This document shows positions 1 through 64,000 of a stretch of DNA of 64,000 nt, piece by piece; the stretch's first letter is position 1; the number at the start of each line of letters is the position of its first letter. Below the pieces are notes generated by a model, which saw only the letters and a program-made list of their open reading frames with translations, had not been told where the DNA came from and did not search any database. Origin of the DNA: Pukyongia salina (GTDB lineage: Bacteria; Bacteroidota; Bacteroidia; Flavobacteriales; Flavobacteriaceae); assembly GCF_002966125.1 (NCBI RefSeq), contig NZ_CP027062.1:2542001-2606000 (forward strand), written 5' to 3'. The position numbers were made by a program, and so were the translations under genes.

Positions 1-28
1 AATTTAATAGTTAAATTGTTCATTATCA

Positions 29-50
29 GGGCGGGATATAAATCCTGTCC
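29..50. other. Stem-loop ahead of first gene
   Basis: A 9-bp stem with two G-U pairs encloses the loop ATAA (arms 29-37 and 42-50). No U-tract follows on either strand, so it is not a convincing terminator. It could belong to the 5' leader of the gene starting at 69 or to the end of a gene left of the window. Confidence 0.35.
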
Positions 51-68
51 AACTTCAATTCTATCGCT

Positions 69-1340
69 ATGAAAACGCTTCTATCTTACGTTGTAACTTT
101 ACTTTTATTCTTTTCCGGAGTTGGTTTAATGCCTTCCGCCTACGCACAGGTTATCGATTATAAAGAGTATAACGGTACCGTGGTAGACGCGATCACCAAC
201 GATCCGTTGATCTCTGTAAGTATTAAATTATCTAACAGTAACCTGGGTAGTATAACCAACGATGAGGGTGCATTTTCTATTAAAGTTCCGGACGGTCGGG
301 AGATAGATGCTGTCGAGTTTTCATTGCTGGGCTATGAGTCTTTGTCGCTTCCCATTTCTCAACTCACCACCGGTAAAAATCGAATCAAGCTTACACCTAG
401 AGTCACACAATTAACGCAGATCAATATTGCAACCTTTAAAAGTGCTGAGGCGCTGGTGAAGGCTGTATTTGCAAAAAAAGCCGAGAATAACATGAAACAA
501 TCGGCTGTAATGACCGCCTTTTACAGGGAAACTATAAAAAAGCGTAACAGGAACGTGTCCCTTACAGAGGCAGTGGTAAATGTTTATAAGCAACCGTATA
601 GTTCTGCAGAAAAAGACATGGTAGGGCTTCACAAGGCGAGGAAAAGTACAGATTATCGCCGGTTGGATACCGTCGCCCTGAAATTGCAGGGAGGCCCGTT
701 TTCCACCTTGTACCTCGACATCATGAAATACCCGGAGTACATATTTACACCTACCACCTTGGATGAGTACCATTTTAGTTTCGGACCTCCTTCTACGGTA
801 AATAATAAGGCCGTATATGTAGTAAATTTCAAACAAAAGGAGTTCGTTGATGTTCCCCGGTATTACGGCAGCCTCTTTATAGATTCTGAAACGCTGGCAC
901 TTAGCAGCGCAATTTACAGTCTCAATCTCACCGGGTTTGAGAAAGATGCCAACACAATGTTTGTTAAAAAGAAACCTCGGGATATCGATGTAACGCCGCT
1001 TAGCGCATCTTATCGTGTAGATTATCGAGAAAAGGACGGGCAGTGGTACTATGGTTACGGTAGTGTTGACCTTTCGTTTAAGGTAAAGAAGAGGCATAGG
1101 TTGTTCAATTCTGTGTACACCTTATCCAGTGAAATGGCGGTCACCGATTGGGAGGCAAATACCACAGGGGCGCGACTAAAAGGGAAGGACCGACTTAAAC
1201 CTACGGTTATCATGACCGATGCCGTTTCCGGTTTCAGTGACCCGGACTTCTGGGGGCCCTACAATGTGATAGAACCGGAGAAGTCGATAGAATCTGCAAT
1301 CAATAAGATACAGCGCAAATTAAGACGTGATAATAGTTAA
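69..1340 (+). CDS. Exported carboxypeptidase-like regulatory domain protein
   Basis: Protein of 423 residues with a signal peptide (about 1-26, cleavage after AYAQ). A CarboxypepD_reg-like beta-sandwich follows at about 34-110, with the pattern NGTVVDAITNDPLISVSI and, later, ITNDEGAFSIKV. This domain usually sits at the N-terminus of Bacteroidota outer-membrane or periplasmic proteins. The remaining 300 residues are mostly beta-strand-like with a basic C-terminus (RKLRRD), and I do not recognise a catalytic motif. There is no TonB plug or barrel signature and no T9SS sorting tail, so it is probably periplasmic or attached to the outer membrane. It is transcribed alone, convergent with the next gene. 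The function is unknown beyond the domain name. Confidence 0.8.
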   Translation: MKTLLSYVVTLLLFFSGVGLMPSAYAQVIDYKEYNGTVVDAITNDPLISVSIKLSNSNLGSITNDEGAFSIKVPDGREIDAVEFSLLGYESLSLPISQLTTGKNRIKLTPRVTQLTQINIATFKSAEALVKAVFAKKAENNMKQSAVMTAFYRETIKKRNRNVSLTEAVVNVYKQPYSSAEKDMVGLHKARKSTDYRRLDTVALKLQGGPFSTLYLDIMKYPEYIFTPTTLDEYHFSFGPPSTVNNKAVYVVNFKQKEFVDVPRYYGSLFIDSETLALSSAIYSLNLTGFEKDANTMFVKKKPRDIDVTPLSASYRVDYREKDGQWYYGYGSVDLSFKVKKRHRLFNSVYTLSSEMAVTDWEANTTGARLKGKDRLKPTVIMTDAVSGFSDPDFWGPYNVIEPEKSIESAINKIQRKLRRDNS

Positions 1341-1355
1341 CGTTCCTGTATTACG

Positions 1356-1488
1356 CTAGCGGCGGTTGGCGGCTGTGATTCAGCTGAACAGCTAAGCCGC
1401 TAGGTTAATTTGTTTAGTTAAAGATATCAATTTTATAGAGGTAAATCGTCTAGATAGCTGTAAACACAGCGATTTGCGGTATGCGTTG
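1356..1488. repeat. Structured palindromic region flanking the DUF6090 cassette
   Basis: The gap after the first gene is dense in inverted repeats. CTAGCGGC (1356-1363) pairs with GCCGCTAG (1396-1403). A second hairpin GCTGT-AAAC-ACAGC lies inside AAATC/GATTT arms at about 1443-1475. No U-tract follows the first hairpin. The region ends at the GTTAGCC that also occurs, inverted, on the far side of the DUF6090 gene. It resembles folded recombination or repeat sites seen beside accessory genes in Bacteroidota, but I cannot match it to a defined attC consensus. Confidence 0.4.
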
Positions 1489-1496
1489 TTAGCCTT
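1476..1496. repeat. Left inverted repeat of DUF6090 cassette
   Basis: This 21-nt segment is 15/21 identical to the reverse complement of 2267-2287, with a perfect 9-nt core GTTAGCCTT. The two copies bracket the DUF6090 gene. Confidence 0.45.
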
Positions 1497-2244
1497 TCGT
1501 TATTTCTTCAATTTCAGCCATGAGATTTTCATTAACTATCATAAGTTCCTTATAGAGATCATTCATATATTTTGTTCCAGAATTCCTTGAATGACTGCCT
1601 ACGAAAGCGGGGTAATTTAAAATTTGTTGTAATTGATTTATATCATCTGGCGTTTCTATATTCTTGAAGAGTTTCCTAATTATTAGTTTCGTTTTCTGTA
1701 CGATATTATTTTTGTACATATCATACTCCATTTCTTCCATAAAATTGTTGAGACTTTGTTCTTCATCTTTAATTTTTTGCACTAAACTGTAATATTTATA
1801 CAATTGAGTTTCCAAATCCGTTTGATGAATTTTATTTAAATAACCAGAATTCTTTAAAGCCTCAAATCCACTTTGATTAGATTGAAAGGATTCGTCAAGC
1901 CATGGATTATAATTAAAATATTTGGAAAAATAAATTTTGTATTGATCTTTGGATTCTTGTTCGATCATTGTCATAAAATACATTGAGCCAATAATTGAGC
2001 TGTCACGAAAAACTGAAATTTTTTCAAGATTTATTTGGTCAGATTTGATATTTTCTGCGATGTTATTTAAATAGCCATTCAAAGTAATAGCATCTTGTTT
2101 CTCCGTATTGAGATTATTAATATAAAGCGCAATTAAAATACCTATAACGACAAGAATAATTTCTCCAATAGCATAAATTAGATACTTACTAAATTTATTT
2201 TCAGAGAGTAGCCTATGTCTAATTTTTCTAAAGAATTTTATCAT
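1489..2244 (-). CDS. DUF6090 family membrane protein
   Basis: Protein of 251 residues with a short basic N-terminus (MIKFFRKIRHRLL), one transmembrane helix at about 21-43 (EIILVVIGILIALYIN) and a long, polar, mainly helical domain that is probably periplasmic. This N-terminal pattern is characteristic of DUF6090, a family of unknown function that is abundant and often multicopy in Flavobacteriia. The gene is visibly more AT-rich than its neighbours. Its ends coincide with a 21-nt imperfect inverted repeat, and it begins only 48 nt downstream of the stop of the BNR protein gene, all of which suggests recent acquisition. It lies in the same direction as the BNR gene, so readthrough is possible. 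Confidence 0.75.
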   Translation of the reverse strand: MIKFFRKIRHRLLSENKFSKYLIYAIGEIILVVIGILIALYINNLNTEKQDAITLNGYLNNIAENIKSDQINLEKISVFRDSSIIGSMYFMTMIEQESKDQYKIYFSKYFNYNPWLDESFQSNQSGFEALKNSGYLNKIHQTDLETQLYKYYSLVQKIKDEEQSLNNFMEEMEYDMYKNNIVQKTKLIIRKLFKNIETPDDINQLQQILNYPAFVGSHSRNSGTKYMNDLYKELMIVNENLMAEIEEITKG

Positions 2245-2266
2245 TGGTTATTCGTTTCTGATAATG

Positions 2267-2287
2267 AAGGCTAACCCGTTATATCGC
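2267..2287. repeat. Right inverted repeat of DUF6090 cassette
   Basis: The core AAGGCTAAC is the exact reverse complement of GTTAGCCTT at 1488-1496. The repeat ends 4 nt from the stop codon of the neighbouring BNR gene. Confidence 0.45.
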
Positions 2288-2291
2288 CAGG

Positions 2292-5200
2292 TTACTCGTT
2301 TTTCTCTTCTATTATAATAGCCGGGATATCTAGCTCTCTGAACCTTCGGTTATATTCGGCCATTTCGGTGTTGATAATAGCGTTCCGTTCCTGCTCGTAG
2401 GTTTTCCAATCTTCCTTCAGATCTGCCAGTCTTTGCCTGGATCCTCGTGTAACATTTGGCATTGGGCCTTCAATAAAACTCTTCAGAAATAAAAGCTCCG
2501 AATTAAGCTTGTTATTGTAATTGATCACATCCTGAAAGGTTTTTTGCTTCGCCTGAATAAGATTCTCCTCCCAGGAGGTGATCCTTTTATGTAGTGAATC
2601 TCCTTTGCTGAGAAGGTCCTTAGCCTTTTCATTATGTTTGAGCAATTTAGCATAGGATTTAAGCTGATTACCCGCCGAACGCATCGAATTCACAGATTCG
2701 TGTATATCCTTTACCATCGCTTCGATCTCCACCAACATACGCTGCTGCTCGTTGAAATCGGCTTGCATTGCGTTGATGTTCGGATCGGCAGTTATGGTTG
2801 CTGTAGTTTCGGAAACTGCATCGCCTTGCTTGAGCCTGAGAGTATAACTGCCGGGACCAACATGCGACCCGGAAAGGTTTCCGAAGACAAATACCTCCGA
2901 AACCGCCGGAAGGGATTCTCTTCTAAAATTCCAGTAGTATCTGTTAAAACCCGCCTTAGCCGGAAGTACGGCCGGAGTAGGAGGTCCGCCTGGCCATGAT
3001 TTAAAATCTTCGTCCTTTTCACTACTAATCGTTCGTATCACTTTGCCATTTTGCAGCACCTCAAGAGTAACAGGAATAGAGTCTACTACCTCTTTGATAT
3101 AGTAATCGAATATAACGCCCGAAGGTGGATTATGCCCAATGGTAGGATTGTTGCTCTGCCCTCCGAAGAACAAAGGCGTATCCCTGGGCTTGTAGATCTT
3201 TAAGACATCTGTATTATTTTGCTTATTCTGAATAGCTCCCAGGTCGTCCAGGATCCAGAAAGAGCGTCCCGCAGTTGCAGCCACCAGATCATTATTATGG
3301 ATTACCAGGTCATTGATGGGTACTATCGGTAAATTAAGCTGAAAAGCCTGCCAGTCGCGACCATCATTCCAGGAAATATAGAGTCCTGTTTCGGTACCGG
3401 CATAAAGCAGTCCTTTCCTTTTGGGGTCTTCTCTTACCACACGAACGAAAGTATGATCTCCTTTTATACCATTAGTGATCGCGGTCCAGCTAGCACCGTA
3501 ATCGTTGGTTTTATAGATATAAGGTTTCAGATCCATGGATTTATAACGCATTACCGTAATATAAGCAGTGCCAGGATCATGAGGGGAGACTTCAATACTA
3601 TTTATTATTCCTTCTCTTAGGCCTTTGGGAGTTACGTTGCTCCATGTAGCTCCTCCATTTCGGGTAAGCTGTACAAAGCCGTCATCGGTACCGGCGTACA
3701 ACACTCCTTTTTCATGGGGGGACTCCACCAGCGACATGATGGTATTGTAGTTTTCACCACCTGCGGCTTCATTGGTATAGGGACCACCTCCCGGCCCGTG
3801 TTTGTCCTTTTCGTTTCTTGTGAGGTCCGGACTCACTGCCTCCCAGCTCAATCCACCATCTGTGGTTTTAAAAACCCTGTTGCCGGCATGGTAAATAGTA
3901 TTACGATCGTGAGGCGAACTAATAATGGGAGCATTCCAGTTAAATCGGTATTTCGCCTCACTGGGTGGTTTGCTTAAGCCTTGCTCCGGGTACTCATTTA
4001 TAGCTTTACCAATACCCGTCTCCTTCATCCATCGCTCTATGATCCCCTGGTAGCAACCTCCATATACTTCTACCGGATTATCCGGATCGAAGGCAAGAAA
4101 GGCGCTTTCACAGCCCGCAACCGAGTACCAGTCCTTCCAGTCTATACCTCCGTTTCGTGTTCGGCTGGCAATGGCTATGGCCGAATTATCCTGCTGTCCC
4201 CCATACAAATTGTATGGAAACAGATTGTCTGTGATCACACGATAAAATTGAGCCGTAGGTTGATTTTGTTGAGTACTCCATGATTCTCCACCATTATTGG
4301 AAACATTCGCACCACCATCGTTAGAATTGATCATGATCTTATTATTGTGTGGATGGATCCACAAATGGTGATTATCACCATGTGGAGTGGGTAGGGGAGT
4401 AAACGACTTCCCTCCATCTATCGATTTCATTACAGGTGCGTTTAGTACATAAACTATGTTTTCGTTTTGGGTATCGGCGAAGATCTCCATATAATACCAG
4501 GATCGTGCTATATTTATTCGGTCCTTGTTGATCTGCTTCCATGATTTCCCTGCATTATCACTGCGGTAAACACCTCCTTTTTCCCCTTCTGCCTCGATCA
4601 CCGCAAACACCCTGTCCGGATTGGCCCTGGAGACAGAGATTCCAGACTTTCCAAATTCCTCTGGTAGTCCCGACTTCATAGGTTCCCAGGTGGTTCCCCC
4701 ATCGGTAGATTTGTGAAATCCCGATGATTTTCCTCCACTTTCCATCGTCCAGGGATAGCGTCTGTGCTGCCACATGGCCGCATATAATATCAAAGGATTG
4801 TTCATGTCCATGGATAGGGAAGAGGCCCCCGTATTTTCATCTACATATAACACCTTTTCCCAACTACTACCTCCGTCTGTCGATCTGTAAACTCCACGGT
4901 CCGGTGAGGGGCCATATTGCGCACCCTGGGCAGCAATAAAGATTATCTCCGGATTGGTGGGATGAATGATCACATCGGAAATATGGCGGGTATAGTCCAG
5001 GCCGATATGGGTCCATGTTTTCCCGGCGTCTGTAGATTTGTACACCCCGTCTCCCATAGAGGTCATTACACCCCTGGCCGCATGTTCGCCCATGCCAACC
5101 ACCACGATATTCGGATTACTTTCCGAAACGGCGATAGCTCCAACAGTTCCGGTTTTAAAGAATCCGTCCGATATATTCTTCCAACTTATACCGTCGTCTG

Positions 5201-5429
5201 TACTTTTGTATACACCACCACCGGTGCCACCCATATACCACACTCCGTCCTGTTTCACCACACCACTTGAGGCCACACTCCTACCACCTCGAAAGGGCCC
5301 GATATTGCGCCATTTTAGGTTGTGAAATTCTTTATCGGCCGTTGGCGGGCTGTCATCTTTTTTTTGCTGAGAATGTAATTGGTAGGTAAATAAAAGGATG
5401 GTTGCAAGCAGTAATTGGATAGTTTTCAT
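2292..5429 (-). CDS. Exported BNR/Asp-box repeat protein (sortilin/VPS10-like propeller)
   Basis: Protein of 1045 residues with a signal peptide (about 1-20, LLLATILLFTYQLHSQ). About ten Asp-box motifs of the form S-x-D-x-G-x-x-W are spread over residues 70-700, for example STDDGISW, STDAGKTW, STDGGSSW, TTDGGLSW and TNDYGASW. This predicts one or two large beta-propellers of the sialidase/sortilin type. The C-terminal 250 residues switch to a helical, charged segment (about 880-1000). Proteins of this size are often annotated as glycosyl hydrolase, but no catalytic residues of a sialidase are evident and no T9SS tail is present, so I call it a binding or structural propeller. It is separated from the upstream GH31 gene by a terminator and therefore has its own transcription unit. 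Confidence 0.8.
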   Translation of the reverse strand: MKTIQLLLATILLFTYQLHSQQKKDDSPPTADKEFHNLKWRNIGPFRGGRSVASSGVVKQDGVWYMGGTGGGVYKSTDDGISWKNISDGFFKTGTVGAIAVSESNPNIVVVGMGEHAARGVMTSMGDGVYKSTDAGKTWTHIGLDYTRHISDVIIHPTNPEIIFIAAQGAQYGPSPDRGVYRSTDGGSSWEKVLYVDENTGASSLSMDMNNPLILYAAMWQHRRYPWTMESGGKSSGFHKSTDGGTTWEPMKSGLPEEFGKSGISVSRANPDRVFAVIEAEGEKGGVYRSDNAGKSWKQINKDRINIARSWYYMEIFADTQNENIVYVLNAPVMKSIDGGKSFTPLPTPHGDNHHLWIHPHNNKIMINSNDGGANVSNNGGESWSTQQNQPTAQFYRVITDNLFPYNLYGGQQDNSAIAIASRTRNGGIDWKDWYSVAGCESAFLAFDPDNPVEVYGGCYQGIIERWMKETGIGKAINEYPEQGLSKPPSEAKYRFNWNAPIISSPHDRNTIYHAGNRVFKTTDGGLSWEAVSPDLTRNEKDKHGPGGGPYTNEAAGGENYNTIMSLVESPHEKGVLYAGTDDGFVQLTRNGGATWSNVTPKGLREGIINSIEVSPHDPGTAYITVMRYKSMDLKPYIYKTNDYGASWTAITNGIKGDHTFVRVVREDPKRKGLLYAGTETGLYISWNDGRDWQAFQLNLPIVPINDLVIHNNDLVAATAGRSFWILDDLGAIQNKQNNTDVLKIYKPRDTPLFFGGQSNNPTIGHNPPSGVIFDYYIKEVVDSIPVTLEVLQNGKVIRTISSEKDEDFKSWPGGPPTPAVLPAKAGFNRYYWNFRRESLPAVSEVFVFGNLSGSHVGPGSYTLRLKQGDAVSETTATITADPNINAMQADFNEQQRMLVEIEAMVKDIHESVNSMRSAGNQLKSYAKLLKHNEKAKDLLSKGDSLHKRITSWEENLIQAKQKTFQDVINYNNKLNSELLFLKSFIEGPMPNVTRGSRQRLADLKEDWKTYEQERNAIINTEMAEYNRRFRELDIPAIIIEEKNE

Positions 5430-5470
5430 GTAATGGTTTTAATTTCACATAAAGCTACGGAATTTCACAA

Positions 5471-5504
5471 AAAAAATACGGCCCCTTGAGGAGGCCGTAT
5501 TTTT
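5471..5504 (-). terminator. Intrinsic terminator after GH31 gene
   Basis: TACGGCC (5477-5483) pairs with GGCCGTA (5493-5499). A-runs and T-runs flank the hairpin, so a U-tract follows it on either strand. It closes the minus-strand GH31 transcript 20 nt after its stop codon. Confidence 0.85.
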
Positions 5505-5523
5505 AATTATTAATATCCCGAAT

Positions 5524-7923
5524 CTATTTGCCAATTAAGTGCAGTTCGGTAAAGTTCTTATCAACTTCCAATGAAGTATTTCCGTTAACTTTTAATTTGG
5601 AAAGCGATGTCTCCTGGTTGTCAACTTCAATGGTCTTAATCTCGAAGGGCAATCTTTTTAGATCCAGCTTAAACTTCGTGTAGGGTGTTACGTAACTTCC
5701 TTCCTTATGCTGCTGTATGATAAGCTGGTTCTTATGTCCGGTAAGTTTGAAAGTTCGATAACTAAACCGACCTTTTTTATAATCGTAACCGTCGTTTGCG
5801 TCTTCGTATAAGACAGATTTTTCCTTACCTTCTTTATAATAAACTTCCAGTTCTACTTCTTCGATCTCTTTTTCACCTACATACTGCTGTACCGGGTATT
5901 TAGGGATTATTGCTCCTTCTTTTACAAATAATGGAATGGAATCAATGTCGGCGTCAACCCAAACTTCCTTACCTCCTTGAACCACATCATGAGTCCAGTA
6001 GTTATACCATTTACCCCTTGGGATATACATTCTGCGTCCCTTGGAATTGGGTTCCAGGATTGGGCAAACCAGGATCTGTTTCCCAAACATGAACTCATCG
6101 GTGCGATAATAAGTTTGATGGTCTTTCTGGTCGAAGAGCACTAACGGCTGCACCATAGGTGTGCCCTCTTCTACATATTGATAGAAGGCTGTATATAGAT
6201 AAGGCAGCATTTTATAACGCAATTCGATGAACTTCCTAACTATGTTGGTTACATTCTCATCGAACGCCCAGGGCTCCTGATCACCGTGATCACCGGAAGA
6301 GTGGGTACGGCAGAAAGGATGAAAGATCCCTAATTGTATCCATCGCACAAAGAGCTCACCGGTTGGTTGTTCGGCGAAACCTCCTATATCGGTTCCAATA
6401 AAGGACATCCCCGAGATCGCCATACGCTGCACCTGCTGATTGGCGATCCATAAATGCTCCCAGCTGGCCACGTTATCACCTGTCCATGAAGAACTGTATC
6501 GTTGAGTTCCCGCATATGCAGCTCTTGTGATTATAAAAGGTCGTTTCGGGTAAACAAATTGCTTTACTCCCTCATAGGTAGCTTTTGCCATCTGCATTCC
6601 ATAGATATTATGCGCTTTGCTATGGCTACATGGGTTGCCGTCGTAATTATGTCGAACATCTAATGGGAAAGTTTTGGTAGGTACCTCCATAACAGCAGGT
6701 TCGTTCATGTCGTTCCATACGCCTTTCACACCAATATCTTCTATGAGTTCTTTGTAAAGACCACTCCACCAGGCACGTACTTCAGGATTCGTAAAATCGG
6801 GGAAATTACACTCTCCCGGCCATACTTTTCCTCTCATCAGAGGGCCATCAGCCCTTTTACAGAAATAATCCTTTTCTAATGCTTCTCTGTATATGTCGTA
6901 ATCCTTATCGATCTTGATTCCCGGGTCGATTATGGCGACGGTTTGAAACCCTTGTTCGGTGAGATCGTCTACCATACCCTTGGGATCCGGAAAATATTCC
7001 TTATTCCAAGTAAAACAGCGGAATTCGTCCATATAATCAATATCCAGGTAAATAGCATCACAAGGTATTTTCAGGTCGCGGAATTTCTGTGCGATCTCGC
7101 GAACGTTGCTCTCAGGATAATAACTCCACTTACTCTGGTGATATCCAAGGGCCCATAATGGCGGGAGTTCGGGTTTACCGGTAAGGTCTGTGTAGTTGGT
7201 GACGACCTGATTCATTTCAGGGCCGTATATAAAGTAATAGTTCATTTCACCGCCCTGAGCCCAGTAACTCATAACGCTTCGGCGTTCATCTCCAAAATCG
7301 AAAAAAGTACGGAAGGTATTATCAAAAAAGATCCCATACGAGATATCACTGTGAAGACCAATGTAGAAAGGAATGGCTTTATAAAGTGGATCCTGATCCT
7401 TGCCGAAGGCATATTGATCGGTCACCCAGTTTTCTACACGCTTTCCTTTCAGGTTGAAATGCATAGGTTTGTCTCCAAGCCCATAGTAGCATTCCATCTT
7501 CTGTTCGGCTTTACTCATCTTTACGATATCACTCCCATGCTCATAGCTGTACTCCCAATGAAAACCGGCTTCATCCTGATTTATAAGCTTCCCGTCTATA
7601 TCGTAAATCGTCTTCTGCAGGTTGGCTTTGTTGAGGTGTAGCTGGAGTTTGGATGTTTTAATGATGTAGCGGTCTTTTTCTTCCGAATATTCCAGATGAT
7701 TATATCCGCGTACGGCATCTTCGGAGATCGCATACGAAAAGTCCTTTGGAAAACTTCCGTTAGGCGCATATCTAAATCTTAGTACACTATCTCTTACAAC
7801 AGTAATTTGTAAGAGCACGTCATTTTCGGTGGTGATGAGGAATTTATCTTTTTCTTTTACGAAACTATTTATGGCGGAGGGAAACTGGTTCCCTTTTTGT
7901 TCTAATTCGGTGTTTACAATCAT
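5524..7923 (-). CDS. GH31 family alpha-glucosidase
   Basis: Protein of 799 residues with all GH31 hallmarks: an N-terminal beta-sandwich (about 1-240), a (beta/alpha)8 barrel, the nucleophile in WNDMNEPA (Asp405) and the acid/base in TGDN (Asp483), followed by C-terminal beta domains. It hydrolyses terminal alpha-linked glucose from oligosaccharides or glycogen-derived dextrins. There is no signal peptide, so it is predicted cytoplasmic, consistent with turnover of internal maltodextrins. It lies directly downstream of the glgE-mak-glgB operon, 108 nt after glgB, with a LacI-type palindrome in the gap. The exact linkage preference (alpha-1,4 versus alpha-1,6 or alpha-1,3) cannot be read from sequence. 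Confidence 0.92.
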   Translation of the reverse strand: MIVNTELEQKGNQFPSAINSFVKEKDKFLITTENDVLLQITVVRDSVLRFRYAPNGSFPKDFSYAISEDAVRGYNHLEYSEEKDRYIIKTSKLQLHLNKANLQKTIYDIDGKLINQDEAGFHWEYSYEHGSDIVKMSKAEQKMECYYGLGDKPMHFNLKGKRVENWVTDQYAFGKDQDPLYKAIPFYIGLHSDISYGIFFDNTFRTFFDFGDERRSVMSYWAQGGEMNYYFIYGPEMNQVVTNYTDLTGKPELPPLWALGYHQSKWSYYPESNVREIAQKFRDLKIPCDAIYLDIDYMDEFRCFTWNKEYFPDPKGMVDDLTEQGFQTVAIIDPGIKIDKDYDIYREALEKDYFCKRADGPLMRGKVWPGECNFPDFTNPEVRAWWSGLYKELIEDIGVKGVWNDMNEPAVMEVPTKTFPLDVRHNYDGNPCSHSKAHNIYGMQMAKATYEGVKQFVYPKRPFIITRAAYAGTQRYSSSWTGDNVASWEHLWIANQQVQRMAISGMSFIGTDIGGFAEQPTGELFVRWIQLGIFHPFCRTHSSGDHGDQEPWAFDENVTNIVRKFIELRYKMLPYLYTAFYQYVEEGTPMVQPLVLFDQKDHQTYYRTDEFMFGKQILVCPILEPNSKGRRMYIPRGKWYNYWTHDVVQGGKEVWVDADIDSIPLFVKEGAIIPKYPVQQYVGEKEIEEVELEVYYKEGKEKSVLYEDANDGYDYKKGRFSYRTFKLTGHKNQLIIQQHKEGSYVTPYTKFKLDLKRLPFEIKTIEVDNQETSLSKLKVNGNTSLEVDKNFTELHLIGK

Positions 7924-8018
7924 ATAGTTAAACTAATTTTGATGTATTACAAATGAAAATAATTCTATTGAGAATCGATACCGGACGGCATGGCATTTTA
8001 AAAAAGTAATTAACAAAC

Positions 8019-8030
8019 GAAAACGTTTTC
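8019..8030. promoter_or_regulatory. Candidate LacI-family operator
   Basis: GAAAACGTTTTC is a perfect 12-bp palindrome with the central CG typical of LacI-family operators, such as those of maltose and catabolite regulators. It lies 96 nt upstream of the GH31 start and abuts the glgB stop codon. No LacI regulator gene is in the window, so the link is inferred. Confidence 0.5.
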
Positions 8031-8031
8031 A

Positions 8032-9957
8032 TTAACTTTTTTTGGCCGATTTAAACTTTTTAAGGACCATAACGCCCAGTGGAGCCAGATCGAGTACTAC
8101 AGACTGAGCCCTGTGTTGCCACTCTACAGCTTCGGAAGTATATTGTTTTGCGATCTTATAACCGCTTCCTCCAAACTCCGGAGCATCACTATTGAAAATT
8201 AGTTTGTAGCTACCAGAGGCTGGCAAACCAATGCGGTATTCTTCCCTGGGAACGGGTGTCATGTTGGCTATCAGAACAAGATCATCCTTCTCATTCTCGC
8301 CCTTCCGCACATAGGCCAAAACCGAATTTTCTGAATCGTTATAATCTATCCATTCGAAGCCTTCACTTACAAATTGCTTTTCGTGTAAGGCCGGCTCATT
8401 TCGGTACAGATTATTTACTTCAGCAACTAATTTCTGAATCCCCTTATGATAGTCGTATTCCAGTAAATGCCAGTCCAGGCTTTGCTGAAAATTCCATTCA
8501 TCACTCTGTCCAAATTCACCTCCCATAAAAAGCAACTTACTTCCGGGATGCGTGTACATATAACTATACAACAGCCTTAGATTGGCAAACCGTTGCCATT
8601 CATCGCCAGGCATACGCCCTAAGATCGACTGCTTGCCGTATACAACTTCATCGTGACTTAAGGGAAGCATGAAGTTCTCGGTAAAGGCATAGGTCATGCT
8701 AAAGGTGATATCGTTCTGGTGATGCTTTCGGTAAATGGGTTCTTTTTTAAAATATTCGAGGGTATCGTGCATCCAGCCCATCATCCATTTCATTCCGAAG
8801 CCCAGTCCGCCCAAATAGGTAGGTTTGGAAACCATAGGGAAGGAGGTAGATTCTTCGGCTATGGTTTGTACCCCGTCAAAACTTCCGTAGATCTCTTCAT
8901 TCAATTCTTTAAAGAACGAAATGGCATCCAGGTTCTCCCTGCCGCCATATTGATTAGGTTCCCATTCTCCGTCTTCCCTAGAATAATCCAGATATAGCAT
9001 ACTCGCAACAGCATCTACTCTCAGGCCGTCGGCGTGATATCGGTCTAACCAGAAAACCGCGTTACTAATAAGGAAGGCACGAACTTCGTTTCTGCCATAA
9101 TTGAATATTAAACTCTTCCAGTCGGGGTGATACCCCTTTCGCCGGTCCGGATGTTCGTACAAATGTGATCCGTCAAAATTTCCAAGTCCGTGCGCATCCT
9201 CCGGAAAATGAGAAGGTACCCAATCCAGGATCACGCCAATGTCATTTTTGTGTAATTCGTCTACCAGGAACATAAAATCTTCCGGATAGCCAAATCGGGA
9301 AGTGGGTGCGAAGTAACCCGTAAGCTGGTATCCCCAGGAAGGATCGTAGGGATATTCCATAATAGGCATGAACTCTACATGGGTAAAATTCATTTTCTTC
9401 ACATACGCTGTTAGTTCACTGGCGAGCTCCAGGTAGCTAAGGGGCCGATTCTCTTCGGCTTTGTGCATCCAGGACCCCAGGTGAACTTCGTAAACAGAAA
9501 AAGGCTTATCCAGGCGATTAATATCCTTTCGCTTTTTCATCCAGTTCTTGTCCTTCCATGTATAGGTAGTGTCCCAGACAATGGAGGCTGTGTTTGGAGG
9601 ATGTTCACATCGCGCTGCAAAGGGATCTGCTTTTTCGGTTTTAATATCGCCGTGATGAGAGTGGATCTTATACTTATATTTTGCCCCTTTTTCCACGTTG
9701 GGTATAAATCCTTCCCAAATCCCGGATGAGTCCCATCTAATATTAAGCGGATGTTCACCCTCTATCCAAAAATTAAAATCACCAATTACAGAAACTGCTT
9801 TCGCCGATGGAGCCCAAACGGCAAAATAAACTCCTTTTTTCCCATCTACTTCGGTGAGATGGGCCCCTAGTTTCTCGTAAAGCCTAAAGTGCTTTCCCGC
9901 CTTGAAGAGGTCGATATCGAAATCGGTAAATAAACTATGCGGAATTACGTTGCTCAT
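8032..9957 (-). CDS. glgB: 1,4-alpha-glucan branching enzyme
   Basis: Protein of 641 residues (start MSNVIPHSLF) that forms alpha-1,6 branches in glycogen. It has an N-terminal CBM48 module (about 20-120) and a GH13 barrel with the nucleophile in DGLRVDAV (Asp315), the acid/base in IAEES (Glu368) and LSHDEV further on. A longer frame exists upstream, but the ATG at 9957 overlaps the stop of the maltokinase gene as ATGA, the usual coupling signal, and gives the normal family length. Last gene of the glgE-mak-glgB operon, it branches the linear glucan made by GlgE. Confidence 0.96.
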   Translation of the reverse strand: MSNVIPHSLFTDFDIDLFKAGKHFRLYEKLGAHLTEVDGKKGVYFAVWAPSAKAVSVIGDFNFWIEGEHPLNIRWDSSGIWEGFIPNVEKGAKYKYKIHSHHGDIKTEKADPFAARCEHPPNTASIVWDTTYTWKDKNWMKKRKDINRLDKPFSVYEVHLGSWMHKAEENRPLSYLELASELTAYVKKMNFTHVEFMPIMEYPYDPSWGYQLTGYFAPTSRFGYPEDFMFLVDELHKNDIGVILDWVPSHFPEDAHGLGNFDGSHLYEHPDRRKGYHPDWKSLIFNYGRNEVRAFLISNAVFWLDRYHADGLRVDAVASMLYLDYSREDGEWEPNQYGGRENLDAISFFKELNEEIYGSFDGVQTIAEESTSFPMVSKPTYLGGLGFGMKWMMGWMHDTLEYFKKEPIYRKHHQNDITFSMTYAFTENFMLPLSHDEVVYGKQSILGRMPGDEWQRFANLRLLYSYMYTHPGSKLLFMGGEFGQSDEWNFQQSLDWHLLEYDYHKGIQKLVAEVNNLYRNEPALHEKQFVSEGFEWIDYNDSENSVLAYVRKGENEKDDLVLIANMTPVPREEYRIGLPASGSYKLIFNSDAPEFGGSGYKIAKQYTSEAVEWQHRAQSVVLDLAPLGVMVLKKFKSAKKS

Positions 9958-11591
9958 AAATTTTGTTCTTCGTTCATAATAGAGGCAATACCCTCCAGTG
10001 GAATGATAGCCCAAAGCGGACGCGCATTCATTTCGTAGCCTAGCTCATATACCGCCTTTTCCAGCATGGCGTATTTCAGCATAAAAATTCGTTCCTGATT
10101 ATAGCCGATATTAAGATTTGCCTCCTGAACCATTTTTGTATAGGTCTCCAGGAATACCCCAATAAAGTAGCGATATAGACATTCCCCGGCGTGATATAAC
10201 GCATCCTGTTGAAAAGGATATTTGTCGCCATTATTGAATATAGTTGCGTACACCGCATAGTGGAAGGAGCGGAACATACCGGCAACATCTTTTAAAGGAG
10301 GTTGTTTTACTACCCTATCGCGGATGGTGCTTTCGGGTTCTCCCTCAAAATCAAGAATATAAAAATCGTCGTCGGTTACAAGAACCTGTCCCAGGTGATA
10401 ATCACCATGAACCCTAATTCTTTCACCCTTCATTTTCGTCCAGTCGTAAGCCAGGAATCGCTTACGGATCTTATTTTTCTGCTCCAGGAACTGATCTGCC
10501 AGTCTTAAGGTGTCGTCCTTCAGTTTATGCAGATTATTTTCCACGGTATTCAGCCTATTCTGAAACTGGTACAGAAGTCGGTTTTTCAGCCATACTTCGT
10601 AGTCCATATTGAAACGCTGAGGGGTAAAATTGGTATCCTCGAATTCCGAACCGAGTACGATGTGCATTTCGGCGGTACGTTGAGCAAGTTTCTGTAACTT
10701 CTGAAATATATCCAGTCCTGCCCAATCTATGATCTCGTGTGGCACATCTTTTATAGGTAAGCGAGCGAACAGCTCGGCATGTGGCAATGACTCTATGTTA
10801 ATATTCTTTTTGCCGAGGTTATCAAATATCGTATCAAGTTTGTCCAGCATATATTCCCATGCGTCACCTTGATTCTCAACCATTTCCTGCATCAAGGCAA
10901 TGGTAATCATCAGGTTATCCGTGTCTATGATATTTAAACTGCCTAAATAGGCCGGGGTATTTTTAAATCCTTTTTTATCTGAAAGGAAAAGCGACATCTC
11001 ATAATCGGGGTTCTTATTTGCATATATCCTTCTGAAGAATTTGATAACACATTTATCGTTTATGATCACTGAGGTATTACTTTGTTCCATTCCCATATTG
11101 CGGGAAGACTTGTATTCGGTCTCGGTAAGACGTTCCCCCTTGTGGTATTGCACTCGTGTGGAGTCGTGAGGCCTGGCATTCAAAATTCGTTCGAAAACCA
11201 CTTTACGAAAGGCATCCAGGTTTATGGCATCAATTATAAATCCTTCAGTACCCTGTATGCTTATAGGGAGTATTTTGTCGTTTTTGGCGTAGTCTTCGTC
11301 GGTTACAAAGGCAATAGGAATAAAGTAATGTTGATAGAACGCCTCCACAAAATTGACTTCCAGGATGAGGCCGTAGTACATTTCTTCATCTTTCTGAATT
11401 CTGAAATATTCGGTGAGTTCGATGTACTTAAGTTTACTGGACTTACCACCGTACCATCGCTGTTTCTGTATATAATCTTCCAGCACTTCCGAAAGGAACA
11501 TCTGGACAAAATCTGTGTTATCCATTAATTCCTCCCAGGAATCGTCGAAATTCGAAGGTTTCTTGGCCTTGGATGTTTCCAGCTTAGCCAT
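9954..11591 (-). CDS. Maltokinase (Mak/Pep2 type)
   Basis: Protein of 545 residues that phosphorylates maltose with ATP to maltose 1-phosphate, the donor for GlgE. The N-terminal cap is recognisable by QKQRWYGGK (about 43-50). The conserved EQSNTSV strand is at about 169-175. The aminoglycoside-phosphotransferase-like catalytic loop is HGDYHLGQ (395-402, Asp397), with the metal-binding DFEGE at 414-418. The start codon overlaps the glgE stop by one base (TAATG) and the stop overlaps the glgB start by four, so the three genes are translationally coupled. In many bacteria Mak is fused to trehalose synthase; here it stands alone. Confidence 0.92.
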   Translation of the reverse strand: MAKLETSKAKKPSNFDDSWEELMDNTDFVQMFLSEVLEDYIQKQRWYGGKSSKLKYIELTEYFRIQKDEEMYYGLILEVNFVEAFYQHYFIPIAFVTDEDYAKNDKILPISIQGTEGFIIDAINLDAFRKVVFERILNARPHDSTRVQYHKGERLTETEYKSSRNMGMEQSNTSVIINDKCVIKFFRRIYANKNPDYEMSLFLSDKKGFKNTPAYLGSLNIIDTDNLMITIALMQEMVENQGDAWEYMLDKLDTIFDNLGKKNINIESLPHAELFARLPIKDVPHEIIDWAGLDIFQKLQKLAQRTAEMHIVLGSEFEDTNFTPQRFNMDYEVWLKNRLLYQFQNRLNTVENNLHKLKDDTLRLADQFLEQKNKIRKRFLAYDWTKMKGERIRVHGDYHLGQVLVTDDDFYILDFEGEPESTIRDRVVKQPPLKDVAGMFRSFHYAVYATIFNNGDKYPFQQDALYHAGECLYRYFIGVFLETYTKMVQEANLNIGYNQERIFMLKYAMLEKAVYELGYEMNARPLWAIIPLEGIASIMNEEQNL

Positions 11592-13531
11592 TACTTTTTA
11601 ATTTTAAATAAATGAAACGGCAGTGCAGGGTGTAATTCTACAAAATTCCATTCCTTATCCCAGATATAACTGCTTCCTGTTATCTGGTCTGTTACGTTAA
11701 CCTGCTGTCCTTCGTGTATCCCCAGATCGCTCATGGGGAGTTGGATCCAGCCCTTCTGACCGTAATAAGGATCGAGATTAACGATCATGATCGTTTCGTT
11801 TTCACGATCGTCACTATATTTATAATACGCCAGTAACTGGTCGTTCTCTACAGCCAGGAATTTTATATTGTTAGTTTGCTGAAGGGATGTTTGCTCTTTC
11901 CGTATTTTATTGATCTTCGAAATCAATGTGGTAAGCTTGTTTTCTTTCTTCCAGTCCCAGTGCCGAAGTTGAAATTTTTCCGAATCCAGATATTCTTCTT
12001 TACCCGGCAAAGCATCACTAACCATTTGTTCAAATACAGGACCATAAATACCTGTATTAGAGCTAAGTGTAGCAGCTAAAAAGTATCTTTGCAGATGAAT
12101 TGCCTCATTACCTCCCTGTAAAGACCAGGGGTTGATGTCCGGAGTATTAGGCCAAAAATTCGGACGGAAAAAATAGCGTTGATCGGTTTTGGTAAGTTCT
12201 TCCATATACTCGATCAATTCCTGTTTCGTATTTCGCCAGGTAAAATACGTATAAGACTGCGTAAAGCCCTGCTTCGCGAGTTGATGCATCACCTTCGGGC
12301 GTGTAAAAGCTTCGGAAAGAAAGAGTACATCGGGATGTTTTTTCTTCACTTCGCCAATAAGCCAGCCCCAGAAATAAAAAGGTTTAGTGTGAGGATTATC
12401 GACGCGGAAGACCTTTATTCCACAGGTCTCTACCCAATACAAGGCAGTTTCGAGCATTTCCTTCCAAAGGTTCTTCCAGTCCTTGCTCTCAAAGTAGATT
12501 GGAAGTATATCCTGGTATTTCTTCGGTGGGTTCTCGGCATATTGTACGGTACCATCAGGCCTCCATTTAAACCATTCGGGATGTTCTTTAACCCAGGGGT
12601 GATCCGGAGCTGCCTGTAATGCAAAGTCCATAGCGATCTCCATCCCATGTTTTTCGGCCAATTTGACCAGGGCTTTAAAATCTGCCAGGGAACCGAGCTC
12701 TGGATGAATGTCCTTATGTCCACCTTTTTCCGAACCAATACCCCATGTGGAGCCTACATCGTCATTATTGGCTTTTGTTGTATTATTCTTACCCTTTCGG
12801 TTTACTTCGCCTATGGGATGGATAGGAGGGAAGTAAAGTGTATCGAAGCCCATATTCGCCACTCTCGGTAAAAGTTGTTCGCAATCCTTGAAAGTCCCAT
12901 GCCGACCTTCTTCCTGGGAAGCCGAGCGAGGGAAGAATTCGTACCAGGTACTAAAGCGCGCCTTTAATCTGTCTACGTAGGTAGAGTATTCGTCACTTTC
13001 ACTTAAGATCCCTTTAGCAGGATATTTGGTGAGGAGCTGGTGAAGTTTGTGCGATATAGCCATTTCTACGGCTTTCGGATAGGCTCCGGGATGCCTGAAT
13101 GAAGCCACACAATCTTTTAAGAAAGTAGTTTCAGTTGCCGCGGCATCTTTCATAATACTTTCCAGATAGAGCGCTCCTTCAAGAAGTTCGGAGGTAACTG
13201 TTTGTCCATCTTCCAGTTTACGGGTAATCCCATGTTGCCAATTGAGGCCGTGATCAACCCAGGCTTCGATCTTGTATTTATACACGCCTTGCTTTGAAAC
13301 TGTGAACGCAGCAGACCAGCTATCATTAACATTGGGTTGCATGCGTACCTCTTTCCATTTATTCTCCTTAGCATGCTTATATCGAACCGAAGCGGCTATG
13401 ATGTCATGTCCGTCCGCAAAGATATCTGCTGTCACCGGTACTGTTTCGTTTACAACAGATTTCACTGGATATTCTCCGTTATTGATAAGCGGAGTGATAT
13501 TTTCGATAATAACCCTGGATTGGCTATACAT
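11591..13531 (-). CDS. glgE: Alpha-1,4-glucan:maltose-1-phosphate maltosyltransferase
   Basis: Protein of 646 residues of the GH13_3 type. It transfers maltosyl units from maltose 1-phosphate to the non-reducing end of alpha-1,4-glucan. The N-terminal beta-sandwich (DUF3416-like, about 1-110) precedes a helical insert and the catalytic barrel. The nucleophile lies in KVFRVDNPHTKP (Asp378) and the general acid in FLSEAFTRP (Glu407). It is first gene of the operon with maltokinase and branching enzyme, which together form the maltose-1-phosphate route to glycogen. A TACCTTTA box (13554-13561, minus) 22 nt ahead is a plausible -7 element. Confidence 0.95.
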   Translation of the reverse strand: MYSQSRVIIENITPLINNGEYPVKSVVNETVPVTADIFADGHDIIAASVRYKHAKENKWKEVRMQPNVNDSWSAAFTVSKQGVYKYKIEAWVDHGLNWQHGITRKLEDGQTVTSELLEGALYLESIMKDAAATETTFLKDCVASFRHPGAYPKAVEMAISHKLHQLLTKYPAKGILSESDEYSTYVDRLKARFSTWYEFFPRSASQEEGRHGTFKDCEQLLPRVANMGFDTLYFPPIHPIGEVNRKGKNNTTKANNDDVGSTWGIGSEKGGHKDIHPELGSLADFKALVKLAEKHGMEIAMDFALQAAPDHPWVKEHPEWFKWRPDGTVQYAENPPKKYQDILPIYFESKDWKNLWKEMLETALYWVETCGIKVFRVDNPHTKPFYFWGWLIGEVKKKHPDVLFLSEAFTRPKVMHQLAKQGFTQSYTYFTWRNTKQELIEYMEELTKTDQRYFFRPNFWPNTPDINPWSLQGGNEAIHLQRYFLAATLSSNTGIYGPVFEQMVSDALPGKEEYLDSEKFQLRHWDWKKENKLTTLISKINKIRKEQTSLQQTNNIKFLAVENDQLLAYYKYSDDRENETIMIVNLDPYYGQKGWIQLPMSDLGIHEGQQVNVTDQITGSSYIWDKEWNFVELHPALPFHLFKIKK

Positions 13532-13566
13532 AATTCGTTGATTTTTCAGGCCGTAAAGGTATGAAA

Positions 13567-13650
13567 CATAGGCTATTTTAGCTTTGGACTAGGGTAAAAC
13601 TTACTACAACGTTAGAGTAGTAACAGTTCACGCAACTTGTGTAGCCTATG
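13567..13650. other. Nested inverted repeats upstream of glgE
   Basis: CATAGGCTA (13567-13575) and TAGCCTATG (13642-13650) form a perfect 9-bp outer stem. Inside, TTACTAC (13601-13607) and GTAGTAA (13617-13623) form a perfect 7-bp hairpin. The structure spans the region where the glgE promoter or 5' leader must lie. It may be an RNA structure or a pair of protein-binding sites. Confidence 0.45.
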
Positions 13651-13685
13651 CCTGCATTTTCGTTATATTTATGATTATAATTCGG

Positions 13686-15095
13686 CTATTCTTTAATGAT
13701 CTTTTTGGTAATATTTCCTTCGGAAGAGGACACTTTCATATAATAGATCCCCGAGGCGAACTGCGACAAATCCACACGTAGCGTTCCCTGGTTATCGCTG
13801 TGGTCCTGCCATAACATTTTTCCGAAGTTATCAAAAATTGAAATCTCAACTTCCGAAAGATCTGCTGGTAGATTTACATTTAATGTATCATGGACCGGAT
13901 TTGGGTAGACCTTAATGCTTTCAAGAGCGTTGGCCCCAATTGCCAATATAACCCCTTCTGTCTTAAACCACGAAAAGGCATCACTAATGTTGGCGGCCGT
14001 AACGATATCTGCTACCAGGTCTCCATCAATATCTGCCGAAGTTATGGCAAAGGCCCCATTACTATAAGTAGGGTCACTACTTATCACTGCTCCGGTAAAA
14101 ACACCACTGCCATCATTTTCATACCAGGCAAAAGCATCGCCGGTGATGGCTGCTGTGATAATATCCATATCTCCGTCCTGTTCCAGGTCTACCAATGATA
14201 ATCCACGCGGACCAATAGAAAAGCTACTCGTATTATCGATAATATGAGTTGTAAAATTCTCACTACCGTCATTTTCGTACCATAAGAACTGATCTGCATT
14301 ATTACTACCGGCCGCTATATCCATATCGCCATCACCATCCAGATCGGCCACGTCTACTGCGGTAGCACCATTAGCATTCACCGAATCATCTATGGTATGT
14401 GGCGTGAACACTCCGTTTCCGTCATTTTCATACCAGGAAAAGGTATCGCCGGCAAAAGCCGCCACCACTATGTCCGGGTAGGTATCCTCATTTACATCGG
14501 CTACTTTTGCCACTCTCACCCCGTTCGTACGGTTATCACCTACACTTAAGACATTAAGAATTAAGAAATTTTCGTTTCCATCGTTAGCATAGACAACTAG
14601 GGCGTCGCCTGCATTGGCTCCCCCAACTATATCCATATCGCCGTCATCGTCGAAATCTGCTGCTCCTATGCTATATGCTTCGTTGGCATAAGACGAATTA
14701 TCTATAACGTGAGGTGTAAAAAGACCGCTGCCATCGTTTTCATACCAAAGGTATGCATCGGCATTGGAGGAGGTAGCCAGAATATCCAGATCACCGTCCT
14801 CGTCGAGATCGAAGCTGGTAGCAAAACGCGCTCCATCGGCTGTGGCTCCGTTATCGATGGTGCTTCTGGTGAAATTTCCATTGCCGTCATTTCTATATAT
14901 AGAGAAATGATCGGCCTGATAAGCTCCGCCTATCACATCTATATCGCCATCGCCGTCGAAATCGCCTGTAGTAACTGTGTTTGCGGCGTTAGCAGTAGGC
15001 TCGGCATTGTCTATAATATTTGGACTGAATGTTATTTGGGCGAGTAGGAAAGATGAGGAAAGAAAAAGGGTAACTAAGGTGGTTAGATATTTCAT
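13686..15095 (-). CDS. T9SS-exported FG-GAP/VCBS repeat protein
   Basis: Protein of 469 residues, starting at the ATG at 15095; the frame opens one TTG codon earlier. A signal peptide (about 1-19, LFLSSSFLLAQ) is followed by 7-8 repeats of about 45 residues with the calcium-binding pattern DxDGDGDxDI and the phrase WYENDGSGxF, the FG-GAP/VCBS fold of integrin-like propellers. The last 75 residues (VYPNPVHDTLNV, then FASGIYYMKV and a basic KKIIKE tail) are a type IX secretion sorting domain of type A. The protein is therefore predicted to be secreted or surface-attached. Its ligand is unknown. Confidence 0.9.
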   Translation of the reverse strand: MKYLTTLVTLFLSSSFLLAQITFSPNIIDNAEPTANAANTVTTGDFDGDGDIDVIGGAYQADHFSIYRNDGNGNFTRSTIDNGATADGARFATSFDLDEDGDLDILATSSNADAYLWYENDGSGLFTPHVIDNSSYANEAYSIGAADFDDDGDMDIVGGANAGDALVVYANDGNENFLILNVLSVGDNRTNGVRVAKVADVNEDTYPDIVVAAFAGDTFSWYENDGNGVFTPHTIDDSVNANGATAVDVADLDGDGDMDIAAGSNNADQFLWYENDGSENFTTHIIDNTSSFSIGPRGLSLVDLEQDGDMDIITAAITGDAFAWYENDGSGVFTGAVISSDPTYSNGAFAITSADIDGDLVADIVTAANISDAFSWFKTEGVILAIGANALESIKVYPNPVHDTLNVNLPADLSEVEISIFDNFGKMLWQDHSDNQGTLRVDLSQFASGIYYMKVSSSEGNITKKIIKE

Positions 15096-15142
15096 CAAAG
15101 GATTTTTTTTGGTTCTTATAAATATAATTCAAAAAAACCCAT

Positions 15143-15172
15143 AAAAAAAGCGGCTCGCAATGCGGCCGCCTT
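15143..15172 (-). terminator. Intrinsic terminator after LRR gene
   Basis: Read on the minus strand, GCGGC pairs with GCCGC, extended by a G-U and two A-U pairs, and is followed by seven U residues. It lies about 30 nt after the stop codon of the LRR gene. Confidence 0.75.
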
Positions 15173-15200
15173 AACTTTAAACTGTTAGGAGTAATACGTA

Positions 15201-15905
15201 TTAATGATCGTCGCTGGTTTCGATGGCGATAACCGACTTAGCCGCCGGTACAACCCCGGTATCATTGAAATCGAGGCTTGCGGAGTTCGACATAAGGATC
15301 ACAGAGAAATGTTCGGTGTTGGTGAAATCATTTTCGGCTATGATCACTTCCTTTAATGTTTTGATTTTTGAGATCTCTGACGGAAGTTCCCCGGATAATT
15401 TATTATCAAAAACGTTGAAAACCTCTAAATTTTTCAAATTTTTAAGCGATCCGGGTAACGATCCCGTCAAGAAGTTACTACTTAGATGTAATTGTTTAAG
15501 ATTATTAAGTGCTCCAAGCGACTCGGGAACATTGCCGGTAAGGGCGTTGCCGTTAAAGGCCAGCATTTCAAGTTTGCTTAAATTACCTAGCGAGGCAGGT
15601 AAAGTGCCTGAGATCCGATTGAAGGATAACTCTAAGATCCTTAGGTTTTTAAGTTCACCTATCGATTCGGGTAGAGTACCACTAATATTGTTGAATAATA
15701 AGGAAAGACCGGTAACAGTGTTATTTTCCACTGTAACACCCTGCCAGTCGGCTACGGGTGCGGTAATATCCCATGATTGGTTCCAGTTTTTTCCGTTAGT
15801 TGAATGATAAAACTCAAGTAGAGCTTGTCTTTCTGCTGGGGCAACCTGTGCGCTAAGAACTACTGTGAGAAGTAGCATAAGCAAGGTAGAAATAGACTTT
15901 TTCAT
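15201..15905 (-). CDS. Exported leucine-rich repeat protein
   Basis: Protein of 234 residues. The signal peptide (about 1-19, LLMLLLTVVLSAQ) is followed by a cap typical of plant-type LRR proteins (ALLEFYHSTNGKNW). Then come about five 24-residue repeats with the consensus LxxLxLxxNxxxGxLPxSLGxLxxL. This LRR class is common in secreted Bacteroidota proteins and serves in binding. No T9SS sorting domain or anchor is visible, so it is probably periplasmic or released. The final 30 residues (after IIAENDFTN) are not repeat-like. Confidence 0.85.
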   Translation of the reverse strand: MKKSISTLLMLLLTVVLSAQVAPAERQALLEFYHSTNGKNWNQSWDITAPVADWQGVTVENNTVTGLSLLFNNISGTLPESIGELKNLRILELSFNRISGTLPASLGNLSKLEMLAFNGNALTGNVPESLGALNNLKQLHLSSNFLTGSLPGSLKNLKNLEVFNVFDNKLSGELPSEISKIKTLKEVIIAENDFTNTEHFSVILMSNSASLDFNDTGVVPAAKSVIAIETSDDH

Positions 15906-15999
15906 TGGTTGAGGTTCAGATTTTACTTACAATAATGTGTAAATAAAGTCATATTCTCGCTAACAGACAAAAAAAATCGATGAAATGCACTATTTATTT

Positions 16000-16644
16000 C
16001 TATAATTGTAGGATATTTTGTAGGAAATCTATGTTTACCTCGTGCCCACCTTCAAAGGATCGTACCTCCATTCTACTCCCAAACAAGCTTGAGCCTCTTT
16101 TTATTTCTTCGGAAAGACGGGTAGGAGTGATATAAGGATCCTGGTCACCATGCATAAATAATACTTTGGTGGATGCGTCCATATAATTGAAATCTTCCGG
16201 TTTTAGTTCCTTCGGAATTCCACCCGAGTGCAATACCAGTTGCTTACATTGAATTTTCCTACTCGCTATCCATCGTGTAGCTATCGAAACACCTTGTGAA
16301 TATCCAAGGATAAAAAGGGAAGAGGGATTGGTGATATTTTCAGCTTCCCAGACCGCATCCACATAGGCCAGAACATTTTTCGTCTCGGCCAGAGTATCCT
16401 CTCGTGTAAGCCATGAAGCTCCAACATGTTTGGAATCGGTATTCAGGTAGTATTTAGAAGGTGCCTGTGGGGCGATAATGTAATTGGTTTCCGGATCAAG
16501 AGTGGAGAAGAACCTGGCAAAATAACGACTTAAATGGCCCATACCATGAAATACCATCCACACATTCAAGGTTTTATGATCATAATTATTAAGCGTGGAA
16601 TAGGAGGCTGATGCCTTATAAGTTACCCTTTTTTCTAAGGCCAT
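16000..16644 (-). CDS. Alpha/beta hydrolase, phospholipase/carboxylesterase type
   Basis: Protein of 214 residues without a signal peptide. It has the fold of small carboxylesterases (Abhydrolase_2): VFHGMGHLSRYFARFF for the oxyanion region, the nucleophile elbow GYSQG with the catalytic Ser at about 115, an Asp in FMHGDQDPYI and the His in GGHEV. It probably hydrolyses an ester or thioester in the cytoplasm; the substrate is unknown. It is divergent from the hotdog thioesterase gene, with about 40 nt between the two starts. Confidence 0.85.
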   Translation of the reverse strand: MALEKRVTYKASASYSTLNNYDHKTLNVWMVFHGMGHLSRYFARFFSTLDPETNYIIAPQAPSKYYLNTDSKHVGASWLTREDTLAETKNVLAYVDAVWEAENITNPSSLFILGYSQGVSIATRWIASRKIQCKQLVLHSGGIPKELKPEDFNYMDASTKVLFMHGDQDPYITPTRLSEEIKRGSSLFGSRMEVRSFEGGHEVNIDFLQNILQL

Positions 16645-16686
16645 TCTTCAGTTCGTTTTGTATTTTTACAAATGTAAACGAATCCT

Positions 16687-17106
16687 ATGAACAACTCAAA
16701 AGAAGAAATACTTGCGGCATGCGCGGCCATGTGTAAAAACACCTTAATAGAAACCCTGGGTATCGAATTCATCGATGTTACCGATGAGACGGTGGTAGCA
16801 CGTATGCCGGTAAATTCAACTGTTCATCAGCCCGACGGGGTCTTACACGGTGGTGCTTCAGTCGCCCTGGCTGAAAGCGTGGGCAGCATGGCATCTGTTT
16901 TGTTTATGAAAGGGCAAGAAGTAAGCATACGCGGTATTGAGATATCGGCCAATCACGTAAAAAGTGTAAGCGAAGGTTATGTATATGCAAAGGCGAAAAT
17001 CCTGCATAAGGGGAGAACTATTCAATTATGGTCAATTCCGATAGTAAACGAAAAGGATGAATTGATCTCTATGGTGAAACTTACAACCATCACCCTGAAA
17101 AAGTAA
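16687..17106 (+). CDS. Hotdog-fold thioesterase, probable DHNA-CoA thioesterase
   Basis: Protein of 139 residues of the PaaI/MenI hotdog family. The signature HQPDGVLHGGASVALAES (about 47-64) contains the catalytic Glu and the HGG turn. Proteins of this type hydrolyse 1,4-dihydroxy-2-naphthoyl-CoA in menaquinone synthesis. Position supports that role: menF begins 4 nt downstream and menD follows. Alternatively it acts on other acyl-CoAs such as phenylacetyl-CoA. Confidence 0.85.
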   Translation: MNNSKEEILAACAAMCKNTLIETLGIEFIDVTDETVVARMPVNSTVHQPDGVLHGGASVALAESVGSMASVLFMKGQEVSIRGIEISANHVKSVSEGYVYAKAKILHKGRTIQLWSIPIVNEKDELISMVKLTTITLKK

Positions 17107-17110
17107 CCGG

Positions 17111-18175
17111 ATGAGAGCAGATCTTTTGCTTGGTAAATTGGAACAACATTATAGACAACAGTTACCCTTCGTTATCTATGCGTTACCCGGAAGTATGATG
17201 GTGACAGGTCTTTTTCAGCATACCAAGGAACTATATAGCACAACCACTTTATCGGAAAAAGGATTTGTAATGGCTCCATTTTACAATTCATCGTCCTTAC
17301 CGCTTATCCCTGTAAATCGGAGTGAACAAATAAAAGCGGATCTGCGCCCTCTCCGACTAGAAGGAGTACATAAAGAGATCGCAGAAGATGAGGATTCGAG
17401 AACCAGACATATTGCATTGGTCTCTAAAGCTATTGAAACTCTTACTACTTCAGAATTGAAAAAAGTAGTGGTGAGCCGGAAGCAAGACCTGCCGTTACGA
17501 AGTTTCGATATTATTACGTTTACTAGTGTACTTTTTTCTGAAAATACGGATGCTTTCAGGTATCTGTGGTTTCATCCGAAAACAGGGATGTGGTGTGCAG
17601 CCACCCCGGAATTACTACTCTCGGTTGCAGACAAAACATTTAAGACGATGTCCCTGGCAGGAACTCGTTCAAAAGTAAAGCACGGGGATCAACAATGGAC
17701 AAATAAAGAAATTGAAGAACAAGAACTGGTGACCCAAGCGATACTCCGTGATCTGAAGCCTTTTACTTCCGATATCGAAATTTCTGAGACCTATACCAGC
17801 TCTGCAGCGACGTTAGAACATCTTCGAACCGATATTAGCGGGGTTTTAGATCCCAGTGCCAGTATTAAGCAGGTGGTCGATACACTACACCCCACTCCGG
17901 CGGTTTGTGGTACTCCCGCTAAAAAGGCCCTGGAATTTATCGAAACGTTCGAAGGTTATGATCGTGCATTTTACACAGGTTATGTAGGGCCTGTAAATCT
18001 GGATTCTTCTACTAGTAATCTGTTTGTAAACCTTCGATGTATGCGCCTGTCCAATAAGGAAGCATCTATTTATACCGGTGGGGGGATCACAGTACTTTCC
18101 GATCCTATTTCAGAATGGAAAGAGACTTGTAACAAACAGCAAACCATGTTAAAACTACTAGGGGAGTTTCTTTAA
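17111..18175 (+). CDS. menF: Isochorismate synthase (chorismate-binding enzyme)
   Basis: Protein of 354 residues of the anthranilate/isochorismate synthase superfamily. The chorismate-binding core is visible: KKVVVSRKQ, WCAATPELLL, LAGTRSK, EEQELVTQAI, LHPTPAVCGTPAKKAL, then FYTGYVGP and IYTGGGI near the C-terminus. It converts chorismate to isochorismate, the entry step to menaquinone. Lying between the hotdog thioesterase and menD, it is assigned to menaquinone rather than siderophore synthesis. It is shorter than the E. coli enzyme by a reduced N-terminus, as is usual in this phylum. Confidence 0.92.
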   Translation: MRADLLLGKLEQHYRQQLPFVIYALPGSMMVTGLFQHTKELYSTTTLSEKGFVMAPFYNSSSLPLIPVNRSEQIKADLRPLRLEGVHKEIAEDEDSRTRHIALVSKAIETLTTSELKKVVVSRKQDLPLRSFDIITFTSVLFSENTDAFRYLWFHPKTGMWCAATPELLLSVADKTFKTMSLAGTRSKVKHGDQQWTNKEIEEQELVTQAILRDLKPFTSDIEISETYTSSAATLEHLRTDISGVLDPSASIKQVVDTLHPTPAVCGTPAKKALEFIETFEGYDRAFYTGYVGPVNLDSSTSNLFVNLRCMRLSNKEASIYTGGGITVLSDPISEWKETCNKQQTMLKLLGEFL

Positions 18176-18193
18176 ATAATTAAGTGGGCTTCG

Positions 18194-18201
18194 TACCTTT
18201 G
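18194..18201 (+). promoter_or_regulatory. -7 box of menD (leaderless type)
   Basis: TACCTTTG matches the Bacteroidota consensus TAnnTTTG. Only 5 nt separate it from the menD ATG, so transcription should start at or next to the start codon. No TTG lies at the usual -33 distance. Confidence 0.6.
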
Positions 18202-18206
18202 CAATA

Positions 18207-19868
18207 ATGAAATTCTCCAGTAAGCGCCTCTCGCAAACCATCACTCAGTTGTGCCTCATAAAGGAGATCGATCATATTGTGATATCTCCTGGATCCAGAA
18301 ACGCTCCTTTAACGATTGGATTTACGGAACATCCTTCCTTTACATGCTTTAGTATAGTAGACGAGCGCTGTGCGGCATTCTTTGCGCTGGGAGTTGCCCA
18401 ACAAATTAATAGACCGGTAGCGCTTATCTGTACTTCCGGATCTGCTTTATTAAATTACTACCCTGCTGTGGCAGAAGCCTTTTATAGTGATATTCCTTTG
18501 GTAGTGATTAGCGCAGACAGGCCGGAAAAGCTGGTTGAAATAGGGGATGGGCAAACTATTCGGCAGGAGAATGTGTATTCCAACCACATCCTTTATAGTG
18601 CAAATTGCAAGGACGGCGATGAATTCCAACTAAAAAATGAGACCGAGATCAACATAGCTCTTAATACGGCGATCGAATTACAGGGTCCGGTACATATTAA
18701 TGCGCCCTTTGAAGAGCCGTTATACCATAAAACCGATGATCTGCTGGTTAGGCCTCAGCATGTTCCGGCCCGCACTATGGAGGCTTCCGAGCCTGATTTT
18801 AAGGAGTTAGCGCAAATTTGGAATTCGTCTTCCCAAAAGTTAATACTAACAGGAACTTTACCGCCTTTGTCTATAGATGATCAGGTCACTGCTCAATTGG
18901 CGTCAAGAGATGATCTGCTCGTATTTACCGAAGCTACATCCAATTGGCACCACCCTAATTTTATCCCTGCTATCGATCAGTTGATAACGGCGCTTAACCC
19001 GGAAGAGTTCGAAGCCTTACAGCCCGAATTGCTCATCACTTTTGGAGGCATGGTGATCTCTAAGCGAATTAAGGCGTATCTAAGAAAATATAAGCCAAAA
19101 CATCATTGGCATATCAATAAGAAGAAAGCATTCGACACGTATTTTTCGTTAAGCGAGCACCTTAGGATGGATCCTAATACCTTTTTCAGAAAATTTCTAC
19201 CCTTACTACAGCCTGCCCACTCCAATTACCAAAGTTCCTGGTTGCAGATAAGAAAGTATCGCCTCGAGAAACACACCGAATATCTGGGTACGGTAACATA
19301 TTCGGATATCAGGGCATATAGCCTGGTTTTTAATTCGCTCCCGAAAGGTTGCCAGTTACAACTGGCCAATAGCGCGACGGTTCGGTACGCTCAATTATTC
19401 GAACTTAAAAATCAACCAGAAGTTTTTTGCAATCGCGGAACGAGTGGTATTGACGGAAGTACGAGTACGGCCATAGGAGCTGCGGTAGCCTCGGGCAAAC
19501 AAACCGTTTATGTAAGTGGTGACCTCAGTTTTTTCTATGACAGTAATGCGCTATGGAACCAATACATACCCAAAGATCTCAGAATAATTGTTATCAATAA
19601 TTCGGGTGGCGGGATATTTAGGATTTTACCGGGCGCCAAGAGTGCAGCTCATTTTAAAACTTACTTTGAGACCTCGCATAATCTAAACGCAGCTAATTTA
19701 TGCGAAATGTATGATATCGAATATGCGGCCGTTTCGGATGAATTAAGCCTGAAGAATGAGTTATCTTCTTTTTATTCTGAATCGCATCGCCCCAGGCTAT
19801 TGGAGATATTCACACCTCAGGAAGTGAATGATAAGGTGTTGCTAGATTATTTCGAATTTATACGATAA
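18207..19868 (+). CDS. menD: SEPHCHC synthase (menaquinone biosynthesis)
   Basis: Protein of 553 residues, a thiamine-diphosphate enzyme joining isochorismate and 2-oxoglutarate to form 2-succinyl-5-enolpyruvyl-6-hydroxy-3-cyclohexene-1-carboxylate. The N-terminal Pyr domain shows VISPGSRNAPLT and the conserved catalytic Glu region (ERCAAFFALG). The C-terminal PP domain has RGTSGIDGSTSTAIGAA and the thiamine-binding GDLSFFYDSNALWN. It follows menF after 31 nt and also has its own -7 box. Its 3' end overlaps the convergent next gene by 11 nt. Confidence 0.96.
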   Translation: MKFSSKRLSQTITQLCLIKEIDHIVISPGSRNAPLTIGFTEHPSFTCFSIVDERCAAFFALGVAQQINRPVALICTSGSALLNYYPAVAEAFYSDIPLVVISADRPEKLVEIGDGQTIRQENVYSNHILYSANCKDGDEFQLKNETEINIALNTAIELQGPVHINAPFEEPLYHKTDDLLVRPQHVPARTMEASEPDFKELAQIWNSSSQKLILTGTLPPLSIDDQVTAQLASRDDLLVFTEATSNWHHPNFIPAIDQLITALNPEEFEALQPELLITFGGMVISKRIKAYLRKYKPKHHWHINKKKAFDTYFSLSEHLRMDPNTFFRKFLPLLQPAHSNYQSSWLQIRKYRLEKHTEYLGTVTYSDIRAYSLVFNSLPKGCQLQLANSATVRYAQLFELKNQPEVFCNRGTSGIDGSTSTAIGAAVASGKQTVYVSGDLSFFYDSNALWNQYIPKDLRIIVINNSGGGIFRILPGAKSAAHFKTYFETSHNLNAANLCEMYDIEYAAVSDELSLKNELSSFYSESHRPRLLEIFTPQEVNDKVLLDYFEFIR

Positions 19869-20283
19869 CCTTTCCTTCGATAACATACTTTGCCCAGCTC
19901 TTTGCCGCATGCAGGTTGTTAAAGACCCGAAATGGCTTCCGGATGAAATTCTCCTCCATACTGGCCGTATTATACGAGAACTCGTTATAGGTTACAATGG
20001 CGATTCCCTTAAGATTAGGGATCATTTCCAAATATTTATAATCGTTGGGATCTACCGAATATGCATTTATTCTGTTTGAGATATAGACCACCGGCCGAAA
20101 ACCAACCGCTTTCGCGACATCGATCAGCACGGACATCCCGTTTCGAATAGAGATATTAACATTCGCTTTTCCTTCCATGATCACTACATGATCATAGATC
20201 GAAATTTTACCAATCTCGGTGTTTAAAACCTTTCTTGGCATTTCCGGAGATCCGGTAACATTATCTGGGGCAATTGTCATCAT
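19858..20283 (-). CDS. SpoIIAA/STAS-like small protein A
   Basis: Protein of 141 residues without signal or membrane segments. It shares with the neighbour at 20476 the segments PxVYIxNRxNxYSVxPNDYxYLExxPxLKGIAIVT and FxRKPxxxFxN. The alternating strand-helix pattern fits a SpoIIAA-like/STAS fold, a family found widely in Flavobacteriaceae without assigned function. The two genes are clearly paralogues from a local duplication, separated by about 190 nt. Its 3' end overlaps menD. It could be a signalling adaptor, but no phosphoacceptor Ser is evident. Confidence 0.75.
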   Translation of the reverse strand: MMTIAPDNVTGSPEMPRKVLNTEIGKISIYDHVVIMEGKANVNISIRNGMSVLIDVAKAVGFRPVVYISNRINAYSVDPNDYKYLEMIPNLKGIAIVTYNEFSYNTASMEENFIRKPFRVFNNLHAAKSWAKYVIEGKVIV

Positions 20284-20475
20284 AAGCAGGGGGGCTAATA
20301 ATTAAATTTCAGGTTAAATGTAGGAAAATACCACACACATAAAAATATAATTAAGGTCACGGACATATATTTTCGATGAAATACAGTAATGTTTCGACCA
20401 TCCGTTGATTTCGGTACCGGTTAGATTAATTAATATTCAGTAAAAACAAGATTTTGATAGGTAAGATTACCTTAA

Positions 20476-20886
20476 TTAGCTATGAAGTAATTGTTTTCCC
20501 CAGAGATATGCCTCCGATACGTTATCGAATATTTCCATAGGTTTTCTGAAGAAGTTAAGTTCGAGCTCTGCGTTCTTTTTTCCTAGTTCGGTTGGAGTAA
20601 CGATCGCAATACCTTTAAGTGTGGGAACTTTTTCAAGATAGACATAGTCATTAGGATTCACCGAATACGAATTTACCCGGTTGGCGATATATACAAATGG
20701 TCTGCTTCCTACATATTTGAGCCCCATCACCAGAATAGAAAATGCGGTTTTATACGATAAGGTAACACCTTCTTTGGCTTCAACGATTACTATATCCGTG
20801 TAGAAATAAACGGTTACAAGATCGGTTTTTAATACATGCTCTAGTTCCGCTTCTACGGTTAATTTGTGGGGATCTGCCATTTCCAT
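20476..20886 (-). CDS. SpoIIAA/STAS-like small protein B (paralogue)
   Basis: Protein of 136 residues starting at the ATG at 20886; the frame also opens at a GTG two codons earlier and at an ATG two codons later. It is a paralogue of the preceding small protein, with NRVNSYSVNPNDYVYLEKVP and FFRKPMEIFDN in matching positions. It is cytosolic and the function is unknown. The divergent gene at 20961 starts 74 nt away. Confidence 0.75.
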   Translation of the reverse strand: MEMADPHKLTVEAELEHVLKTDLVTVYFYTDIVIVEAKEGVTLSYKTAFSILVMGLKYVGSRPFVYIANRVNSYSVNPNDYVYLEKVPTLKGIAIVTPTELGKKNAELELNFFRKPMEIFDNVSEAYLWGKQLLHS

Positions 20887-20947
20887 TTGCACGTGAAATT
20901 ACGGAATATCTTTAAAAAATCAATAGGATTCATGGCGATTAAATAAC

Positions 20948-20955
20948 TAACTTTG
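20948..20955 (+). promoter_or_regulatory. -7 box of S1 protein gene (leaderless type)
   Basis: TAACTTTG matches TAnnTTTG and ends 5 nt before the ATG at 20961. Confidence 0.6.
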
Positions 20956-20960
20956 CTGCC

Positions 20961-21791
20961 ATGTTACAACTTGGAGAATACCAGCAACTTAGGATACTGC
21001 GAGAAACCGATCCGGGCTTATACCTGGGAAATTCGGAAGGGGATGAAGTATTGCTGCCGCATAAATATAAGCCCGAATCCTTCGAGCTGGGAGACGAATT
21101 AAACGTCTTTGTTTACCTGGACCATGAGGAACGTCCTGTAGCTACCACTTTGGAGCCATATGTGCAATTGAATGAATTTGGATACCTGCACTGCAGTGAT
21201 GTGAATAAATTTGGCGCTTTCATGGACTGGGGTCTGGAGAAACAACTATTTGTTCCCTTTAAAGAGCAGGCACGCCCAATGAAACCGGGCAATTGGTATA
21301 TCGTTCGACTCTATCTGGATGAACAGACCAATAGGTTGACCGGGTCCAGTAAGACCAATAAATTTCTAAGTAATGAGAATCTTACCGTTGCCAAATTTGA
21401 CGAAGTAGATATACTGGTAACACATCTCACCGATAAAGGGGCTAACGTAATTGTTAACGGGATCCACAAAGGGCTTATTTATACTGAAGATATATTCGAG
21501 GATATACGCACCGGTGATCGTTTAAAGGCCTATGTGAAGAAAATACGTCACGACAATAAGTTGGACATAGTCTTGCAAACTCCGGGTTATAAGAGTATCG
21601 AACCAAACGCGAATTATGTCCTGGACGAACTAAAAGCGGCGGGTGGCTTTATTCCTTTACACGATAAATCTGATCCGGAAACGATTAAAAATGAACTTGG
21701 CCTAAGCAAGAAAAGTTTTAAGAAGGCCATTGGTAGTTTGTATAAGGACAAACAGATCGTGATAAAAGAAGATGGAATTGAGTTGATCTGA
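20961..21791 (+). CDS. CvfB-like S1 RNA-binding protein
   Basis: Protein of 276 residues built from S1-like OB domains. The central one (about 65-130) reads FGYLHCSDVNKFGAFMDWGLEKQLFVPFKEQ, and a third lies at about 140-205. A C-terminal winged-helix (about 225-276, IPLHDKSDPETIKNELGLSKKSFKKAIGSL) follows. This order matches CvfB, an RNA-binding regulator of virulence genes in Staphylococcus; in Bacteroidota it is often mislabelled as a GntR regulator. The role is probably RNA binding in post-transcriptional control. Its -7 box sits right at the ATG. Confidence 0.85.
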   Translation: MLQLGEYQQLRILRETDPGLYLGNSEGDEVLLPHKYKPESFELGDELNVFVYLDHEERPVATTLEPYVQLNEFGYLHCSDVNKFGAFMDWGLEKQLFVPFKEQARPMKPGNWYIVRLYLDEQTNRLTGSSKTNKFLSNENLTVAKFDEVDILVTHLTDKGANVIVNGIHKGLIYTEDIFEDIRTGDRLKAYVKKIRHDNKLDIVLQTPGYKSIEPNANYVLDELKAAGGFIPLHDKSDPETIKNELGLSKKSFKKAIGSLYKDKQIVIKEDGIELI

Positions 21792-21864
21792 TCCCGGATC
21801 CTTGATAATTTATCCAATTAATCTTTAGTGTTTTGTATTTTTATGGGAACTAACCAATCTTCTC

Positions 21865-23592
21865 ATGAAAAAAATCTACGTTCTACTTGCCGTTGTATCA
21901 CTACTATTAAGTGCTTGTACTTCTGAAACTTCCAACCAAATACGTTTTACCGTACAACTTTCCGATTCGCTCAATGTAGATGCATTAGACGGCAGACTGC
22001 TACTTATGCTCTCTACAAATAAAGAGGCTGAACCCAGGTTTCAGATAAATAATGGTTTAAATACTCAGTTGATCTTCGGGAAGAATGTAGAAGGTTGGCA
22101 GAAAGGTGAGTCAATCACATTTACTTCTGAAGAGCTTGGTTACCCTATTGAAAACTTAAATGAGATACCGGAAGGCACATACCAGGCTCAGGCCTTGTTA
22201 CACGTTTACGAAACTTTTAACCTATCCACCGGGCATACCGTTAAATTACCTATGGACAATGGCGAAGGACAGCAATGGAATCGTTCTCCGGGAAACATCT
22301 ACAATATCCCTGTTGAAGTTTCTATTGGCGGAAATTCTTCAAATTTAGATCTGGTGATCGATACTGTGATCCCACCCATCGAAGAACCAGAAGATACCGA
22401 ATGGGTAAAGCACATAAAATTTAAATCTGAAAAACTATCCGAATTTTGGGGCAGGGATATGTACCTGGGAGCTCATGTACTGTTACCGAAGGGGTTCGAC
22501 GAGCACCCGGAGGCCAAATATCCTCTCATGATCTTCCATGGCCATTTCCCCAGTGATTTCGGAGATTGGAGGACCTCTCCTCCCGATCCCAACCTGGAGC
22601 CGGAATATTCGGAGCGATTTGGGGTAGAAGGCTATAATATAATTCAGCAGCAAGAGGCCTACAATTTTTACAAACGTTGGAACAGTGAAGATTTTCCTCG
22701 TTTTATTATTATCGAAATTCAGCATCCAACCCCGTATTACGACGATAGTTACGCGGTTAACTCGGCCGCCCAGGGCCCGTATGGCGATGCTATTACCTAC
22801 GAGCTGATACCACATATTGAGCAGAAATTCAGGGGAATTGGAGAGGGCTGGGCCCGCTTCCTCTATGGTGGATCTACCGGTGGATGGGAAGCACTAGCGG
22901 TACAGGTTAAATACCCAGAAGAATATAACGGTTGCTTTGCCGCCTGTCCGGACCCGATAGATTTTAGAGCTTATTGCCTGGTCAATATTTATGAAGACGA
23001 GAATGCGTATTTCTACGATAGTGAATTCCGCTCTCTTGAGATACCCGGGCACAGAGATTACCTGGGTCAAATAAATACAACTGTGAAGGACTATAATCGT
23101 TTGGAACTTGTGTTAGGTGACAAATCGAGATCGGGCCAGCAATGGGATATATGGGAAGCTACCTATTCGCCTTTGGGAGAAGATGGGTATCCAAAACGCC
23201 TTTGGGACAAATACTCTGGGGATATAGACCATGACGTAGCTAAATACTGGCAAGAGAATTACGATCTTCGTTATATCCTTGAACGCGATTGGGAAAAATT
23301 AGGGCCGGAATTACGAGGAAAGATCCACATATATTGTGGCGATATGGACAACTACTATCTCAATAATGCGGTATATCTCATGGAAGATTTTCTGGAAAGT
23401 ACCACAGATCCGTATTACGATGGGGAAGTAGCTTATGGAGATCGTGCAGAACACTGCTGGAACGGGGACCCCGAATTACCCAATCATCTCTCGCGCCTTC
23501 GCTACAATAGTATGTACGTACCTAAGATCATGAAGAGAATAATGGAAAGCGCACCTCCGGGGGCAGATCTTACCAGCTGGCGATACAAATAA
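21865..23592 (+). CDS. Exported alpha/beta-hydrolase esterase (lipoprotein)
   Basis: Protein of 575 residues with a lipoprotein signal (LLLSACTSE, Cys18). An N-terminal beta domain (about 25-165) precedes a putative-esterase domain. The nucleophile elbow is GGSTGGWEA, with Ser at about residue 337, and DRAEHCWNGDPELP supplies a His near the C-terminus. Family members include esterase D-like enzymes and feruloyl/acetyl-xylan esterases, so the substrate may be an ester-decorated carbohydrate or peptide. It is predicted to face the periplasm or cell surface. The gene ends one base from the convergent TPR gene. Confidence 0.8.
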   Translation: MKKIYVLLAVVSLLLSACTSETSNQIRFTVQLSDSLNVDALDGRLLLMLSTNKEAEPRFQINNGLNTQLIFGKNVEGWQKGESITFTSEELGYPIENLNEIPEGTYQAQALLHVYETFNLSTGHTVKLPMDNGEGQQWNRSPGNIYNIPVEVSIGGNSSNLDLVIDTVIPPIEEPEDTEWVKHIKFKSEKLSEFWGRDMYLGAHVLLPKGFDEHPEAKYPLMIFHGHFPSDFGDWRTSPPDPNLEPEYSERFGVEGYNIIQQQEAYNFYKRWNSEDFPRFIIIEIQHPTPYYDDSYAVNSAAQGPYGDAITYELIPHIEQKFRGIGEGWARFLYGGSTGGWEALAVQVKYPEEYNGCFAACPDPIDFRAYCLVNIYEDENAYFYDSEFRSLEIPGHRDYLGQINTTVKDYNRLELVLGDKSRSGQQWDIWEATYSPLGEDGYPKRLWDKYSGDIDHDVAKYWQENYDLRYILERDWEKLGPELRGKIHIYCGDMDNYYLNNAVYLMEDFLESTTDPYYDGEVAYGDRAEHCWNGDPELPNHLSRLRYNSMYVPKIMKRIMESAPPGADLTSWRYK

Positions 23593-23593
23593 T

Positions 23594-24610
23594 TTACTGG
23601 CCTATCCATTTTTCGAAAGCGAACATTTCCAGGGTGTGTTCCTCTATCCATTTGGCCGAACTCTCATTGATGTTCTCGGTAATATGATAGAAGTATGCTT
23701 CCATATGATCCGATTTCGCCAATTTATCGAAGAAAGGGATATAGAAATTCCAGTATATACTTTCAGAATTTCCGTGGCGTTCCTTCATTTCACCCAGATG
23801 TTTAAAGAATCGGGTGCTGTTCTTAATAAAAAGTTCTTCCCGAGACAGATCTTTATTCTCTTCGTCCGAAATACCTGAAGCCAGTAATGCCAGTAATAAT
23901 TCGGAGGCAGAAAATTCGCTGTTCAGATCGGCGGATAGACTAATGTTTATTGATTTCGTATTTCCGTCTTCTATGGTTACATTTCCTCCCATAATGCTAT
24001 TAATGTCTACAAAAACATCCCTGGCCCTCTCCGAGCCGGGGTTTAGAAAAAGGAAATAATGATAAGATAGTAATGCCTGTACTCGATTATTGGTTTCAAA
24101 CTGCAGGAAACCCATTAATAAATGAGAGGTAGGGTATACAGGATCGAGTTTTATAGCGGTAGTTAATTCTTCGATTGCGGTCTCGGGTTCTCCTTTTTTA
24201 TACAGTTGATAGGCCAGATTATAATGAAGAGTAGGTTCGTTCTTAAATTCGTTCACGGCCTTTTTAAAGAGTTTATACGCCGCTTTGGATTTTCCCATAT
24301 TATCAAGACTAAGACCTTTGTTTATTGTTGCCGGCAAAAGGTGTTCGTTGTTAAGATCTAGCACCTTGTCGTAATATTTTATGTCCGTTTTAAAATCCCC
24401 TTTGTGATAATAACTTAGGCCGATCTCATAAAGAACCATAGCCGATTTCGGGTCGATCTCAAGGGCGGTTTCGTAGGTAGCAATAGCCTTGTCGAATTCC
24501 CCACGGTCGTGATATACGATCCCTTCTTCCACTATACTAACTACATCGTTTTGAGAAAATATCGGAGATAAATTCAGTAAAAAAAATACCAGGAAAAAGC
24601 TACGGATCAT
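23594..24610 (-). CDS. Exported TPR protein
   Basis: Protein of 338 residues starting at the ATG at 24610 (MIRSFFLVFFLL). The signal peptide (to about residue 20, SPIFSQ) is followed by about five tetratricopeptide repeats at 25-200 (for example GEFDKAIATYETALEIDPKSA and GEPETAIEELTTAIKLDP). A C-terminal helical domain of 130 residues has no known signature. It is probably a periplasmic scaffold. It may be co-transcribed with the two upstream minus-strand genes. Confidence 0.82.
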   Translation of the reverse strand: MIRSFFLVFFLLNLSPIFSQNDVVSIVEEGIVYHDRGEFDKAIATYETALEIDPKSAMVLYEIGLSYYHKGDFKTDIKYYDKVLDLNNEHLLPATINKGLSLDNMGKSKAAYKLFKKAVNEFKNEPTLHYNLAYQLYKKGEPETAIEELTTAIKLDPVYPTSHLLMGFLQFETNNRVQALLSYHYFLFLNPGSERARDVFVDINSIMGGNVTIEDGNTKSINISLSADLNSEFSASELLLALLASGISDEENKDLSREELFIKNSTRFFKHLGEMKERHGNSESIYWNFYIPFFDKLAKSDHMEAYFYHITENINESSAKWIEEHTLEMFAFEKWIGQ

Positions 24611-24679
24611 AGGTATGCGTTTCAAATAATGATAATTGCGTTACCTACTTTATAATTGCAGTACGTACGCTTGTTTAAT

Positions 24680-25123
24680 TTAAAATCCTCTGCCAACTCT
24701 GTAAGGCGCGCAACGCGCACAAATACCAAAAGGCGGGCAGGGATCCATAAGGTCGAGGCCTCGCATTTCTTTATAGACCGAATTAGTGACCCGGGTTTTC
24801 CCGTCGGATAAATAACTGGATCGAGCACCAAATCCGAAAAATTCAGACTGAATTTCCTTTACATTAACATTGGCCGGAACGTATGCTTGTTCGTTTTGGA
24901 TAGCGCTAACCATATCCACATTGGCACGGTAATTATCTACATTCATCTGAAAATCGTTCAATCCGATCTTCTTAAAAGATGTTTCTGCCTTAAAACTATA
25001 AATGGTCAATTCTTCCAACTGCGGTAACGAATTGGAATTGATGGTAAAATATCGCGTACTGAAATCGTTCTGACTCATCAGCGAAATCGGAAGACAAAAA
25101 AGTATGATATACCAGGTTTTCAT
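24680..25123 (-). CDS. Exported hypothetical protein
   Basis: Protein of 147 residues. I start it at the ATG at 25123 (MKTWYIILFCLPISLMSQ) because a TAnnTTTG box ends 6 nt upstream and a signal peptide begins there; the frame opens six codons earlier. The middle is without recognisable motifs. The C-terminus is Cys/Pro-rich (PCPPFGICARCAPYRVGRGF) and could bind a metal or form disulfides. It lies between a TPR protein and a C1 peptidase in the same direction. I do not recognise the family. Confidence 0.6.
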   Translation of the reverse strand: MKTWYIILFCLPISLMSQNDFSTRYFTINSNSLPQLEELTIYSFKAETSFKKIGLNDFQMNVDNYRANVDMVSAIQNEQAYVPANVNVKEIQSEFFGFGARSSYLSDGKTRVTNSVYKEMRGLDLMDPCPPFGICARCAPYRVGRGF

Positions 25124-25129
25124 CGATTC

Positions 25130-25137
25130 CAAATATA
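25130..25137 (-). promoter_or_regulatory. -7 box (leaderless type)
   Basis: Minus-strand TATATTTG ends 6 nt before the ATG at 25123. It supports that start over the longer frame. Confidence 0.55.
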
Positions 25138-25156
25138 TCAAAAATGATTCCGAAAG

Positions 25157-26275
25157 TTATAAATTTAACTTTTTCGCTGTGGCCTGAGGCACCGCATCCT
25201 TATGAATTGTAATGCTAATGGCTTTAAGTTTCATATAGGCTTCACTAAAATACACGTAGCCACCATTGGCATTTCTGCTCTCATCGGTTCCCCAGCTGTT
25301 CTTCACCTTATAATACTTGGTTCCGTTTTGATCGCGCAGTATCCCTGTAATATGCATTAAATGATCATCGGTGGTTGTGAAATTTTCAAATTCACCCTGG
25401 CGATATTCCTGACTAATACTCATTTCAGGATACACTCCCTGTAAGGCTTTTATATTATTATCGGCATCCTTCGGAATTACAGCTACCCCGTCCTTAGATG
25501 AAAAGGTACGTTCGCTTACATCACAGTCCAATTCGACGGTGAATCCATTCTTTAGAGCATTGTCCAGGGTTGCGATCATCTCGTCTAGAGGTACGTTATA
25601 CATGCTTCCATAACTCCAGTTGTCGGGAATATTCAGGATAAATTCTGAATAGAATGGAGCCTGGGTAAAAGAGGTTATAGTTATATAATCCTCGGGAACT
25701 ATCTTAGTCATTTCAAGAAACGACATGGGCGTGTACTGTCTTCCTTCGTAGGCAAAAATATTTGGATTTTGCCCCATGTAAACATCTAGTACCGCTTCTA
25801 TGGCATCGTCCCATTTCTTGCTGAGTTTTCTTCCGGGGTTGTCCACATAGGTCTCTACCATGGCTGTTAAGACAGCGGCCATCTCGGCATGATTATGCCC
25901 GGTCTCACCTTTAAATATCCCACTGTAAGCCGATTGCGGGACGAGCCCATAATCCCTCACAGAGTTCATCACATCGTGAGCCAGCCCGCCTTCACTAAAC
26001 TGCGCTTTTCCTTGTCGCATCACATAATTCTCGGCTTTTTTCGGGTAGGTGTTTCGCACGGTATACATTTCGGAAAGATCGATCTCCTTCCCGGTAAGCC
26101 TGATGATCTCCGATTCTAAAAAAGACGTACTGGAAAAACTCCAGCAGGTACCGGTGCGTCCCTGGCTGATTACCGGCGTGGTCTCCAGGTCAATTTCGGT
26201 TGTGAACTTATACGGCTGCTGTGCGTAAGTACTTATTGTGAATAGGATTCCGAAGAGAAAAATGAGATATCGCAT
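25157..26275 (-). CDS. C1 family papain-like cysteine peptidase
   Basis: Protein of 372 residues with a signal peptide (about 1-18, ISTYAQ). The catalytic site is plain: Gln in ISQGRTG, Cys44 in GTCWSFSS, His308 in LMHITGI and Asn326 in KNSWG. The overall layout, with Cys near the mature N-terminus and a long insert, resembles bleomycin hydrolase/aminopeptidase C (PepC) rather than classical papain, but here it is exported. It probably trims peptides in the periplasm. Confidence 0.9.
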   Translation of the reverse strand: MRYLIFLFGILFTISTYAQQPYKFTTEIDLETTPVISQGRTGTCWSFSSTSFLESEIIRLTGKEIDLSEMYTVRNTYPKKAENYVMRQGKAQFSEGGLAHDVMNSVRDYGLVPQSAYSGIFKGETGHNHAEMAAVLTAMVETYVDNPGRKLSKKWDDAIEAVLDVYMGQNPNIFAYEGRQYTPMSFLEMTKIVPEDYITITSFTQAPFYSEFILNIPDNWSYGSMYNVPLDEMIATLDNALKNGFTVELDCDVSERTFSSKDGVAVIPKDADNNIKALQGVYPEMSISQEYRQGEFENFTTTDDHLMHITGILRDQNGTKYYKVKNSWGTDESRNANGGYVYFSEAYMKLKAISITIHKDAVPQATAKKLNL

Positions 26276-26280
26276 GGTTT

Positions 26281-26288
26281 CAAATTTA
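26281..26288 (-). promoter_or_regulatory. -7 box of C1 peptidase (leaderless type)
   Basis: Minus-strand TAAATTTG ends 5 nt before the ATG at 26275. Confidence 0.6.
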
Positions 26289-26355
26289 AGTCGATGTAAG
26301 GATCTGAAATGAAAAGTAGACTCCTTGAGTAACGACGATTAAAGAGAATTAATTT

Positions 26356-26363
26356 TATCTTTG
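26356..26363 (+). promoter_or_regulatory. -7 box of menB
   Basis: TATCTTTG matches TAnnTTTG and lies 15 nt before the ATG at 26379. It overlaps the alternative TTG start at 26361, which argues against that start. Confidence 0.6.
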
Positions 26364-26378
26364 GTAAAAATAAAAAAT

Positions 26379-27218
26379 ATGAGCACACCGAACTGGAAAA
26401 CGGCCAAAGAATATACCGATATCACTTATAAAAAGTGCGACGGGGTCGCCCGGATAGCGTTTAACAGACCCGAAGTTAGGAATGCGTTCCGGCCAAAGAC
26501 CACTTCAGAGTTACTTGATGCCTTTCACGATGCCCAGGAGGATACCAGTATTGGTGTGGTGCTGCTTTCTGCTGAAGGGCCCTCGCCCAAAGACGGAGTT
26601 TACAGTTTTTGTAGCGGGGGAGACCAATCTGTACGCGGTCATCAGGGGTATGTGGGTGAAGATGGGTACCACCGGCTTAACATCCTCGAGGTGCAACGAC
26701 TTATTCGATTTATGCCCAAAGCCGTTATAGCTGTAGTTCCCGGGTGGGCGGTAGGAGGAGGACATAGTCTTCATGTGGTGTGCGATATGACCCTCGCCAG
26801 TGAAGAGCATGCTATCTTTAAACAAACCGATGCCGATGTAACCAGTTTTGACGGTGGCTATGGCAGTGCTTATCTGGCTAAGATGGTTGGACAGAAAAAG
26901 GCCAGGGAGATCTTTTTCCTGGGAAGGAATTATTCGGCGCGGGAAGCATATGAAATGGGTATGGTAAATGCTGTGATTCCGCACGACAAACTGGAATCTA
27001 CCGCCTTCGAGTGGGCACAGGAGGTCCTGGCAAAATCGCCAACATCGATAAAAATGCTGAAATTTGCCATGAATCTTACAGACGATGGTATGGTGGGGCA
27101 GCAGGTATTTGCGGGTGAGGCCACCAGACTTGCTTATATGACAGACGAAGCAAAGGAAGGAAGGGACGCTTTTCTTGAAAAAAGAAAGCCCAACTTCGAG
27201 AAAAAGTGGCTGCCTTAG
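26379..27218 (+). CDS. menB: 1,4-dihydroxy-2-naphthoyl-CoA synthase
   Basis: Protein of 279 residues of the crotonase fold that cyclises o-succinylbenzoyl-CoA in menaquinone synthesis. Diagnostic features are RIAFNRPEVRNAFRPKT, the SGGDQ motif (FCSGGDQSVRG) specific for MenB, VPGWAVGGGHSLHVVCD, TDADVTSFDGGYGSAYLA with the conserved Asp, and the C-terminal RKPNF. The ATG at 26379 is preferred over the TTG six codons upstream, since a -7 box overlaps the latter. It stands 6.5 kb from menD. menA, menC and menE are not in the window. Confidence 0.95.
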   Translation: MSTPNWKTAKEYTDITYKKCDGVARIAFNRPEVRNAFRPKTTSELLDAFHDAQEDTSIGVVLLSAEGPSPKDGVYSFCSGGDQSVRGHQGYVGEDGYHRLNILEVQRLIRFMPKAVIAVVPGWAVGGGHSLHVVCDMTLASEEHAIFKQTDADVTSFDGGYGSAYLAKMVGQKKAREIFFLGRNYSAREAYEMGMVNAVIPHDKLESTAFEWAQEVLAKSPTSIKMLKFAMNLTDDGMVGQQVFAGEATRLAYMTDEAKEGRDAFLEKRKPNFEKKWLP

Positions 27219-27345
27219 AAAGCACTTACTGCGCTATCCAACTTTTGATCTCACCAGATCTTCAGCAATAAACAGCTTTAAATTTCCGTTGATTATTACC
27301 TAATCCACTGGCCAGTTTATGCGCAACGGGAGTAATCTAAATCTT

Positions 27346-27774
27346 ATGCACCTTAAGTACTTCTTTCTCATTCTAACTATTCTTTTTCTCTCATGTAAAA
27401 AAAATGATGATGATACTTCGGGGAGTGATTGCGATCAGGCAACTATTATAAGCGCCGAACAATTTGAGAATGGCCCAAATGCGCCGCTTACCATTATCGA
27501 GATGAGTATAGAGGAGGACTGTCTTAGGGTAAAATTTTCGGCAAGCGGTTGTTCCGGGGAAAGCTGGGTGGTAGAACTTATCGATAAAGGAGTTGTTCTG
27601 GAAGCCTTGCCCCCTATCAGATTATTACGGATTTCTCTTCTCAATAACGAGGCGTGCCTGGCAGTATTCACCAGGGAACTTACTTTCGATCTAACCCAGT
27701 TACAGCTACCGGAAACCAATGAGATCTTTCTCAATATTGCAAATTCTGATGAACAGATCTTATATATGTATTAG
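27346..27774 (+). CDS. Small lipoprotein of unknown function
   Basis: Protein of 142 residues from the ATG at 27346 (MHLKYFFLILTILFLSCKK). The lipobox LFLSC predicts lipidation at Cys17, followed by an acidic tether (KKNDDDTSG). The mature domain has four more Cys and a beta-rich pattern ending in NIANSDEQILYMY. No family is recognised. The ORF also opens nine codons earlier, but that start would spoil the signal peptide. Confidence 0.65.
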   Translation: MHLKYFFLILTILFLSCKKNDDDTSGSDCDQATIISAEQFENGPNAPLTIIEMSIEEDCLRVKFSASGCSGESWVVELIDKGVVLEALPPIRLLRISLLNNEACLAVFTRELTFDLTQLQLPETNEIFLNIANSDEQILYMY

Positions 27775-27874
27775 CGGCCGTCAGGGCATTCCAATTTTAT
27801 CTTGAGCAGGCGAAGTTCCGGCGTTTATTTTTTTCTGCATTTATATGTAACTTCCGGAGGATTAAAACCTGTAC

Positions 27875-28321
27875 ATGATGAAAACAACAGATCCGCCAAT
27901 TGTAGTCGAAACTCAACTATCCGGTACCAGGCAGCAGGTTTGGGAGGCAATAACCGTACATGATAAGATGATCGAATGGTATTTTGATAATATTCCTGCT
28001 TTCGAACCCAAGGTGGGATTTAATACACAGTTTCCTGTGCATTCTGAAAGTCGCACCTTCACGCATATTTGGAATGTCACCAAAGTGGTCCCTCGACAGC
28101 TAATAACCTATCACTGGACCTACACCGAATATCCTGGCGAGGGGAAGGTTAGCTTCGAAATATTAGACAATGAAGATGCGGTAAAACTTAGGCTTACCAA
28201 TATTGTGGTAAAAGACTTCCCGCAGGATGTCCCGGAATTTAAAAGACAAAGCTGTATTGATGGCTGGAACTTTTTTATAAAGGACCGACTTAAAAACTAT
28301 TTGCAAAAGCAGTACGGTTAA
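27875..28321 (+). CDS. SRPBCC/AHSA1-type domain protein
   Basis: Protein of 148 residues. The START/AHSA1 fold is suggested by VETQLSGTRQQVWEAITVHDKMIEWYFDNIPAFEPKVG at the N-terminus, a middle beta-sheet (SRTFTHIWNVTKVVPRQLITYHWTY) and the long C-terminal helix (SCIDGWNFFIKDRLKNYL). The family binds hydrophobic ligands or Hsp90; bacterial roles vary. A GGAGG at 27856-27860, 14 nt before the first ATG, is one of the few Shine-Dalgarno-like sequences in the window. Confidence 0.82.
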   Translation: MMKTTDPPIVVETQLSGTRQQVWEAITVHDKMIEWYFDNIPAFEPKVGFNTQFPVHSESRTFTHIWNVTKVVPRQLITYHWTYTEYPGEGKVSFEILDNEDAVKLRLTNIVVKDFPQDVPEFKRQSCIDGWNFFIKDRLKNYLQKQYG

Positions 28322-28351
28322 CCCCTGTATAAATCCATAAACCCAATTACA

Positions 28352-30016
28352 TTAATACGCCTCGTCGTGAACATTCTTCACAGCACGGCCCGAGGGATCG
28401 TTCATATTCTTAAAACTTTCATCCCATTCTAACGCCACAGGACTACTACAGGCTACAGAGGGCACAGAAGGTACGCTTAAGGCTGCGGTGTCACTTGGGA
28501 AATGTTCTTCGAAGATAGTACGATAATAGAATTCTTCTTTACTGGTTGGTGTTTGAATAGGGAAGCGGTGATGTGCATTTTTCATTTGCTCATCAGTAAT
28601 TTCGGCATTCACCATTTCTTTAAGAGTGTCTATCCAGCTGTATCCCACACCATCACTAAATTGTTCTTTCTGCCTCCAGGCAACACTCTCCGGTAACATA
28701 TCTTCGAAAGCTTTTCGCAGCACCCATTTTTCCATTCGGCCTTCTGTGATCATTTTGTCTTTCGGATTAAGCCTCATTGCTACATCCATAAACTCTTTAT
28801 CGAGGAACGGTACCCGGCCTTCTATTCCCCAGGCTGCCAGTGATTTGTTAGCCCGTAAACAATCGTACTGATGTAGCTTATCGAGTTTACGAACCGTTTC
28901 TTTGTGAAATTCTTCGGCATTTGGAGCTTTATGGAAATATAGATAGCCTCCAAAGATCTCATCACTGCCTTCTCCACTAAGTACCATTTTAATCCCCATT
29001 GCTTTTATCGCTCTGGCCATTAAGTACATAGGGGTAGATGCTCGCACCGTAGTTATATCGTACGTTTCCAGGTGATAGATCACATCACGTATGGCGTCTA
29101 TGCCTTCCTGAATGGTAAATTTTACCTCGTGATGCACAGTCCCAAGGTAGTCTGCCACAACCCTTGCGGCAGCGAGGTCTGGAGACCCTTCAAGACCGGT
29201 TGCAAAGGAGTGCAATTGAGGCCACCAGGCCTGGGCAGTATCGTCAGTCTCGATGCGCTTATCGGCGTATTTTTTAGCCAGGGCAGAAGTAGCAGAGGAG
29301 TCCAATCCTCCTGACAATAACACACCATACGGCACATCACTCATTAATTGTCTGTGAACTGCGGCATCGAGCGCTGCGCGTAATTCGTCTATAGATGTCT
29401 CGTTATCTTTTACATTTTCATATTCCATCCAATCGCGACTATACCATCTTTTTAACTCACCATCCTTACTGTACAGATAATGCCCCGGGGGGAACAATTC
29501 TATTTTGGTACAAACACCTTCAAGCGCCTTTAATTCGGAAGCAACATAAAAAGTACCGTGTTTATCCCAGCCCATGTAAAGGGGTATAATTCCCATGTGG
29601 TCTCGTGCGATTAAATAAGCATCGTTTTCTGCGTCGTATAGGGCAAATCCGAATATACCATTAAGGTCGTCCAGGAATTTTTCTCCTTTATCTTTATATA
29701 GTGCGAGGATCACTTCGCAGTCGGACTGAGTTTGGAAATTGTAGTTACCTTCATAAGGTTTCCGTAGTTCACGATGATTGTAGATCTCCCCATTAGCCGC
29801 CAGGATTAATTTTTTGTCTTCTGAAAACAAGGGTTGTTTTCCCGAGGTTGGGTCTACAATAGCCAGACGTTCGTGGGCTAATATCGCTTTATCATGATCG
29901 TAAATTCCACTCCAGTCGGGTCCGCGGTGGCGAATACATTTCGCCATGGTTAATAATTGAGGTCGCAACTCTTCCGAAGGTTGCTTGAGGTCGAAGGCAC
30001 ATACAATTCCACACAT
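28352..30016 (-). CDS. asnB: Asparagine synthetase B, glutamine-hydrolysing
   Basis: Protein of 554 residues converting aspartate, glutamine and ATP to asparagine. The glutaminase domain begins with the processed nucleophile (MCGIVCAFD, Cys2) and RHRGPDWSG, followed by ANGEIYNHRELR. The synthetase domain has the PP-loop PYGVLLSGGLDSSATSALA at about 230-248 and LSGEGSDEIFGGYLYF. The length is that of the E. coli AsnB type. The 130 nt upstream contain a poly-Asn leader peptide frame and an intrinsic terminator that can be disrupted by an alternative stem, so expression is probably controlled by attenuation. Confidence 0.97.
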   Translation of the reverse strand: MCGIVCAFDLKQPSEELRPQLLTMAKCIRHRGPDWSGIYDHDKAILAHERLAIVDPTSGKQPLFSEDKKLILAANGEIYNHRELRKPYEGNYNFQTQSDCEVILALYKDKGEKFLDDLNGIFGFALYDAENDAYLIARDHMGIIPLYMGWDKHGTFYVASELKALEGVCTKIELFPPGHYLYSKDGELKRWYSRDWMEYENVKDNETSIDELRAALDAAVHRQLMSDVPYGVLLSGGLDSSATSALAKKYADKRIETDDTAQAWWPQLHSFATGLEGSPDLAAARVVADYLGTVHHEVKFTIQEGIDAIRDVIYHLETYDITTVRASTPMYLMARAIKAMGIKMVLSGEGSDEIFGGYLYFHKAPNAEEFHKETVRKLDKLHQYDCLRANKSLAAWGIEGRVPFLDKEFMDVAMRLNPKDKMITEGRMEKWVLRKAFEDMLPESVAWRQKEQFSDGVGYSWIDTLKEMVNAEITDEQMKNAHHRFPIQTPTSKEEFYYRTIFEEHFPSDTAALSVPSVPSVACSSPVALEWDESFKNMNDPSGRAVKNVHDEAY

Positions 30017-30089
30017 GGTTGATCTAATTAATTTTATTTATGGTTATTAAGCAACTTATAATTAAGTTCGAACTATTGATCGTAAACAC

Positions 30090-30122
30090 AAAAAAACCCG
30101 TCAGATTCAAAAACCTGACGGG
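30090..30122 (-). terminator. Attenuator terminator upstream of asnB
   Basis: Read on the minus strand, CCCGTCAG (30122-30115) pairs with CTGACGGG (30104-30097) in a perfect 8-bp stem, followed by seven U residues (30096-30090). It lies 73 nt before the asnB ATG and 150 nt after the E1 stop. Its 5' arm can also pair with AAAAGCTTG at 30144-30136, so it is conditional. Confidence 0.85.
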
Positions 30123-30144
30123 CGTTATATCGCGACAAGCTTTT
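30109..30144 (-). promoter_or_regulatory. Candidate antiterminator of the asnB leader
   Basis: Minus-strand AAAAGCTTG (30144-30136) can form nine consecutive pairs, two of them G-U, with CAGGTTTTT (30117-30109). An inner GCG/CGC stem (30133-30131 with 30124-30122) closes on ATATAA. This occupies part of the 5' arm of the terminator and so excludes it. The segment begins one nucleotide after the stop codon of the leader peptide. Confidence 0.65.
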
Positions 30145-30198
30145 GCTACGGCATTCTATTGTTATTATTATTGTTGTTATTAAGTAACATCAGCTTGT
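30135..30198 (-). promoter_or_regulatory. Candidate protector (anti-antiterminator) stem of asnB leader
   Basis: ACAAGCT (30198-30192), just before the leader ATG, is the perfect reverse complement of AGCTTGT (30141-30135), just after its stop. In the absence of translation this stem would sequester the antiterminator strand and let the terminator form. Confidence 0.55.
30146..30190 (-). CDS. Poly-asparagine leader peptide of asnB
   Basis: A 14-codon frame reads M-L-L-N-N-N-N-N-N-N-N-R-M-P-stop, with eight consecutive Asn codons (mixed AAT and AAC). It lies 130 nt ahead of asnB on the same strand and is followed immediately by mutually exclusive antiterminator and terminator segments. An in-frame stop at 30224-30226 and no other ATG fix the start at 30190. 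This is the arrangement of his/trp/leu-type leader peptides, whose translation senses charged tRNA for the pathway product. Overlapping it, an eight-codon frame starting at 30216 ends in TGATG with the leader ATG. Translation itself is unproven. Confidence 0.75.
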   Translation of the reverse strand: MLLNNNNNNNNRMP

Positions 30199-30216
30199 GA
30201 TTGTCTTTTGGTTCAT

Positions 30217-30224
30217 CAAATATC
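30217..30224 (-). promoter_or_regulatory. Possible -7 box of asnB leader RNA
   Basis: Minus-strand GATATTTG matches TAnnTTTG at 7 of the 8 positions, counting the two free ones. It would place the transcript start about 20 nt before the leader ATG. The nearest upstream TTG is 14 nt away, closer than usual, so this is tentative. Confidence 0.3.
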
Positions 30225-30272
30225 TAATAATTTCTGAACAAAAGAAATTTTCTCCTTGTTTTTTCTGAATTT

Positions 30273-32687
30273 TTATCGCAATCGAGGATAATCGGAAGGA
30301 TTTGCCTCGTGCATAATAGCATACACCTTTTCAAAAATATCCTCTGCCGAAGGTTTCGAAAAATAATCACCGTCGGTACCATAGGCGGGGCGATGAGGTT
30401 TTGCGGTAAGGGTTTGCGGCTTACTATCCAAATGCCTGTATCCATTCTGCTCATCCAGGATATGTTGTAGTATATAAGCCGAAGCTCCTCCAGGCACGTC
30501 CTCATCGATCACTAAAAGTCGGTTGGTCTTACCAAGACTCTTCACGATATCGTGATTTAGATCGAGTGGAAGCAGGCTCTGCACATCAATGATCTCGGCA
30601 TCGATTCCAACCTGCTGTAGTTCTTTAGCGGCTTCTTCTACAATTCGCAAGGTACTTCCATAGGACACCAGTGTAATATCGGTTCCTTCTTTTACCGTTT
30701 CCACAACTCCAATAGGAGTTCTCAATTGCCCCAGGTTCTTTGGCATCTTTTCTTTTAGGCGATACCCATTAAGGCATTCCACGATAACGGCTGGTTCGTC
30801 ACTTTCTAGCAAGGTGTTGTAAAAACCGGCTGCCTTGGTCATATTTCGGGGTACCAGCAGGTACATCCCTCTAAGTAAATGAATAAGTCCTCCCATCTGT
30901 GATCCGGAGTGCCAGATCCCTTCCAGGCGATGCCCGCGTGTTCTTACTATAAGCGGAGCTTTTTGTTTCCCAACCGTACGGTACCTAACAGTTGCCAGGT
31001 CATCACTCATGATCTGCAGGCAATACAGGATATAATCGAGATACTGGATCTCTGCGATAGGACGCAGCCCGCGCATAGCCAGACCAATTCCCTGGCCCAG
31101 GATGGTCGCCTCTCTAATACCTGTATCGGCAATACGGAGTTGTCCATGTTTTTCCTGTAGTCCTTCCAGACCCTGATTCACATCCCCAATCGCACCACTG
31201 TCTTCACCAAAGACCATTGCTTCCGGAATATTCTTGAAAATATGATCGAAATTATCCCGTAGTACCACACGTCCGTCTACTTCTTCAGCATTTTCGGCAT
31301 AGGTGGGTTTTATTTCTGAAATGTTTGTTGCTTTGTTTTCTGCCTCCGAATACAAATGAGAAGCGTACTTAGGCTGAATGATCTCGAAATAGTTATCTAT
31401 CCAGTCTTCTAATTGTCTTCTTTCGGGGGATTCTTCGGAAATCACATAGCGAAGTGCCTTACGGGCAGCAGCGATGATATCGCGACGTAATGGTTCTTTT
31501 TCTGAAGAAAGATCATTCTTTATTTTTTCAATAAAGTTCTTGTTCGAAGAACTTTCAGCAAGATTCCCTATAAGCGTTATTGCTTCCTGCTGCTCTTTTT
31601 GCTGAGGCGCAATAAAGGCCTGCCAGGCCGCTTTCTTACCGTCCCTAACTTCTTTCTTAATGTCTTTTTCAATGGCTGCCAATTCTTCTTCAGAAGCCAT
31701 ATCATTGGCGATCATCCACTCCCGCATCTTCACGTTACAGTCGAATTCACGCTCCCATTGCAAACGTTCTTCGCTTTTGTACCGTTCGTGTGACCCACTG
31801 GTTGAATGACCTTGTGGTTGTGTTAATTCCTGAACGTGGATAAGAACAGGGACATGTTCGTCCCGGGCGATCGTGCCAGCCTTTTGATAGGTGTCTATAA
31901 GTGCAGCATAATCCCAGCCGTTTACCCTAAGTATCTCATAACCATTTTCGGTGTCTGTTCGCTGGAATCCTTTTAATATCTCTGAGATATTCTCTTTGGT
32001 GGTCTGGTGCTTGGCGTGTACCGAAATACCATATTCGTCGTCCCATATGCTTATTACCATGGGCACCTGAAGTACTCCGGCAGCATTGATGGTTTCCCAG
32101 AATAACCCTTCACTTGTGCTTGCGTTCCCAATCGTTCCCCAGGCAACTTCGTTTCCATTGATGGAGAACTGTGTAAGGTCTTTTACCTCTTTTACATTCC
32201 TGAAGATCTTCGAAGCTTGTGCCAAACCGAGTAGTCTTGGCATTTGTCCGGCAGTAGGGGAGATATCGGCACTACTGTTCTTTTGCTCTGTTAGATTTTT
32301 CCAACTGCCGTCCTCATTCAGGCTGTGAGTGGCAAAATGTCCGCCCATTTGCCGGCCGGCACTCATTGGGTCGGCATCTATATCGGTGTGCGCATATAGT
32401 CCGGCGAAGAACTGTTCTACAGTTAATTCGCCTATAGCCATCATAAAGGTTTGGTCGCGGTAGTACCCACTCCGCCAGTCGCCATTCTTAAATGCCTTAG
32501 CCCACGCTAATTGCGGGACTTCCTTCCCATCTCCAAAGATCCCAAATTTCGCCTTTCCAGTAAGTACTTCTCGTCGCCCTAACAAACTACACTCCCTGCT
32601 TGTAACAGCGATCTTATAATCGTTAAGGACTTCGGCTTTGAAGTCGTCGAAAGAAAGGTTTTTATCTGTTTGAGGATTTGTGTTCAT
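30273..32687 (-). CDS. 2-oxoacid (branched-chain type) dehydrogenase E1, fused alpha and beta subunits
   Basis: Protein of 804 residues combining both E1 subunits of a thiamine-diphosphate 2-oxoacid dehydrogenase. The alpha part (about 1-400) has the thiamine-binding segment WGTIGNASTSEGLFWETINAAG and HSTSGSHERY. The beta part (about 470-804) shows VFGEDSGAIGDVNQGLEGLQ, IADTGIREATILGQGIGLAMRG and the C-terminal LLVIDEDVPGGASAYI. E1 decarboxylates branched-chain or related 2-oxoacids and passes the acyl group to a lipoyl E2, which is not in the window. The fused form is common in Bacteroidota. The promoter is TTG-N20-TACTTTTG, 20 nt before the ATG. Confidence 0.92.
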   Translation of the reverse strand: MNTNPQTDKNLSFDDFKAEVLNDYKIAVTSRECSLLGRREVLTGKAKFGIFGDGKEVPQLAWAKAFKNGDWRSGYYRDQTFMMAIGELTVEQFFAGLYAHTDIDADPMSAGRQMGGHFATHSLNEDGSWKNLTEQKNSSADISPTAGQMPRLLGLAQASKIFRNVKEVKDLTQFSINGNEVAWGTIGNASTSEGLFWETINAAGVLQVPMVISIWDDEYGISVHAKHQTTKENISEILKGFQRTDTENGYEILRVNGWDYAALIDTYQKAGTIARDEHVPVLIHVQELTQPQGHSTSGSHERYKSEERLQWEREFDCNVKMREWMIANDMASEEELAAIEKDIKKEVRDGKKAAWQAFIAPQQKEQQEAITLIGNLAESSSNKNFIEKIKNDLSSEKEPLRRDIIAAARKALRYVISEESPERRQLEDWIDNYFEIIQPKYASHLYSEAENKATNISEIKPTYAENAEEVDGRVVLRDNFDHIFKNIPEAMVFGEDSGAIGDVNQGLEGLQEKHGQLRIADTGIREATILGQGIGLAMRGLRPIAEIQYLDYILYCLQIMSDDLATVRYRTVGKQKAPLIVRTRGHRLEGIWHSGSQMGGLIHLLRGMYLLVPRNMTKAAGFYNTLLESDEPAVIVECLNGYRLKEKMPKNLGQLRTPIGVVETVKEGTDITLVSYGSTLRIVEEAAKELQQVGIDAEIIDVQSLLPLDLNHDIVKSLGKTNRLLVIDEDVPGGASAYILQHILDEQNGYRHLDSKPQTLTAKPHRPAYGTDGDYFSKPSAEDIFEKVYAIMHEANPSDYPRLR

Positions 32688-32707
32688 TCAATAGGAATTT
32701 GGCTCAA

Positions 32708-32738
32708 CAAAAGTAGTAAAAAGCAGGGGATTACACAA
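32708..32738 (-). promoter_or_regulatory. Promoter of the E1 gene
   Basis: Minus-strand TTG (32738-32736), a 20-nt spacer and TACTTTTG (32715-32708) match the Bacteroidota -33/-7 arrangement. The ATG is 20 nt further on. Confidence 0.65.
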
Positions 32739-32791
32739 TCTGCAAATTCAGCAAAACATTATGAAATTCTTAGTGAAATTACTAGGAATGC

Positions 32792-33007
32792 CTACTTTTT
32801 TATGAATTTTACAAAAATGAGTCTCACTAGCAACAAAAACGGCAATAAATGCCATAAAGTATCGAACCAATCCATGGCTTCCATTCCATTGGCTCCTCCG
32901 GCGATCCACTTTATTTTTCCCCACAAATGGGGTTCGGGATAGAAGGGTGCCAGACCTAATGTGAGGCATAGCAGGATTATTATTCGCCAGTCGTTAAAAA
33001 ATGTCAT
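32792..33007 (-). CDS. Small two-helix membrane protein
   Basis: Protein of 71 residues with transmembrane helices at about 9-22 and 48-66 and the conserved-looking middle PYPEPHLWGKIKWIAGGANGMEAMDWFD. Small proteins of this form occur in many Bacteroidota and are sometimes labelled RND transporter without evidence. The start lies 15 nt after the stop of the M1-like/barrel gene, so the two are probably one operon. The function is unknown. Confidence 0.7.
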   Translation of the reverse strand: MTFFNDWRIIILLCLTLGLAPFYPEPHLWGKIKWIAGGANGMEAMDWFDTLWHLLPFLLLVRLIFVKFIKK

Positions 33008-33022
33008 TATCGATCGTTTAAT

Positions 33023-35851
33023 TTAATACCATTCCCGCGTAAATAGTCCCAGAAGGGTTTTCGGGCTAAGTGTTACAATAAACCTTATACGCTGATCGTA
33101 ATTACCCAGGCCGGGCTCCCAACCCAGATTGGAGTAAAGAGGAAAATACAATTCGAAATAATCTGCCACCAGGCTTAAGCGAACGCCGGTGTCGAAAACA
33201 GCTTCGGTACCTCCACCAATTCCTCTGTTATGAATTAGTCCCGCATCGCCATAAGCATATATCCATTTCCAGATATTGGTACTGGCATTTACTGTTGTGA
33301 TCCAGCTATTGGCAAAGGCCGGCTGTAATTTCGATTTAAAACCTCCTTCCGCGATGATGATCTGCTGACTGAATAGCCCTGTATCCTCGCTCCGGCCATA
33401 ATAATTATAATCGAATAGATAATCTGTTGGCCGGTCTAAAGCAAAACTGAAATAATCGTCTTCTTTCGAAGTGTTGTTATAAAGGAAGGTACCGGCATAG
33501 AAACGTAAATTCAGCTGGCGGTTGTTCAGAAATAGTTTTCGATACTCCAGGGTGGCTGAGATCTTCGAGAAATTAGTCGATATCTGGTAATCCAGTACGC
33601 TTCGGAAATAGTGAATTAAATTTGGGTTCGAATACACATACTGTAGGTTTACCACACTGTAATTGGGCTCCTGATCCGGATCCATGGGATTATCATCCCT
33701 ATAAACATTTACGTTCCTAAGGTTGATGAACTGTTTCTCATTTTTACGTAAGTCCTTTTGCCGAAAGGCCATCGTCATATACGGGGTAAGCCTGCGGTAA
33801 AATAGCCCGTCGTTATACGAAAATGAGCTCCCCGAGACACCAAATCGCAGTGCATAAAGACTTCCGTTGTAGCGTTGGGTATAAATTAATGATCCGTTAC
33901 CCACTATGGTCTTGGATCTAAATCCGTACTGAGGTTCCAGTTTGTAATGAATCCCCTTGGGCAAAACTGTTTTGTTATACAATTTTGGCCCAACGGTGAA
34001 ACCATCGTATAGGTTGTATTCGAAAACCGGCATGAAGAACAACTGGTTGTACCTGGGGTCTTCAACATCCTGGAATAACCTGAATTGGACAGGCCTGTTC
34101 AAGAGTCCTGTTAAGGTTTTATAGTTATTTCGCTGATTGAATTCGGGTATTGAGGCCTCCTTGTTCAGAACAAGTTTTTTTACATTTTCGGAAGGAACCC
34201 TAACCACCTCGACACTATCTATTGGGGGTAACCATTTTTTAAAGATGGTACTATCCTTATTGATTCCGTAAAGAGAAACCGGCATAGGGTACTTTCTTCG
34301 GTTTCTTACAAACACATCGAGAGAGTCGCCTATCTTTTTAACCTTGGTGATCTTAAAATCTATGGTGCTGCGTTTATCAACGTAATTATCGAAGAACCAA
34401 TCTATGGGTAGTTCTGTTTTCGAATTCAATATTGTTCTTAAATCATCTGAAGTGGCCGGCATTAAAAGCTTTTCAGAATAAAATTCCTTTAACGCATCAG
34501 ACAGAGGCTGTTTTCCCAAATAATCGGCCAGGTAGTAAAGGCCTTCTCCTCCATAATAACTGTTTGCAATGTTCTTATTGTACTTGGTTAACGAGTCCTT
34601 AGGAGTACTTAACGGCTGATGCAAATTATTGCGAGCCATATTGAGATAGAGTAGCGGGTACTGATCATTGAATTCAAGTTCGGAGGCGTGTGACCATCGG
34701 ATCACCCAAAAATTACTCAAGCTCCCTATGATCTTCATGTTGGGATAGTACTTATTCACGTATTCCTTCATGAGATAGATCTGAATAGCCCCGTACAACC
34801 AGTAATCTTCCCGAGGGTGTAACACCAGGGTATTCTCCAGGTAGTTCGCCGTAGCCGTTTTTAACATCTCCATGTCGTATTCGAAACCATCTGGAAACGG
34901 ACTAATAAAATCGGGTAATTGATTTAACCCATACACCGGATTATTTCGATATTCTATCTCACTAACCACCATTCTATCAAAGGGATACGGACCCAGATTC
35001 TCATCAAGAAAATGTACAATTCGATCCATGGTAAGTGCCCTTAAGGCAGGATTTACCTTTCTGTCTTTCATGTCGGTGATCACCTCGAATTTATCGGTGA
35101 TCACGGTCTCATAGTTTAATCGTTTCTCCAGGAAAAGATCAACACTCATACGATCGCTGCCGTGCAATACAGAGATCCGCTTATTCCCTGAAATACCTTG
35201 GGTTAATACCCTTAGATCTGTTGTAAGTTTAAAGTTGGATGGAGTGGTTAATGTAATTTTGAATTCTGAAGGGTATTGATATAGATCGTCTGTATTCTTA
35301 TTGCTGTAGGCATGCCATTTACCGTCGTATACAGCCGGAGCAATATACCAGTATCGCAAGTTGTAATTACCTTCCTTGGTATACCCGTATCGGGTAAACT
35401 TATCACTTGGAAGTTTAATCGAATACAATAATTTCAAGGTATAAGATTCACCAGGGGCAAGGGGTTTATCCAATTGTACCTTAAAGAAATCGATCTCTTC
35501 TCCGCGCTCCCAATCCAGGGTTTGTCCCTCCTCATTTGTAAAACCAAATATTGTAGTGCGCCCACGATCTTCATCCTTTTCAAAGTGAAAAGAACTATCG
35601 TAATTCTCACCAAACCGCCTGGCTAGTGGAGTGGTTTTGGTGGCAAAACTATTGGCCCAGTCGTTGAAATAGATCTCTGTTAGTATGTCTTCGGAAGTGT
35701 TCGTATACACAACCTCTTGACTGTTATTGAGCTTGTTCTCTGATGTTTCCAGACATGCCTCAATGGAAATCCGGTGCTGTCCGGCCATTGGAGTAATTCC
35801 AAAGAAGATAACGATCAGATATATTAAACTTCCGAACCTCAATTGGCACAT
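33023..35851 (-). CDS. M1-peptidase-like protein lacking the zinc motif, with C-terminal beta-barrel
   Basis: Protein of 942 residues with a signal peptide (about 1-24, ITPMAGQ). Residues 30-500 follow the M1 aminopeptidase order: an N-terminal beta-saddle (YNLRYWYIAPAVYDGKWHAYSN), then MVVSEIEYRNNPVYGLNQLPDF where GAMEN-type substrate-binding residues sit, and YWLYGAIQIYLMKEY where WxxEGxAxY is expected. No HExxH occurs anywhere, so zinc catalysis is unlikely. From about 590 the sequence becomes amphipathic beta-strands ending in an aromatic residue (FTREWY), as in outer-membrane barrels of the surface-antigen type. Predicted: an outer-membrane protein with a pseudo-peptidase domain. Confidence 0.75.
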   Translation of the reverse strand: MCQLRFGSLIYLIVIFFGITPMAGQHRISIEACLETSENKLNNSQEVVYTNTSEDILTEIYFNDWANSFATKTTPLARRFGENYDSSFHFEKDEDRGRTTIFGFTNEEGQTLDWERGEEIDFFKVQLDKPLAPGESYTLKLLYSIKLPSDKFTRYGYTKEGNYNLRYWYIAPAVYDGKWHAYSNKNTDDLYQYPSEFKITLTTPSNFKLTTDLRVLTQGISGNKRISVLHGSDRMSVDLFLEKRLNYETVITDKFEVITDMKDRKVNPALRALTMDRIVHFLDENLGPYPFDRMVVSEIEYRNNPVYGLNQLPDFISPFPDGFEYDMEMLKTATANYLENTLVLHPREDYWLYGAIQIYLMKEYVNKYYPNMKIIGSLSNFWVIRWSHASELEFNDQYPLLYLNMARNNLHQPLSTPKDSLTKYNKNIANSYYGGEGLYYLADYLGKQPLSDALKEFYSEKLLMPATSDDLRTILNSKTELPIDWFFDNYVDKRSTIDFKITKVKKIGDSLDVFVRNRRKYPMPVSLYGINKDSTIFKKWLPPIDSVEVVRVPSENVKKLVLNKEASIPEFNQRNNYKTLTGLLNRPVQFRLFQDVEDPRYNQLFFMPVFEYNLYDGFTVGPKLYNKTVLPKGIHYKLEPQYGFRSKTIVGNGSLIYTQRYNGSLYALRFGVSGSSFSYNDGLFYRRLTPYMTMAFRQKDLRKNEKQFINLRNVNVYRDDNPMDPDQEPNYSVVNLQYVYSNPNLIHYFRSVLDYQISTNFSKISATLEYRKLFLNNRQLNLRFYAGTFLYNNTSKEDDYFSFALDRPTDYLFDYNYYGRSEDTGLFSQQIIIAEGGFKSKLQPAFANSWITTVNASTNIWKWIYAYGDAGLIHNRGIGGGTEAVFDTGVRLSLVADYFELYFPLYSNLGWEPGLGNYDQRIRFIVTLSPKTLLGLFTREWY

Positions 35852-35997
35852 ATGGTTTTTAATAGAACAATTCGAGGATAGAAAACCCGACTCGAACGCA
35901 ATTTTTTGAGTATTCCCACAAATTCGATGCCTAAAAAAGTTAACATAACGATCTTAGGCCTGGGGAGAAATTGTGTGGTCATAGCAGGGTTAGGATT

Positions 35998-36687
35998 TTA
36001 GAAGTTCGGACTTAAATTGAACTTGTTATAGAATTCGTTCAGAATATTGAGTACTTCATCTTCTGTATCTACAACGTGAACCAGGTCCAGGTCTTCGGGG
36101 CTTATATTGTTGTTCTGCTCCAGGAGCGTGTTCTTGATCCAATCCATGAGGCCACTCCAGAATTCGGTTCCAACCAGGATAAGAGGGAATCGTTCTATCT
36201 TATGTGTTTGAATTAAGGTGAAGGCCTCGAAGAACTCATCCAAGGTGCCAAATCCTCCGGGCATTACTACAAATCCCTGTGAATACTTAACAAACATCAC
36301 CTTCCGCACAAAGAAATAATCGAAGTCTATGCTTTTATCACCATCAATATACGGGTTATCATGTTGCTCGAAAGGTAAGGCAATATTTAACCCTACCGAA
36401 GTACCACCTGCCAGGTGCGCTCCCTTGTTACCTGCTTCCATTATACCGGGGCCACCACCTGTGATCACTCCATATCCATGCTCGGTGATCTTTTTTGCGA
36501 TACTTTCTGCCAACTTATAATAAGGATGGTCCGGTTTAGTACGGGCAGATCCGAAGATAGAGACACATGGGCCTATCCTGCTTAATTTTTCGTACCCGTT
36601 AACAAATTCTCCCATGATCTTGAAGATCGCCCAGGAATCGTTTGTTTTTACCTCATTCCAATTCTTATGTTTACTTTCACTTCTCAT
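35998..36687 (-). CDS. LOG family protein (nucleotide 5'-monophosphate nucleosidase type)
   Basis: Protein of 229 residues with the Rossmann-type TIGR00730 signature: IFGSARTKPDHPYY, YGVITGGGPGIMEAGNKGA and MPGGFGTLDEFFEAFTLIQTHKI. The PGGxGTxxE motif is that of LOG phosphoribohydrolases, which release the base from cytokinin or purine nucleoside monophosphates. The gene starts 16 nt after the uvrA stop, in the same direction, suggesting an operon. The physiological substrate is unknown. Confidence 0.9.
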   Translation of the reverse strand: MRSESKHKNWNEVKTNDSWAIFKIMGEFVNGYEKLSRIGPCVSIFGSARTKPDHPYYKLAESIAKKITEHGYGVITGGGPGIMEAGNKGAHLAGGTSVGLNIALPFEQHDNPYIDGDKSIDFDYFFVRKVMFVKYSQGFVVMPGGFGTLDEFFEAFTLIQTHKIERFPLILVGTEFWSGLMDWIKNTLLEQNNNISPEDLDLVHVVDTEDEVLNILNEFYNKFNLSPNF

Positions 36688-36703
36688 TGCAAATATTCAG
36701 TAG

Positions 36704-39535
36704 CTAATGTAATTCTTTTTTAAGGAAATGCGCTGTGTGGCTGTTTTCGTGTTGTATGATCTCCTCGGGGGTTCCGTATGTAATGATATTCCCACCCTTC
36801 TTGCCACCTTCCGGACCTATATCGATGATATGATCTACGGTTTTTATCACGTCAAGATTATGTTCGATAATTACTACTGTATTGCCTTTTTCGACTAATT
36901 TATTCAGCACCAGCAATAGTACTCTAATGTCCTCAAAATGCAAACCGGTAGTAGGTTCATCGAGAATATAGAAGGTGTTACCAGTATCTCTTTTAGACAA
37001 TTCGGTTGCTAGTTTGATTCGCTGTGCTTCACCTCCTGATAAGGTGGTGGATTGCTGTCCCAGGGTGATATAACCTAGTCCCACATCCCTTATCGTTTTT
37101 AGTTTTCTGTATATCTTCGGAATATGCTCGAAGAATTCGCAAGCTTCGTTGATGGTCATTTCCAGCACGTCGTAGATCGAATGCCCTTTATAACGAATTT
37201 CCAGGGTTTCACGATTGAAACGCTTTCCCTGACAGGTTTCACATTCTACATATACATCAGGCAGAAAATTCATTTCAATTACCCTTAGACCACCACCTTT
37301 ACATGTTTCACATCGTCCACCCGCAACGTTAAAACTAAATCGCCCCGGTTTATAACCACGAATCTGAGCTTCCGGGATCTTAGCAAATAGGGAGCGTATT
37401 TCCGAAAACACCCCTGTATAGGTAGCCGGGTTAGAACGAGGTGTACGGCCAATAGGGGACTGGTTGATATCGATCACCTTGTCGATATGCTTTAGGCCAC
37501 TGATCTTTTTATAAGGCATGGGCTTTTTTACGCCATTGAAAAAATGAGCATTGAGAATAGGATACAGGGTTTCATTTACCAGGGTGGATTTTCCCGATCC
37601 CGAGACTCCAGTTATTCCTATCATGGTCCCCAGGGGAAAAGACACCGAAACATTCTTGAGATTGTTTCCTGTTGCTCCCTCAAGTTTCAGAATTTTGCCA
37701 TTGCCTTTCCTTCTTTTCTTCGGAATTTCGATCTCTTTGGTTCCATTCAGGTAATCTGAGGTTAGGGTATGATGCTTTTGAATTTCTTCAGGGGACCCTT
37801 CCGAAACGATCTCTCCCCCGTGTCTGCCAGCCGCTGGCCCAATGTCTATCACATAATCTGCATGCCTGATCATATCCTTATCGTGTTCAACCACAATTAC
37901 AGAATTCCCTATATCCTTTAATGAGATAAGCGAATGGATCAGTTTTTCGTTATCCCGCTGGTGGAGTCCTATACTGGGCTCATCGAGGATGTAAAGTACT
38001 CCCACCAATTGTGAACCTATCTGAGTCGCCAGACGAATGCGTTGCGCTTCTCCTCCAGACAAGGATTTCGAGCTACGGTCGAGGGCAAGGTACGTAAGGC
38101 CAACGTCTACCAGGAATTGCAGGCGGCTTCGTACTTCCTTGATTATTTCGGCAGCGATCTGAAGCTGGGTTTCCCCAAGGCGTTCCTCAAGACCGGAGAA
38201 CCATTCGGCCAGCTCCACCACGTCCATATGCGCTAGTTCAGCTATATTTTTTCCATTCACTTTAAAATAAAGCGATTCCTTCCTAAGTCGGCTACCTTCA
38301 CAGTCCGGACATGGTATCTTATCCATGTATTCCTTGGCCCACCGACGTAAGGATTTAGATTCATTTGCTTCGAAAGTATTCTGAAGAAAAGTAGCTACTC
38401 CTTCGAAGTCGATCTTATAGCTACGGGTAATTCCCAGGGTTTTAGATTCTACCTCGAATTTCTCGTTCCCCCCGTAAAAGATCATTTCCCTGGCTTCTTC
38501 AGGAATATTTTCGAAAGGGTCGCTTAACTTAAAGTTGAAGCGTTCTGCGATTAATTCCAGCTGTTTGAACACCCAGTTACTTTTCTGAGGCCCGTGAGGT
38601 GCAAGCGCTCCTTGTTTGATGGATAAGCGCGGGTCCGGTACGATCTTGGACGTATTCACTTTATGAAGTTCTCCAAGGCCTTTACAGGTAGGGCACATAC
38701 CTTTGGGGGAGTTAAACGAAAAATTGTTGGGTTCGGGATTAGGGTAGGAGATCCCGGAAGTAGGGCACATCAGGGACCTGCTAAAGTACCGCACCTCTTC
38801 GGTTTCGTTATCCAATACCATGAGAACGTCATCCCCATGGTACATCGCGGTCAATATGGTTTCGGTTAGACGTTTGTCTTTATCGCTTTCTTCAGAGATC
38901 TTCAAACGGTCTATCACGATTTCTATATCGTGGGTCTTATAGCGGTCTATCCGCATCCCTTTTACTATATCGATGATCTCTCCGTCAACTCGTACTTTTA
39001 AAAATCCCTGCTTGGCGATCTGCTCGAAGAGCTCGCGATAATGACCCTTTCGTGAGCGTACCACAGGTGCGAGGATACTTACCTTTCGGTCTTTAAAATC
39101 TTTAATGATAAGCTGTTTGATCTGCTCATCACTGTAGCTCACCATTTTTTCTCCTGTATTGAAGCTGTAGGCATCACTAGCCCTGGCGTAGAACAAACGG
39201 AGAAAATCGTAAATTTCGGTGATCGTTCCAACGGTGGATCTCGGACTTCTGGAAGTGGTTTTCTGCTCGATGGCAATAACAGGGGAGAGGCCGTCTATTT
39301 TATCCACATCCGGGCGTTCCAGGTTGCCCAGAAACTGACGGGCGTATGCCGAGAATGTTTCAATATATCTACGCTGACCCTCTGCATAGATAGTATCGAA
39401 GGCAAGTGATGATTTTCCACTCCCCGAAAGGCCTGTGATAACCACCAGGTTTTCGCGGGGAATTCTCACATCTATGTCCTTTAAATTGTGGACTCTGGCC
39501 CCTAAAACTTCAATAAATTCGTCCGTTTTCAGCAT
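36704..39535 (-). CDS. uvrA: Excinuclease ABC subunit A
   Basis: Protein of 943 residues, the damage-recognition ATPase of nucleotide excision repair. It begins [20 protein letters not shown]. The first Walker A is GLSGSGKSS and the second [12 protein letters not shown] signatures are LSGGEAQRI in both halves. Zinc sites are visible as CPDCEGSRL and [10 protein letters not shown] with [10 protein letters not shown] choose the ATG at 39535 rather than the TTG three codons upstream, since a TACCTTTG box ends 6 nt before this ATG and overlaps the TTG. Confidence 0.97.
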
Positions 39536-39541
39536 AATTTG

Positions 39542-39549
39542 CAAAGGTA
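39542..39549 (-). promoter_or_regulatory. -7 box of uvrA (leaderless type)
   Basis: Minus-strand TACCTTTG ends 6 nt before the ATG at 39535. A TTTG lies 25 nt further upstream, slightly beyond the usual spacing. I see no LexA-type palindrome next to it. Confidence 0.6.
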
Positions 39550-39612
39550 CTCATTTGGAACGGAAAATTGAAGTCAAAGTTATGATGTATTTCAAGGGAA
39601 TATTATAGGATG

Positions 39613-40626
39613 CTAGTTATTAATGTCCCTGAACAAAAACTGGTAGAAAGTAGTGGCAATAAAGAAGATCACACTAATCACAAAAGCGTAGCTGCCAATT
39701 AACAGAATAACCGGAAGGCTGAATAGTAAATAGGCGAGGGGTAGCAAGAGCCCGAACATGACGAGTAAAAGGAAAATGACATAAAGATACCGTATGATCG
39801 AGGGTAAATTCTGGGTCGATTTTTCCTGGAATTGGAATAATTTGGGGATTACCTCCTTGGTCATGTATTCACCCAGTTTGGAAAAAAACACCTCATTAAA
39901 CGAAGAATCTTCAAAATGTTCACTATCGATAGCATTCGCCAGGGTCATGATCTTTTCCTGATGCCGCTCGAATACGGCATTATAGTCCAGTGCTTCCTTG
40001 AAAACACCGTATTTATACCCGAAATAATACCACAGCCCGGAACCACATTTATGCTCCAGCCATTTTTTTACGATCTCCTGGTCATATACCCGTGGATAAC
40101 TAATGGTTTCGGGTATTTTTTTATCCCTGGGGCTGGTCATCAACAACGATTTCATCTCCAGGTAAAGGTTCTCGGTATCCTGGTAATTGTGATGTTCCTG
40201 AAGAAATTCGATAGCTAATTTTGATTTTCCCTTATAAAACTCTTTTACCTCGAAGAAATTGAGACCTTCAAATTCATCATCGATGTATTCCTTTAAACCC
40301 GGTAACCACATTTTGGAGCGTAAGAGTATCTCAATGATACTCCTGAAATTATGCATCTGCTGTGTGATCTTACTTAGCTGATCTACTACGACCTCTTTTG
40401 TGTTTTTCATGGAAACAGCCGCTGAGGCCAGATATACCATGATAATTGCCGATAGAAAACCGCTTATACTGATGAAAATAGTAGAGAAATCTGTAAGATT
40501 TTGTACAAAGGTTGGTACAGCTTGTACCTTTTGTTGTAGGAGAAAAATCAAGGCAATACAAAGCAGACCACTGAAAATAAGTGGAATTATCGCATACAAA
40601 TCCTTAAAGAAAGATTTTTTTCTCAT
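39613..40626 (-). CDS. Hypothetical membrane protein
   Basis: Protein of 337 residues from the ATG at 40626 (MRKKSFFKDLYAIIPLIFSG). Two transmembrane helices near the N-terminus (about 11-29 and 44-66) and two near the C-terminus (about 278-300 and 304-328) enclose a soluble helical domain of 200 residues. That domain is rich in charged and aromatic residues (WYYFGYKYGVFKEALDYNAVFERHQEK). No family is recognised. It is transcribed alone; the 230-nt gap on its upstream side holds nothing I can identify. Confidence 0.7.
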   Translation of the reverse strand: MRKKSFFKDLYAIIPLIFSGLLCIALIFLLQQKVQAVPTFVQNLTDFSTIFISISGFLSAIIMVYLASAAVSMKNTKEVVVDQLSKITQQMHNFRSIIEILLRSKMWLPGLKEYIDDEFEGLNFFEVKEFYKGKSKLAIEFLQEHHNYQDTENLYLEMKSLLMTSPRDKKIPETISYPRVYDQEIVKKWLEHKCGSGLWYYFGYKYGVFKEALDYNAVFERHQEKIMTLANAIDSEHFEDSSFNEVFFSKLGEYMTKEVIPKLFQFQEKSTQNLPSIIRYLYVIFLLLVMFGLLLPLAYLLFSLPVILLIGSYAFVISVIFFIATTFYQFLFRDINN

Positions 40627-40857
40627 ACATAAGTATCGCAATGGGGCGGTATAGCGGGGGCTACAGCCATCAATAAGGAATTTTAAGCGCCTGTCGGTTT
40701 ACAACTCCCTATGCGCTATGAGGTTTGCGATGTTATTTATTAGCATTAATAACTATACCAAAAATAGCCATTTAATCGGCAGAATGTAGTAAATTACTTA
40801 CAATTCGATAAGTGGGATAAATACATCGATTAACGGAAGGATTTTTCTTACATATTG

Positions 40858-42558
40858 CTAATAACCAACGGCTGTATCATCTCCTCTCGGGTCGGCGCCA
40901 CCTTCCAAAATACCGTCCGGATGAACCAGGATCGCATCTACCTTACCGATTATTGGATCCACTTCAGTGTTTTCGGGGTATCCCAGCCTTTCTAGTTCTT
41001 TTATTAATTCCTTCGGAAATTCCCCTTTCTCGTAGCGAATTGCGTCCGGAAGCCACTGATGATGGAACCTGGGGACAGAAACCGCCTGCTGCATGCTCAT
41101 CCCGAATTCTTTCACATTCAGGATAGTTTGAAGCACAGAAGTGATGATAGTTGCCCCTCCGGGGGTGCCTACTACCATCCACAACTTTCCATCTTTCTCA
41201 ACAATAGTAGGGGTCATGGAGCTTAACATACGTTTATGTGGTGCAATAGCATTGGCATCGCCGCCCGTAAGTCCGTATTCATTGGGAACCCCTGGTTTCG
41301 CGCTAAAATCGTCCATTTCATTATTTAAAAAGAACCCCAATTCCTTTACATAAAGTTTCGAGCCATAGGCCGAATTTAGTGTGGTTGTGAGGGAAGCGGC
41401 ATTCCCATATTGATCAATGATAGAGAAGTGGGTGGTTTCGGTGCCCTCGCTAATGGTTATGGTTCCGGGTTTAATTGTTTCTGAAGGGGTAGCGGCGTCG
41501 AAAGAAAAGTTTTCCATTCTTCGGTTTAAGTAATACTCCGAAAGCAACGAATCTACCGGAATATCCACAAAATCCGGGTCACCCAAAAAATCACTCCTGT
41601 CTGCATATGCCCTGCGTTCCACTTCGGCCAGGATTTGGATGTATTTCCTGGTATTGTGTCCATAATCCTTAAGTGGGTAGGGCTCCAGCATTTTCAAGGC
41701 CTGAGCTAGGCAAATCCCACCGCTGGAAGGTGGTGCCATAGAGATGATATTCAGATCTTTATAGTTAAATTGTATTGCTTCTCGCCACTCCGATTCGTAA
41801 GCGGCCAGATCGTCCATGGAAATTATACCTCCCCGGGATTGGATAAAATCTACAAGAATCCGTGCTGTTTCGCCATTATAGAATTCGTGAAGACCATTTT
41901 CCGAGATACGGGTAAGGGTATTTGCCAGGGCAGAATTTGTCATTATATCTCCGGTATTAACGGGGGAGGAATAGATTGTCTCTTCCCCTGTGATCTCCAG
42001 GATCTCCGGGCCGTATTTTTTAAATCTTTCTGCCTGTTGCTCGGTAAGGATTACCCCCTCTTTTGCCAGTTTTATCGAGGGTTCAATAAGAATTTCCATG
42101 GGTAAGGATCCTAATTTTTCATGGATAGCGAATAACCCGGATATTGTCCCGGGAACCCCTACCGATAGTGCCCCTTTTTTACTTTTATCTTTCATGAAAT
42201 TTCCCTCTGCATCCAGATACATATCCCGATGTGCTTTTATAGGAGCTTTTTCTCGAAAATCTATGCTGCCAATCTCACCATACTGAGTTCGATACACCAA
42301 AAATCCGCCACCGCCAAGGTTGCCTGAATAGGGATAAGAAACGGCAAGCGCGAGTTCTACCGCGATAGCAGCATCGTAAGCATTACCACCCATTTTCAGA
42401 ATATCAACCCCAATTTGAGAGGCTTCTTCCCGAGCGGAAACAACCATAGCATTCTCTGCCTTAACACCTTCAGAAACTGGATTTGTGGCCTGCTGTGCTG
42501 GTTCTGTCTTACAGCTTATTACAAATAATAATAGTAACAGGTACGAGAGTTTGTTCAT
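40858..42558 (-). CDS. ggt: Gamma-glutamyltransferase (lipoprotein)
   Basis: Protein of 566 residues with a lipobox (LLFVISCKTEP, Cys16). It cleaves gamma-glutamyl bonds of glutathione and related peptides. The autoprocessing site is present: the catalytic Thr in ETTHFSIIDQYGNAASLTTTLN starts the small subunit, and the later LSSMTPTIVEKDGKL and GTPGGATIITSVLQ segments form the substrate pocket. The precursor length is normal. Its start overlaps the stop of the upstream ACP phosphodiesterase gene by 4 nt, so the two are coupled. Confidence 0.95.
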   Translation of the reverse strand: MNKLSYLLLLLFVISCKTEPAQQATNPVSEGVKAENAMVVSAREEASQIGVDILKMGGNAYDAAIAVELALAVSYPYSGNLGGGGFLVYRTQYGEIGSIDFREKAPIKAHRDMYLDAEGNFMKDKSKKGALSVGVPGTISGLFAIHEKLGSLPMEILIEPSIKLAKEGVILTEQQAERFKKYGPEILEITGEETIYSSPVNTGDIMTNSALANTLTRISENGLHEFYNGETARILVDFIQSRGGIISMDDLAAYESEWREAIQFNYKDLNIISMAPPSSGGICLAQALKMLEPYPLKDYGHNTRKYIQILAEVERRAYADRSDFLGDPDFVDIPVDSLLSEYYLNRRMENFSFDAATPSETIKPGTITISEGTETTHFSIIDQYGNAASLTTTLNSAYGSKLYVKELGFFLNNEMDDFSAKPGVPNEYGLTGGDANAIAPHKRMLSSMTPTIVEKDGKLWMVVGTPGGATIITSVLQTILNVKEFGMSMQQAVSVPRFHHQWLPDAIRYEKGEFPKELIKELERLGYPENTEVDPIIGKVDAILVHPDGILEGGADPRGDDTAVGY

Positions 42559-43139
42559 AGTTCTTGAAGTTTATTTTTGGTATAGGAAATCAGATCATCG
42601 AAAAAGGAGGTGAACTCTGCTTCGAATTCGTCGTAGAATTCCTCCAGTTCCAAAACGGCAAAATTCATTCTAGACCTGTTTTTAGTACGTACGTTCATTT
42701 GTGATAAGATGGTGCTTATTCCTTGAACACTGGCATAACTTAATAACCAGTTATCCGATATCATATAAGGCATCATTCGCTGGATTCGCGCTGGTAGGAT
42801 CTCAAAATTATCCCGTAGCAAGTTATGGAAGTTGTTCACGTATTCTTCCAGAGGCATCTCGTGATATAGAGACCAGTTCTTGGCCAGGAAATGATCGTAT
42901 AAAATATCTACGATCACTCCGCTGTAATGACCGTAATTCTCGTGGAGTCTTTTGGTACTTTGTCTTACTGTGGGGTGTGCGTCTGTATAACTATCTATGG
43001 CACGGTGTAATAGGATACCTTTCTGAATTTTCATTGGATATTTAAGATATCGCCTTCCCTTGATCCCATCGGCTATAAAATTGCCAAGTGTAATTCCTTC
43101 GTCATCGCCCGAAAGATAAATATGTGCGAGAAAATTCAT
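42555..43139 (-). CDS. Acyl carrier protein phosphodiesterase family protein
   Basis: Protein of 194 residues from the ATG at 43139 (MNFLAHIYLSGDDEG); the GTG two codons earlier is less likely. The family signature is LAHIYLSGDDEGITLGNFIADGIKG, followed by the helical HRAIDSYTDAHPTVRQS and DILYDHFLAKNW, whose His and Asp residues form an HD-like metal site. AcpH removes the phosphopantetheine arm from acyl carrier protein. It is divergent from glmM with 72 nt between the starts. Confidence 0.88.
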   Translation of the reverse strand: MNFLAHIYLSGDDEGITLGNFIADGIKGRRYLKYPMKIQKGILLHRAIDSYTDAHPTVRQSTKRLHENYGHYSGVIVDILYDHFLAKNWSLYHEMPLEEYVNNFHNLLRDNFEILPARIQRMMPYMISDNWLLSYASVQGISTILSQMNVRTKNRSRMNFAVLELEEFYDEFEAEFTSFFDDLISYTKNKLQEL

Positions 43140-43184
43140 TAGCACAATTTACAAAATCGGAGAATGAATATTAGGTATAAAAAG

Positions 43185-43192
43185 TATCTTTG
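43185..43192 (+). promoter_or_regulatory. -7 box of glmM
   Basis: TATCTTTG matches TAnnTTTG and lies 19 nt before the ATG at 43212. It excludes the longer reading of the frame from 43164. Confidence 0.65.
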
Positions 43193-43211
43193 TTGCAAAT
43201 TTATCGGAAGC

Positions 43212-44600
43212 ATGACCCTAATCAAATCTATTTCAGGAATTCGCGGCACAATTGGTGGAAAACAAGGAGAGAATCTTACTCCTTTAGATGCCGTAATGTA
43301 TGCCGCAGCCTATGGAGTTTACATTAAAAAACAACGTAATAAAGAGAATTACAGGGTAGTAGTAGGACGCGATGCTCGAATTTCGGGAGAAATGATACAG
43401 CAACTGGTAATGAATACCCTGGTAGGCCTGGGGATTCATGTGATCGACCTTGGCCTTTCCACTACACCTACTGTAGAAATGGCGGTTACTCTGGAACATG
43501 CGGACGGGGGCATCATCCTCACTGCCAGTCATAATCCAAAACAATGGAATGCCCTTAAATTACTGGATCACAACGGAGAATTTCTAAATGCCAAAGCCGG
43601 TCAGCAGATCCTCGACCTGGCAGCTTCTGGAGATATTATTTTTTCTGAAGTAGATGAGCTGGGCCGTATTACTGTGAACGATGCCTATATCGATATGCAT
43701 ATAGACGAGATACTGGATCTGCCACTAGTGAATAAGGACGCCATTGACAAGGCAAATTTCAGAGTGGTTGTGGACGGAGTGAATTCAACCGGAGGGATCG
43801 CCGTACCGCTTTTACTGGAAGCCCTGGGCGTTCATGCCGTAAAATTATTTTGCGAACCTACCGGTCACTTCCCTCATAATCCAGAACCTTTAAAGGAACA
43901 TTTAACAGACCTCATGGAAAAGGTAGTGGCCGAAAAAGCCGATTTTGGGATCGTCGTGGACCCCGATGTGGACCGACTCGCATTTGTGGATGAGAATGGC
44001 GAAATGTTTGGCGAAGAATATACTCTGGTTGCAGTTGCAGATTATGTGCTTAAACATAAAAAAGGTAATACGGTATCTAATATGTCTTCTTCCCGGGCCC
44101 TGAGGGATGTAACAGAGAAACATGGAGGAAAATACACGGCAAGTGCGGTAGGAGAGGTGAATGTTGTGCAGATGATGAAGGACACTAATGCTGTGATAGG
44201 CGGCGAAGGAAATGGCGGGATCATTTATCCGGAGCTGCATTACGGACGCGATAGTCTGGTAGGGATAGCTTTATTTTTAAGTCATTTGGCTGAAAGTAAT
44301 GTTTCTGTAAGTGAACTTCGGAAAGGGTACCCTGCATATTTCTCGAGCAAAAAGAAGATACAGCTTACGCCGGAGCTGGATGTAGATAAGATCTTACAGA
44401 CTATGGAAGCTAAATACGCTTCCGAAGAAATAAATACTATTGACGGTGTAAAAATAGATTTCCCTGAAAACTGGGTGCACCTTCGGAAATCTAATACAGA
44501 ACCCATAGTAAGGATATACACAGAGGCAAGATCGCAGCAAGAAGCCGATATGCTAGCCGATAGGTTCATCGCCGAAATAGAATCGATCGCGAATAGTTAA
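43212..44600 (+). CDS. glmM: Phosphoglucosamine mutase
   Basis: Protein of 462 residues of the alpha-D-phosphohexomutase family. It starts MTLIKSISGIRGTIGG, with the active-site phosphoserine loop TASHNPKQWNALKLL at about 98, the metal loop DPDVDRLAFVDENG, the sugar-specificity loop GEGNGGIIYPELHYGRD and the phosphate-binding RKSNTEPIVRIYTEA. It is expected to interconvert glucosamine 6- and 1-phosphate for UDP-GlcNAc; phosphomannomutase activity is a less likely alternative. The start is fixed by the -7 box at 43185. Confidence 0.9.
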   Translation: MTLIKSISGIRGTIGGKQGENLTPLDAVMYAAAYGVYIKKQRNKENYRVVVGRDARISGEMIQQLVMNTLVGLGIHVIDLGLSTTPTVEMAVTLEHADGGIILTASHNPKQWNALKLLDHNGEFLNAKAGQQILDLAASGDIIFSEVDELGRITVNDAYIDMHIDEILDLPLVNKDAIDKANFRVVVDGVNSTGGIAVPLLLEALGVHAVKLFCEPTGHFPHNPEPLKEHLTDLMEKVVAEKADFGIVVDPDVDRLAFVDENGEMFGEEYTLVAVADYVLKHKKGNTVSNMSSSRALRDVTEKHGGKYTASAVGEVNVVQMMKDTNAVIGGEGNGGIIYPELHYGRDSLVGIALFLSHLAESNVSVSELRKGYPAYFSSKKKIQLTPELDVDKILQTMEAKYASEEINTIDGVKIDFPENWVHLRKSNTEPIVRIYTEARSQQEADMLADRFIAEIESIANS

Positions 44601-44633
44601 GATTTAGTACTTTTACATAATACGTCATGTACA

Positions 44634-46124
44634 ATGCTTAAGACAACTGAAATATTAGGAACTAAATTGGAGGCATATTTTGCTTCCTTCAGGGAAAATA
44701 TCTTGGGCATTGACCAAACTTTCGATTCGCCTTTTGGCACTAAAAATATCGTGTATACAGACTGGACGGCCAGTGGCAGATTATATGGCCCGATTGAAGA
44801 TAAAATGATCAATACCTTTGGACCGTTTGTAGCCAATACTCATACCGAAACTACGGTTACCGGAACCACCATGACCCACGCCTATCACGAGGCCCGTGCC
44901 ATAATAAAAAAGCATGTGAATGCCGGGAAAGACGATGTGTTGATCACTACCGGTACAGGGATGACAGGTGCGGTGAATAAGTTTCAAAGGATCCTGGGGT
45001 TTAAGATCCCCGAACAGGTAAAAGACCAGCTAAGTATAAAGGAAGAAGACAGGCCGGTTGTCTTTGTTTCGCATATGGAACATCACAGTAATCAGACCTC
45101 CTGGCTGGAAACCATTGCTACGGTGGAGGTTATTCCTTGCGACGAGACTGGTTTGTTTTGTCTTGATAATTTAAAGAAACTCCTGGAGAAGTATAAATCG
45201 AGAGAAATTAAAATCGCTTCTATTACCAGTTGTTCCAATGTTACCGGACTTAGAACCCCATATCACGAAGTGGCAAAATTAATGCACCGTAATAACGGGC
45301 TATGTTTCGTGGATTTTGCGTGCTCTGCACCTTATATAAACATCGACATGCATCCCGAAGATGAAGAAGCATCTTTGGATGCTATTTTTCTTTCCCCACA
45401 TAAGTTTCTTGGTGGGCCGGGTACTACGGGAGTACTTATTTTCAATAAAAAGCTATACCGAAACCTTGTTCCAGATTGTCCCGGAGGAGGAACCGTAGAT
45501 TGGACGACTCCCTGGGGAACCCATAAGTATATCGAGAATATAGAAGAAAGAGAAGATGGAGGCACCCCCGGGTTTCTTCAGGTTATAAAAACATCGCTTG
45601 TGATCAAGCTCAAAGAGCAAATGGGCGTTGAGAATATTCTAAATCGTGAAGAAGAATTATTAGAGTATATCTTCGATCGGCTGGAGCAGGAGCCAGTGAT
45701 CTCCATACTGGCAGGGCAGCATAAAAACCGACTGGGCGTGATATCCTTCACTATTGGCGACCTGCATCACGACATGGCTGTTAAGATGCTGAATGATTAT
45801 TACGGCATACAGACCCGAGGCGGCTGCAGCTGTGCCGGCACTTACGGTCATTACCTCCTGGGCATCGATCATGAGAAATCTAACGAGATCATTGGTAAAG
45901 TAAATGCAGGCGAGCGTCTCATGAAACCGGGATGGGTACGACTTTCGATTCACCCTACCATTACAAATAAAGAGATTGAATATATCTGCGACAGTGTGAT
46001 CGATCTGGCTAAGAACTACCAGGAATTAGCTGCAGATTACGAATTTACCAACGGAAAGTTTACCCACAAATTAGAATCTAAATCTCCATATTCGCCCTTA
46101 GATTCCAGCTGGTTTGAACTTTAA
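44634..46124 (+). CDS. Class V aminotransferase fold PLP enzyme (cysteine-desulfurase-like)
   Basis: Protein of 496 residues of the fold-type I, class V group. The PLP lysine is in FLSPHKFLGGPGTTGVL, the Asp in CFVDFACSAPY, and the HHSN motif of the SufS/Csd group is present (MEHHSNQTSW). A RGGCSCAGTYGH segment near residue 400 supplies Cys residues. It is longer than SufS, with an extended C-terminus. It could be a desulfurase or a related lyase; substrate unassigned. It follows glmM after 33 nt, and its stop shares TTAA with the stop of the convergent acyltransferase gene. Confidence 0.85.
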   Translation: MLKTTEILGTKLEAYFASFRENILGIDQTFDSPFGTKNIVYTDWTASGRLYGPIEDKMINTFGPFVANTHTETTVTGTTMTHAYHEARAIIKKHVNAGKDDVLITTGTGMTGAVNKFQRILGFKIPEQVKDQLSIKEEDRPVVFVSHMEHHSNQTSWLETIATVEVIPCDETGLFCLDNLKKLLEKYKSREIKIASITSCSNVTGLRTPYHEVAKLMHRNNGLCFVDFACSAPYINIDMHPEDEEASLDAIFLSPHKFLGGPGTTGVLIFNKKLYRNLVPDCPGGGTVDWTTPWGTHKYIENIEEREDGGTPGFLQVIKTSLVIKLKEQMGVENILNREEELLEYIFDRLEQEPVISILAGQHKNRLGVISFTIGDLHHDMAVKMLNDYYGIQTRGGCSCAGTYGHYLLGIDHEKSNEIIGKVNAGERLMKPGWVRLSIHPTITNKEIEYICDSVIDLAKNYQELAADYEFTNGKFTHKLESKSPYSPLDSSWFEL

Positions 46125-46990
46125 CTCCTAAGTTTCCATCGTTTGTGTGACCATAGATAATACTCGGGAGCAGCCTTTATCTGATCTTCTATTTCGTTTA
46201 AAAAGGACCGTGTAATCTCATAATCCGGATATTTTGAAGGATCTTCGGCGAGAAGTACAAAGGAGGCTTTGTAGTATCCACGTTTTACTTTATTGACTTT
46301 TAGATAGACAGAAGCGAAATCCAGTTTTTTAGCCAGTTCTTCCGAACCTGTGAATACAGGGACATCGATACCCATAAAAGTGTCGCGATGTTTAAAAGCC
46401 CCGGGTTTTGGTGTTTGATCGGCCAGGATCAGGGTCATAGATTTGATATTTTGCTTGGCAAGCCGGAATAAAACCGGAACAATTTTTTTATTGGTAACGA
46501 TCTCGGCTCCATAGCGGCCTCGGATCTTTTTAACAAGCCGGTCGAAGGATTCGTTACCCAGTTTCTTATATACTGCCAAACCTTTGTATTGGATTTGTTT
46601 TCCCAGGATCCCACTCCATTCCCAACTGGCATAATGGCCACATAGTAATAAGATGCTACGATCTTTATCATAAAGATCATGGATGAGTTCGAGATTCTCA
46701 AACTGAAACCGTTTTCTTATTTCCTTTTCCGAAATCGTTAGATTTTTGATGGTTTCGAATATGATGTCACACAAATGACGGTAGAATTTTTGTGCAATCA
46801 CTCTACGTTCGCTTTCGGATTTTTGAGGGAACACCAATCGAAGATTATCGAGTACCACTTTTTTACGATAACCAATCACCCTGTAGGCAATAAATGACAA
46901 GATATCCGATTTAATATATAGCAATCGCATCGGCATGACGGATGTTAGCCACAATATTGGATAGATAATCAGATAAACCAGTCGCCGCAT
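46121..46990 (-). CDS. LpxL/HtrB-like lipid A acyltransferase
   Basis: Protein of 289 residues of the lysophospholipid acyltransferase superfamily, LpxL branch. The N-terminal membrane segment is LVYLIIYPILWLTSVMPMRLLY, the catalytic HxxxxE is LCGHYASWEW (about 115-120), and ADQTPKPGAF and PEYYLWSHKRWKLR are typical further motifs. It probably adds a secondary acyl chain to lipid A at the inner membrane. It is divergent from the rhomboid gene. A minus-strand -7 box is at 47005-47012. Confidence 0.9.
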   Translation of the reverse strand: MRRLVYLIIYPILWLTSVMPMRLLYIKSDILSFIAYRVIGYRKKVVLDNLRLVFPQKSESERRVIAQKFYRHLCDIIFETIKNLTISEKEIRKRFQFENLELIHDLYDKDRSILLLCGHYASWEWSGILGKQIQYKGLAVYKKLGNESFDRLVKKIRGRYGAEIVTNKKIVPVLFRLAKQNIKSMTLILADQTPKPGAFKHRDTFMGIDVPVFTGSEELAKKLDFASVYLKVNKVKRGYYKASFVLLAEDPSKYPDYEITRSFLNEIEDQIKAAPEYYLWSHKRWKLRS

Positions 46991-47004
46991 AGGTTATTTT
47001 ACAG

Positions 47005-47012
47005 CAAAACTA
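47005..47012 (-). promoter_or_regulatory. -7 box of acyltransferase gene
   Basis: Minus-strand TAGTTTTG matches TAnnTTTG, 14 nt before the ATG at 46990. Confidence 0.5.
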
Positions 47013-47058
47013 ACTAAATTTATTGCATTGTTATCACGAATCTACTTCAGAAACTATT

Positions 47059-47709
47059 ATGCAGAATATTCATCCGGCCACAATTGTAATAATTGCGGCG
47101 AACATTATTATTTCATTAAAGGGTTTTAGCGATTTTTCGTTTTTCGAGAAATACAAATTCAACATTGCCGGGATCCGCCGGGGAGAACAAATAAGGATGT
47201 TCTCATCGGGATTTTTACATGTGGATTATGCTCATCTGCTCTTCAACATGCTCACCCTTTATTTTTTCGCCAATGTGGTTATTGGTTCGGTAGGGGTTAC
47301 AAAGTTTGTGCTAATCTACCTCGCCAGCTTGATCGTTGGAAACTTATTGTCGTTCTACTTCCATAAGGACGAGTATCACTACAGTGCGGTAGGAGCAAGC
47401 GGAGCTGTTACCGGGGTGTTGTATGCTGCCATTTTGTTTTACCCGGATATGGGATTATTCCTATTTTTTATCCCTATCCCCATCCCTGCATGGATATTTG
47501 GTATTCTTTATCTGCTATACTCTATTTACGGGATGCGTTCCAGGCATGGAAACATTGGGCATGATGCTCACTTTGGTGGTGCAATAGCGGGCTATTTGCT
47601 CACTATAGCCTTTGTCCCTTCCTTATTGGAACACAGTTTGTGGATCGTTGGATTACTTGCTGCACCTATCATTTTATTGTTTATCTTACATAAGCTAGGT
47701 AAAATTTAA
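47059..47709 (+). CDS. Rhomboid family intramembrane serine protease
   Basis: Protein of 216 residues from the ATG at 47059 (MQNIHPATIVIIAANII); an upstream start would add a polar non-membrane leader. It has six membrane helices. The catalytic Ser114 is in AVGASGAVTG, His171 in GHDAHFGGAIAG, and the conserved Asn63 in HLLFNMLTLYFF. It cleaves membrane helices within the bilayer; the substrates are unknown. The SIMPL gene starts 14 nt downstream. Confidence 0.9.
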   Translation: MQNIHPATIVIIAANIIISLKGFSDFSFFEKYKFNIAGIRRGEQIRMFSSGFLHVDYAHLLFNMLTLYFFANVVIGSVGVTKFVLIYLASLIVGNLLSFYFHKDEYHYSAVGASGAVTGVLYAAILFYPDMGLFLFFIPIPIPAWIFGILYLLYSIYGMRSRHGNIGHDAHFGGAIAGYLLTIAFVPSLLEHSLWIVGLLAAPIILLFILHKLGKI

Positions 47710-47723
47710 AATTTAATTGAAAA

Positions 47724-48404
47724 ATGAGAAATTTAGTAACCATAATCACCTTATTTATAACATGTACCCTTATGGCACAAGAAGTAATTAAACCCACGGT
47801 TGACGTCTCGGGTGAAGGAATTGTACGGGTAGTTCCTGATGAAGTAACCATCTCCCTTCGGGTAGAAAATACCGGAAATAACGCAAAGGAATTGAAGCAG
47901 CAGAATGATAGAATTGTAAATGATGTATTGTCGTTTATTCGTTCTCAGAAGATCGAGGATAAATACGTAAAGACCGAGTACATTAGACTAAGTAAGAATT
48001 ACGACTATAACACCAAGAAATACAACTACGCAGCCAATCAGTCCATTTCGATGAAACTCACAGATCTCGATAAATACGAGACTTTAATGAATGGCCTCAT
48101 GGAGAGTGGTATCAACCGCATTGATGGTATTTCATTTTCTTCATCTCAAAGATCGGCCTTAGAATCGGAGGCCCGAAAAAAAGCCGTAGCGGATGCGCTG
48201 ATGAAAGCCAAGGAATATGCCGGAGTGCTTAACCAGGGAGTAGGAAAAGCCATTTCTATACGGGAAAACGTAAACTATTCACCGCCAACACCTTTATATC
48301 GATCTGCCATGCAAATGGACAGTTCGGGAGGAGGTGAGCAGACCATGGCCCCGGGTGAAATGGAAGTACGGGTGGTTATCTATATTAGTTTCGAACTTCT
48401 ATAA
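47724..48404 (+). CDS. Periplasmic SIMPL domain protein (DUF541)
   Basis: Protein of 226 residues with a signal peptide (about 1-18, TCTLMAQ). The SIMPL/DUF541 core spans the rest: VSGEGIVRVVPDEVTISLRVENTG at the start, DKYVKTEYIRLSKNYDY, and SEARKKAVADALMKAKEYAGVL. The family forms periplasmic oligomers with uncertain function, in some bacteria linked to oxidative stress. It probably forms one operon with rhomboid. Confidence 0.88.
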   Translation: MRNLVTIITLFITCTLMAQEVIKPTVDVSGEGIVRVVPDEVTISLRVENTGNNAKELKQQNDRIVNDVLSFIRSQKIEDKYVKTEYIRLSKNYDYNTKKYNYAANQSISMKLTDLDKYETLMNGLMESGINRIDGISFSSSQRSALESEARKKAVADALMKAKEYAGVLNQGVGKAISIRENVNYSPPTPLYRSAMQMDSSGGGEQTMAPGEMEVRVVIYISFELL

Positions 48405-49520
48405 TTAAGGACCTAACAACGAAGAAATTTTAGCTTCTAGTGCCTGTCCTCTAAGATTCTTGGCGATGATCTTCCCATTCTCATCCAGCAGGAATGTTGC
48501 CGGGATAGACCTCACGTTATACAAACGAGCTATTGGATCTTGCCAGAACTTTAAGTTGGAAACGTGATACCAATCCATCTTATCGTCTTTTATAGCCTGA
48601 AGCCAGCGCTCTTTTTGTCCTTCACGATCAAGGGACACACTTATGATATTTAGGCCTTTGTCATGATACTTTTCGTATACTCGAACCACATTGGGGTTTT
48701 CCCGTCGGCAGGGTTTACACCAGGACGCCCAGAAATCGATTATTGTATATTTCCCAAGAGTTTCTTTTAAGGATAGCATTTCTCCGGTAGGTGTAGGAGC
48801 GGCAAAATCTGGTGCAACTCCACCAATATCGGCTCTTTTCATCTTTTCCACCTCACGCATTATGTCTCCGGCAAGTAAAGAGGAGGCGGTTTTGGGAGGC
48901 AAGTTTTTAACGATCTCGTCTGCTACGTCAACACTAATTTCTTTTCGCTGTAGCAGTTCGGAGGTTAACATTAGTGAAAAAATAGAATTGCCGTTCTCTT
49001 TGATGAAATTCACTTTATACGCTGTTTCCTCGTTCACCAAGTCTACATTTTCACGCTGGATCTCTGCTATTAAAATATTATCCTGCTGCCGGCGAGCCTC
49101 CTGGAAACGTTGCGAATTTGCCTGCTTACGTTTATTGAATTCCTTCATCTGCTTTACAAACTGCGTATACATTTCATTTTGGCGACTTCCGGTTACATTA
49201 GACGCTATCATACTATCCTTGTATAAAGTAGCTTTGAGGTTTTCATTTTCCGGGAAAAAGATAACTGTACCTCTAGGGTCTTCAGAAGCCAGGTAACCTA
49301 ATTGTAGTTTATCAGATTTCGGAAAGATGGCATTAAATTTTTCATTTTCAACGGTAAGCGTATCTGCAGGAACAGGTTGATTGTTATCCTCAATGAAATA
49401 AACAACGAGCAGGGTACCGTCTGCGAATCCTTGTGCTGTACCATCCAGGGTATAGTTTTCCGAGTCTTCAGAACAAGAAAACAATAAAACTGTAATAAAA
49501 AGGGCTAAATATCGTCTCAT
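48405..49520 (-). CDS. TlpA-like thioredoxin-fold lipoprotein with DUF4369
   Basis: Protein of 371 residues with a lipobox (LLFSCSEDS, Cys16). The N-terminal DUF4369 domain (about 25-120) is followed by a helical linker. A TlpA/AhpC-TSA thioredoxin domain begins at about 233, with the redox pair Cys268/Cys271 in WCKPC and the cis-Pro in RSIPATFLL. It is predicted to reduce disulfides in the periplasm from the membrane. Convergent with SIMPL, the stops abut. The promoter is TTG-N18-TATTTTTG. Confidence 0.92.
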   Translation of the reverse strand: MRRYLALFITVLLFSCSEDSENYTLDGTAQGFADGTLLVVYFIEDNNQPVPADTLTVENEKFNAIFPKSDKLQLGYLASEDPRGTVIFFPENENLKATLYKDSMIASNVTGSRQNEMYTQFVKQMKEFNKRKQANSQRFQEARRQQDNILIAEIQRENVDLVNEETAYKVNFIKENGNSIFSLMLTSELLQRKEISVDVADEIVKNLPPKTASSLLAGDIMREVEKMKRADIGGVAPDFAAPTPTGEMLSLKETLGKYTIIDFWASWCKPCRRENPNVVRVYEKYHDKGLNIISVSLDREGQKERWLQAIKDDKMDWYHVSNLKFWQDPIARLYNVRSIPATFLLDENGKIIAKNLRGQALEAKISSLLGP

Positions 49521-49537
49521 ATAGATAAGTTTGTGTA

Positions 49538-49566
49538 CAAAAATAGCTGTAATTTTCGCTAGACAA
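49538..49566 (-). promoter_or_regulatory. Promoter of TlpA-like gene
   Basis: Minus-strand TTG (49566-49564), an 18-nt spacer and TATTTTTG (49545-49538) match the -33/-7 consensus. The ATG is 17 nt downstream. Confidence 0.6.
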
Positions 49567-49655
49567 AAATTGAATACTCAAATAATTGTTAATTATTTGC
49601 TCATTATTCTGTGCATGAACGAAATTGCTTAATTTAGAGCGTTAAACAACTGAAA

Positions 49656-52040
49656 ATGAAAGATAAGACTACTTCGACCCAATTTCCTCTCAAGATCAAG
49701 GTGAGCTTTAGTAAGCTTTTTGATTCGTATAGAGAATCATTGGACAGAATGAGTGGTTTACAAAAGGAACGGGCTGAAGAGATATTAAAGGTTGCCGAAG
49801 AATATCCCATTTTGTCTGAAGGATTTGATGATGAGGAAACATTAGCGAAATATCAATCGCAGGTACATTTGGTGCTGGAAGATTTCTTTGCCGGTATACT
49901 GGCAAAGAATGAAATAAAAATAGCTTCTATTCCATACAGGTTCGTGATTTTCAGATCATCGGAGAGGTTCAAGAATATTGTGGCCCATGCCGGGGAAGAT
50001 TTTAAAGCCCAGTTAACCAATTTTAATGACGACGAGGCATATATGATGGGATGTTCTATGATACTAAATGCTTATTACGGCTATAAAGTAGATTTTAGAA
50101 GACCATTTTATTATGATATCCCTGATGCAAACGGCATCATGAGACATTACAAAGTCTTGTACAATGGGGACTTTATTGATATTGAGAAGACCGACCGCTC
50201 GATCGACATCACCAAGGAAGACGTAGCCGAACTGATCGACAACTTTGGTAATATCAAATTATGGAAGGAAAAGTTTCCTCCCAACAGCTGGCTGTTTAAA
50301 GGATTTGTAATTGCGACTATGTACGACGCGACCATGGATGTATCGCTGTCGTCATTTAAGTCTAATTTGATCTCGAAGGATTCGAAAGATGAAGATTTTA
50401 CCAAGAAATTCCGAAACATAGTTAGGTCTATCTTCAATTTACCTGCGTTGGATGTTGGATATACAATGTTCGATGCAGATGAAAGGGAGTTTCATACTCC
50501 ACCTATGCTGGGCACACCCAAAAGTTATCTTTTAAATGGAAAGCAAAGTGAAGCCTGTACAGCCGCCTTATGCCCTCATTCGTATGAATCACTTTTTGTA
50601 AAGAACGAATTCTATTCTATCTCTGATGTAGCTAAGTTTTACGAATTGTATCCCGATAATATTCTATACAAGACTCTAAACGAACAGAAGATGGGAAGTG
50701 CCATATTGGCGCCATTGGTAAGCAGAGGAGAGCTATTGGGAGTTATGGAATTGGTTTCACCGAACGCGCAGGAATTAAATTCTGTGAACGCAAATAAATT
50801 ACACGACATCATGCCTTATCTCGTGGATTCGGTGAGGCAATCGGTAGAACGGGAGCGAAATGAAATAGAATTATTGATTCAGGAAGAATGTACATCTATT
50901 CACCCCAGTGTTCACTGGAAATTTAAAAAAGAGGCCGAACGAGTCCTACGATCCAGACATTATAGTGATACCGAGTTATCGTTTAGGGAGATAGTTTTTG
51001 AGAATGTTTACCCTTTATTTGGTCAGATGGATATTAAGGGTTCATCTATTGCCAGAAACGACGCTACCAAGCACGATCTTGTTTTACAACTTAAATTGGT
51101 AAAGAAGATCATTGAGAAGATATACAAAGTGGAAGACCTGCCTATATATGAGCAGATCAATTTTAGAATCAATAAATTCCTGAGCGATATCAAGGACCAA
51201 CTGGAAGTGGATACAGAACGCAAGGTGCTGAACTTCCTGAAAGAAGAGATCGTTCCCTTATACGATCATCTAAGTAAAAAGAACAAGGTCCTGGCAGAGC
51301 TGATCGCCGATTATTACAAGGAGATCGACAATGACAAAGGTTTTGTTTACAAATACCGCAAGGATTATGACGATTCTGTCATGCAGGTAAACAAGCACAT
51401 GGCGAACATTCTGGACATAAAGCAAAGGCATGCACAGGCAATGTACCCGCACTACTTTGAAAGGTTTAAAACTGACGGGGTTGAGCACAATATGTACATA
51501 GGTGAATCTATAACCAAAGATGATAGTTTCAATAAGATATACCTCTATAACCTTAGATTATGGCAGTTACAGGCCATGTGTGAAATGGAGAATAGTTTTT
51601 ATCATCTAAAGGAAAAGTTACCGGTTGCCCTTGATGTCGCCTCCATGATTCTGGTGTTCAACACCTCACTTTCGCTTCGTTTTAGAATGGACGAGAAGCG
51701 ATTCGATGTGGATGGTACGTACAATGCCAGATACGAAGTAGTAAAGAAGCGCGTGGACAAGGCTCATATCAAGGGAACAGAAGAGAGGATCACTCAACCT
51801 GGTAAGATCACCATCATATATTCGCAAAGAGCTGATGAAAAAGAATATTTAAAATATATCGGCTTCTTGCAACATAAAAAACTACTGGATAAGGATGTAG
51901 AGATCCTGAAATTGGAGGATCTTCAAGGGGTTACCGGTTTAAAAGCGATCCGGGTAAGTGTGCTGTATTCTAAAAAACTGGATGATCAGAAAAAAGAATA
52001 CTACACTTATGATGATCTCATGAAACAACTTAGCTCTTAA
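49656..52040 (+). CDS. Large GAF-domain protein
   Basis: Protein of 794 residues without signal peptide or membrane helix. A GAF-like domain lies at about 240-400, with two Cys and a His in SEACTAALCPHSYESLF and SAILAPLVSRGELLGVMELVS. The flanking regions are helical and charged with no enzymatic motif. Family members are found in Flavobacteriia and annotated only by the GAF domain. It is probably a cytoplasmic sensor or scaffold binding a small ligand. Its stop and that of the convergent HD-PycTM gene share TTAA at 52037-52040. Confidence 0.75.
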   Translation: MKDKTTSTQFPLKIKVSFSKLFDSYRESLDRMSGLQKERAEEILKVAEEYPILSEGFDDEETLAKYQSQVHLVLEDFFAGILAKNEIKIASIPYRFVIFRSSERFKNIVAHAGEDFKAQLTNFNDDEAYMMGCSMILNAYYGYKVDFRRPFYYDIPDANGIMRHYKVLYNGDFIDIEKTDRSIDITKEDVAELIDNFGNIKLWKEKFPPNSWLFKGFVIATMYDATMDVSLSSFKSNLISKDSKDEDFTKKFRNIVRSIFNLPALDVGYTMFDADEREFHTPPMLGTPKSYLLNGKQSEACTAALCPHSYESLFVKNEFYSISDVAKFYELYPDNILYKTLNEQKMGSAILAPLVSRGELLGVMELVSPNAQELNSVNANKLHDIMPYLVDSVRQSVERERNEIELLIQEECTSIHPSVHWKFKKEAERVLRSRHYSDTELSFREIVFENVYPLFGQMDIKGSSIARNDATKHDLVLQLKLVKKIIEKIYKVEDLPIYEQINFRINKFLSDIKDQLEVDTERKVLNFLKEEIVPLYDHLSKKNKVLAELIADYYKEIDNDKGFVYKYRKDYDDSVMQVNKHMANILDIKQRHAQAMYPHYFERFKTDGVEHNMYIGESITKDDSFNKIYLYNLRLWQLQAMCEMENSFYHLKEKLPVALDVASMILVFNTSLSLRFRMDEKRFDVDGTYNARYEVVKKRVDKAHIKGTEERITQPGKITIIYSQRADEKEYLKYIGFLQHKKLLDKDVEILKLEDLQGVTGLKAIRVSVLYSKKLDDQKKEYYTYDDLMKQLSS

Positions 52041-53248
52041 TTAACTAAATTATCAACCGTTACTGTCTGCTCGGCTAGCGAAAAAGACACGGCGAACGCA
52101 ATAATTGATATTATAATTCCCAATACGAAGATGGTGTAAGTCCAACGCAGTATACGGTACTTGCGATCAAGGACTTTTCCCAGGAAATAGAGATCCTTGG
52201 TAAGGGATGAATACACATAATCCCTGTCCTTCAAAAGCTCTTCTATAGCCCATTGATATTGAGAGAGTTCCATCTTGTGAAAGTTCCCAAAAAAGGTAAG
52301 ATTAACAGATTTGTTCTTTACGTCCTCTTCGGTAAACTCTCCTCTGGTTACATTTGGGCGGGTAGCGATCACTGCCAGGATCATCGATATTGTACTCGAT
52401 ACTACAAAAATAGCAGAAGGTGCAATAAGAAAAGGGTTGGTGTCCAATTTAGACAAGAGGTTAGACAGCACCAGTGAAATGATAATAGCATTAACCGAAA
52501 GCAAGATGTTCGCCTTGGTATCGGCAATATCACTTAGCTTTATATGGTTTCTCAGGGCAACTCGGTAAAAGGTTTGTATGCCTCTTTCCGGACTCGCATC
52601 TTTGTATTTTGCTTTTAACTCGGCCTTGAGTTTTTCCTTTTTTAACTTTTTCCTGTCCTTCTTTCGTTTTTTCATCAGTTTCGCCAGATTACTTTCTTTA
52701 ACCGGCTGCCATTTTTTAAGGGCATACTCACTGTAAAACTGGTGTTCTTCTACAAGAAGCCTGATATTTTCGTTTCGCCACTCTTTAGGGCTATATGTCT
52801 TTATATTTTGAGCAATTAATTCCTGTCGAAGAAATTCACTGGCTTCTTCGAAATAATCTTTTCCAAAATGGGATGCATCGGCATCCTTGATCATTTCTTC
52901 AAGTTTATTTTTTGGATCCTTATCGAATTTGGTGGCAAGTATACATTTTTCTACTTCGTCGATAACATCTTTCTCTACTTCCTGCGATTCGAGAAACTCC
53001 CGTGCGATCCTAGCACTCTCTTCTTCATGGTTATCTCTGCATTTAATATAGCCTGTATCGTGTAATAAGGCAGATAGCCTCAAAACGAGACTTTCCTTCT
53101 TGCTTAGCTTAGAATTTTCTATGATCTCATTGATACTTTTTAAAACACGTTTGGAATGGGTGTAATTATGATAGAGAAAATTTGTTGGAAGCTCCTCCTT
53201 AAATAGATTTAAGATATAATCATCTGCTGCCTGTACAATGTCGTTCAT
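52037..53248 (-). CDS. HD-domain protein with C-terminal PycTM (Pycsar effector-like) membrane module
   Basis: Protein of 403 residues from the ATG at 53248; a GTG start seven codons earlier is possible. The N-terminal HD phosphohydrolase domain (about 1-160) has His31 in HNYTHSKRV, His63-Asp64 in LLHDTGY and an Asp near DADASH. A Lys-rich linker (about 190-217) leads to the segment TFYRVALRNHIKLSDIADTKANILL, diagnostic of DUF5706/PycTM, with membrane helices at about 248-265, 275-296 and 367-390. PycTM modules act as membrane effectors in cyclic-pyrimidine antiphage systems, but no cyclase gene lies nearby. The HD domain may hydrolyse a nucleotide signal. Confidence 0.85.
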   Translation of the reverse strand: MNDIVQAADDYILNLFKEELPTNFLYHNYTHSKRVLKSINEIIENSKLSKKESLVLRLSALLHDTGYIKCRDNHEEESARIAREFLESQEVEKDVIDEVEKCILATKFDKDPKNKLEEMIKDADASHFGKDYFEEASEFLRQELIAQNIKTYSPKEWRNENIRLLVEEHQFYSEYALKKWQPVKESNLAKLMKKRKKDRKKLKKEKLKAELKAKYKDASPERGIQTFYRVALRNHIKLSDIADTKANILLSVNAIIISLVLSNLLSKLDTNPFLIAPSAIFVVSSTISMILAVIATRPNVTRGEFTEEDVKNKSVNLTFFGNFHKMELSQYQWAIEELLKDRDYVYSSLTKDLYFLGKVLDRKYRILRWTYTIFVLGIIISIIAFAVSFSLAEQTVTVDNLVN

Positions 53249-53302
53249 AGGTGTTATCTTTAGAAGCACAAAATACTAAAAATAATCCTCGAGTCTGTTG
53301 AT

Positions 53303-56300
53303 ATGAAGTTTTTTTACCAATCCATTATTATAGTTTTAAGTTCGCTGATATTAAGTTGTGGAAGTTATAAACCGAAATTTATTTCTGAAGAAAATCCAAC
53401 TCCTGCAACCGTAACAAATTCAGAAATTGAAAAACGTATTTACCTGGTGGGTGATGCCGGTTATGCGCCTGAAAATGAAACCAGTCTGGCACTGAAAGCT
53501 TTCGAGAAGCTGATCTCTAAATCTAACACCAAAGAGGATCATCTAATTTTCCTGGGTGATAATATATATGACAACGGACTGCCGGCCAAAGGACATAAAG
53601 ATCGAAAACAAGCCGAACACCGGTTGGAAATTCAGTTGGATGCCGCCAAGAAATTTGATGGTGAGGCCCTATTCATTCCCGGAAATCACGATTGGTATAG
53701 TAATGGGGTGAAGGGACTGAAGAGGCAGGAAGAGTATGTAGAAGATGCCCTGGACGATAATGAGGCCTTCCAGCCGGAAAATGGATGCCCGGTGGAAAAT
53801 ATATCATTATCCGATAATATAGAACTCCTGGTACTGGATACACAATGGTATATCGCAGACTGGGACAAATACCCCACGATAAATGACGATTGTGATATAA
53901 AGACCAGAAAGGGTTTCTTCCTGGAAGTAGAAGATAAACTCAAGGATAACAACGACAAGACAGTGGTTATCGCAATGCATCATCCGGCATATACGTATGG
54001 CTTACATGGAGGATATTATAATTTCAACAAGCATATATTCGCTGCCAACAACAACATCCCTTTGCCGGGAATAGCGAGTTTAGTAACGCTAATACGTTCT
54101 CAGGGAGGTGTGTCCCCTCAGGACAGGTACAACAACAGGTATAACGAACTTATGCGCCGTCTGATAACTCTTGCTTCTGGGAATGACAAAGTTATTTTTG
54201 CGTCCGGGCATGAGCATACCTTACAATATATAGAAATAGAATCTCTACGACAGATCGTTTCCGGTTCCGGGGCAAAAAGAGCGCCAGTAAACCTTGGTAA
54301 AGGAGCAAAGTTTGTAAGTGGGGAGCAAGGATTTGCAGTACTGGATATCTATAAGAACGGAGGCTCCCGGGTTACATTTTACGATGCATCCACCGGCGAA
54401 CCTACCCAGGTATATACTACCGAAGTTTTTCCGGCCGATAAGGAATACGATGTCTCTACTTTACCCGATGAATTTCCCGATACTATAAAAGCTTCGGTGT
54501 ATGAGAAAGAGGAAACCGAAAAATCTGAAGGATACGAATGGTTCTGGGGTGATCATTACAGGTACCTTTACGGGACCGAATTAGAAGTGCCGGTAATGAC
54601 ACTTGAGGATTTTGAAATGGGTTTCACCATCGAACGTAAAGGAGGAGGACACCAGACCAGGTCTCTCAGACTGGTAGATTCCAAAGGTAGAAATTTTGCT
54701 TTACGTGCGTTAAAGAAAAGCGCTGTGCAATTCTTACAAAGTGTAGCGTTTAAGGACACCTATGTTGAAGAGGATTTTGAAGAAACGCTTACCGAGGAAG
54801 CGATCTTAGATTTCTATACCTCGAGTCATCCGTACGCAGCCTTTGTAGTACCAAAGCTCTCCGATGCTTTAGGGATATATCATACTAATCCTTTTCTCTT
54901 TTATATGCCCAAGCACAAAGCCCTTGGAAAGTACAACGAGGAATTTGGAGATGAACTTTATTTTATTGAAGAAAGGCCGGACGATGGTTTTCTGGATGTG
55001 GAATCCTTCGGAAAACCGGATGCTATCGAGAGCACAAGCGATGTGCTGGAAAACCTTCGGGCCGATGAAAAATACCGGATGGACGAACCAGCTTTTATCC
55101 GTGCACGACTTTTTGATATGATCCTGGGCGACTGGGACAGGCATCAGGACCAATGGAGATGGTCTCGTTTTGATATTTCGGACGATGAGAAGATTTATCG
55201 CCCTATCCCGCGGGACAGGGATCAGGTTTTTTCAAAATATGACGGAGCATTGCTTGATTTCATGAAACTGCTTATCCCTGGTACCAAGCAATTTCAAGAA
55301 TACAATGAAGATTTCAAGGATTATAAATGGATCAACCTTGCGGGAATAAAAATAGACCGAACGTTTACTCAAACTTCTGGTAAAGAAGTTTGGTTGGAAC
55401 AGGCACGGTTTATTGCCGAGAATCTATCAGACGAGGTAATAGAAGAGGCGTTCGATCAATTACCTCCCGAGGTTCAGAATGAAGATTCGGAAGAAATAAA
55501 GCGTATGCTAAAATCGCGAAGAGGAAAGCTGGTGGCATTTGCGGGCAAATATTTTGATCACTTAACCAAACTGGTTGTGCTAACGGCTACCGATAAGGAT
55601 GATCATATAGAAATAGAACGTGGAGATCATTTTACCGAAGTCTCTATTTCCAGAATAAAAGATGGAAAAGTACAGCCACCATTTAAAACCAGGAGGATAG
55701 AACACAAGAAAACCAAAGAAATTTGGGTGTATGGCCTGGATGATGACGATAATATCGTGGTTAAAGGCAGACCCAACGATCCTATCCGTGTTCGAATTAT
55801 AGGAGGGCAGAACAACGATACCTATACTATTGAAAATGGAAGAAGAGTGAAGGTATACGATCATAAGACAAAACCTAATACATTGGTAAGGAAAGGAGGC
55901 GCTAATATCAATTTCACCGATAATTATCGTTATAACATCTATCGATACGATAAATATATTGATGGGGTTACTTCCTTCTTCCCCGGGGTTGGATTTAACC
56001 CCGACGATGGGATGAAAGTGGGAATCACTATATCCTCTGCCGATCGCGGATTTAAAAACGATCCTTTCCAGGTGAAGCACACTTTGAGCGGGGGATATTT
56101 CTTCGCCACTCAAGGTTTCGATATACAATATACCGGCGAGTTTGCCAACGTTTTGAACAATTGGAACGTACTGGCAGGGGCGCGAATTACTTCCGAAAAC
56201 TTCACCAGGAATTTTTTCGGTTTTGGAAACGAAACCACCAATGAGGATGATGAGTTAGGGATGGACTACAACAGGGTAAAAACTGCAATTCGCAGTGCCA

Positions 56301-57007
56301 AAACAGGAGTTGTGAAGGATGGTCACTACGGAAGCCGGATTGAGATCACAGCCGAGCTCGAAACCATAGAGGTAGAACCCACAGACGATCGTTTTATAGC
56401 CCAGGAAATAGCAGATCCCGCCTTTTTCGACGATAGGAAATACTTTGGTATTGTAGATGTAACTTACAGCTATTCTGGATATGATACAAAGGTTGTGCCT
56501 ACGCGAGGTATGTTCTTTAAGGTGAAATCTGGTGTTACAATGAACATGCAGGATAGTGAGCGAACCTTTGGTTATATACAGCCTTCCATGGAATTCTATA
56601 ATTCGATCACGAGAAATCGTAAACTGGTGTTGCGATCCCAGGTTCAGGGTCAGTTTAACATTGGCGATTCGTTCGAATTTTACCAGGCTGCGGTATTAGG
56701 AGCCAACACCGGCCTTCGCGGATACAGGACCGAACGATTTAGCGGAGAGAGCGCACTGGCGTTCAGTGCAGATCTGCGATACAGCTTGTTTAAGTTCAAC
56801 ACTGGCCTGCTCCCTCTTAAATTAAATGTCTTTGGAGGCTATGACTACGGGAGGGTTTGGCTTGATGAAGAAAATTCTAACACCTGGCATGATAGTGTAG
56901 GAGGTGGGATTATAGTTAATGCTATAGATACACTTTCGGGACAATTTGGTCTCTTCAACAGCGATGATGGTTTGAGATTTTCATTCGGTTTTGGTCTTAG
57001 CCTTTAA
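53303..57007 (+). CDS. Metallophosphoesterase with kinase-like middle and outer-membrane beta-barrel
   Basis: Protein of 1234 residues with a lipobox (LILSCGSYK, Cys19). The calcineurin-like phosphoesterase domain (about 45-380) has GDAG, GDNIYD, PGNHDWY, MHHPAYTYG and ASGHEHT. A middle region (about 430-800) has a glycine-rich strand (RKGGGHQTRSLRL), a basic strand (NFALRALKK), and LGDWDRHQDQWRW followed by PIPRDRDQVFS. These resemble the catalytic D-x-x-x-x-N and DxD-type motifs of HipA/CotH/Fam20-like kinases, but this is my inference. From about 900 to the C-terminus (FSFGFGLSL) it is an Omp85-like surface-antigen barrel ending in Leu. Predicted at the outer membrane. Confidence 0.82.
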   Translation: MKFFYQSIIIVLSSLILSCGSYKPKFISEENPTPATVTNSEIEKRIYLVGDAGYAPENETSLALKAFEKLISKSNTKEDHLIFLGDNIYDNGLPAKGHKDRKQAEHRLEIQLDAAKKFDGEALFIPGNHDWYSNGVKGLKRQEEYVEDALDDNEAFQPENGCPVENISLSDNIELLVLDTQWYIADWDKYPTINDDCDIKTRKGFFLEVEDKLKDNNDKTVVIAMHHPAYTYGLHGGYYNFNKHIFAANNNIPLPGIASLVTLIRSQGGVSPQDRYNNRYNELMRRLITLASGNDKVIFASGHEHTLQYIEIESLRQIVSGSGAKRAPVNLGKGAKFVSGEQGFAVLDIYKNGGSRVTFYDASTGEPTQVYTTEVFPADKEYDVSTLPDEFPDTIKASVYEKEETEKSEGYEWFWGDHYRYLYGTELEVPVMTLEDFEMGFTIERKGGGHQTRSLRLVDSKGRNFALRALKKSAVQFLQSVAFKDTYVEEDFEETLTEEAILDFYTSSHPYAAFVVPKLSDALGIYHTNPFLFYMPKHKALGKYNEEFGDELYFIEERPDDGFLDVESFGKPDAIESTSDVLENLRADEKYRMDEPAFIRARLFDMILGDWDRHQDQWRWSRFDISDDEKIYRPIPRDRDQVFSKYDGALLDFMKLLIPGTKQFQEYNEDFKDYKWINLAGIKIDRTFTQTSGKEVWLEQARFIAENLSDEVIEEAFDQLPPEVQNEDSEEIKRMLKSRRGKLVAFAGKYFDHLTKLVVLTATDKDDHIEIERGDHFTEVSISRIKDGKVQPPFKTRRIEHKKTKEIWVYGLDDDDNIVVKGRPNDPIRVRIIGGQNNDTYTIENGRRVKVYDHKTKPNTLVRKGGANINFTDNYRYNIYRYDKYIDGVTSFFPGVGFNPDDGMKVGITISSADRGFKNDPFQVKHTLSGGYFFATQGFDIQYTGEFANVLNNWNVLAGARITSENFTRNFFGFGNETTNEDDELGMDYNRVKTAIRSAKTGVVKDGHYGSRIEITAELETIEVEPTDDRFIAQEIADPAFFDDRKYFGIVDVTYSYSGYDTKVVPTRGMFFKVKSGVTMNMQDSERTFGYIQPSMEFYNSITRNRKLVLRSQVQGQFNIGDSFEFYQAAVLGANTGLRGYRTERFSGESALAFSADLRYSLFKFNTGLLPLKLNVFGGYDYGRVWLDEENSNTWHDSVGGGIIVNAIDTLSGQFGLFNSDDGLRFSFGFGLSL

Positions 57008-57215
57008 CCTAATGACCAAATACTTTAAATTTTTTAAAGGATTGAATGGCTCTTTTACGGATTTATTGTGTCCTTGAACGAAAACACATTTTCGAAAATG
57101 ATTTTAGTTTTTTATCCTTGAAAATCCACCGTTTATTTGCAGAGTAATCCTGGTATAGTGTTTAAACGGTGTAAGAAGTTTTTTCATAAAAGGGATTATA
57201 TTGGTTAGTTTTATG
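57008..57215. other. Structured intergenic region
   Basis: This gene-free stretch holds a perfect 14-bp palindrome CATTTTCGAAAATG (57087-57100). It also holds a 9-bp inverted repeat, CACCGTTTA (57127-57135) with TAAACGGTG (57163-57171). A strong terminator follows. TATCCTTG (57113-57120) is a near match to a -7 box. It could encode a small RNA or simply be the 3' untranslated region of the barrel gene. Confidence 0.35.
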
Positions 57216-57242
57216 CCCTTCCATCCCTGGAAGGGTTTTTTT
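57216..57242 (+). terminator. Intrinsic terminator
   Basis: CCCTTCCA (57216-57223), loop TCCC, TGGAAGGG (57228-57235) and seven T residues. It ends plus-strand transcription from the phosphoesterase gene or from a small RNA, 208 nt after that gene's stop. Confidence 0.9.
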
Positions 57243-57253
57243 CTTTTACCAAT

Positions 57254-58147
57254 TTAATCCAGTTCCAGTATGTATAGATTCCTACCACCGGATCCATTCT
57301 CTTCATCTGCTATATAAAGCGAATTTTCATCCCTGAAGGAGATGCTTTCTTTCTGCGAAGTATGATTGAGTTTTATTAGCCTCACTGAACCTTTAAAGAA
57401 ATTATCCGCTGGGTAGTTTGAAAACAACCACACCTTGTTATAACTAAGCATGACTAACCTGTTTTGCTTTCGGTCTATCGCCGCCGAGGTTACCTGGCAG
57501 TCGTCTTCGTCCTCACAAGTAACAAACGTGTCCATCAACATGGCTGTGTGATGTCCGGGCCGAGCAGGTAACTTATAAAGTTTTGTGGTCCCGTCGAACT
57601 TCGAGCTTCTGTTGCGTGTGAACAAGTAGAAATTTCCATCGAGGTAAACGAAGGACTCCACATCAAAATTTCGGTTCTTCTTCTTCGGGGGAAATTTATC
57701 CTGATCCTCAAACTGAAAGGAGATCTTGATAGCTTCCATCGCTACCTTAGGCAACTCATGCCTTGTGGTAAGTTGATAAATTACCTGATCCTCTCGTTTG
57801 TTACGATTATTTCCAAAATCGCCAATATAGATATTACCGTCATCATCGGAGGTTACATCTTCCCAATCTTCGTTCTCTCCATTCGTGATCTCGATCGTTC
57901 TTTCAATTTTGTTGGTAATGGGATTATATCCATATACAATAGCTTCGTTCCCAGAATCGTTCACAGACCATAAAAGGGGACTCCCTTCTACAGAGCTAAA
58001 ACCGCTTATTTCCTCGAGGGTATCCGGTAAGGAGTGTACAAGGGATAGTTTTCCGTGATTCTGACATGTTATGGTGGTAACAAATAAGAATAATAGAATG
58101 CTGAGTTTATATATATGTCTGTCTGGAGCTTCCTTTATCAAAACCAC
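57254..58147 (-). CDS. Exported beta-propeller-like hypothetical protein
   Basis: Protein of 297 residues. A hydrophobic segment (LSILLFLFVTTITC, about 15-28) ending in Cys suggests a lipoprotein. The mature part has repeated strands such as LLWSVNDSGNEAIVYGYNP, NIYIGDFGNNRNKRE, YLFTRNRSSKF and SLYIADEENGSG. These resemble SdiA-regulated or NHL-type propellers without known enzymatic function. No ATG is available at the 5' end; the GTG at 58147 overlaps the dps stop by one base, and a TTG two codons on is an alternative. Translational coupling with dps is likely. Confidence 0.72.
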   Translation of the reverse strand: MVLIKEAPDRHIYKLSILLFLFVTTITCQNHGKLSLVHSLPDTLEEISGFSSVEGSPLLWSVNDSGNEAIVYGYNPITNKIERTIEITNGENEDWEDVTSDDDGNIYIGDFGNNRNKREDQVIYQLTTRHELPKVAMEAIKISFQFEDQDKFPPKKKNRNFDVESFVYLDGNFYLFTRNRSSKFDGTTKLYKLPARPGHHTAMLMDTFVTCEDEDDCQVTSAAIDRKQNRLVMLSYNKVWLFSNYPADNFFKGSVRLIKLNHTSQKESISFRDENSLYIADEENGSGGRNLYILELD

Positions 58148-58647
58148 TAGTTTGATAGTTTCGGGTGGTTATCGGAAGAACGCATTGTCCATGCATCCAG
58201 CATCCAGCTAGTCTTTTCCAGGTCTCCAATATATCCGCCAATAAGGTCTATAGTACCTTCATCATTAGCTTCACCTGCTTTATCGATCACTTTTCTCATT
58301 TGATCGATCATAGTACCATGGTCATCTAAAAGGGTCTTAACCATGGCGAGATCATCGAGGTCTGAAGAGGATTCGGAAAGATTAGAACTCTTTAGATAAT
58401 CTGAATAATTACTCAGAGGTTGAAATCGGAGGGTTAGGATACGTTCTGCGATCTCATCCACTTTTAATTTGGCGTCATCGTACATTTCTTCGAATTTAAC
58501 ATGCAGGTCGAAAAAATTACTGCCTACCACATTCCAGTGGAAATTACGAAGTTTCTGATAGTACAGATGAAAATCTGCCAGGAGGATATTAAGTTCTGTA
58601 GCTGTGGATTTTATTTTTTCTTTATCTAGGTTCAAGTATGCCATCAT
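58147..58647 (-). CDS. dps: DNA starvation/stationary phase protection protein Dps
   Basis: Protein of 166 residues (two adjacent ATGs, 58647 and 58644). It is a ferritin-like four-helix mini-ferritin that oxidises and stores iron and can protect DNA. The Dps signature is LRNFHWNVVGSNFFDLHVKFEEMYDD, with ferroxidase residues His37 and His49, and DLEKTSWMLDAW at the C-terminal helix. The leader has 14 consecutive A residues directly before the ATG. The promoter is a very good TTG-N20-TAAATTTG. Confidence 0.93.
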   Translation of the reverse strand: MMAYLNLDKEKIKSTATELNILLADFHLYYQKLRNFHWNVVGSNFFDLHVKFEEMYDDAKLKVDEIAERILTLRFQPLSNYSDYLKSSNLSESSSDLDDLAMVKTLLDDHGTMIDQMRKVIDKAGEANDEGTIDLIGGYIGDLEKTSWMLDAWTMRSSDNHPKLSN

Positions 58648-58669
58648 TTTTTTTTTTTTTTGGTTTACA

Positions 58670-58700
58670 CAAATTTAAGGACAGTGTGGGGCGAACACAA
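58670..58700 (-). promoter_or_regulatory. Promoter of dps
   Basis: Minus-strand TTG (58700-58698), a 20-nt spacer and TAAATTTG (58677-58670) form the best promoter match in the window. The ATG follows 22 nt later, behind a 14-A tract. Confidence 0.7.
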
Positions 58701-58820
58701 GTTTTACGGGAGGTTTACCATTTATTTAACGGCTTTTAAACGATATTAACGAAGCTTTATAATTTAGGTTCTCAATTTTTTATAAGTACTGAATATTAGT
58801 CGTTTTTCCCCTATTTGTTG

Positions 58821-58828
58821 TAGCTTTG
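58821..58828 (+). promoter_or_regulatory. -7 box of the sulfate activation operon
   Basis: TAGCTTTG matches TAnnTTTG, 23 nt before the cysQ ATG at 58852. It rules out the GTG at 58828 as start. Confidence 0.65.
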
Positions 58829-58851
58829 TGCGCTTAAAAACAGCCCTGATC

Positions 58852-59643
58852 ATGAAGAACAATCTCCATATTGCCATTCGAGCAGCTATAGAAGGTGGCT
58901 TGGAAATAATGAAGGTGTATGGTACCAATTTCAGCGTGGAATTTAAAGGAGATGACTCTCCCTTAACCATTGCCGATGAAAAGGCAAATGAAGTCATTAA
59001 TAGGTATCTGCTAAAAACCGGAATTCCTATTATCAGTGAGGAAAACCGGCAAACCGATTATGAAGCCAGGCGAGATTGGACCCAGTGCTGGATAGTTGAT
59101 CCACTCGATGGAACCAAAGAATTTGTAAAACGAAATGGTGAATTTACGGTAAACATTGCGTTGGTTATTAATGGCAGCCCACATTTAGGAGTGATCTATG
59201 TTCCTGTAGAAAAAACACTCTACTTTACTTCTGAAGACGCCACATCCTCGTATAAATGCGTTATCCAGGATCCTGAAGCATCTATAGATGAAATAATTGA
59301 ACAAGCTGAAATGATCAGGCCCTTAACCGATGTTGTTCCCCCTGTGAAGGTGGTGGGTAGTCGCTCTCATCTCAATGATGACACCCGGGCGTTTATTGCC
59401 GAGATCGAAAAGAAGAATGAAGTGGAGATCGTGTCCAGAGGAAGTTCTTTGAAATTCTGTCTTGTAGCAGAAGGAAAGGCTCATGTGTACCCCAGATATG
59501 CTCCTACAATGGAGTGGGATACTGCTGCAGGCCAGGCTATTTGTGAAGCTGTAGGAGTAAAAGTAATTGAAGAATCGACAAAGACACCGCTTAAGTACAA
59601 TAAGAAGAACTTATTGAATCCGTATTTTCTGGTAACTCGCTAA
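58852..59643 (+). CDS. cysQ: 3'(2'),5'-bisphosphate nucleotidase
   Basis: Protein of 263 residues from the ATG at 58852 (MKNNLHIAIRAAIEGG). It hydrolyses 3'-phosphoadenosine 5'-phosphate (PAP), the by-product of PAPS use. The inositol-monophosphatase-like metal site shows SPLTIADEKAN, ISEENRQ with its Glu, WIVDPLDGTKEFVKRNGEFTVNIAL and, C-terminal, YPRYAPTMEWDTAAGQAI. First gene of the operon with DUF2061, cysC, cysD and cysN, which make PAPS. Confidence 0.94.
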   Translation: MKNNLHIAIRAAIEGGLEIMKVYGTNFSVEFKGDDSPLTIADEKANEVINRYLLKTGIPIISEENRQTDYEARRDWTQCWIVDPLDGTKEFVKRNGEFTVNIALVINGSPHLGVIYVPVEKTLYFTSEDATSSYKCVIQDPEASIDEIIEQAEMIRPLTDVVPPVKVVGSRSHLNDDTRAFIAEIEKKNEVEIVSRGSSLKFCLVAEGKAHVYPRYAPTMEWDTAAGQAICEAVGVKVIEESTKTPLKYNKKNLLNPYFLVTR

Positions 59644-59644
59644 C

Positions 59645-60103
59645 ATGGCAAAGTACAAACACGAATCACATATTAGAAGTTTGCTGAAAGGTATTTCCTG
59701 GCGAGTTATTGCCACTACCGATACCGTATTGGTAGCTTTGCTGATCACTTGTTTGTTTGGGCAGTGTAGTTTAGAAAATGCATTGAAGATAGGGGCTGCA
59801 GAATTTTTACTGAAGCTTATTGTCTACTATGTTCACGAACGTATCTGGCAACGATTCCAGAATGGTGTGGACGTTAGCAAGCTCCAAACCATATATAAAT
59901 CTATTTCCTGGCGGGTAGTGGCAACCTCCATGACCTTTGTAATTTCAGGTGCTGTTCTAGACAGTTTTAATGAAGTTGCACTTTTCATAGCCCTAACCGA
60001 GCTATTTACTAAATTTGTACTTTATTATTTTCACGAGCGTCTTTGGTTGCGAATACCTTTGGGGCGAATTAGGAATTATTTCTTAAAACGATTTAAAAAG
60101 TAA
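59645..60103 (+). CDS. Tandem DUF2061 membrane protein
   Basis: Protein of 152 residues made of two DUF2061 copies. Each begins with a K-x-ISWRVxAT motif (KGISWRVIATTDT at about 15, KSISWRVVATSMT at about 87), has two membrane helices, and ends with Y-x-HERxW (VHERIWQRF and FHERLWLRI). The duplication is clear from sequence. DUF2061 proteins recur in sulfate assimilation clusters of Bacteroidota, but their function is not established; a membrane role in sulfate, APS or PAPS handling is a guess. The start is 1 nt after the cysQ stop and the stop overlaps cysC (TAATG). Confidence 0.88.
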   Translation: MAKYKHESHIRSLLKGISWRVIATTDTVLVALLITCLFGQCSLENALKIGAAEFLLKLIVYYVHERIWQRFQNGVDVSKLQTIYKSISWRVVATSMTFVISGAVLDSFNEVALFIALTELFTKFVLYYFHERLWLRIPLGRIRNYFLKRFKK

Positions 60104-60705
60104 TGCAGGAAAATATCATTCCACATCAATTCAGTATTTCGAAAGAAGACAGGATGTCTCTTAAAGGGCACAATGCATTACTGCTCTGGTTTACCGGATT
60201 GTCCGGTTCTGGGAAATCTACGATCGCGAATGCCGTGGAAAAGGCCCTGGTGACAAATAAGATACATACATACACCCTGGACGGTGATAATGTAAGAAAG
60301 GGCCTGAATAATAACCTTGGTTTCTCTCCCGAAGACCGAAAAGAGAACATTCGCCGAATTGCCGAAGTAGCCAATTTGATGATAGACGCAGGCTTAGTAG
60401 TACTGGCTGCTTTTGTGTCTCCTTACCAAAAAGACCGTGAGCGTATACGTAGTATAGTAGGAGAAAAACAGTATTTAGAGATCTTTGTAAACACGCCTCT
60501 GGAAGAGTGTGAACGTAGAGATGTAAAAGGTTTATATGCCAAAGCTAGAGCAGGAGAGATAAAGAATTTTACCGGGATCAACGCACCCTATGAGGCACCT
60601 GTGAATCCGGACCTGGAAATTGATACTACTAAAATGACGGTGGATGAAGCCGTTTCGGAAATATTAAAACACTTAAAAACTAAACTCGCTAAAAAGCATG
60701 AGTAA
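60103..60705 (+). CDS. cysC: Adenylylsulfate (APS) kinase
   Basis: Protein of 200 residues that phosphorylates APS with ATP to give PAPS. The P-loop is [12 protein letters not shown] (Lys38). It is followed by TYTLDGDNVRKGLNNNLGFSPEDRKENIRRIAEVA, the APS-binding segment, FVSPYQKDRERIR, and GLYAKARAGEIKNFTGINAPYE, the lid. Standalone APS kinase, coupled to its neighbours: it overlaps DUF2061 by 1 nt and cysD by 8 nt. Confidence 0.96.
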   Translation: MQENIIPHQFSISKEDRMSLKGHNALLLWFTGLSGSGKSTIANAVEKALVTNKIHTYTLDGDNVRKGLNNNLGFSPEDRKENIRRIAEVANLMIDAGLVVLAAFVSPYQKDRERIRSIVGEKQYLEIFVNTPLEECERRDVKGLYAKARAGEIKNFTGINAPYEAPVNPDLEIDTTKMTVDEAVSEILKHLKTKLAKKHE

Positions 60706-61603
60706 GTATTATTTAAATTATCTGGATGAATTAGAATCGGAGGCTATTTATATCCTGCGCGAGGTATGGGCACAGTTCCAGAATCCTGTGATTCTCTTTT
60801 CCGGTGGAAAGGATTCTATTGTGGTGACACATTTAGCCAAGAAAGCGTTTTATCCATCCAGAATTCCTTTTCCACTGATGCATGTGGATACAGGGCATAA
60901 CTTCCCGGAAACCATAAAATTTAGAGACGACCTAATAAAAGACCTGGGAGTGCAGCTTATTGTTGGATCTGTTCAGGAATCTATCGATACGGGGCGAGTA
61001 GCCGAAGAAAAAGGAAAGAACGCTACCCGTAATGCACTACAGATCACCACCTTGCTCGATGCCATAGAAACAAATAAGGTGGACTGTGCTATTGGAGGTG
61101 GTAGAAGAGATGAGGAAAAGGCCAGGGCTAAAGAGCGGTTCTTTTCGCATCGGGATGATTTCGGACAATGGGATCCTAAAAACCAACGTCCCGAATTGTG
61201 GAACATTTTAAATGGAAAACATTTCGAGGGCGAACATTTTAGGGCATTTCCTATTAGTAACTGGACAGAAATGGATGTATGGAACTATATCCTTCGTGAG
61301 AATATTAGCATTCCTTCGCTCTATTTCGCGCATGAGAGAGAGGTGGTGTGGCGCCAGGATTCATGGATCCCGGTTTCGGAGCATCTAAAACTGGACGATG
61401 GAGAGGAAATTCAGAAGAAAAAAATAAGATTCAGAACCCTCGGTGATATTACGATCACGGGAGGAATAGAAAGTGATGCGGATACCCTGGAGAAGATCGT
61501 TTCCGAAGTTGCTGCGATGAAACAAACAGAGCGTGGTAATCGTAGTGATGATAAAAGAAGTGAAACTGCCATGGAAGACCGTAAGCGACAAGGTTATTTT
61601 TAA
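60698..61603 (+). CDS. cysD: Sulfate adenylyltransferase small subunit
   Basis: Protein of 301 residues, the PP-loop catalytic subunit of ATP sulfurylase. The PP-loop is LFSGGKDSIVVTHLA (about 33-47). Other family segments are PLMHVDTGHNFPETIKFRDD, GGGRRDEEKARAKERFFSHRD and FPISNWTEMDVWNYI, plus the C-terminal MEDRKRQGYF. It acts with CysN, whose gene follows after 72 nt. Confidence 0.97.
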   Translation: MSKYYLNYLDELESEAIYILREVWAQFQNPVILFSGGKDSIVVTHLAKKAFYPSRIPFPLMHVDTGHNFPETIKFRDDLIKDLGVQLIVGSVQESIDTGRVAEEKGKNATRNALQITTLLDAIETNKVDCAIGGGRRDEEKARAKERFFSHRDDFGQWDPKNQRPELWNILNGKHFEGEHFRAFPISNWTEMDVWNYILRENISIPSLYFAHEREVVWRQDSWIPVSEHLKLDDGEEIQKKKIRFRTLGDITITGGIESDADTLEKIVSEVAAMKQTERGNRSDDKRSETAMEDRKRQGYF

Positions 61604-61675
61604 GATAATCCGGTAGAAGCTCCACAGGCGAGTAATTTATACTATTTCAAACAAGATAATAAGCATATAGAACGA

Positions 61676-62944
61676 ATGAGCAATTCAACCCAGATCGATA
61701 ACAATCAATTATTACGATTTACCACCGCCGGAAGTGTTGATGATGGAAAGAGTACCCTTATTGGCCGACTCCTATACGATAGCAAGGCCATTTTTGAAGA
61801 TCAGCTTCAGGCAGTTGAAAATACAAGTAAGCGCAAAGGGCATGATGGAGTTGACCTGGCTTTATTTACAGATGGCTTGAGAGATGAGCGGGAACAGGGG
61901 ATCACTATAGATGTTGCCTATCGCTATTTTACAACACCACGGAGAAAATTTATTATTGCAGATACGCCGGGACATATTCAATATACCCGTAACATGGTAA
62001 CCGGGGCATCAACTGCTAATGCAGCGTTGATCCTAATCGACGCAAGGCATGGAGTGATCGAACAGACGAAAAGACATGCATTTATTGCTTCATTGCTCCA
62101 GATCCCACATATCATAGTTTGTATCAATAAAATGGATCTGGTGGATTACAAAGAAGAAGTGTATGAGGGGATCATAGAACAATTTGAAGAATTCTCCTCT
62201 AAGCTTTATGTAAAGGATATTCGCTTTTTGCCTATTAGTGCATTAAACGGCGACAATGTTGTAAATCGATCGGAGAACATGGAATGGTATCAGGGTGCAC
62301 CGCTTTTACACACTCTGGAACACATGCATATAAGTAGTGATATCAATAAGATCGATGCAAGGTTTCCGGTTCAGACGGTCCTTCGCCCGCAACGAGAAGG
62401 CTTTATCGACTACAGAGGATATGCAGGCAGGGTGGCCAGTGGTATTTTTCGCCCTGGAGATGAAGTAACAGTGATGCCTTCGGGATTCACTTCAGTAATA
62501 AAATCCATAGACACCATAGATGGGCCATTGAAGGAAGCGTATGCCCCTATGTCGGTTTCCATTACCCTGGAGGATGATATAGACATAAGCAGGGGTGATA
62601 TGATAGTTCGTACCAATAACAAACCCGAACCTCTGCAGGAGTTTGACGCCATGTTATGCTGGTTGCACAATGATCCAGCCAGGCCGAGAGCAAAATATAC
62701 GATCATGCATACCTCAAATGAGCAAAAAGCCATGATCAAAGATGTACTCTACAAGATCGATATTAATACCTATAACCGTGAGGAAGAGGATAAGCAACTC
62801 AACATGAATGATATTTCAAGGGTAAAGGTGAGAACTACCAGACCTTTGATGATAGACGAATATCGTGATAATCGTGTTACCGGAAGTTTTATCCTTATCG
62901 ATGATGCTACCCATGAGACGGTGGCGGCGGGAATGATATTGTAG
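61676..62944 (+). CDS. cysN: Sulfate adenylyltransferase large subunit (GTPase)
   Basis: Protein of 422 residues, the EF-Tu-like GTPase that drives APS formation by CysD. The G-motifs are GSVDDGKST (19-27), DTPGH (96-100) and NKMD (151-154). REQGITIDVAYRYF is the CysN switch I. Beta-barrel domains follow, ending TRPLMIDEYRDNRVTGSFILID. It lacks a fused APS kinase, in agreement with the separate cysC. Last recognised gene of the operon before a polysaccharide flippase. Confidence 0.96.
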   Translation: MSNSTQIDNNQLLRFTTAGSVDDGKSTLIGRLLYDSKAIFEDQLQAVENTSKRKGHDGVDLALFTDGLRDEREQGITIDVAYRYFTTPRRKFIIADTPGHIQYTRNMVTGASTANAALILIDARHGVIEQTKRHAFIASLLQIPHIIVCINKMDLVDYKEEVYEGIIEQFEEFSSKLYVKDIRFLPISALNGDNVVNRSENMEWYQGAPLLHTLEHMHISSDINKIDARFPVQTVLRPQREGFIDYRGYAGRVASGIFRPGDEVTVMPSGFTSVIKSIDTIDGPLKEAYAPMSVSITLEDDIDISRGDMIVRTNNKPEPLQEFDAMLCWLHNDPARPRAKYTIMHTSNEQKAMIKDVLYKIDINTYNREEEDKQLNMNDISRVKVRTTRPLMIDEYRDNRVTGSFILIDDATHETVAAGMIL

Positions 62945-62966
62945 TAATTTGTTTAAAAAGTTAAAC

Positions 62967-63003
62967 TCGAAGAACTAGCCGCTATAGCAGCTTCGAAATT
63001 TCT
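62967..63003 (+). terminator. Possible terminator after cysN
   Basis: TCGAAG (62967-62972) pairs with CTTCGA (62991-62996) around an 18-nt loop that contains the palindrome GCTATAGC. Only a short T-rich stretch follows, so termination is probably weak or partial. Confidence 0.4.
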
Positions 63004-63075
63004 ATCTTGGATAACTTAAACACTCCCCAAAGTTAAAAGCCGGAACAGGATTTTTAATAACAGCAAGGTGAATAC

Positions 63076-64000
63076 ATGATACAACGATTACTTCAATTGC
63101 TGAAGAATAAGGAAAATGTACAGTTAATTGCAAATTTCTTTTCTTTAGTTTCTATAAAGGGATTCGATATGCTTATTCCCCTTTTTATTCTACCTTATCT
63201 TGTTCGGACCCTGGGTATAGATGTGTTTGGTTTAACAGCATTCTCCCTGGCATTTTGCATGTATTTTGGAGCTTTTATCCATTACGGCTATTCTATTACG
63301 GCCGTCCGAGAAATTGCCAGAGCAAGAAAAGATAAAGAGCTTCTATCAAAACAGTACAGTACTTATATATCATTGTCGGTTGTATTACTATTTATTAGTT
63401 TAATACTGTTCACCGTTGCGGTTGCCGTAATTCCAACTTTGAGAGAATATTGGATTCTACATCTTTATACTTTTTATTTTGTGGCTATGCAATCCCTTTT
63501 TCCCGCCTGGCTCTTCCAGGGAATGGAGCGTATGAAATACATAGCTTTTATCAACCTTTCTACAAAGGTGCTTTATCTTGTAGCCCTTTTGTTCATGGTA
63601 ACGGGGCCCGGTGATTATCTGCTAGTTCCATTGCTTAATGCATTTGCGATGACGGTTAGCACAATAGTATCCTTTTGGATAATTCATAAACAATTAAAGA
63701 TACGTTACAGGAAAACAGAATTGGGAGAGATCATCATAGCTATGAAAGAAGGTAAACATGCATTTATATCATTATTTGCTCCCACTTTATACAATAGTAC
63801 TACCACTTTTATTCTGGGGTATACATCGTCAAACTATATAATAGGGATCTACGCCTCAGCTACAAAATTGATCGATGCCTTAAATTCGATCGCCCTCTTA
63901 TTATCAAATACATTTCTTCCATATCTGTCGAGAAATATTAAAAAACATTTTGTTTTCAGTAGGATGATGATCGTTATAGGGCTGCTGCTTACCGCCGGTT
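63076..64000 (+). CDS. Wzx/RfbX-type oligosaccharide flippase, 5' part (truncated by window end)
   Basis: The frame is open from the ATG at 63076 to the window end, giving 308 residues of a MATE-superfamily polysaccharide transporter. Features are NFFSLVSIKGFDMLIPLFILPYLVRTLG, the characteristic start of Wzx/RfbX flippases, then WLFQGMERMKYIA and at least six hydrophobic helices. Such proteins move lipid-linked oligosaccharide units across the inner membrane for O-antigen, capsule or exopolysaccharide. Its location directly after the PAPS operon suggests that the following locus makes a surface polysaccharide, possibly sulfated. Confidence 0.9.
   Translation, partial: MIQRLLQLLKNKENVQLIANFFSLVSIKGFDMLIPLFILPYLVRTLGIDVFGLTAFSLAFCMYFGAFIHYGYSITAVREIARARKDKELLSKQYSTYISLSVVLLFISLILFTVAVAVIPTLREYWILHLYTFYFVAMQSLFPAWLFQGMERMKYIAFINLSTKVLYLVALLFMVTGPGDYLLVPLLNAFAMTVSTIVSFWIIHKQLKIRYRKTELGEIIIAMKEGKHAFISLFAPTLYNSTTTFILGYTSSNYIIGIYASATKLIDALNSIALLLSNTFLPYLSRNIKKHFVFSRMMIVIGLLLTAG

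Follow-up and report, generated by a model that had tools for sequence, protein, structure and literature searches.

How the transcription of asnB is adjusted in Pukyongia salina is the question raised by a short stretch of DNA directly upstream of the gene, where a very small reading frame rich in asparagine codons is followed by a hairpin and a run of T. The window analysed comprises 64,000 nt of contig NZ_CP027062.1 (assembly GCF_002966125.1, positions 2,542,001 to 2,606,000), and positions below count from its first letter. An initial annotation of the window had proposed a tRNA-Asn-sensing attenuator in front of asnB, an interpretation supported by conservation, codon register and covariation in related genomes. 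From sequence comparison and folding models the element is, with a probability of about 0.88, a ribosome-mediated transcription attenuator that senses charged tRNA-Asn and controls asnB.

Organization of the region upstream of asnB

All of the features lie on the minus strand, in the order -7-like box, protector, leader frame, a single C, segment 2, linker, hairpin, T7, 73 nt and asnB. The promoter-like -7 box GATATTTG (30224-30217) carries five of the six fixed positions of the Bacteroidota consensus TAnnTTTG, located at -12 to -5 (PMC9723704), and a transcription start is predicted near 30212. A loose -7-type box was found 31-39 nt 5' of the leader start codon in 19/31 leaders, a count that stands without a shuffled control. 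Segment 1, the protector (ACAAGCTG, 30198-30191), lies directly 5' of the leader start codon and has segment 2 as its partner. The leader frame MLLNNNNNNNNRMP (30190-30146) reads ATG TTA CTT AAT AAC AAC AAT AAT AAT AAC AAT AGA ATG CCG TAG, with eight Asn codons at 30181-30158 and the stop TAG, and agrees to the base with the frame first reported there. Segment 2, the antiterminator strand (AAAAGCTTG, 30144-30136), begins one nt after the leader stop codon and is followed by a conserved linker (TCGCGATAT, 30135-30127) which in part extends the helix between segments 2 and 3 (2:3). Segment 3 (30123-30109) comprises the 5' arm of the terminator and part of its loop and has segment 2 or segment 4 as alternative partners; segment 4 (30107-30090) comprises the 3' arm and the T7 tract.

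The putatively controlled gene, asnB (30016-28352), starts with an ATG at 30016, 73 nt beyond the U tract as originally described, and encodes a glutamine-hydrolysing asparagine synthase B of 554 aa. Its product scores 943.8 bits against NF006949 (cut-off 499) and 465.8 bits against TIGR01536 (cut-off 267.1), and by these two curated models the amino acid of the codon run is the product of the downstream gene. The genome of the window contains one AsnB match and an asnS; no AsnA match was found in it.

When folded at 37 C as isolated stretches the terminator, antiterminator and protector regions gave -18.2, -13.1 and -13.5 kcal/mol respectively, and 199/200 dinucleotide shuffles of the region folded worse than the native sequence (z -3.4). 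Six consecutive AAY codons occur at a single place in the 3.18-Mb genome, namely the leader (three overlapping matches), and the exact terminator pattern also occurs once. It is on the strength of the unique Asn run, the single terminator pattern, the folding relative to shuffles and the conservation described below that the arrangement is judged not to be due to chance. The terminator alone, without conservation, would mean little, since a simple terminator scan found 2 sites against 1.8 expected, which is about background.

Conservation and phylogenetic distribution

The asnB loci compared were the best 80 of 593 stretches (named loci), to which the best 30 places from 149 family genomes (127 with a match) and 7 genus genomes were added. 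Left out before counting were L081 (the window's own genome again), L117-L129 (pattern loci), L047 (7 nt of upstream sequence) and eight loci whose AsnB was identical to that of an earlier locus (L085, L090, L097, L103, L105, L108, L109 and L113). Alignment of these upstream regions, the check originally suggested for the attenuator, revealed conserved Asn codons and a conserved terminator: leader, segment 2 and terminator occur together in 33 of the 107 regions kept, a fraction that is not a prevalence because the loci were the best-matching ones. Thirty-one of the leaders are distinct, L115 (identical to L002, both with the leader MLSSILNNNTLP) being among the 107 and L111 being nearly identical to the window, neither of which is in the 31. 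The automatic table gave 30 regions with both leader and terminator, 5 with the terminator only, 2 with the leader only and 70 with neither; inspection by eye raised the first figure to 33 by adding the leaders of L025 and L082 (GTG start) and the terminator of L086 (one mismatch), while L066 was judged spurious. The remaining 74 regions have no leader, and show three hairpins of an unrelated kind lying over 325 nt upstream, one spurious Asn-containing frame and, by eye, an extra hairpin about 205 nt upstream in L045. L009, also one of the 74, entered the large AsnB tree and the automatic table with a misread frame; no leader was seen by eye in the 300 nt before its true GTG start. In two genomes whose titles place them in other families, L045 (Rufibacter) and L047 (a Chitinophagaceae MAG), asnB shares 82-83% identity with the flavobacterial query, which suggests transfer or contamination.

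Within the genus the leader was present in 7/7 genomes. Cultured relatives that have the element include Luteirhabdus pelagi (L010) and Aequorivita aurantiaca (L006). On an AsnB tree of 106 proteins, built by a quick method, the presence of the leader requires one change as against 27.6 with shuffled labels, which is compatible with a single origin; the element recurs in one clade of the Flavobacteriaceae, whose branch has 52% support. A covariance model built from the 31 leaders matched 49/397 family genomes at E 0.001, and with at least 54 bits it matched 40/397, all at asnB and spanning 25 of the 237 family genera sampled; for G105, G073 and G076 the position of asnB was taken from the AsnB genome search. 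In the large genome searches the model was run under stricter filtering, by which weak matches are lost. Among 295 genomes of the class, few of them from this clade, the model found the window and four weak matches. Matches below 52 bits (9 of the 49 in the family, and G576, G608, G740 and, for the second time, G400 in the class) had no asnB-like start in the stretch retrieved and were not counted. Eleven of 12 such weak loci consist of a hairpin with CCTGTCAGG or CCCGTCAGG (the shorter CCGTCAGG in L177), a T-rich loop and the complement, and L174 differs. Hairpins of the form CCYGTCAGGTTTT..AAACCTGACRGG with a T-rich stretch lie near unrelated genes in family and class genomes (L160-L163, L171-L173, L175-L178); they resemble the asnB terminator and are possibly a common terminator module or repeat.

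At 29 asnB loci of the class (7/29 from the same family, the window's own excluded) the poly-Asn leader was absent from the 27 that could be read, and two class loci, L209 and L210, have a short frame that includes 3 Asn but lack a terminator. When the model was run over 78 loci taken as leaderless it gave 54.2 bits in L103, which is from the genome of L025 and does have the leader; the other seven matches (23.5 to 31.3 bits) lay downstream of asnB or on the opposite strand. A narrow DNA pattern, which found 10/198 genomes and missed the window itself, was superseded by the covariance model.

The leader reading frame

Asparagine accounts for 210 of the 467 residues in the 31 distinct leaders (148 AAT, 62 AAC) compared with 2.9% in AsnB, and the three positions preceding the last Asn, nearest first, are also Asn in 30, 29 and 27 of the 31. 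Some leaders have few Asn codons, from 3 to 5. When loci were picked by segments 2 and 3 alone, with no frame criterion, the same 33 were recovered and none of the other 74. The motif used for this was written with knowledge of the family, but without any criterion of frame. Over the 14 codons that precede the fixed stop position, these 33 loci contain 220 AAY triplets in phase with the stop, compared with 5 and 14 in the two other phases. A run drifting out of frame had been named at the outset as evidence against the attenuator; instead the stop's register was the highest in 32/33 loci, the exception being L025, in which the stop is shifted by 2 nt.

The position of the run is equally constrained. 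From the end of the last Asn codon to the CUUG of segment 2 there are 18 nt in 30/31 leaders (20 in L025), whereas the distance from the start codon to CUUG ranges from 45 to 66 nt, and it follows that the run is anchored to segment 2 and not to the start codon. In L007 one codon fewer between run and stop is accompanied by 3 nt extra after the stop, so that 18 nt are restored. By these comparisons selection acts on the leader as a frame with many Asn codons. Two regularities were not used as evidence because they are circular: the Asn identity of the codon next to the linker, since the last Asn defines it, and the start-to-CUUG distances in multiples of three, which are automatic whenever the stop-to-CUUG offset is. 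In leaders ending in GNP (L008, L010) the Asn of GNP was left out of the run.

The leaders are 12-19 residues long and vary in sequence apart from Asn and the last residue; no conserved peptide sequence beyond Asn and the final Pro or Thr was found in the 31. The residue before the stop is Pro in 23 and Thr in 8 of them (30151-30146 in the window), and CA follows the stop directly in 30/31.

An alternative built on the peptide itself is that the leader acts in the manner of TnaC, as an arrest peptide, with free asparagine or slow termination at the Pro-stop pair holding the ribosome and the Asn run serving as a nascent-chain sensor. A C-terminal Pro slows peptide release, all 31 leaders have Pro or Thr in that position, and a ribosome held at the stop would keep segment 2 masked for longer. 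However, a peptide which varies so freely beyond its Asn and last residue, and whose Asn codons are set by their distance from segment 2 and not from the N terminus, argues against recognition of the chain, and an arrest peptide is given little credence here. Slow release at the Pro-stop pair might prolong the masking of segment 2.

The terminator and its competing helices

The terminator, CCCGTCAG...CTGACGGG at 30122-30097 followed by T7 at 30096-30090, was first described as a perfect 8-bp stem with seven U, which is correct; with G-U and A-U pairs the hairpin extends to 12 pairs (30123-30096) around a core of eight Watson-Crick pairs, and T7 overlaps its last base. Across the 31 leaders 98.0% of cells are paired and two-sided changes occur at 5/12 pairs. 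None of 500 shuffles was as high on pairing, two-sided changes or covariation score, and 6/500 were as high on pair types, which indicates that the terminator covaries strongly.

A conserved hairpin in an intergenic region could be no more than the terminator of the gene upstream, the Asn frame being a low-complexity accident and the promoter of asnB lying further downstream. Terminator-like sites are common, and the upstream gene, which is 2-oxo acid dehydrogenase E1-like and ends at 30273, is co-directional with asnB in the window, as is the longest frame within 1.5 kb upstream in 30/31 leader loci. In L020, however, the longest upstream frame is divergent and leader and terminator are still kept, while the 74 leaderless regions, save for the three distant hairpins, were without a terminator in the automatic scan. 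Neither the 18-nt spacing nor the Asn register would be expected from an accident, and this explanation is considered very improbable.

The helix that would compete with the terminator in an attenuator is formed by segment 2 and CAGGTTTTT (30117-30109). The nine consecutive pairs reported initially are indeed there, two of them G-U, and since both structures use segment 3 the antiterminator and the terminator are mutually exclusive. Its nine-pair core is paired in 97.5% of cells, against at most 69.1% in slid versions. At columns 78:115 six sequences have G-C and three have G-U in place of A-U, and because column 115 is not part of the 12-pair terminator stem the exchange counts in favour of the antiterminator. 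The six G-C sequences sit in separate branches of the AsnB tree. A single two-sided pair was reached by 470/500 shuffles, whereas six such cells were reached by 0/500. A test on independent pairs at columns 78:115 (4 pairs, median p 0.25) had no power, and at the other pairs listed the events were too few to be compared. Covariation of the antiterminator is modest and weaker than that of the terminator. Beyond a U-U mismatch the 2:3 helix is extended by two pairs in 23/31 leaders, in G-C, G-U and A-U forms. The linker sequence UCGCGAUAU (30135-30127) is conserved beyond this extension, with UACCCUAUA instead in some relatives, and could be a pause signal for RNA polymerase.

Support for the protector helix between segments 1 and 2 (1:2) is moderate on comparative grounds. 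ACAAGCT (30198-30192) is complementary to AGCTTGT (30141-30135), as had been noted, and the duplex energy of segments 1 and 2 has a mean of -5.6 compared with -3.25 in shuffles, with 0/200 sets as low. The window and L112 have a C-G pair where most relatives carry U-A. The proposal that the protector sequesters the antiterminator strand is weaker than first put forward: the pairing is good in the window's own lineage but poor in some relatives, being weak in L006, L018, L025, L082 and L087, among others, and a good segment 1 is missing from several leaders; in L082 segment 1 overlaps the GTG start and is cut off by the region analysed. If the helix is extended over the start and stop codons, 83.2% of cells are paired compared with 80.8% in shuffles (35/500 as high), and codon 2 begins with C solely in leaders with a TAG stop (4/4). 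Pairing between the start and stop codon regions is weak by these figures and no more than suggestive.

Folding model and proposed mechanism

Folding was modelled at 25 C for the 31 leaders with a ribosome footprint of 27 nt and the transcript ended before segment 4; an E. coli-like footprint is the basis for the masking geometry. On that geometry a ribosome whose A site is at any of the run's Asn codons would end short of segment 2, and at the stop would cover it. In the folding model a ribosome on the first Asn of the longest run allows the 2:3 helix to form in 29/31 leaders and one on its last Asn in 27/31, as against 2/31 (L007 and L025) for a ribosome at the stop. When the footprint was placed on the last Asn codon 1:2 prevailed in the window and three relatives, a consequence of allowing the helix to close around the ribosome. 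With no ribosome 2:3 was favoured over 1:2 in 23/31 leaders, the protector winning in the window, and 1:2 rose above 0.5 in 6/31. Once the RNA is complete the terminator is the dominant structure whatever the state modelled, so that antitermination must be kinetic, that is co-transcriptional. Switching is also kinetic in known attenuators.

The sequence of events that may be envisaged begins with a short RNA, carrying the leader frame, that would start near 30212. With plentiful Asn-tRNA the pioneer ribosome would pass the Asn codons, reach the stop and cover segment 2, leaving segments 3 and 4 to form the terminator and transcription to stop near 30090. With scarce Asn-tRNA the ribosome would wait on the run; since segment 2 stays clear of the footprint at each of the Asn codons in the run, it could pair with newly made segment 3, and once 2:3 had formed the terminator would come too late and asnB would be transcribed. 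If no ribosome were loaded 1:2 could form and be followed by termination, a basal off state. The stalling logic had been put forward by analogy with the his, trp and leu leaders; order, spacing and gene fit it, while the dominance of the terminator at equilibrium places the switch in the kinetics of transcription.

Control without a ribosome, by a T-box or a metabolite riboswitch, has in its favour that asnB is T-box controlled in many Firmicutes and that the region is structured, but the chance of it is close to nil: no Rfam family, T-boxes included, reached threshold anywhere in the window, the two sub-threshold Rfam matches at this locus are on the other strand and implausible, and what is conserved outside the hairpins is a frame that keeps the register of its stop. 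Across 15 further loci Rfam gave a single match, to Flavo-1 in L160, which does not coincide with the covariance-model match.

If the attenuator operates as proposed, asparagine would join the amino acids that leader-peptide attenuation apparently senses, and the fixed distance between the Asn run and the antiterminator strand is what would be expected if the ribosome footprint is the ruler. The element would also be a compact reporter (about 120 nt) for asking whether transcription-translation coupling exists in Bacteroidota. A further reading, held tentatively and at somewhat less than even odds, is that this is the first Asn-specific attenuator and that its leader frame forms the loop of the protector helix, with the start and stop regions paired, so that any ribosome inside the frame would be reported. 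On that reading a pioneer ribosome in Bacteroidota, where initiation is largely without Shine-Dalgarno pairing, would stay near enough to RNA polymerase to govern termination a few tens of nt further on.

Relation to known attenuators

The his, trp, leu, thr and phe operons of enteric bacteria have classical ribosome-mediated attenuators. They share with the asnB element a leader rich in codons for the product of the pathway, antiterminator and terminator strands together with a protector that is putative here, a U tract and a matching pathway gene, but here the amino acid is asparagine and the adjacent gene asnB. They differ also in that segment 1 here lies 5' of the leader start and segment 2 one nt after the stop, and with segments 1 and 2 so placed the 1:2 helix would enclose the whole frame. 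Asn-specific T-boxes occur in Firmicutes, and a T-box binds tRNA directly; theirs is likewise transcription attenuation answering uncharged tRNA-Asn, whereas here the proposed sensor is a decoding ribosome.

Attenuation of his is mentioned in PMC8305728, and strong clues to leader-peptide attenuation before amino-acid biosynthesis operons have been reported for Flavobacterium psychrophilum, with structured elements before pheA and hisG that are conserved in other genera (PMC9723704). That system belongs to the same family as the window, and the main text of the report contains neither asnB nor asparagine. Among the asnB loci compared here the element is absent from L035, L037, L043 and L055, which are named Flavobacterium and group together, and present in L013, a MAG with the title Flavobacterium sp. 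but a different place in the grouping. In Actinobacteria leader peptides with terminators or attenuators were predicted comparatively before trp, ilvB and leuS, and that paper mentions neither asparagine nor asnB (PMC1262725). Small frames reminiscent of leader peptides have been described in B. thetaiotaomicron (PMC7366714), and the survey of Lopatovskaya et al. 2010, cited in PMC4833913, is likely to be relevant. No earlier description of an asparagine leader attenuator was found in the literature searched, a scope outside which most subscription journals fall. The mechanism is therefore of a known kind, its class being classical and leader attenuation in flavobacteria having already been proposed, and its asparagine specificity is apparently undescribed.

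A second leader was found in the same genome. Upstream of hisG (L222, G000:C1 near 2902800, minus strand) is a His-rich leader, MNYQQQHHHHIIFHAHAR, which ends in a stop and is followed by a terminator-like hairpin, ACCCGTTTGAG-CTTT-CTCAAACGGGT, ending in a T run. This single locus is a probable histidine attenuator by its sequence, and with a His-rich leader and a terminator before hisG the lineage appears to use leader attenuation for histidine too. It was found by looking upstream of HisG; a poly-His pattern gave 11 matches, and the three that were read included no leader. Elsewhere in the genome CACCATCACCATCAC occurs seven times at a spacing of 492-498 nt, in a large tandem repeat (G000:C1:710096-713092).
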